This document shows positions 1 to 23,718 of a stretch of 23,718 nucleotides of DNA, one piece after another. Both the position numbers and the translations under genes were made by a program. This stretch comes from a virus. Below the pieces are notes generated by a model. That model saw nothing but the letters and a program-made list of their open reading frames with translations. It made no database searches and was not told where the DNA came from. The stretch lies in IMG/VR virus record IMGVR_UViG_3300032086_001022, positions 1 to 23,718 of that record; one strand, written 5' to 3'. Position 1 is the stretch's first letter; the number at the start of each line of letters is the position of its first letter.

Positions 1-510
1 CGCTCCAAATACTATAGTTAGCGCATCAACGTATTGTTTTTGTGTTGCATGGTTTGCAGATTGCGCTCTTGTGTTTACTGAAAATGTGTTTGACGCTGAA
101 CTTGGTCCGGTCAAAGTAACTGTGTTAAACTGAATTGTGTTTGCTACCTTTTGTGATGTAACTGCATAATTTGCAATTTTTGCTTCAGTGACAGATAATG
201 CAGCATAGTTATCTGTTAAAATTGCTTGATCATTTATTTTTGGATTTACTTGAAAGTAATCCCTATATGTTACATAAACATTATTAGAACCAGATGACGG
301 TGCGCCTGTAAATGTTAATGTTGATCCTGATACAGAATAACTTCCATCATAAGGTGATTGTTGTACGTTATTAACTAATACCTCAATATCAGTTGTAGTG
401 GTAACCGCATAAGTTAATGCAAAGGCGGTTTGTGTTCCATTAGCACTAAATACATCTGATCTTACTTCTAGTCTTGTATCAAAAGCACCTGATCTGCCAA
501 GATAACTCAT
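1..510 (-). CDS. Tail fibre-like structural protein, N-terminal part (cut by window edge)
   Basis: Only the first 170 codons are present; the frame stays open to base 1. The ATG at 510-508 shares one base with the TAA of the preceding gene (TAATG), so translation is probably coupled. The protein begins MSYLGRSGAFDTRLEVRSD. Residues about 17-90 resemble the beta-rich N-terminal module seen in many phage tail fibres: an aromatic/hydrophobic stretch after 'NGTQTAFAL', then 'DIEVLVNNVQQSP', then 'YSVSGSTLTFTGAP', ending in 'VYVTYRDYF'. Residues about 92-170 have 'QAILTDNYAALSVTEAKIANYAVTSQKVAN' type helical text and 'ATQKQYVDAL', both usual in phage fibres just before repetitive shaft regions. 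I infer a fibre or baseplate-attached adhesin; the receptor-binding part lies outside the window. Confidence 0.75.
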   Translation of the reverse strand, partial: MSYLGRSGAFDTRLEVRSDVFSANGTQTAFALTYAVTTTTDIEVLVNNVQQSPYDGSYSVSGSTLTFTGAPSSGSNNVYVTYRDYFQVNPKINDQAILTDNYAALSVTEAKIANYAVTSQKVANTIQFNTVTLTGPSSASNTFSVNTRAQSANHATQKQYVDALTIVFGA

Positions 511-860
511 TATGTAATCTCCAATACAGATATTAATGCATCAGCAGATGATGCAGCATTAGCTGATACTTCTAAAAAGTCATTTTCTTCTAATACTACT
601 TTTTGATCTCCTCCTACTGGTACTATTGAAGCACCTGAAGGTACTACAGCATCCTTTACAATGTAAACTGTATTAGCTCCTGCTTGTGCAGAGTTAGCAC
701 CATTAGACACTGTAACGCTTATTGAAATATTATTAGCTATTCTATTTGACACTGTCATGCCAATAATTGTTGATTGTATACCTGAAGCTGTAGGATTGTA
801 AACTACTGTATTACCTGTACCTACTGCCTGTTTAATATAATTTTTAAATGTGCTTGCCAT
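510..860 (-). CDS. Small virion structural protein, 116 aa
   Basis: A 116-residue protein starting MASTFKNYIKQAVG, with an AGGA Shine-Dalgarno six bases before the ATG. The sequence is almost entirely predicted beta: 'STIIGMTVSNRIANNISISVTVSNG', then 'NTVYIVKDAVVPSGASIVPVGG', and a C-terminus 'DALISVLEIT'. The pattern of a type-I beta-sandwich with 'YIVK..PVP.GS.LVP.GGDQKVVL' and a terminal 'SVLEIT' recurs in small structural proteins of marine T4-like phages. No catalytic or membrane motif is visible. It lies between two other fibre/structural genes, overlapping the next one by one base, so a role in the tail or head decoration is likely; which of these cannot be told. Confidence 0.75.
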   Translation of the reverse strand: MASTFKNYIKQAVGTGNTVVYNPTASGIQSTIIGMTVSNRIANNISISVTVSNGANSAQAGANTVYIVKDAVVPSGASIVPVGGDQKVVLEENDFLEVSANAASSADALISVLEIT

Positions 861-863
861 ATA

Positions 864-1148
864 TTATCCTAATGCTATTGCATAAACTATTGGATCCAAT
901 GGTGCGGTAGTTTGTGTTGAACCATCAGAAAAAGAAATGTTATTTAATGTGGCAATTCCAGTTACTTGCATATTAGATAAATTTGCACCTACTTCAAACT
1001 GTACTGTTCCATTAGAGGAAAATAACTTACTATCAGTAACATTAATAGCTAATTCACCCACATCAATGAAGGCACCATTAGCCGAATTAGTAGTGTTTGG
1101 GGTGCGCGTAGATACAGTAGTACGCTTTAATTGAAATTTGCTTGCCAT
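864..1148 (-). CDS. Small fibre-type protein with GELA N-terminal module, 94 aa
   Basis: A 94-residue protein beginning MASKFQLKRTTVSTRTP. Residues 6-55 match the phage adhesin N-terminal pattern '(I/F)Q(I/L)KR..........GELA(Y/I)N..D.KLF..NG' that also opens the 579-residue fibre at 1702-3441. After this come 'VTGIATLNNISFSDGSTQTTA' (residues about 62-82), a motif common at junctions in phage fibres, and a short hydrophobic tail ending IVYAIALG. It therefore looks like a stand-alone copy of a fibre attachment module with no shaft or tip. It is the first gene behind a TATAAATA late promoter and has an AGGAA Shine-Dalgarno eight bases before its ATG, suggesting strong late expression. It may be a fibre-network or adapter subunit, or a fibre shortened by recombination. 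Confidence 0.72.
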   Translation of the reverse strand: MASKFQLKRTTVSTRTPNTTNSANGAFIDVGELAINVTDSKLFSSNGTVQFEVGANLSNMQVTGIATLNNISFSDGSTQTTAPLDPIVYAIALG

Positions 1149-1173
1149 GTAAACATTCCTATATAGGTTTAGT

Positions 1174-1191
1174 TTGTCTTATATAAGACAA
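1174..1191 (-). repeat. Perfect 18-base palindrome at predicted late mRNA 5' end
   Basis: TTGTCTTATATAAGACAA is its own reverse complement and can form a 7-bp stem with an ATAT loop. It lies just downstream of the late promoter box, so the predicted transcript (start near 1189) would open with this hairpin. It has no following U-run, so it is not a standard intrinsic terminator. A role in 5' mRNA protection or processing is inference. Confidence 0.6.
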
Positions 1192-1194
1192 TAT

Positions 1195-1202
1195 TATTTA
1201 TA
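1195..1202 (-). promoter_or_regulatory. T4-type late promoter box
   Basis: Perfect TATAAATA on the minus strand, within GTATAAATAA, in the 60-base gap between the stop at 1209 and the ATG at 1148. In T4 this box occupies about -13 to -6 and is read by sigma gp55, so transcription should start near 1189. It would drive the genes at 864-1148, 510-860 and 1-510. Confidence 0.75.
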
Positions 1203-1208
1203 CTGTAG

Positions 1209-1685
1209 TTATTTAGTCATTTCAGTTACTTTTTTTCTAGTATTAAAAGTATTTACCTTTGCAACTAGTCTTTTATTCTCAACATCTAAATTATGATTTT
1301 TTTCTCTTTCACTTTTTAAATTATTTTCTAATGCATCTATTATACCTGCTTGATCTTTAATACCTTTATCTAGCTCTCTAATCCGTTTTTCAAGATTTTG
1401 TATAGTATGAATAGAATCCTTGTACTTATCTATATACTCTTGTCTTGCACTATTTACATCTCTATTGTTTTTTTCAACTAATGAATTAACTTCACCTTGT
1501 AATTGTTGAATTTTATCACTAAGAGATTTCTTTTCATTTTCATATACACCACTTAAATCATTATATTTTTTTGTTACTAGATCTAACTTTGTATCGTTTA
1601 TTAAATTTTTATTTGTTAAATCGGTTATTACTTTTTGTTGTTTTTGTATATAAATGTTAATATATTCAGTATCTTCACCACCCAT
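1209..1685 (-). CDS. Coiled-coil protein of unknown function, 158 aa
   Basis: A 158-residue, highly charged protein (MGGEDTEYINIYIQKQQKV...). From about residue 8 to 145 it is rich in Lys, Glu, Asp, Asn and Leu with heptad-like spacing ('LSDKIQQLQGEVNSLVEKN', 'LEKRIRELDKGIKDQ', 'IIDALENNLKSEREK'), and has no Pro and few Gly. This is a long parallel coiled coil. The ATG follows AAAGGA with a four-base spacer. Small coiled-coil genes are often scattered among the structural genes of marine T4-like phages; I do not recognise a specific family. It could be a fibre or neck rod, a scaffold, or an assembly factor. Its position directly downstream of the 579-residue fibre argues for a fibre-associated role, but nothing in the sequence proves it. 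Confidence 0.75.
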   Translation of the reverse strand: MGGEDTEYINIYIQKQQKVITDLTNKNLINDTKLDLVTKKYNDLSGVYENEKKSLSDKIQQLQGEVNSLVEKNNRDVNSARQEYIDKYKDSIHTIQNLEKRIRELDKGIKDQAGIIDALENNLKSEREKNHNLDVENKRLVAKVNTFNTRKKVTEMTK

Positions 1686-1701
1686 AATATCCTTTCAATA
1701 A

Positions 1702-3441
1702 TTAAAATGTACCTCCATCTAGCATTCCAAATGTTGGCACGTTTGATGTTACTTGTAATACCTGTCCGTTTGTTCCTGCTGCTGTAACTGATATTGCACC
1801 TGCAGTATTACCAAATAAAATACCATTATTAGTAAATGAAGACTGTCCAGTACCGCCTTCGGCAACCTCTAAATCAGTTGATAAGGTTAATGTATTAGCA
1901 ACAATATTTGCAGTAAAAGATGAATTAGCTGTTATAGAAATATTTGTTGTATTAGAAACTAATCCAGGTGATGCAAATAACGTTTTTAAAGTAGCCAGAT
2001 CTGTACTAGAATCTACACCATCAGAACTTGGATCCGTAGTTAAATTATCAAATAAAATATAAGTATTTGATGTTATATCTCTTACTAAACCAGTATAAGT
2101 CTCTGCAGATGTATTACCATACTCACCATAAAATCCAATATCAGTTGCATCTGTAAATGTTCCTGTATTTGCTTGTCCTTTTGCAAGTCTAATTACTGCA
2201 TCTTCTACCTCTAAATTAGTAGTCTCAAGTGATGTTAGCGTTCCTTGTACAGTTAAATCTTCTACTGTTAATGTACCTGCAATTGATACATTATTTTGGA
2301 ATGTTGCAACATTAGTAACAGTTACATTGCCAGTAACGGTAATTTGATTACTAAATGATGCATTGCCAGTAACTGTAATAACATTTGCAAATGTTGCATT
2401 ACCTGTAACATCTAAGTAACCATCGGTTATAATTGTATTTTGTGTAATAACTGTATTAACAGTTGAATTACCTATATCTATTCTATCTTCTGCAGCAACT
2501 AAATTACCTACTGCAAGTGCTGTACTATTAATAGTAACATTAGATGATGCATCTATAACTCTTACTATAGTAGAATTGGCGGCAACGTTAACTGTTGAAT
2601 TACCTACCTCAACTGTACCACCTGATCCTAAATCGATATAAGATGAATTAACAGCTAGTACATTAGTTGCATCACTTACATTTAAACTTGTAGAATTTGC
2701 TAATGCATTTACTGTTGAGTTTCCTATATCAACTGAGCCTGCAAGATCAATTGCAGAACTATTTACTGTTAATACATTTGTTGCATCGCTAACTAAAACT
2801 GTTGTAGAATTAGCTAAAGCATTTACTGTAGAATTACCGACATCAACTGTAGTTGTATTTACTGCAACATCACCAACATCTAAAGATGTAGTAATATCAA
2901 CATCGGCTGGTAGGCCAATAGTTAAATCATTATTACTAAATGCAACATCTACCTCATTTGCAGTACCTTGAATAAAATGTGGTTCCCATCTAGATGCTGT
3001 ATTATCATATACTAGATAATAATTATTTGCAATACCTGTTGTATCTACATCATCTAAACCAGTTAACTCTGCAGCTGAATTATTATCAACATAGTCTTTA
3101 ATAGCCCATGATGTAACAAGCATATTATTTGATACAGATGCCAGGTTACCATCATCGGTAATAGATGTAATATTTTTATTTGATGCTGGAGTACCTATTG
3201 CAAGGTTGGCTGTGTATAAATTATCTACCCAACTTGAATTATTAGCTACAATTGCTTGATTTGCAGTTAACGTACCTGGTGTTCTTTTTCCAGCTATTGG
3301 AATAGTATTGGAGGTATCTGACCCAACTGCACTACCAATAAAAAGGATTTCACCATTTGCGGTATATGCTAACTCTCCAGGTTGTAATACGGGAGCAGCA
3401 TTTGATGTACTCCTTTTAATTTGAATTGTGGTGTTCGCCAT
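1702..3441 (-). CDS. Tail fibre protein with internal repeats, 579 aa
   Basis: The N-terminal module (residues 1-50) has IQIKRSTS...LQPGELAYTANGEILFIG, typical of phage adhesin attachment regions. Residues about 85-160 ('ITSITDDGNLASVSNNMLVTSWAIKDYVDN', 'GLDDVDTTGIANNYYLVYDNTASRWEP') are usual in cyanophage fibres. Residues 199-329 hold three and a half copies of a 38-44 residue repeat with core (V/I)(D/E)(V/I)GNSTVN..ANST. Residues 345-378 hold three 11-residue TVTGN repeats, as in beta-helical shafts. Near the C-terminus is EGGTGQSSFTNNGILFGN (528-545), a common fibre motif, and the protein ends LDGGTF. The ATG overlaps the upstream TAA by one base and has a GGAGGA Shine-Dalgarno. The protein is very rich in Asn, Thr, Ser and Val and has almost no Cys, as expected of an elongated beta-fibre. 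Receptor and oligomeric state are unknown. Confidence 0.85.
   Translation of the reverse strand: MANTTIQIKRSTSNAAPVLQPGELAYTANGEILFIGSAVGSDTSNTIPIAGKRTPGTLTANQAIVANNSSWVDNLYTANLAIGTPASNKNITSITDDGNLASVSNNMLVTSWAIKDYVDNNSAAELTGLDDVDTTGIANNYYLVYDNTASRWEPHFIQGTANEVDVAFSNNDLTIGLPADVDITTSLDVGDVAVNTTTVDVGNSTVNALANSTTVLVSDATNVLTVNSSAIDLAGSVDIGNSTVNALANSTSLNVSDATNVLAVNSSYIDLGSGGTVEVGNSTVNVAANSTIVRVIDASSNVTINSTALAVGNLVAAEDRIDIGNSTVNTVITQNTIITDGYLDVTGNATFANVITVTGNASFSNQITVTGNVTVTNVATFQNNVSIAGTLTVEDLTVQGTLTSLETTNLEVEDAVIRLAKGQANTGTFTDATDIGFYGEYGNTSAETYTGLVRDITSNTYILFDNLTTDPSSDGVDSSTDLATLKTLFASPGLVSNTTNISITANSSFTANIVANTLTLSTDLEVAEGGTGQSSFTNNGILFGNTAGAISVTAAGTNGQVLQVTSNVPTFGMLDGGTF
2308..2409 (-). repeat. 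Three tandem 11-residue TVTGN shaft repeats
   Basis: Residues 345-378 of the 579-residue fibre read as three successive units of the form TVTGNxxFxNxI (VTGNATFANVI, TVTGNASFSNQI, TVTGNVTVTNVA). This is the pattern of short beta-helix turns in fibre shafts. The unit is kept at the protein level while codons vary. Confidence 0.7.
2455..2847 (-). repeat. GNSTVN repeats in tail fibre, 38-44 aa period
   Basis: Within the 579-residue fibre, GNSTVN occurs at residues 202, 240, 280 and 324. The first three are followed by (A/V)xANST and then by (S/I)DA(T/S)xxxx(V/I)NSx, with Leu or Val closing the unit. The last copy is partial. DNA copies are similar but not identical, so the array may still recombine and change shaft length. 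Confidence 0.8.
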
Positions 3442-3728
3442 TAAAATGTTCCTCCGTCTACTGACGTAATATCATCTGATTCTATTCTTTTTACAATATA
3501 TTTATCAGTATCCAAATCATATACTAATGTACTTCCATCAGGAACAGTTCCATTAGCTTCGAAGGTTTCATCCACATCTAGTAAGTTTGCTAATTGACTT
3601 ACTGATACTGATTGACTCTTAAGGGTTATTGGTGCAGTGTTTGATATATTTGTTCTGCTTCCTAATTGTGCAGATATACCTGAACTCTGTCTTACAGTTA
3701 CTGTTAATCCTGATTGATTAATAGGCAT
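3441..3728 (-). CDS. Small structural linker protein ending DGGTF, 95 aa
   Basis: A 95-residue protein, MPINQSGLTVTVRQSSG..., with a beta-rich N-terminus and a C-terminal part 'SQLANLLDVDETFEANGTVPDGSTLVYDLDTDKYIVKRI' that resembles the 'LTDVD...DGS.LVYD..T.KY' motif used in many marine phage structural proteins. It ends SVDGGTF, nearly the same tail as the following 579-residue fibre (MLDGGTF). The codons for DGGTF contain GGAGGA, which also acts as the ribosome binding site of the next gene. Its ATG overlaps the previous gene's TAA (TAATG at 3726-3730) and has only a weak Shine-Dalgarno, so translation is probably coupled. Function unknown; likely a fibre or baseplate component. Confidence 0.72.
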   Translation of the reverse strand: MPINQSGLTVTVRQSSGISAQLGSRTNISNTAPITLKSQSVSVSQLANLLDVDETFEANGTVPDGSTLVYDLDTDKYIVKRIESDDITSVDGGTF

Positions 3729-4057
3729 TACTTAGTTACCTCAGGCGTCACTGTTGCAATACCTTCTAATACTCTTGATACTGCAGATGCAGAATCAGTT
3801 AATTCAACATCATATACATATCTACCTGCTGTAAGACCAGATGTAGTATTAGCAGATAATGCAATTGTAACCGTTCCATTTGCACCACCTAAAGTAACAT
3901 CAAAACTTGTTGCAGTTGATGAAGTAAAATGTTTTCTTATTTGTGCAGCACCGGTATAATCAACTAAATTAACTAAATCACCATTATCATCAGTTAAAGT
4001 AACAGTAGTTGAAAATGTAGTGCCTTGATCAATAACAAGATTTGCTTTAGTTGCCAT
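3728..4057 (-). CDS. Beta-sandwich virion structural protein, 109 aa
   Basis: A 109-residue protein: MATKANLVIDQGTTFSTTVTL, 'DYTGAAQIRKHFTSSTATSFDVTL', 'GTVTIALSANTTSGLTAGRYVYDVELTDSASAVSRVLEGIATVTPEVTK'. The order (IDQGTTF start, TGA..IRK, alternating Val/Thr strands, GRYVYDVE, closing EGI.TVTPEVT) is that of a single Ig-like or upper-baseplate type beta-sandwich often found among tail genes of marine phages. It is the first gene after a late promoter and has an AAGGA Shine-Dalgarno six bases before the ATG. In read-through mRNA that Shine-Dalgarno can be base-paired in a hairpin. I infer a tail or baseplate decoration protein; no ligand-binding feature is visible. Confidence 0.8.
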   Translation of the reverse strand: MATKANLVIDQGTTFSTTVTLTDDNGDLVNLVDYTGAAQIRKHFTSSTATSFDVTLGGANGTVTIALSANTTSGLTAGRYVYDVELTDSASAVSRVLEGIATVTPEVTK

Positions 4058-4060
4058 ATA

Positions 4061-4097
4061 GTTTCCTTATCGTACTTTTATTTATACGATAAGAAAC
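4061..4097 (-). promoter_or_regulatory. Hairpin covering late promoter and Shine-Dalgarno of the 3728-4057 gene
   Basis: Directly after the stop codon at 4098, bases 4097-4085 (GTTTCTTATCGTA) pair with 4074-4061 (TACGATAAGGAAAC), giving a 13-bp stem with a single bulged G and a 10-base loop. The 3' arm contains AAGGA (4068-4064), the Shine-Dalgarno for the ATG at 4057. The TATAAATA box spans the top of the 5' arm and the loop. mRNA read through from upstream would hide the Shine-Dalgarno. mRNA started at the late promoter (near 4073) would lack the 5' arm and leave it free. Confidence 0.7.
4079..4086 (-). promoter_or_regulatory. T4-type late promoter box
   Basis: Perfect TATAAATA on the minus strand in the context GTATAAATAA, the same ten bases as the box at 1195-1202. 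With T4 spacing, transcription would begin near 4073, giving a leader of about 16 bases before the ATG at 4057. Expected to drive the genes from 3728-4057 down to 1209. Confidence 0.78.
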
Positions 4098-6068
4098 TTA
4101 ATAATTTTTATCTTTAGGGTATCTTGATGTCCAAATTGTTAGGCTATATTTAGTACCTTTTGTAAGAGTATTACATCTATGACCATGTGTTACTTGACCT
4201 GGCCATATAATAGCATCACCTACATTTACGTTTATATTAGAAAAATTCTGTCTAGGAAATATAAGTTCTCCCCCCTCATAATCCTCATTTAATTTAATAC
4301 TAAAACTTACAAGAGATGCATCATGATGTAAGGGTAGGCTAGTTTGTTCACCTTCACTATATTTAATTACAAACATATCTCTTATACCGTACATTAATAA
4401 AGGTTTCCAGTATTCTTCTATTGCCGAATAAATTCTACTCTTTAAATAATCTTTTATAATATTAAAAATAACATGACTAAAGTCTCTTATTCGTACTTCC
4501 TGTCCTGGAAACTTATCACCTGGCATTGATTTCCAATTATCAAAATAGTTTGCTTGTCTAATTATTTGATTACAATCATCTTTACTTAAAAAATTACATT
4601 GTAGTATTTCAGGTGCAACAACACTTATACTAGTTGTAGAAGGTAGTATTTGATTGAAGCTTAAATATTCATCACATATTTGTTTATACTTCTGTTTTGA
4701 TTTATCTCCACCATTTCCATGTAAGATAGATGGACAAGAATTAGTATAACCATTTACAAATTGTCTATTACTTAAATATCCTATTTCTCGTTCTGCACCA
4801 GCAAGACATGTAAAGATGTAACATTCATAATCTAAAACAGCATTTAGTTCTTTCTTTTTATCAAGATATTTCTTTTGATAGAATAATTGATCATCATCAG
4901 TATCTTTTATTTTATTTTCAATTAACTCTAATAAAGAATCAACATAACCTATTATACAACCACTATTTAAAAAGCGGTTATCGTTTCCATATGACTCAAA
5001 ATATTTTGCTAAGAATTGATCAGGCCAACAATTCTTCTCCGCTGCAAAAACAATATTTACTTTCATATCATTAAATTTTTGCAACAATTCTTTTTCAGTA
5101 TCATTTATTATAACATCAAAACCATCGACAAATAATACGATAAAGTTACCTTTATCTTGTTTTTTAAGTTCTAATAAATGATCGTAAAGTAAATTTACTT
5201 TTTGACCCCCACCGGTAGATTTCATACTACCACCATTCCATGGTATACCCTCACATAAATTTTTTATTTTTATTTTATTTACATTACATGATTTAATAAG
5301 CATGGAAGCTTTAGATTCATCATCATATGCTGTAACAACAGATAAAAGATTTTCATTACTATAACTACACTCTATATCAGAAGAAAACGTATTACGTGCA
5401 GGTCTAAAATTTTCCTTTAATCTTAAAGCATAAAATTTTTCTTTTAAATCTTTATTAAATAGTTTATTAAGTTTTTTAAAATTACAGAATACCTGCTTAC
5501 TATAACATGCTTCAGCATCATGTATATAATCTGTTTCATAATTCATACCATTTAATAAAGGAAAAAATTCATCAACAGGTATTAAATTATTTTGTAAGTT
5601 GTAGTCTAATAGTTTTTTAGCAAAAATAGGGGTTAAAATATATGCATTAGCCATATATGGATATGCAGGAATATTTTTAAAGTAATCTACTGATTTACTT
5701 TTTTCAGGTTGCATCTCTCTATGATAAAGATAAAGAAATCCTGATTCATTTATGTGTTCGTTTATTAGATTAAAATCTATCTTTTGTCTTAAAAGCGTGT
5801 CATCTTCTAATATAATGCTAGGCTTATTTAATTTTACAACTTCTTTCCATGCTTTTATATGTGATAGAGCACATCCTATCTCACCATTTGTTAAACCAAA
5901 TCTACCTGTTGTTGGGTCTATCCAGTTTTTAAAAATATTATATTCTTGATCTTCAAGGTGGTATCCATCAACTGCATCAATAATAGTATATTGATAATCC
6001 TTTAGTTGATTTTTAATATATTGAAGACGATCAACTCTATGCTTTAAATTAATAACAAAAATATTCAT
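4098..6068 (-). CDS. Three-domain collagen-lysine modifying enzyme: GT25 + LH3-type glycosyltransferase + 2OG-Fe(II) lysyl hydroxylase
   Basis: Residues 1-215 are a family-25 glycosyltransferase: INLKHRVDRL (6-15), GEIGCALSHIKAW (62-74), the ILEDD metal motif (86-90) and PVDEFFPLL (164-172), the last as in collagen galactosyltransferases. Residues about 241-465 match the glucosyltransferase domain of animal lysyl hydroxylase 3: GGGQKV (286-291), VDGFDV (314-319, D315/D318 in the place of LH3 D112/D115), CWPD (347-350), FLNSG (366-370), DDDQLFY (391-397) and HGNG (450-453). Residues about 485-650 are a 2-oxoglutarate/Fe(II) oxygenase: LPLHHDAS with H581/D583, DYEGGELIF (596-604), third iron ligand H630 and K640 where LH3 has Arg. 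The LH3 accessory domain is missing. Expected chemistry: Lys to hydroxylysine, then galactosyl- and glucosyl-hydroxylysine. The gene follows the collagen-like fibre and chaperone by 14 bases and has no clear Shine-Dalgarno. Domain calls are firm; the substrate is inferred. Confidence 0.9.
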   Translation of the reverse strand: MNIFVINLKHRVDRLQYIKNQLKDYQYTIIDAVDGYHLEDQEYNIFKNWIDPTTGRFGLTNGEIGCALSHIKAWKEVVKLNKPSIILEDDTLLRQKIDFNLINEHINESGFLYLYHREMQPEKSKSVDYFKNIPAYPYMANAYILTPIFAKKLLDYNLQNNLIPVDEFFPLLNGMNYETDYIHDAEACYSKQVFCNFKKLNKLFNKDLKEKFYALRLKENFRPARNTFSSDIECSYSNENLLSVVTAYDDESKASMLIKSCNVNKIKIKNLCEGIPWNGGSMKSTGGGQKVNLLYDHLLELKKQDKGNFIVLFVDGFDVIINDTEKELLQKFNDMKVNIVFAAEKNCWPDQFLAKYFESYGNDNRFLNSGCIIGYVDSLLELIENKIKDTDDDQLFYQKKYLDKKKELNAVLDYECYIFTCLAGAEREIGYLSNRQFVNGYTNSCPSILHGNGGDKSKQKYKQICDEYLSFNQILPSTTSISVVAPEILQCNFLSKDDCNQIIRQANYFDNWKSMPGDKFPGQEVRIRDFSHVIFNIIKDYLKSRIYSAIEEYWKPLLMYGIRDMFVIKYSEGEQTSLPLHHDASLVSFSIKLNEDYEGGELIFPRQNFSNINVNVGDAIIWPGQVTHGHRCNTLTKGTKYSLTIWTSRYPKDKNY

Positions 6069-6082
6069 AATATAATTATAGT

Positions 6083-6442
6083 TTAATCAGGTTTTGATGG
6101 CCAGTTGTCTGCCTCTCTCCATTCTAGTGGATTAGTAATACTTTCAGGTAAATCTCTTAATTGCTGTCTGTATGTTGCCCATTCTGCTCTTTTACTAGAA
6201 GTAAGAACATCTCCAGATTGTGTCCAATCAGATTCAGCTAATTTTAGATTTCTATCATCTCTGATACCTTGTAATATATCATCATTAGACATAGGTGCTC
6301 TAGGTAAGGGTACGTTACCTTCAGCTAACCATTCTTTATAGATGCTTAATTGCTGACTAGGAGGACCATCTGTAAAGATAGTATATTTTTCTTCTAGATG
6401 CATAATTTCATTACCTTCTTCATTAACTATCTGATATGACAT
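6083..6442 (-). CDS. Tail fibre assembly chaperone (Phage_tail_APC type), 119 aa
   Basis: From the ATG at 6442 the protein is 119 residues. It has the C-terminal signature of phage tail fibre assembly chaperones: RDDRNLKLAESDWTQ (61-75), an acidic/Ser linker, then WATYRQQLRDLPE (88-100) and a Trp-Pro end (NWPSKP). An in-frame ATG at 6460 would add six residues, but it has no ribosome binding site and lies inside the fibre gene. The ATG at 6442 overlaps the fibre TAA by one base and has AGGAG seven bases upstream, so it is preferred. Such proteins act in the host cytoplasm, helping trimeric fibres fold, and are normally encoded directly after the fibre they serve, as here. That makes the collagen-like fibre its probable client. 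Confidence 0.82.
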   Translation of the reverse strand: MSYQIVNEEGNEIMHLEEKYTIFTDGPPSQQLSIYKEWLAEGNVPLPRAPMSNDDILQGIRDDRNLKLAESDWTQSGDVLTSSKRAEWATYRQQLRDLPESITNPLEWREADNWPSKPD

Positions 6443-8553
6443 TATAACTCTCCTAACCATTCAATTTTACCATATGGATGACTTCCTCCATCTGATACTT
6501 GATTTACTCTATTACCACCTGAAACTACAGTTTTAGTATGCCCATAAGACATATTATATCTTAAACGACTTATACCTTCAGGTGATGCTTGACCGACTGC
6601 AAAACTGTTTACTGTATAGCCACCAGAACGTCCAAGGTGACTATTATTATCAGGTACTATATCTAAAACAAACGTTGTATTACGAGTACCAGTACCAGAA
6701 CCTTTACGTATCCATCTTGCTGTACTTCCTCTAACGTTTGGCATTATAGCATTTGTAAATACTGCTCCTCCAAATACTGAATCAGCTGCTGCAGCACAAA
6801 TAAGTTGCATATCTATATCAGCATCTGTTTTAGCATAATATCTTTGCATCTGTACTGCTTTTAAAGCAGGATCTGGTCGAACAAATGGTGTAGCAACGCT
6901 TCCCTTTTCAAGCTGTACATTTGATATGTATAGGAAGTCACCTACATTTGCATCAGAAATATCACACCAAATCATAACCGCTAGATTCTGAATAGTACTT
7001 GGACTAGGATCGGCAAAACTAGCTGTAATGGTTACATCTGTAAATTCAGAATCAGATATATTTAAATTTACTGGTGAATTTTCATAGTTAAAATTAGTAT
7101 TAAGAGTAGGGTTAGTAGCATCAGCATTCCATGCCGATATTGGATCATTAGATAAACCATTAGTACCCCCATACCATGAAATAATAGCTGCCTTAACATT
7201 ATCAATAGTAGTTGCATCAGATGTTTTTGCTTTAAAAGATAAAGTGGCAACACCTGCCTCAATAATATCCTGACAATTTTGTCTTTCAATATATTGTATT
7301 ATTCCAAATTTACTTCCTGTGGTTTCAACATCAAATCTAAATGCATATTGTTCTTTACCATGTGTGTAAGTTGGTGTGTTAGTAGTTTCACGACCTAAAT
7401 CAACTATGTTATTACCATCACTAATTAACTTCCATCTATCACAGACATATTCTGTATCACTATTGATTGCAAAATCATCATTAGAGAAAACATTATCTAT
7501 TGAAGTTCCTCTTTGCCAATATTCAAAGTTACCGTTCATTATAGCATTATGTGTACCAAAAGATGTATTTGATTCTGCAAAAGCCGTTACAACTGTATTA
7601 CCGGTTAATGCTGTATCTCCTTTATCGCCTTTTTGACCTAGTTCTCCTTTTTGTCCTTTTTGACCCTTCTCACCTTTTTGACCTTTTAGTCCAACAATAT
7701 TAAATGTACTTGCATCGGAGTTTGTAAAGGTTGTTGTATTAGTACCGTCATCAAAAGATGCACTATTAATTTGTTCACCTTTTTGTCCTAGTTCACCTTT
7801 CTGACCTTTTTGTCCTTTTTCACCTTTTTGACCTTTATCACCATATCGAATAAAGTTCAATGCAAGTGTGTCACCATTTGCATATGCAACATTGGCTGTT
7901 TCAATACAACTAACTCCTGTAAATTGTACAAAACCTGTATTGGCTACAACTGTACTATAGGTAAAGGATTGTGTTTTTGTTGTATCATCAATATCTTTAA
8001 TAACTATTGTACCTGCTGGATCTGAATTACCATCATCTAAAGTTGCAAGAAATGCTGCAACATTTGCACCACCAACTATTTTATTATCTACTGCAATAAC
8101 ATTTGCAGCCGCGTTATTGGCACTATTAAATATAATAGTATTATCACCTGGATCTGAATCAGTATCTATTACTGAATTATCAAATGTGAAAGAATAATTA
8201 TCATCGTATGTTTTTAATGGATATCTACTTGATCCATCATTTGTAAATTCCCATCTATCATTTACCTCATTCCAAGATAGTTCAACATTAGCTGATGAAC
8301 CTCTATTTACTGTTACTGATACATTACTACCTGGTGGATCAGATAATGTTAATCCATCTGAAAATACAAGTGATGTGTTTTGTGTTGAAAGAGCAGCTGT
8401 TATTTCTGCATTACCAGTAACAGTTAGATTTTCTATGGTTACTGAATTTGATAATTGAATTGCACCGTTTACGGTAAGATCACCTGTAACGTTTAAATTT
8501 TCCGTTACATCTAAGCCATACTTTACTCTAAAGTTTTGATTATTTGCTGCCAT
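6442..8553 (-). CDS. Tail fibre with two collagen-like Gly-X-Lys tracts, 703 aa
   Basis: The N-terminus (NFRVKYGLDVTENLNVTGDLTV) and the part to about residue 115 (strand-rich 'VTIENLTVTGNAEI', 'ELSWNEVNDRWEFTNDG') are of the type shared by cyanophage fibres. Residues 238-261 (8 triplets) and 288-314 (9 triplets) are perfect Gly-X-Y repeats with 13 Lys, all at Y, and no Pro; a 26-residue non-collagen spacer separates them. Residues about 336-570 form a fibre module, MNGNFEYWQRGTS through QLEKGSVATPF and ALKAVQMQRYY, which in other phages looks like a galactose-binding or carbohydrate-binding fold. A distinct Gly/Ser/Asn-rich domain ends the protein and is the likely receptor-binding tip. An AGGGAAG Shine-Dalgarno precedes the ATG. 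The collagen tracts imply a trimer. The next two genes are a fibre chaperone and a collagen-lysine modifying enzyme, so the tract lysines are likely its targets. Confidence 0.88.
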   Translation of the reverse strand: MAANNQNFRVKYGLDVTENLNVTGDLTVNGAIQLSNSVTIENLTVTGNAEITAALSTQNTSLVFSDGLTLSDPPGSNVSVTVNRGSSANVELSWNEVNDRWEFTNDGSSRYPLKTYDDNYSFTFDNSVIDTDSDPGDNTIIFNSANNAAANVIAVDNKIVGGANVAAFLATLDDGNSDPAGTIVIKDIDDTTKTQSFTYSTVVANTGFVQFTGVSCIETANVAYANGDTLALNFIRYGDKGQKGEKGQKGQKGELGQKGEQINSASFDDGTNTTTFTNSDASTFNIVGLKGQKGEKGQKGQKGELGQKGDKGDTALTGNTVVTAFAESNTSFGTHNAIMNGNFEYWQRGTSIDNVFSNDDFAINSDTEYVCDRWKLISDGNNIVDLGRETTNTPTYTHGKEQYAFRFDVETTGSKFGIIQYIERQNCQDIIEAGVATLSFKAKTSDATTIDNVKAAIISWYGGTNGLSNDPISAWNADATNPTLNTNFNYENSPVNLNISDSEFTDVTITASFADPSPSTIQNLAVMIWCDISDANVGDFLYISNVQLEKGSVATPFVRPDPALKAVQMQRYYAKTDADIDMQLICAAAADSVFGGAVFTNAIMPNVRGSTARWIRKGSGTGTRNTTFVLDIVPDNNSHLGRSGGYTVNSFAVGQASPEGISRLRYNMSYGHTKTVVSGGNRVNQVSDGGSHPYGKIEWLGEL
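6450..6454 (-). promoter_or_regulatory. Shine-Dalgarno that sets the chaperone start
   Basis: AGGAG on the minus strand, seven bases before the ATG at 6442-6440. The upstream in-frame ATG at 6460 has no such site. The site lies within the last codons of the fibre gene. Confidence 0.75.
7612..7692 (-). repeat. Collagen-like tract 2 (9 Gly-X-Y triplets)
   Basis: Encodes GLK GQK GEK GQK GQK GEL GQK GDK GDT. Seven of nine triplets end in Lys and none contains Pro. A 20-residue core is identical to tract 1 although many codons differ at the third base. Confidence 0.92.
7771..7842 (-). repeat. Collagen-like tract 1 (8 Gly-X-Y triplets)
   Basis: Encodes GDK GQK GEK GQK GQK GEL GQK GEQ. Six of eight triplets end in Lys; Lys-Gly-Glu steps, known to stabilise collagen helices through ion pairs, occur in place of Pro. 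Confidence 0.92.
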
Positions 8554-8575
8554 TTAGCTTCCCTATCCACTAAAA

Positions 8576-9403
8576 TTATTCGAATGCTGTTTGTATAAAA
8601 TTGAATGTACTATTTACTGCAGAGTTACATAATAATTCAAAATGAGTAGCATTAGCAGAAACACTATAGGTAATAAATTGACTACCTGTATGTACTGAAC
8701 CGTATTCAGTTACATGGGCATTACTTGATCCATATACAACAATAAGTTCTGTTAATGATCTATTGTCAGCATTTGCAGTTTCAAATGCATTCAAAGTATA
8801 TTTAGCACTTTTATAATCTGATATTGCAACATTAGTAATTGTATTTGTAGTAGTATCATCACCACTAGTCCAAGTAAGTGCAATTGTGTTACAATATAGT
8901 TGTGCTTCTCCTGTAAATGTAATTTTATTATTTACTGAAATATCACCTGTTATCGTAACTGATGAATCTACTTCAATATTTGATGTTGCAGTAATATCAA
9001 ATGTAGCCGTATTAACTGTTAGATTAGCTACATTCACATAAACGTTCTGTGATGCATCTCCTACAGACGTATTTGATGTTATTGTTAAAGAGTTAGAAGA
9101 TATTGTGGTACTATAACCGGTTACTGTTACATTACTTGAAACTGTACTATTTGAAAACCCTACACTTAAAGCTGCATGAGCTGCTGTATTACCAGCTTCA
9201 CCACCTATTACTGCTTCAGTCTTTAAATTATTAGCTGAAAGTAATCCAATAACATTTACATTACCAGATGTATTGGCCCCTGCCTGTGTTGAATCAGCTG
9301 TTACTGCATATACTGACATTGAATCTGCAAGCTGGTTAGTTGTCTCAACCCATCCTGCAAATGTTCCTGTTGCTATAACAACATTTGATACGCTTCTAGT
9401 CAT
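8576..9403 (-). CDS. Fibre-like structural protein, 275 aa
   Basis: The N-terminus contains 'FAGWVETTNQLADSMSVYAVTA' (residues about 14-36), a helical phage-fibre attachment pattern. Residues about 45-160 are short repeated strands with TVTG/ITSN/VTI units, typical of a beta-structured shaft. The C-terminal 100 residues (DYKSAKYTLNAFETANADNRSLTELIVVYGSSNAHVTEYGSV... to FNFIQTAFE) match a beta-sandwich end domain found on many marine phage structural proteins ('AKY......R..TE.LVV....A..TEYG'). The ATG overlaps the 72-residue gene by eight bases. The 22-base gap to the collagen-like fibre downstream suggests the two are made together; this may be the proximal fibre part or an adapter that connects fibre to baseplate, which is inference. 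Confidence 0.78.
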   Translation of the reverse strand: MTRSVSNVVIATGTFAGWVETTNQLADSMSVYAVTADSTQAGANTSGNVNVIGLLSANNLKTEAVIGGEAGNTAAHAALSVGFSNSTVSSNVTVTGYSTTISSNSLTITSNTSVGDASQNVYVNVANLTVNTATFDITATSNIEVDSSVTITGDISVNNKITFTGEAQLYCNTIALTWTSGDDTTTNTITNVAISDYKSAKYTLNAFETANADNRSLTELIVVYGSSNAHVTEYGSVHTGSQFITYSVSANATHFELLCNSAVNSTFNFIQTAFE

Positions 9404-9614
9404 TTTTCTCTAATAATCCTTTAACTAAAATTTTTAAATCTCTTAATTCATCTTCTAGCTTACCGATTCTTTCATCTTTCATCTTTACCGATAATCTATC
9501 TTTTCTTTGTTGCTTATATAATTTATAAGCATGTACATTAGTATTTATTAAGGCATTAGACTCTTTATCTCTTTTAAAATCAGTAAGTGGTGTTTTTAAT
9601 AACTCTCTTTCCAT
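9396..9614 (-). CDS. Small coiled-coil protein, 72 aa
   Basis: A 72-residue, very charged protein: MERELLKTPLTDFKRDKESN, a helical middle 'AYKLYKQQRKDRLSVKMKDERIG' and 'KLEDELRDLKILVKGLLEKND', a short leucine-zipper-like coil. The ATG shares one base with the TAA of the giant DUF4815 gene (TAATG) and has no good Shine-Dalgarno, so its translation probably depends on ribosomes finishing that gene. Its 3' end overlaps the next gene by eight bases. It is a real gene by its coupling, its in-frame coverage of an otherwise empty stretch and its biased composition. Function unknown; an oligomerisation or assembly factor for the neighbouring fibre is possible. Confidence 0.72.
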   Translation of the reverse strand: MERELLKTPLTDFKRDKESNALINTNVHAYKLYKQQRKDRLSVKMKDERIGKLEDELRDLKILVKGLLEKND

Positions 9615-12600
9615 TATACTGATACTGCTACTGCCCTTAAATCATCAACCTCTGGTACATTATATTCATTTTCAGAAAGTAATACTATCTTAATTGCTAG
9701 ATGTTTATAACCATCATACGCTCTATTCTCACTATCATGATATCTTACTTCATTACTATTTTGATTATACTTGAATGCTTCACCTTTATTAGTAATTTTT
9801 TGTATGCTAGCAGAAGATGATGCTGTACCTAATGTTGCACTTATTTCAAAAGAACCTGCAACTGGTGTATTTGCAACACTTACAACTTCGTAATCATCTT
9901 CATCATCTGTATATACAACTTTAATTAAATCGTTATTTGCTAGTTCTGAATCGTATGAAGAACCTATACCGTTAATAGTAGTATTAGTACCAGTTGCATT
10001 TGTTGTTGCTGCTCCTGCAATAACTGATACTACTGGTGTTTTCTTAAATGTAAACTCATACTCTTTTAAATCACCACTATTTAAAGATGAACTGAATACA
10101 CCTGCATCAGTAACTTGTCTTAATGGAGACCAGTCCTTATCTTCAAATAATTCTGGATCCTGACTACTTAATATTTTAGCATATACTTTAATATCAGATC
10201 CACTTGGTTTATATGCTCTTACAAATACTTTAACATCTTCTGCATCTAAACCATCTTCTAATACTAATCTCTTAGATATGTACTTACATGATGAATTACC
10301 ATATCTAGTATTTTCATCTGCATAGCTATTATTAATGTTATAGTTTATGACTAATACGCTTGATGGATTAACATCTACTACTGGTGATGTATCGTCATAT
10401 GTTGCAGTAAATTGAATATTTGCTGTAAATGATTTAGTAATTGTTGTACCACTAATTTCATTAGATCTACTTTTAACTACTGCTGTATCGTTACATTGTA
10501 AGACATTTTGTTCTGTAAATAGATGTGCTTCAGTAGCAGTACCACCACCTGACTTAGTTACCTCTGTATCTAAAGCAAGAGTTGTTTGAGATAAAATTAA
10601 ATTATTAATAAATGGTGTATACTTACTAAACTTAACATTATCTACACTAAAGAGTTTAGATTGTGCTTCTGATTGATCACCAACTAAGTATCCTAAGTAT
10701 GTACTATTTGCAGCTTCAAATAAATGTGTACTATTAGCTGAAGTACTATCTCTAAGATATAATTTTTGATCTGATGAATTATAGTAATCCATTCTACCAG
10801 TAACAACTTTTTGTAATACTGCTTTATTAAATGTATTGACAACATATGCAGGAGGTCTATTAACTGTAAATGAAGTACTATTTGCTGCCTGTACGGTAAA
10901 TACATCAAACTTTTCAGTTACTGCATAATGCTTATCGTTGGTAATAGTACTTACAAAAGCTACATCGACATTTAAACTTGTAGCGCTAGCAATAGAAACT
11001 ACCTGTCTTACTTCATCACCAATTTGTATGAAGTCACCTGCTGAATATTCATTACTAAAATCAGTAGTTGTTGAACTTGCATTAGTAACCGTTACTCCAG
11101 TTACTGTTACGTTTGCTGTACTTTCTGAATTACTTGTTCCATATATTACTAATACTTTATCATTTACAGATAATGTAGAAGTTAAATCGTTATTAGTAGT
11201 AATAACTCTACTTGATGTATTAGTTGTTAGAGCTGTATCAATATATGCATGATCCATTTGTGCAATATCTTCACCACCTGTGTAACTACCACTTGCAACA
11301 TTTACAGTTAAAAATTCATAATCACCGTTTTCTAATACTGCTGTTCCTGATTGACTACTAAACTCAGCCCTGTTAACTTTAAACTTAAGATCTTCACCCT
11401 GTATTGCAGAGAATGCCCTATTACTAGTAGAGGAGAATAATGTACCTAAACCCCAACTTTGATTAGATATTAAAGATGTATCAGTAACATCTGGTACACC
11501 TGGTTCAGATGTCCATACTCTATAATCTGGCGAGTTAGCATCAGGTGATATAACTATTGCATATTCAACACCTGCTTTTAAAACTAATGGTGAATTAAAA
11601 GTAAATTTAGTAGATGTTGCTGCTGTTGCACTAGTATTAATATCTGCAGGTCTCTTATATACTCTAGAATATGGTATTGATAAAGTAGTAGGATATCCTG
11701 TTTCTTGATCTACCTCTCTTAATTCAATAGCAACACCTCTTGTTGCATCTTTACCTTGAAAATATAATTCTACTGAGCTTACTAATAGATAATCACTTCC
11801 TTTTTGTCTATCTACAGTAAATGTTTGACATAATGGATCCCATGCTCTTACAACAATACTATGCCACTCTCTTCTGGTTGTTCTTGTTTGTGAGAATGTT
11901 CTTCTTGCAAAACTATGACCGCTTGATAAATCAAAATCTTTAGTATTAACTGTTAATGCAGTTGCAGCACCTGATGTACCAAATGATGCAAACTTACCTA
12001 TTGCTTTAGATGTAGCTGAATCTTCTGAAGCAAGAGTGTTAAAGTCCATAACTAAAAATTCTTTTTCCCCTGAGGTAAATGTATTTGCTGGCATGTTTAC
12101 TATAACAGCAAGTTCACCTGTTGAATTAGCAGTTAATGTTTGTGAACCAGTTTTAGATGCTGTCTCTAAGAAGTCATCAACAGAAAGTTCTCCAGTTACT
12201 GATTCAGGTAACAATCCAGGTCTACAACTACTAGATATATCTGTATTATCAAAAAATACAAAATGTTCTGCACCAGGTCTTAAACCATTGATATACAAGC
12301 ATATTTTTTGTGCTCTTATATAAGGATTAATAGATACACTGGTTAAGAAATTACCTACCTCATTTACTGATGATTTTGTTGGAGGTACTGTAATACCTTG
12401 AAATGATGTTCTTGTTGTAGTAGTAACAGTATTTTTATGAACTGTAGTTGAACTTGGTCTATTACCTATCCAATCTCTAGCCCATGCATTCCAATCATTT
12501 AAACCACTACCTTGGAAAACTAAATCTCTAGAACGGTTAGTTGTAGTAGAAGATGTTTGTGTAATAGCTCTATTAATTGCATTTTGCGCTCTTACTAATT

Positions 12601-15600
12601 GTGATATAGGATCAGCAATATTAATATTAATTGTTGAAGAGCCTGTAACATCTAAATCAAAGAAGTTATCAACTCTTGGTACAACTTGCATACTACCACC
12701 AAATGCCCAGTTATCTTCAACTAATGTTCTTTGTTTGTTTGCAATAGGTTGATTTACTAATGTTACTTCGCTAAATGGTAATGTAAGTATATTACCAGTC
12801 TTAGTAATATTAGAACTATCACCATTATTATATTTTAAATCAATTGGTACTGATGCCTCTTGTGGATGTAACCTTGATGTTGGTGCATCAATTTGTGCTT
12901 TATATTCACCATCGTTAAGATCAGATACAATATAATTATCCATCGCATCGACCATAAATCCATTCTTAAATAATTCTATTTGATTATTTGCATCGCTTGT
13001 TAATGTTTTAGCAATAGTATTAGATTCAAGAGTATTAATTAATGCATAATATTCTACTCTTTGTAATCTATTTTCTATATCCCTAATATCTTCCATTGTA
13101 TAACGTACTGTACTGTTATACTTAATAGAGTTTTGTAATTCAGGTCTCTTGGCATCATTAGCCTCTTTAGAAGATAACGTTGGAAATGGTGCAACATATA
13201 TCATTGCTAGTGGTAATGTTCTTACCTCTGTTGCTGGAGGTACTGGTGCATAACTTGGAATACCTTCTTTAATTCTTATTAGTCCATTTTCATCAACAAT
13301 TAATCTATCAATTCTACCTTGATATGCTTGAATATCAGTAGTAAAAGATCTTAATGGTGATGGGAAAAACTTTTCATTGGTATCAAAAGTTTCTGTATTA
13401 GATGGATCAATTGATGCAGCACCTGCAGTTGTTGCTGATACATCTGCTGTATTACTTACAATAGGTCTGCAGTCTATAGAATCTCTTAATGATAATGCAA
13501 GATCGGTTTGCTTAGAAACATATATTGGAATAGATTCTGTTCTAATTTTATTAGAAGGTAGAACTGTAGTTGTATCATCTACAGGATATGATTCTGTTGA
13601 GATATATTTACCTGTACCATGTGTAAATGCTTTAGCTTTAACTAAAAGATTAGAGCTTGAAGTTAGAGATAAAGTAGCACCAGGTGATAACTTAATATTA
13701 GATAATCCATAATAGTTATCTTTTTGACCATCATCTAATTCAAATTGATCTTGATAATTAGTACCAGTTTCAGAATATGTGTTACTTGTTCCTACATATA
13801 CTGCTTCAATAGAAAGTACATCTGGTACTCCTAAACTCCAAGGACCAGTAGTTGTATTAGCTAAACTATCTGTAGATAATTTAATATAGACTGGATTATT
13901 TAAAGTCTTAGCTCTTACTGTTGGTGAATCATTTTGTAAAATATTATGTACTGTAAAGTCGGTTGCTACATTTGTACCTGCACCTAGATTGACTGTTACA
14001 CTAGTAGTTGAATTAATTGTAATTTCTCTAGAGCCTTTAGTCATATCGATTGGAACGTTACCAGGAAAACCAATACTTGCAACTGCAGAAGCATTTGTAG
14101 TACCTGCATTAGTTCTTACAGATAGAGATTCATTATTAGTAATTGCAGTAATTTCTAATAAATCTGTAGCACTTGCACTGTCTTTAATTGATATAAAATC
14201 ACCTACAGTATAATCAGATGTAAATGATGTACCTGATCCAGTTACTGAATTAGAACCAGATGTCTTGCTTACTGTACCAGTATTATTTGCTAAGAAATGT
14301 ACATTTGAATGTGGTATAACTAACCATTCTTCTTTATTGGCGTCAGTTAAATTACCTGTACCATAAGGTAAAGTATTACCACCTGAAAAGGTTAATGTTG
14401 CAGAACCACCGGTAGTAAATGTAGCATTTGTAAATGCTTTAAATAAATATTCTTCATTGTTTAATTCTTTAATTGCAAACGTACCAGAATCAAATACTAA
14501 TTTATTCTGATCTGTATCTTTTAATTCTGCCTGACCTTGTGTATTTAAAACTAAATCTGCAACACCACTAGTTGCTACAAATACACTCTTTACATCTTTA
14601 AACGAACGTGATGCGTTCATTTTTATATCATATAAAAATAGTTTATATTGACAGTTAGGTTTACCTACAACACCACTATGATATTCAAAGCCTCTTACTC
14701 TTGCATTACCAATAGTAGTACCGGGATCGGCAATAGTACCAAGACCAATTGATACTGCATCTTCTGCTGTATCTTTTAATAATATTTGTTCACCGGTTTT
14801 AATATCAAACGTACCTGCTAACTCATCTACAATTATGTAATTACCAAAAGATGTATTAATTGTTTGGTTAGTATTATTTGCAAAATCATCGCCTTTTCTT
14901 TGTGCGATTCTAACATGATTTAATGTTTCAGCTCTTACACCGTTTACATAAGCTGTAACAGGGCCGACTACTAAATTATTATGAGTAGTGTTAGATGATA
15001 TGGCTTCAACATCTAACTTAACTGGTTTAAGAATATAATTACCACTTTCATCAAAAGTTCTTCTTGCTAGTTCTTTATTAACTGCGTTAAATTGTGTAGA
15101 TGTTCTATCTCTTACAATATTACCATTTTGATATTCTAATAAAACTAAAAACTCATTATTAGTAGTTGCATTAGCACTTGCCATAACTGTTAATGATGGC
15201 TCTAATTTTAATCTATTAGCACCTGGAGCGTTCTCATTTGGAGTTCCTGTTGCTACATCAAGAAGTGAACTATCGATATTACTATTTGAAATAGTTTCTA
15301 TTGTTCTAAAACCAACAACTTTATCATCGGGTAGATTAGAAAATTTTTCTACTACTATTTCTTGAGGTGCAACTCTAACAAAATGTCCTTTTTGAAATAT
15401 AACACCTTCGCTTGATTTAACTGTAGTACCTATACCAACAGAATTTGCTAATGAAGATACTGTTACTTCTGCAATGTAATTAATAGCGGTTAATGTAGCA
15501 CTACTACCAGTGCTTGTTGTAATAGATACGTTAGGTGTAGTAGTATATCCAGAACCTTTAGATGCCATAGATACATCAGTAATAGTACCAGATGCATCTG

Positions 15601-16171
15601 TGGTAATAGTTGCAGTAGCACCGGATCCTCCGCCACCACTAAATGTAATAGTATCACTGTTTGAGTAACTGCTACCGCCTGTATCAATATCTACATCTTC
15701 AACTGTTCTTTCTCTATTAAATATTTTTACTGTTTGACCAGCTGAATAATTTTTTTCGTTGCCTGTACCAGTGTTTATATACTTAATATATAAGGTATTT
15801 AAATCAGGATCATTTGCAACAAGACCAGTTACTGAATTGACAACATAGGAATGTAAATTAACTGCCTCTTGTACTACTAAAGTATTTGCATAAGAGCTTA
15901 AAGATACTGCTTGACCGTCATTTTGTGAATCACCAATCTTAATATAATTTGCACCATAATCAGTTGTAAGTGAACAACCTCTAATTATAGTACCGGTTTT
16001 ATAAATGTTATCACCAAATCTTTCAACTTGGTTTTGTAAGATGGTTTGTAATTGAGTTAATTCTCTTGCCTGTACCGCTACACCAGGTCTAAACAAAACT
16101 CGATGAAAGTTTTTATCCTCACTATAATCATCGTAGTAAGGTGTAACATTTAAATTGGTATCTATCGGCAT
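9614..16171 (-). CDS. Giant baseplate/tail structural protein with DUF4815 N-terminus, 2185 aa
   Basis: The first 80 residues (PYYDDYSEDKNFHRVLFRPG, VQARELTQLQTILQNQVERFGDNIYKTG) are the start of DUF4815, found in large structural proteins of many marine myophages. Later landmarks: a Gly-rich GSGY insert at 159-224; a helical DIENRLQRVEYYAL near 1030; an Arg/Ser/Thr-rich loop near 1200-1280; LRPGAEHFVFFD near 1295; DPLCQTFTVDRQKGSDYLLVSSVELYFQGKD near 1440, a beta-sandwich with predicted end 'AGVEYAIVISPDANS'; FVRAYKPSGSDIKVYAKIL near 1985; and a closing AIKIVLLSENEYNVPEVDDLRAVAVSV. The gene starts 12 bases after gp8, with an AGGA site only four bases before the ATG. By place and size I infer the outer baseplate protein that carries fibres, a job done by gp10 and its partners in T4, but I see no gp10 sequence match. 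Confidence 0.85.
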   Translation of the reverse strand: MPIDTNLNVTPYYDDYSEDKNFHRVLFRPGVAVQARELTQLQTILQNQVERFGDNIYKTGTIIRGCSLTTDYGANYIKIGDSQNDGQAVSLSSYANTLVVQEAVNLHSYVVNSVTGLVANDPDLNTLYIKYINTGTGNEKNYSAGQTVKIFNRERTVEDVDIDTGGSSYSNSDTITFSGGGGSGATATITTDASGTITDVSMASKGSGYTTTPNVSITTSTGSSATLTAINYIAEVTVSSLANSVGIGTTVKSSEGVIFQKGHFVRVAPQEIVVEKFSNLPDDKVVGFRTIETISNSNIDSSLLDVATGTPNENAPGANRLKLEPSLTVMASANATTNNEFLVLLEYQNGNIVRDRTSTQFNAVNKELARRTFDESGNYILKPVKLDVEAISSNTTHNNLVVGPVTAYVNGVRAETLNHVRIAQRKGDDFANNTNQTINTSFGNYIIVDELAGTFDIKTGEQILLKDTAEDAVSIGLGTIADPGTTIGNARVRGFEYHSGVVGKPNCQYKLFLYDIKMNASRSFKDVKSVFVATSGVADLVLNTQGQAELKDTDQNKLVFDSGTFAIKELNNEEYLFKAFTNATFTTGGSATLTFSGGNTLPYGTGNLTDANKEEWLVIPHSNVHFLANNTGTVSKTSGSNSVTGSGTSFTSDYTVGDFISIKDSASATDLLEITAITNNESLSVRTNAGTTNASAVASIGFPGNVPIDMTKGSREITINSTTSVTVNLGAGTNVATDFTVHNILQNDSPTVRAKTLNNPVYIKLSTDSLANTTTGPWSLGVPDVLSIEAVYVGTSNTYSETGTNYQDQFELDDGQKDNYYGLSNIKLSPGATLSLTSSSNLLVKAKAFTHGTGKYISTESYPVDDTTTVLPSNKIRTESIPIYVSKQTDLALSLRDSIDCRPIVSNTADVSATTAGAASIDPSNTETFDTNEKFFPSPLRSFTTDIQAYQGRIDRLIVDENGLIRIKEGIPSYAPVPPATEVRTLPLAMIYVAPFPTLSSKEANDAKRPELQNSIKYNSTVRYTMEDIRDIENRLQRVEYYALINTLESNTIAKTLTSDANNQIELFKNGFMVDAMDNYIVSDLNDGEYKAQIDAPTSRLHPQEASVPIDLKYNNGDSSNITKTGNILTLPFSEVTLVNQPIANKQRTLVEDNWAFGGSMQVVPRVDNFFDLDVTGSSTININIADPISQLVRAQNAINRAITQTSSTTTNRSRDLVFQGSGLNDWNAWARDWIGNRPSSTTVHKNTVTTTTRTSFQGITVPPTKSSVNEVGNFLTSVSINPYIRAQKICLYINGLRPGAEHFVFFDNTDISSSCRPGLLPESVTGELSVDDFLETASKTGSQTLTANSTGELAVIVNMPANTFTSGEKEFLVMDFNTLASEDSATSKAIGKFASFGTSGAATALTVNTKDFDLSSGHSFARRTFSQTRTTRREWHSIVVRAWDPLCQTFTVDRQKGSDYLLVSSVELYFQGKDATRGVAIELREVDQETGYPTTLSIPYSRVYKRPADINTSATAATSTKFTFNSPLVLKAGVEYAIVISPDANSPDYRVWTSEPGVPDVTDTSLISNQSWGLGTLFSSTSNRAFSAIQGEDLKFKVNRAEFSSQSGTAVLENGDYEFLTVNVASGSYTGGEDIAQMDHAYIDTALTTNTSSRVITTNNDLTSTLSVNDKVLVIYGTSNSESTANVTVTGVTVTNASSTTTDFSNEYSAGDFIQIGDEVRQVVSIASATSLNVDVAFVSTITNDKHYAVTEKFDVFTVQAANSTSFTVNRPPAYVVNTFNKAVLQKVVTGRMDYYNSSDQKLYLRDSTSANSTHLFEAANSTYLGYLVGDQSEAQSKLFSVDNVKFSKYTPFINNLILSQTTLALDTEVTKSGGGTATEAHLFTEQNVLQCNDTAVVKSRSNEISGTTITKSFTANIQFTATYDDTSPVVDVNPSSVLVINYNINNSYADENTRYGNSSCKYISKRLVLEDGLDAEDVKVFVRAYKPSGSDIKVYAKILSSQDPELFEDKDWSPLRQVTDAGVFSSSLNSGDLKEYEFTFKKTPVVSVIAGAATTNATGTNTTINGIGSSYDSELANNDLIKVVYTDDEDDYEVVSVANTPVAGSFEISATLGTASSSASIQKITNKGEAFKYNQNSNEVRYHDSENRAYDGYKHLAIKIVLLSENEYNVPEVDDLRAVAVSV

Positions 16172-16183
16172 AACTTCCTCTTA

Positions 16184-18208
16184 TTAAAAACTTAAAATAA
16201 ACTTAACTGTTTCTGATTGACTTCCAGATCTAGATACAGGAGTAATATTTTCTACATACATCACCTCTCCTGAACCTTTTACCATATCTGAATTATATTT
16301 AGTTGTCCCTAAAGTAAATGTCGCAGACCCATCTACTTCATTTATTGGATCATTTGCATCGGCATTTATAGTTCCCTTGACGCTTGTCAAGAATATATAG
16401 GTCGAATTAGCAGAATGAAAAAATGCATTTGACCCATCTGCATCATTAGATGTTTGATATACTTTTGCATCTTCAGGCATAAGACCTGTATTAGATGAAT
16501 ATGCAATTCTAAATCTATTATCAAAAGTATTCCAATTATTATAGGTTTTTTCCCCTACAGAAATAGCATTAATTGTTGCTGTATAGCCTGTAGTGCTTCC
16601 TATAATAAAACTACCAGTAGTAAATTTAGGCTCACAATTACCTAAAGTCATATTTGGTAAAGCATTACCTGAAAATAAACCTTCTGCCTCTACTTCTGCA
16701 TATGCAATTCTTGCTTGTGCGGCACCAGTTGCAAATGCTAGATTAGCAGTTAGTGTTGCAGAAGTTGAATTAGTTACTGAATCAATAGTGGCAAGAGTTG
16801 AAGTATTAGCTGTTAGGTCTAATATGTAAACTTTATCTCCAGAATCTAACGCTTTATCTAATTCTGTATTTGTACCAGTAATAGTTGTACTAGTTGTGTT
16901 ACCTGTAACAGTACCTCTTAGAGTTTTATATGATATTTGTGTAATTGTATCTGATGTAGTAAATGTACCAGTAGCATTATTTACTTGTAGATTAACTCCA
17001 TCAAATAATGGATCCTTAATCATAATAAACTTTTTATAATCATTTTCTACTGTAATAAATCCACTTTCATTAGTTGTATATGTAAGCGATACACCTAGTT
17101 CTTTTGACAATAATTCTTTAGGTGCATCTTTACCATGTCCGTCTACTGGTGGTATAATAACTTTAACTGAAGCAGTATTTGATGTACCGCCTGTATTACC
17201 TGATATAGTTGGATTGGCATATGTATAGCCACTACCTCTATCTACTACATTTATTTTACTAATATAGTTATTTACTGTTGAGTTAGATGCAATAGTTGCA
17301 TAAGCTTTAAATCCAGTACCATCCCCATCAATAGTAATATCAGGTCCTATTGTATATGTAGATGTAGAATCAGGTGCAGTAGTAAATGCGCTATTAACTA
17401 CTATTACTCTTGAAGATGATGTATAAGAAGTAATTCTTTTCAATTGACCTGAACCAGTACCACTAGAAATATAAAGTGCGCTATTCTTATAAAAATCTGT
17501 GTTTGAAGATGCTGTATTGGCTAATCTATATGTAGTAGTATTTCCTGAAATACCGGGTATGCTTGTTCTTAGATCATCAACTTGAAATGTTCCAGTAAAT
17601 GATGTTAAATAACCTGAACCGTTATCTGTTATCTTAACAACATCTATTGCACCACCTACTGTATTGCCAGAAACATTTGCACTAGTCTTTACCGGCATAA
17701 AATCATCTGTTGCAAACTTTTCAAAAGTTGCCTCAGGTAAAGTATACATTAACTTCCATGTATAACCATCTGATGATGTTATAAAGTTACAAGCACTTTC
17801 ATTAGTGCTTGATGGTTGATCATTTGCAGCTACTCCACCATTATTATCTAAACATTTATAAACATAATAAGTAGATCCACCATCTACTGCGGCATAAAAT
17901 GTTTTACCTTCTAGATCTACATCATGCTCATACGGTGTGTAAACTGTATTAGATGTCCACATATATTTTGGAATAAGATTATATACATCTGAATCAGATA
18001 CTTTTTTACCAAAAATACCTTCCTCATAAACATCTATTTCTGTTTCTTTATTTGTATCTAAAGGTACATGTGTATTACTAGCATTATTAGCATAATCAGT
18101 ATGCTTAGATGCTACCATATAATATACATTATTAGCAGGTTCTGTAATAGATTCTATAAACTGATCTGCTAAATGTCTTTTTAATTTTTTACTTACTAGA
18201 GTTGCCAT
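16184..18208 (-). CDS. 8: Baseplate wedge protein gp8, long form, 674 aa
   Basis: Two regions match T4 gp8 by eye. 'YYVYKCLDNNGG...SSDGYTWKLMYTLPEATFEKFATDDFMPV' (residues 114-173) corresponds to T4 'WLVYRCLDVPD...GDGYVWEYLFEIPPDV...YIVVPW'. The C-terminus 'GSGEVMYVENITPVSRSGSQSETVKFILSF' corresponds to T4 'SGEMIYMENRPPIIMAMDQTEEINILFTF'. gp8 is a wedge subunit that links gp7 and gp10 in the T4 baseplate. This copy is about twice the 334-residue T4 length. The extra length includes GSGY modules near 197-200 and 325-328 and strand-rich inserts (residues about 400-560), a style common to marine T4-like phages. The gene begins 12 bases after the gp7-like gene, with a weak Shine-Dalgarno, and is followed by the DUF4815 gene. 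Confidence 0.85.
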   Translation of the reverse strand: MATLVSKKLKRHLADQFIESITEPANNVYYMVASKHTDYANNASNTHVPLDTNKETEIDVYEEGIFGKKVSDSDVYNLIPKYMWTSNTVYTPYEHDVDLEGKTFYAAVDGGSTYYVYKCLDNNGGVAANDQPSSTNESACNFITSSDGYTWKLMYTLPEATFEKFATDDFMPVKTSANVSGNTVGGAIDVVKITDNGSGYLTSFTGTFQVDDLRTSIPGISGNTTTYRLANTASSNTDFYKNSALYISSGTGSGQLKRITSYTSSSRVIVVNSAFTTAPDSTSTYTIGPDITIDGDGTGFKAYATIASNSTVNNYISKINVVDRGSGYTYANPTISGNTGGTSNTASVKVIIPPVDGHGKDAPKELLSKELGVSLTYTTNESGFITVENDYKKFIMIKDPLFDGVNLQVNNATGTFTTSDTITQISYKTLRGTVTGNTTSTTITGTNTELDKALDSGDKVYILDLTANTSTLATIDSVTNSTSATLTANLAFATGAAQARIAYAEVEAEGLFSGNALPNMTLGNCEPKFTTGSFIIGSTTGYTATINAISVGEKTYNNWNTFDNRFRIAYSSNTGLMPEDAKVYQTSNDADGSNAFFHSANSTYIFLTSVKGTINADANDPINEVDGSATFTLGTTKYNSDMVKGSGEVMYVENITPVSRSGSQSETVKFILSF

Positions 18209-18219
18209 ATTCTTATTTA

Positions 18220-21200
18220 TTAACTTGTTGAAACAACTGAATTGCCACTAATAGTACTAACTGTATTAGATGTTACTACTAGTCTTCCAAATAATTTTTT
18301 ACCTGCCACATGAAGCACATTTTTAACTGTATCAAAATATTCATCTAATGGTATTGAAGTTCTTATCTCATATGAATAATTTTGATAGAAATCTCCATCA
18401 TGTAAATATTTATTATTAGATAAGAAGCCTCTTGTACTATTATAGTATTTTGTTCCTACACCTTGTGTTGCCACATTTGCTTTACCAGATGCTGTATTTA
18501 AACCATCTTGAGATGATATAGTAACTGTTTCATTATTAACATAACCAAGACCTGAATTTAAAATTTGTAATGTATTAATTGATCCGTTACCTGATTGTGC
18601 AACAGAATCAAATACAGCATTATCACCAATTACGTTTGATGATGCCCATGGCGTAGCTGCTTTAACTTGTGCGGTAGAACCAGTTGCATCTCCAGTTAAA
18701 TCTGCAGAACCTGAATCTCTAAATTCATTGAATAGGCTTAATCTCTTACAAAATAGATACGTGTTATTAGCATTAGTAACTATTCTCGCACTTGCTGTTG
18801 CAGAAGAAGTACAAGCAGATGCAGATAAAATATGTGCTTGTGCGTTTGATGTTATACCAAACATCTGATATATTGTATTAGTAGTAGGTGTAGCTGTTAT
18901 TAATTGACTGCCTCCCGAATCAGAAGTAATTGGAGTTGAATTAGATGCAAACGAACCTGTAATATCTTTTACAATTAATGTTGTAGAATTAGATGTAACT
19001 AATGTACCGCTTGCGTCATTTTGTGTAACTGCATCATCTGGTGCAAAGTTAGTATTTGCACCAACAGTAAGATAATTAGTATTTACAGATGCTTGCCATG
19101 TACCAGTATTACTATGAATAACTGTTGTTTGATTTGCACCTGATACTTCTGTTGTACTAATAATACCTGTGGCTGTATTTGTATTAAATGCATCTTTAGA
19201 ATATACAAACTCACCAGCATCAAAAGTTGTATTACCAGTAATAGTATTTGATACTATACTAACACCAGGTGTATCAATACCTTGTGTAACATTTTCTCCT
19301 TCTAAAAATGCGCCTGTTACATTTTCTATTTGTAATACTATATCTTGTTTTCCATATGCTGCAATCTTTGGTTCATATGCTATAACAAAAGGATCATAAT
19401 TATAATCTTCACCAGGGTTAATACCAAACAAGTTACCAATAGTACCTATTGTATAATCTGTATATGAAAATAAATCTTGTAATCTTGTTTGTGAATCACC
19501 ACTAGGTGATTTAACAAATCCTAAAGAAGAAAATGGAATTAAATTTGCACCAGTACCACCACTAGTTGTTATACCTGTTTGTGCTGTTGTAACTATACCA
19601 CTACCTACATTAGAAGATAAAGTAACTAAAGTAATATTACCTGATGCATCTGTTGTGATAGTTGCATTACCTGATTCAAAAGAACCAACCCCAGTATTAC
19701 CCCCTGTAAATTGTACTGTGTCAGTATTAGAATAACCTGTACCAGAATTAGCAATATACACTGAACTTAAATTACCAAATGTTGCATTGGCACCAGTAAT
19801 TAAAATATCCATATGTTCGGCACTATCAGAACCTGGACCATCATTATTAGAACTTAATAAGTCAGTGTTAATTCTAACTGATTCTGTATCTACTAATCTA
19901 CCAACAGAGTAATCAGCACCCGACCCAGTTAAAACTGCAGATACATTTGCAACTGAATTGGAATTTAATCCTGTTACTAAAGTAGAATTACCAGATGCAT
20001 AAAAAGTGTTATTAGGACTACTAAATCCTAAATGAGTGGTGTTACCTAATATATTATTACCAGTTGCAGATACATCCGTTGAATTATTTACTATTCCTCC
20101 AACATCAGATGCAATTTTAATTACATTATTAACAGAAGAATCACCGCTTAATATTATAGTATTACTAGTAGAAAATCTAGTATTATCTGATAAATTAGTA
20201 TCTTGTAAATTAAAAAGAAAACCATCAGTTGCAGCCGTTGGTGTAATAACTTCCACACTAGTAGATTTAGCATTGGTTGTATATAGTGTTATATCATCAG
20301 ATCCATTGAATGTCCCAGTTACTCCTGATAGGGCCATTACTTCTACATTTGTATAGGTGTGATAGTTCTCCCTAGGGATAAGTTTAACTATTCCAGTAGC
20401 TTCTGTTGTATCTTGTTCTGCAAATAAACCTACATGAATTCCATTTGATCCTATTGTTGCTGTATCAACATTAATAATTGCAACATTAGAAATAGATTGA
20501 ATAGAACCAGTAGTATTATTAGTTCCTGCATTTTCTTGTCTAATAATATCACCTGCGGAAAAATCTGAAACATTTGTATTAGTTACAACTATTGATTGAT
20601 TTTTATCAAATAAAATAGAGTTAGAAAATACATTACCACTTATTTGAGATAATGTAATTGTTGCAGCGTTTGATCCTGAATCTTGTGTTCTTAAAACTAC
20701 TTTAGATAATGATTCATCTATGTTAGTAAAATTTGAATTAATAGAGATAGTTCCTACTACATTATTACATACAAACGAAAAATTATTTTGAGTTACAGTT
20801 TCAAATCTTTCAAATGTTGTAATATTAGAATTAGCATTACTTAAATTAAAATACTCAACACCCTTACTACTTACTACTGTCTCAACTGTTGAGTTAGTAT
20901 ATCCCCATCCACCATCGGTTAAAGTTATACTTACTTTACCAGTTGTAAAATCAACTGCTGTAATAAGTGCTTTACCTTCAATACCATTTGTTGATGTTAT
21001 GTTTACTTCTTCACCTAATGTAAAATTAAGACCTGATAGAGTTAGATTAATATTTGTAAGTGAACCTACTATTTTAGGTGCATTTAAATCTACACCATCT
21101 TCAGAAACAATCTCACCGGATCTAAAAGTACCAATTACGTTTGATAAAAATGCTACATCAATAATTTTACCATTAACATTTCTTCTTACAATATATTCTA

Positions 21201-21735
21201 TATTTGCAGTTGCACCTGAACTTGAACCTGTAATACTTTTACCAACCATTGAGTTAGTTCTAGTTGAAATACTAAGTTCAAGATAAATTGGTGAAACATA
21301 TGTACCATCGGATGTTCTTAATACATCATTACCTGGATAATATACTTCTATATTTCTACCGTATAAATTTTTAAATAAAAGATCTATCGATCTTTCAGAA
21401 CCTTTACTTGAAAATATATCTTGTGCAGATTTAATTAATTGTTCTTTTGAAACAGTAGAATCAATTGTTGTATTTTTTACAAACTTTTCTTTAAAATGTA
21501 TAAAGAATTCATCAATAGTTCTATCAACATCTTTATAATCTGTTAATCTTCTTCCATGATAGAGTGGATTACCGTTTACCAATGCACCAACATAATTAGC
21601 ATATTCTGGTTCATTAGTTTCAAGCCATTTATAATATTCTTCCATAAGTAGAATAAACAGCGGTCCTTGATCTTTATAAAAATCAGGAAACTGTGATTCT
21701 ATAAAAGGTGAAATAAATCTTTCTAATGAACTCAT
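18220..21735 (-). CDS. gp7-like baseplate wedge protein, 1171 aa
   Basis: The N-terminal 135 residues (FIESQFPDFYKDQGPLFILLMEEYYKWLE at 11-39; IDEFFIHFKEKFV at 74-86; AQDIFSSKGSERSIDLLFKNLYGRNIEVYYP at 104-134) follow the pattern of a segment in the C-terminal third of T4 gp7 ('FCEAYIQYLSDGYG', 'FYSTKGIEASYKFLFKVLYNEEVEI'). The last 65 residues (FYQNYSYEIRTSIPLDEYFDTVKNVLHVAGKKLFGRLVV) match the piece that follows in gp7. Between them lies a long Asn/Thr/Ser/Gly-rich beta region (about 150-1080) with GTGY/GLGY modules near 660 and 1065. The ATG overlaps the gp6 stop (ATGA). Its place between gp6 and gp8 is that of gene 7 in T4. So the T4 N-terminal gp7 domains are absent and a large insert has replaced them. 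The role as trunk of the baseplate wedge is inferred. Confidence 0.8.
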   Translation of the reverse strand: MSSLERFISPFIESQFPDFYKDQGPLFILLMEEYYKWLETNEPEYANYVGALVNGNPLYHGRRLTDYKDVDRTIDEFFIHFKEKFVKNTTIDSTVSKEQLIKSAQDIFSSKGSERSIDLLFKNLYGRNIEVYYPGNDVLRTSDGTYVSPIYLELSISTRTNSMVGKSITGSSSGATANIEYIVRRNVNGKIIDVAFLSNVIGTFRSGEIVSEDGVDLNAPKIVGSLTNINLTLSGLNFTLGEEVNITSTNGIEGKALITAVDFTTGKVSITLTDGGWGYTNSTVETVVSSKGVEYFNLSNANSNITTFERFETVTQNNFSFVCNNVVGTISINSNFTNIDESLSKVVLRTQDSGSNAATITLSQISGNVFSNSILFDKNQSIVVTNTNVSDFSAGDIIRQENAGTNNTTGSIQSISNVAIINVDTATIGSNGIHVGLFAEQDTTEATGIVKLIPRENYHTYTNVEVMALSGVTGTFNGSDDITLYTTNAKSTSVEVITPTAATDGFLFNLQDTNLSDNTRFSTSNTIILSGDSSVNNVIKIASDVGGIVNNSTDVSATGNNILGNTTHLGFSSPNNTFYASGNSTLVTGLNSNSVANVSAVLTGSGADYSVGRLVDTESVRINTDLLSSNNDGPGSDSAEHMDILITGANATFGNLSSVYIANSGTGYSNTDTVQFTGGNTGVGSFESGNATITTDASGNITLVTLSSNVGSGIVTTAQTGITTSGGTGANLIPFSSLGFVKSPSGDSQTRLQDLFSYTDYTIGTIGNLFGINPGEDYNYDPFVIAYEPKIAAYGKQDIVLQIENVTGAFLEGENVTQGIDTPGVSIVSNTITGNTTFDAGEFVYSKDAFNTNTATGIISTTEVSGANQTTVIHSNTGTWQASVNTNYLTVGANTNFAPDDAVTQNDASGTLVTSNSTTLIVKDITGSFASNSTPITSDSGGSQLITATPTTNTIYQMFGITSNAQAHILSASACTSSATASARIVTNANNTYLFCKRLSLFNEFRDSGSADLTGDATGSTAQVKAATPWASSNVIGDNAVFDSVAQSGNGSINTLQILNSGLGYVNNETVTISSQDGLNTASGKANVATQGVGTKYYNSTRGFLSNNKYLHDGDFYQNYSYEIRTSIPLDEYFDTVKNVLHVAGKKLFGRLVVTSNTVSTISGNSVVSTS

Positions 21736-23540
21736 TCTCTAATCTGCTTTGTGAATGCTTCTATATCTGAATCTCTAATTGTAATAATTGTATTTTTAGA
21801 TGCGGTTATATCTCTAAACTTAGGATTGGCATATAGTCTTATAGATGCAAAATTACCAGTATTTTGTATAACTAATCCTTCTATTGAAACTTTACCGGTT
21901 GTATAATCTACTGTACCAATATTTTTAACAAATACATTCTTATTATTATCATCTAATCTATAGATAACTAACTTACCTGCTCTATCATCTTGAATAGTTG
22001 CAGTGCTACCTTCATATGTAAATCTAGAAGAAAATATTGCATGTACTTCTGATTGAACATAATCTGTTTCACCAGTACTTAAACTATACTCAGTATCAAG
22101 CTCTATATTATACAATATTGTTTTGTTAAATGCAACTCCTGCAGTAGGTGATAATCTAACAAAAGGATGTAAACGTACATCAACACTAACTACTGAATCG
22201 TGTATAGCGTTAAGATCTTCTACTAATTGACTATATCTTAACGATTTATTAAAGTCATTTAGATATGTTGCATTGTAAGTACTAATTTCATTTTTAGCTA
22301 ACGTCTTAATAGCTGTATCATCTAAATTAGTATTATTAATATTGTATGTAACTGTAACATCGATTTCAACATATAAGAAATCTGGATTAACAACTAATGG
22401 TGTAATTCCAACTGTTGATCTTGAACTTAAAAATTCTGTATATTCTGTTTTGTCTGCCTCTGTTATACCTTCATTATTAACAGTATCAATTGCAACAACA
22501 ACTCTACCAAACTGTGGTGGATCTAATTCCTCACCACCATACACTGCAACTGATTCTATTTCAGGAAAACTTTGTCTTAATAAATTTTCAAAGTCAGATG
22601 ATGTAATAGCTCTATCTTGGTTTTGATAAGAACGTGGTGCATTAAATTTAATACTTTCAATTGACTCGGCAACACCACCACCTCTTGCCTGTGTGTCTGT
22701 TGAAATAGCAGATATGTTAGATTGACCTTGTATTGGACCATCTATAGAAAATACTGCTGCACCATTTGGTAATTCACCATTACATACTCTATATTCTGCA
22801 ACTATAGTAGAACCGTTTTGTGGTCTTTTTGAAACTACATTATCACCAAATTTGATCTCATATTGACTATTCTCTGCAGCTTGTATATAATATACTTGTG
22901 AATTAGCAGAATGACCTAAGAATGAAGTTGCTTGTGTATAGGTATATGAATTAGCACCTTCATTTTCTAATACTGTTATTGTAATACTTCTAGTATCAAT
23001 AGTTGGATTAGAAAGAACAAATCTTTGATCATTATTCGATGTAGAGTAAATAAATGTATCTGTTACAAATGTTCCTTCAAATATACTTAAATTATCTACA
23101 TTAATTACATTACTGGTATTTGCAGTGTGTATTGAACTAACACCTGTAGTAAAAATATAATTATTAGATCCTATCTTTGTTGTAAAAGAAGTACCTTTTG
23201 GAATTAATAAAGAATCAATACTAGTGGAAGGTGTTACTGTAAATGATACAGTTGCCTCTGCCGATCTATAGGACCTAGGAACATAATTTAATTCTTTAGC
23301 ATGTGATATAACACTATCTCTTAATTGTGCTGAATCTAAAAACATCTCACTTGCAACCATATTTAAATAGAATGCATTATTATATGTGTTATATGCTAAT
23401 ATATCTAAAAGCTGGCTAATATTAGAACCTTCAAAATCTACATCTTTAAAAGGCGAATCAGCTCTCTTTAAAAAGTTTTTAAAGTTATCCCTAAGACTAT
23501 CGTAGTCTAATCCTGTTAATTTTAAACTAGTGTTTGCCAC
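21732..23540 (-). CDS. 6: Baseplate wedge protein gp6 (baseplate J-like), 602 aa
   Basis: The opening 100 residues (LDYDSLRDNFKNFLK, FEGSNISQLLDILAYNTYNNAFYLNMVASEMFLDSAQLRDSVISHAKELNYVPRSYRSA) are characteristic of T4-type gp6. Residues 287-347 hold the baseplate-J core: GGGVAESIESIKFNAPRSYQNQDRAITSSDFENLL, then FPEIESVAVYGGEELDPPQFGRV. gp6 dimers form the inner ring that ties the six wedges together around the hub; length is close to the 660 residues of T4. The start is GTG at 23540-23538, sharing one base with the gp25 TAG (TAGTG) and preceded by AGGA with a seven-base spacer. The 3' end overlaps the gp7-like gene by four bases. No internal disruption is seen. Confidence 0.92.
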   Translation of the reverse strand: MANTSLKLTGLDYDSLRDNFKNFLKRADSPFKDVDFEGSNISQLLDILAYNTYNNAFYLNMVASEMFLDSAQLRDSVISHAKELNYVPRSYRSAEATVSFTVTPSTSIDSLLIPKGTSFTTKIGSNNYIFTTGVSSIHTANTSNVINVDNLSIFEGTFVTDTFIYSTSNNDQRFVLSNPTIDTRSITITVLENEGANSYTYTQATSFLGHSANSQVYYIQAAENSQYEIKFGDNVVSKRPQNGSTIVAEYRVCNGELPNGAAVFSIDGPIQGQSNISAISTDTQARGGGVAESIESIKFNAPRSYQNQDRAITSSDFENLLRQSFPEIESVAVYGGEELDPPQFGRVVVAIDTVNNEGITEADKTEYTEFLSSRSTVGITPLVVNPDFLYVEIDVTVTYNINNTNLDDTAIKTLAKNEISTYNATYLNDFNKSLRYSQLVEDLNAIHDSVVSVDVRLHPFVRLSPTAGVAFNKTILYNIELDTEYSLSTGETDYVQSEVHAIFSSRFTYEGSTATIQDDRAGKLVIYRLDDNNKNVFVKNIGTVDYTTGKVSIEGLVIQNTGNFASIRLYANPKFRDITASKNTIITIRDSDIEAFTKQIRE

Positions 23541-23716
23541 TATCGTATCCTATTAAGTAAAATGTCTAAATTGATTGGTTCAGTTTTATTTATTATGTTA
23601 AAAATAACATTAACATTTAGATAATGCTCATCTGCAGATGGCGTAACTGATACCTCTAAAATTTTTGCCCTTGGTTCAAAATTTTCAATTCTAGTTCTTA
23701 TTAATGACTTTAAAGT
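23540..23716 (-). CDS. 25: Baseplate wedge protein gp25, C-terminal part (cut by window edge)
   Basis: Reading in from the right edge, 58 codons end at a TAG at 23542-23540: TLKSLIRTRIENFEPRAKIL, EVSVTPSADEHYLNVNVIFN, IINKTEPINLDILLNRIR. The 'LI..RI..FEPR' helix followed by a strand pair is the C-terminus of the gp25/GPW lysozyme-like wedge protein, which caps the sheath at the inner baseplate and contains the sheath-initiating handshake strands. It sits directly before gp6, the usual neighbour in marine T4-like phages and other contractile systems, with a one-base overlap. The N-terminus lies outside the window. Confidence 0.85.
   Translation of the reverse strand, partial: TLKSLIRTRIENFEPRAKILEVSVTPSADEHYLNVNVIFNIINKTEPINLDILLNRIR
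23548..23551 (-). promoter_or_regulatory. Shine-Dalgarno for the GTG start of gp6
   Basis: AGGA on the minus strand, seven bases before the GTG at 23540-23538. It supports GTG as the true start, since the GTG also overlaps the gp25 stop. Confidence 0.7.
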
Positions 23717-23718
23717 AC

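What the first reader, a model, noticed from the sequence alone, without database searches (positions are those of the whole stretch)
4098..8553. Self-contained cassette: collagen-like fibre, chaperone and collagen-lysine modifying enzyme
The only gene with collagen-like repeats in the window is followed, with a 1-base overlap and a 14-base gap, by a fibre assembly chaperone and then the LH3/GT25-type enzyme. Lysyl hydroxylases act on X-Lys-Gly, and 12 of the 13 tract lysines are directly followed by the Gly of another triplet within the tract, as is the 13th (GDK-GDT). This points to a glycosylated hydroxylysine fibre, which could stabilise a proline-free triple helix, shield it from proteases or change host adsorption. 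I know of no described phage system of this kind; that it is new is inference.
Basis: partly seen in the sequence, partly recalled or inferred. Interest (0 to 1): 0.93.

Follow-up and report, generated by a model that had tools for sequence, protein, structure and literature searches.

The report
Phage fibre with collagen-modifying enzyme cassette
Marine phages carry, beside a collagen-like tail-fibre gene, one protein that joins the three enzyme domains animals use to hydroxylate collagen lysines and add galactose and glucose to them, and the comparative evidence indicates that the phage fibre is its target, although no chemistry has yet been measured.

Summary
The 656-aa protein at 4098-6068(-) joins three collagen-modifying domains in one chain: COLGALT1-like GT25 (residues 1-237), LH3-like collagen glucosyltransferase (238-468) and lysyl-hydroxylase (468-648). 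Sequence and a predicted structure agree. Catalytic residues are invariant or nearly so in 62 representatives. Starting from the enzyme, 30 of 30 distinct viral clusters with enough upstream sequence have a same-strand collagen-like gene within 5 kb. Complete phage genomes: 4/4 with the enzyme have such a fibre; 0/12 T4-like genomes without it have Gly-X-Lys tracts. Enzyme-linked collagens are special: Lys fills a median 34% of Y positions (control median 0), Lys:Arg at Y is 1154:34, and X-position Lys is almost absent. The converse fails: most viral collagen-like genes lack the enzyme. The same fibre-chaperone-enzyme order occurs in an unrelated 45-kb Roseobacter phage. The family was catalogued only as '2OG-Fe(II) oxygenase' (PHROG 61); I found no paper describing the system. 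Sugar identity, reaction order and benefit remain inference. I rate it a new variant of collagen-lysine modification, in bacteriophages.

The parts
4098..6068 (-). Three-domain collagen-lysine modifying enzyme (GT25 + PLOD-type glucosyltransferase + lysyl hydroxylase), 656 aa; PHROG 61
   Evidence: Pfam, PHROGs, PDB sequence matches, AlphaFold model and structure search
5469..6068 (-). GT25 domain (residues about 1-200; structural match to 237), COLGALT1 GalT-C-like, predicted hydroxylysine galactosyltransferase
   Evidence: PF01755 1.1e-27; COLGALT1 chain residues 303-491, 1.2e-16; VIA Z 25.2, rmsd 2.0 to 9evj residues 340-580
5799..5807 (-). EDD metal motif (E88-D89-D90) of the GT25 domain, equivalent to COLGALT1 E435-D436-D437
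   Evidence: Alignment; E88 and D90 invariant, D89 56 D/6 E in 62 representatives; COLGALT1 motif from PMC13382579
4665..5357 (-). GT_PLOD domain (residues 238-468), LH3-like collagen glucosyltransferase
   Evidence: PF25342 2e-56; VIA Z 32.7, rmsd 1.7, 34% identity to human LH3 GGT domain 6wfv and Z 31.6 to mimivirus R699
5115..5126 (-). DxxD Mn2+ motif (D315-D318) of the glucosyltransferase domain
   Evidence: Invariant in 62 representatives; motif essential in R699 (PMC9546862)
4101..4664 (-). Lysyl hydroxylase domain (residues 469-656)
   Evidence: PF13640; LH3 and L230 sequence matches; VIA Z 22.3, rmsd 2.0 to mimivirus L230 LH domain, above prolyl 4-hydroxylases at Z 18.2 or less
4320..4328 (-). 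HxD of the Fe(II) facial triad (H581-D583); the third ligand H628 is at 4185-4187 and the probable 2OG-binding K640 at 4149-4151
   Evidence: All invariant in 62 representatives; LH3 triad H667-D669-H719 from PMC13382579
6083..6460 (-). Tail-fibre assembly chaperone (Phage_tail_APC); start either ATG 6460 or ATG 6442 (1-base overlap with the fibre)
   Evidence: PF16778 5.1e-15; same family in the same place in Roseobacter phage CRP-6 and in other enzyme loci
6442..8553 (-). Collagen-like tail fibre, 703 aa
   Evidence: PF01391; PHROG tail-fibre families, best 8e-26
7771..7842 (-). Collagen tract 1 (fibre residues 238-261), 8 triplets, 6 Y-position Lys, no Pro
7612..7692 (-). Collagen tract 2 (fibre residues 288-314), 9 triplets, 7 Y-position Lys, no Pro

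Best explanation
The cassette makes a tail fibre with a collagen-like stalk and the enzyme that decorates it. I propose that the phage protein binds newly made, still unfolded fibre chains. Its C-terminal domain hydroxylates Y-position lysines in X-Lys-Gly, its GT25 domain adds galactose to the new hydroxyl, and its PLOD domain adds glucose, giving glucosylgalactosyl-hydroxylysine. The chains then trimerise with the help of the chaperone. The likely benefit is a stiffer, hydrated, protease-resistant stalk that can form from Gly-X-Lys triplets without hydroxyproline. Shown here: the three domains, their folds and conserved active sites, the one-way association with collagen-like fibres, and the Y-Lys signature of those fibres. 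Inferred: catalysis, sugar identity and order, timing before folding, and the benefit.
For: Three-domain identity. Predicted structure: mean pLDDT 83.9; 1-237 matches COLGALT1 Z 25.2; 238-468 matches the LH3 GGT domain Z 32.7; 468-648 matches the L230 LH domain Z 22.3. Domain order GT25>PLOD>LH in 110 of 110 ORFs that have all three; active-site residues conserved in 62 representatives. Association: 30/30 enzyme-first clusters, none with a collagen ORF on the opposite strand. Complete genomes 4/4 against 0/12. Substrate signature: Y Lys:Arg 1154:34 against 737:546 in the rest of the same fibres; X Lys:Arg 1:27; median Y-Lys 34% against 0 in unlinked viral collagens, Mann-Whitney p=4e-14, and p=1e-10 against low-GC controls. 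Same cassette in unrelated phage CRP-6. Literature parallel: mimivirus L230 and R699 modify collagen lysines (PMC9546862).
Against: No biochemical or mass-spectrometric data. Most viral collagen-like genes have no such enzyme (1/48 records), so the modification is not needed for phage collagen in general. Some enzyme-linked fibres have few Y-Lys (minimum 4%). The relative orientation of the domains is not well predicted (pTM 0.45). CRP-6 as annotated lacks the first 24 or so residues of the GT25 domain. Sequences are related, so p values are only indicative.
Confidence: 0.83

Rival explanations
1. The enzyme glycosylates host surface polysaccharide (GT25 is named for LPS biosynthesis) to block superinfection, and sits beside the fibre only because both belong to the host-recognition region.
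For: GT25 was named from LPS enzymes; pelagimyophage host-recognition regions carry many glycosyltransferases that authors assign to LPS (PMC7029224).
Against: It is fused to LH3-type glucosyltransferase and lysyl-hydroxylase domains in 110 of 110 ORFs with all three domains. Its GT25 domain is closest to COLGALT1, then mimivirus R655, among solved chains. LPS activity does not predict the Y-Lys enrichment and Arg avoidance in the linked fibres.
Confidence: 0.07
2. A narrower form of the same idea: the enzyme only hydroxylates lysine, or hydroxylates and adds one sugar; one glycosyltransferase domain is structural, as the N-terminal domain of COLGALT1 is (PMC13382579).
For: Mimivirus L230 makes glucosyl-hydroxylysine directly (PMC9546862); some fused GT domains in this family are inactive.
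Against: Metal and substrate motifs of both GT domains are conserved (E88, D90, D166, W277, D315, D318, N368, D393, H450 in all 62 representatives).
Confidence: 0.25
3. The target is lysine in another virion or host protein, and the collagen-like fibre is a bystander.
For: No direct substrate evidence exists; many fibre-region genes are co-oriented.
Against: The association holds across 30 clusters and in an unrelated 45-kb phage, with the enzyme on either side of the fibre. The Y-Lys signature is typical of linked fibres.
Confidence: 0.06
4. Ordinary auxiliary 2OG oxygenase of marine phages with no relation to collagen, as PHROG 61 files it.
For: Existing annotation.
Against: The structure and sequence matches above; LH-domain Z 22.3 to lysyl hydroxylase against 18.2 or less for prolyl hydroxylases.
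Confidence: 0.03

Closest known systems
Human LH3 (PLOD3)
   Same: GT_PLOD and LH domains in the same order; Mn motif and Fe triad conserved; 28-34% identity over structurally aligned parts
   Different: LH3 has an accessory domain between GT and LH and no GT25 domain; the phage protein lacks the accessory domain and has an N-terminal GT25 domain
Human COLGALT1 (GLT25D1) and its complex with LH3 (8zgc, 9evj)
   Same: GT25 domain resembles the active GalT-C domain, with the EDD motif and the PVDEF motif; the complex brings together the same three activities
   Different: Two chains in animals, one chain in the phage; the scaffold GalT-N domain of COLGALT1 is absent
Mimivirus L230, R699 and R655
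   Same: Viral collagen-lysine hydroxylase, collagen glucosyltransferase and a putative GT25 enzyme, with their own viral collagens (PMC9546862)
   Different: Three separate proteins in a virus of amoebae; not one polypeptide, not tail fibres
PBCV-1 viral collagen prolyl hydroxylase and prolyl 4-hydroxylase genes reported in marine viromes (PMC9301287)
   Same: 2OG-Fe(II) oxygenase fold, suspected link to viral collagen
   Different: Proline rather than lysine; no glycosyltransferase; weaker structural match (Z about 16)
Collagen-like tail fibres of E. coli prophages (EPclA, PMC3368898)
   Same: Phage fibre with a trimeric collagen segment
   Different: Recombinant EPclA is unglycosylated; these collagens rely on Pro at X and use both Lys and Arg at Y
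PHROG 61 '2OG-Fe(II) oxygenase'
   Same: The same family: all 24 aligned enzymes match it, and the window protein matches over its full length
   Different: Filed as an auxiliary metabolic gene, without the collagen connection

Membership tests
Collagen lysyl hydroxylase (LH/PLOD) | DSBH 2OG-Fe(II) domain with HxD...H triad, closest to LH3/L230 | tested here: met
   H581, D583, H628 invariant; Z 22.3 to L230 LH against 18.2 or less for P4Hs
Collagen lysyl hydroxylase (LH/PLOD) | Hydroxylates Lys in X-Lys-Gly | not testable with these tools
   Only indirect: Y-Lys enrichment in linked fibres
LH3 orthologue | LH3 architecture GT-accessory-LH | tested here: not met
   No residues between GT (to 468) and LH (from about 468) for an accessory domain; GT25 at the N-terminus instead. 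So it is a relative with LH and GGT domains, not an LH3 orthologue
Collagen galactosylhydroxylysyl glucosyltransferase (GT_PLOD) | DxxD Mn motif, poly-Asp DD, gating Trp, HGNG | tested here: met
   D315, D318, D393, H450, N452 invariant; D392 61/62; W348 58/62
Collagen galactosylhydroxylysyl glucosyltransferase (GT_PLOD) | UDP-glucose transfer to Gal-Hyl | not testable with these tools
Procollagen galactosyltransferase domain (GT25, COLGALT GalT-C) | GT25 fold with EDD metal site as in COLGALT1 GalT-C | tested here: met
   alignment; Z 25.2 to 9evj 340-580; E88 and D90 invariant
COLGALT1 orthologue | Two-domain GalT-N/GalT-C protein | tested here: not met
   Only the GalT-C-like domain is present; Pfam finds one GT25 domain. 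It is a relative by domain, not an orthologue
Collagen-like phage tail fibre | Uninterrupted Gly-X-Y tract within a phage fibre protein | tested here: met
Collagen-like phage tail fibre | Forms a triple helix | not testable with these tools

The most novel reading that the evidence does not exclude
Bacteriophages own a complete, mobile collagen-modification cassette: a single three-domain enzyme that makes glucosylgalactosyl-hydroxylysine on Gly-X-Lys tail fibres. It has spread across unrelated phage backbones and has split counterparts in bacteria such as Streptomyces. Hydroxylysine-linked disaccharides would then exist on virions in the ocean, and the animal two-enzyme complex would have a one-chain counterpart in phages.
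Probability: 0.6. Interest if true: 0.92.

Novelty: new variant of a known kind. Interest (0 to 1): 0.86.

Why it matters
Collagen lysine hydroxylation and glycosylation are usually told as an animal story, with mimivirus as the viral exception. A phage family with the whole pathway in one chain gives a compact enzyme for collagen biotechnology, a test case for how the two glycosyltransferases and the hydroxylase cooperate, and a new kind of virion protein modification. It also gives a function to a phage family known only as a 2OG oxygenase (PHROG 61), and a partial answer to the open question of why marine viruses carry collagen hydroxylases (posed for prolyl hydroxylase in PMC9301287). Cultured phages that carry it exist (S-CAM9, S-PRM1, S-8S55, CRP-6), so it can be tested directly.

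Tried and rejected
A DNA-level search of the 3400-9700 region against phage records gave only one short match. The gp6 baseplate neighbourhood was a poor control for adjacency, because the fibre lies more than 10 kb from gp6; I used whole records instead. The collagen-first scan with GQKGEKGQK is biased towards Lys, so it was not used for the Lys:Arg comparison; the Gly-every-third scan was used. Contigs with the enzyme but no collagen gene (L008, L030, L036, L042, L079 and others) have less than 5 kb upstream. L030, with 4.6 kb upstream, borders the neck genes and its downstream side is cut off, so it is undecided. Literature searches for phage lysyl hydroxylase or hydroxylysine fibres found no description; only open-licence papers were searched, so prior work could be missed.

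Full report
WHAT IS THERE. The window is a 23.7-kb virus record with T4-like baseplate genes. The fibre has two tracts, GDKGQKGEKGQKGQKGELGQKGEQ and GLKGQKGEKGQKGQKGELGQKGDKGDT; all 13 lysines are at Y and followed by Gly, and there is no proline.

THE ENZYME. Pfam finds three domains above cut-off: GT25, GT_PLOD and 2OG-FeII_Oxy_3. The solved chains most similar in sequence are human LH3, mimivirus R699, human COLGALT1 and mimivirus L230. An AlphaFold model (mean pLDDT 83.9, pTM 0.45) matches, domain by domain, COLGALT1 residues 340-580 (Z 25.2, rmsd 2.0), the human LH3 glucosyltransferase domain (Z 32.7, rmsd 1.7) and the L230 lysyl-hydroxylase domain (Z 22.3, rmsd 2.0). Prolyl hydroxylases come lower, at Z 18.2 or less. 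The LH3 accessory domain is missing. The protein therefore looks like a one-chain version of the animal LH3/COLGALT1 complex. All 110 ORFs with the three domains have them in the same order. In 62 representatives the iron triad, the DxxD motif and E88/D90 of the EDD motif never change; the assignments rest on LH3, R699 and COLGALT1 data (PMC9546862; PMC13382579).

IS THE FIBRE THE TARGET? I started from the enzyme and collected relatives (462 confirmed in IMG/VR, best 80 kept) plus phage records. Among 52 clusters at 90% identity, 30 have at least 5 kb upstream. All 30 have a same-strand collagen-like ORF (8 or more triplets, 2 or more Y-Lys) within 5 kb, and none has one on the opposite strand. 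In complete phage genomes, S-CAM9, S-PRM1, S-8S55 and CRP-6 have both the enzyme and a collagen-like fibre, whereas 12 T4-like genomes without the enzyme have no run of three Gly-X-Lys triplets (CRP-6 has 97 triplets with 26 Y-Lys but no such run). Ten of these 12 are Synechococcus phages, most of them in the same family (Kyanoviridae) as the carriers. Absence of the run does not exclude other collagen-like sequence in them.

THE CONVERSE. A scan for Gly in every third codon without regard to the other residues gave 120 stretches. Only 1 of 48 of their records has the GT_PLOD domain. So the enzyme implies a collagen-like fibre, but not the reverse. Many of these records are fragments, so the count is a lower bound. 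The scan needs 11 triplets in a row and would miss short tracts such as the window's.

THE SUBSTRATE SIGNATURE. In linked fibres Lys:Arg at Y is 1154:34, against 737:546 in the rest of the same proteins, and 1:27 at X. This is not what helix stability alone predicts, since E. coli prophage collagens use both Lys and Arg at Y (PMC3368898). Choosing the collagen ORF without any Lys requirement, the median Y-Lys share is 34% in 30 linked loci and 0 in 110 unlinked ones (p=4e-14; against unlinked loci with GC below 42%, p=1e-10). Some unlinked loci are also Lys-rich and Arg-free (for example L381), perhaps fragments of enzyme carriers. Relatedness makes these p values indicative only.

A MOBILE CASSETTE. 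Roseobacter phage CRP-6 has an unrelated 45-kb genome but the same order: collagen fibre, PF16778 chaperone, enzyme, with overlapping ends. In Kyanoviridae two small 2OG oxygenases sit between fibre and enzyme. In other contigs the enzyme lies 16-24 bases before the fibre. A chaperone homologue is found in 25 of 110 enzyme loci, but not always next to the fibre. In Streptomyces kronopolitis a collagen-like ORF, a PLOD-GT+LH ORF and a GT25 ORF follow one another as separate reading frames.

WHAT IS KNOWN. PHROG 61 is this family, filed as an auxiliary 2OG-Fe(II) oxygenase. BFVD holds one uncultured Caudovirales entry named procollagen-lysine 5-dioxygenase, probably by automatic annotation. Papers note collagen repeats and glycosyltransferases in marine phages but connect the latter to LPS (PMC7029224), or call the use of prolyl hydroxylase by viruses cryptic (PMC9301287). 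I found none describing lysine-modified phage collagen.

VERDICT. Domain identity, active sites, association and substrate signature are shown by computation. Catalysis, sugar identity, order and benefit are inferred. The system works like collagen-lysine modification in animals and mimivirus; by membership it is related to LH3 and COLGALT but is an orthologue of neither.

Noticed in passing
L087 8945-12561 (Streptomyces kronopolitis NZ_BMND01000001.1): Collagen-like ORF followed by a PLOD-GT+LH ORF and a GT25 ORF: a split bacterial counterpart of the phage fusion.
   Followed up: partly
L089 9881-11233 (Kaistia terrae): PLOD-GT+LH protein without GT25; a collagen-like ORF with several Gly-X-Lys triplets lies 7.4 kb upstream.
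   Followed up: partly
L172 1525-3464: Viral contig in which GT25 and PLOD-GT+LH are two overlapping ORFs beside a collagen-like ORF.
   Followed up: no
L008 1835-4944 (Marine virus AG-345-L05): Two tandem GT25+PLOD proteins, the second without an LH domain.
   Followed up: no
L090, L091, L092 (Chlamydiae MAGs): PLOD-type glucosyltransferase domain alone, without LH or GT25.
   Followed up: no
L004 8839-10004 and L292 16496-17724 (S-CAM9): Pairs of small 2OG-Fe(II) oxygenases flank the fibre genes; their substrate is unknown, and Pro is rare at Y in the linked collagens.
   Followed up: no
L381: Collagen-like ORF with 217 Y-Lys and no Y-Arg in 415 triplets, but no enzyme in its 21.6-kb record.
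   Followed up: partly
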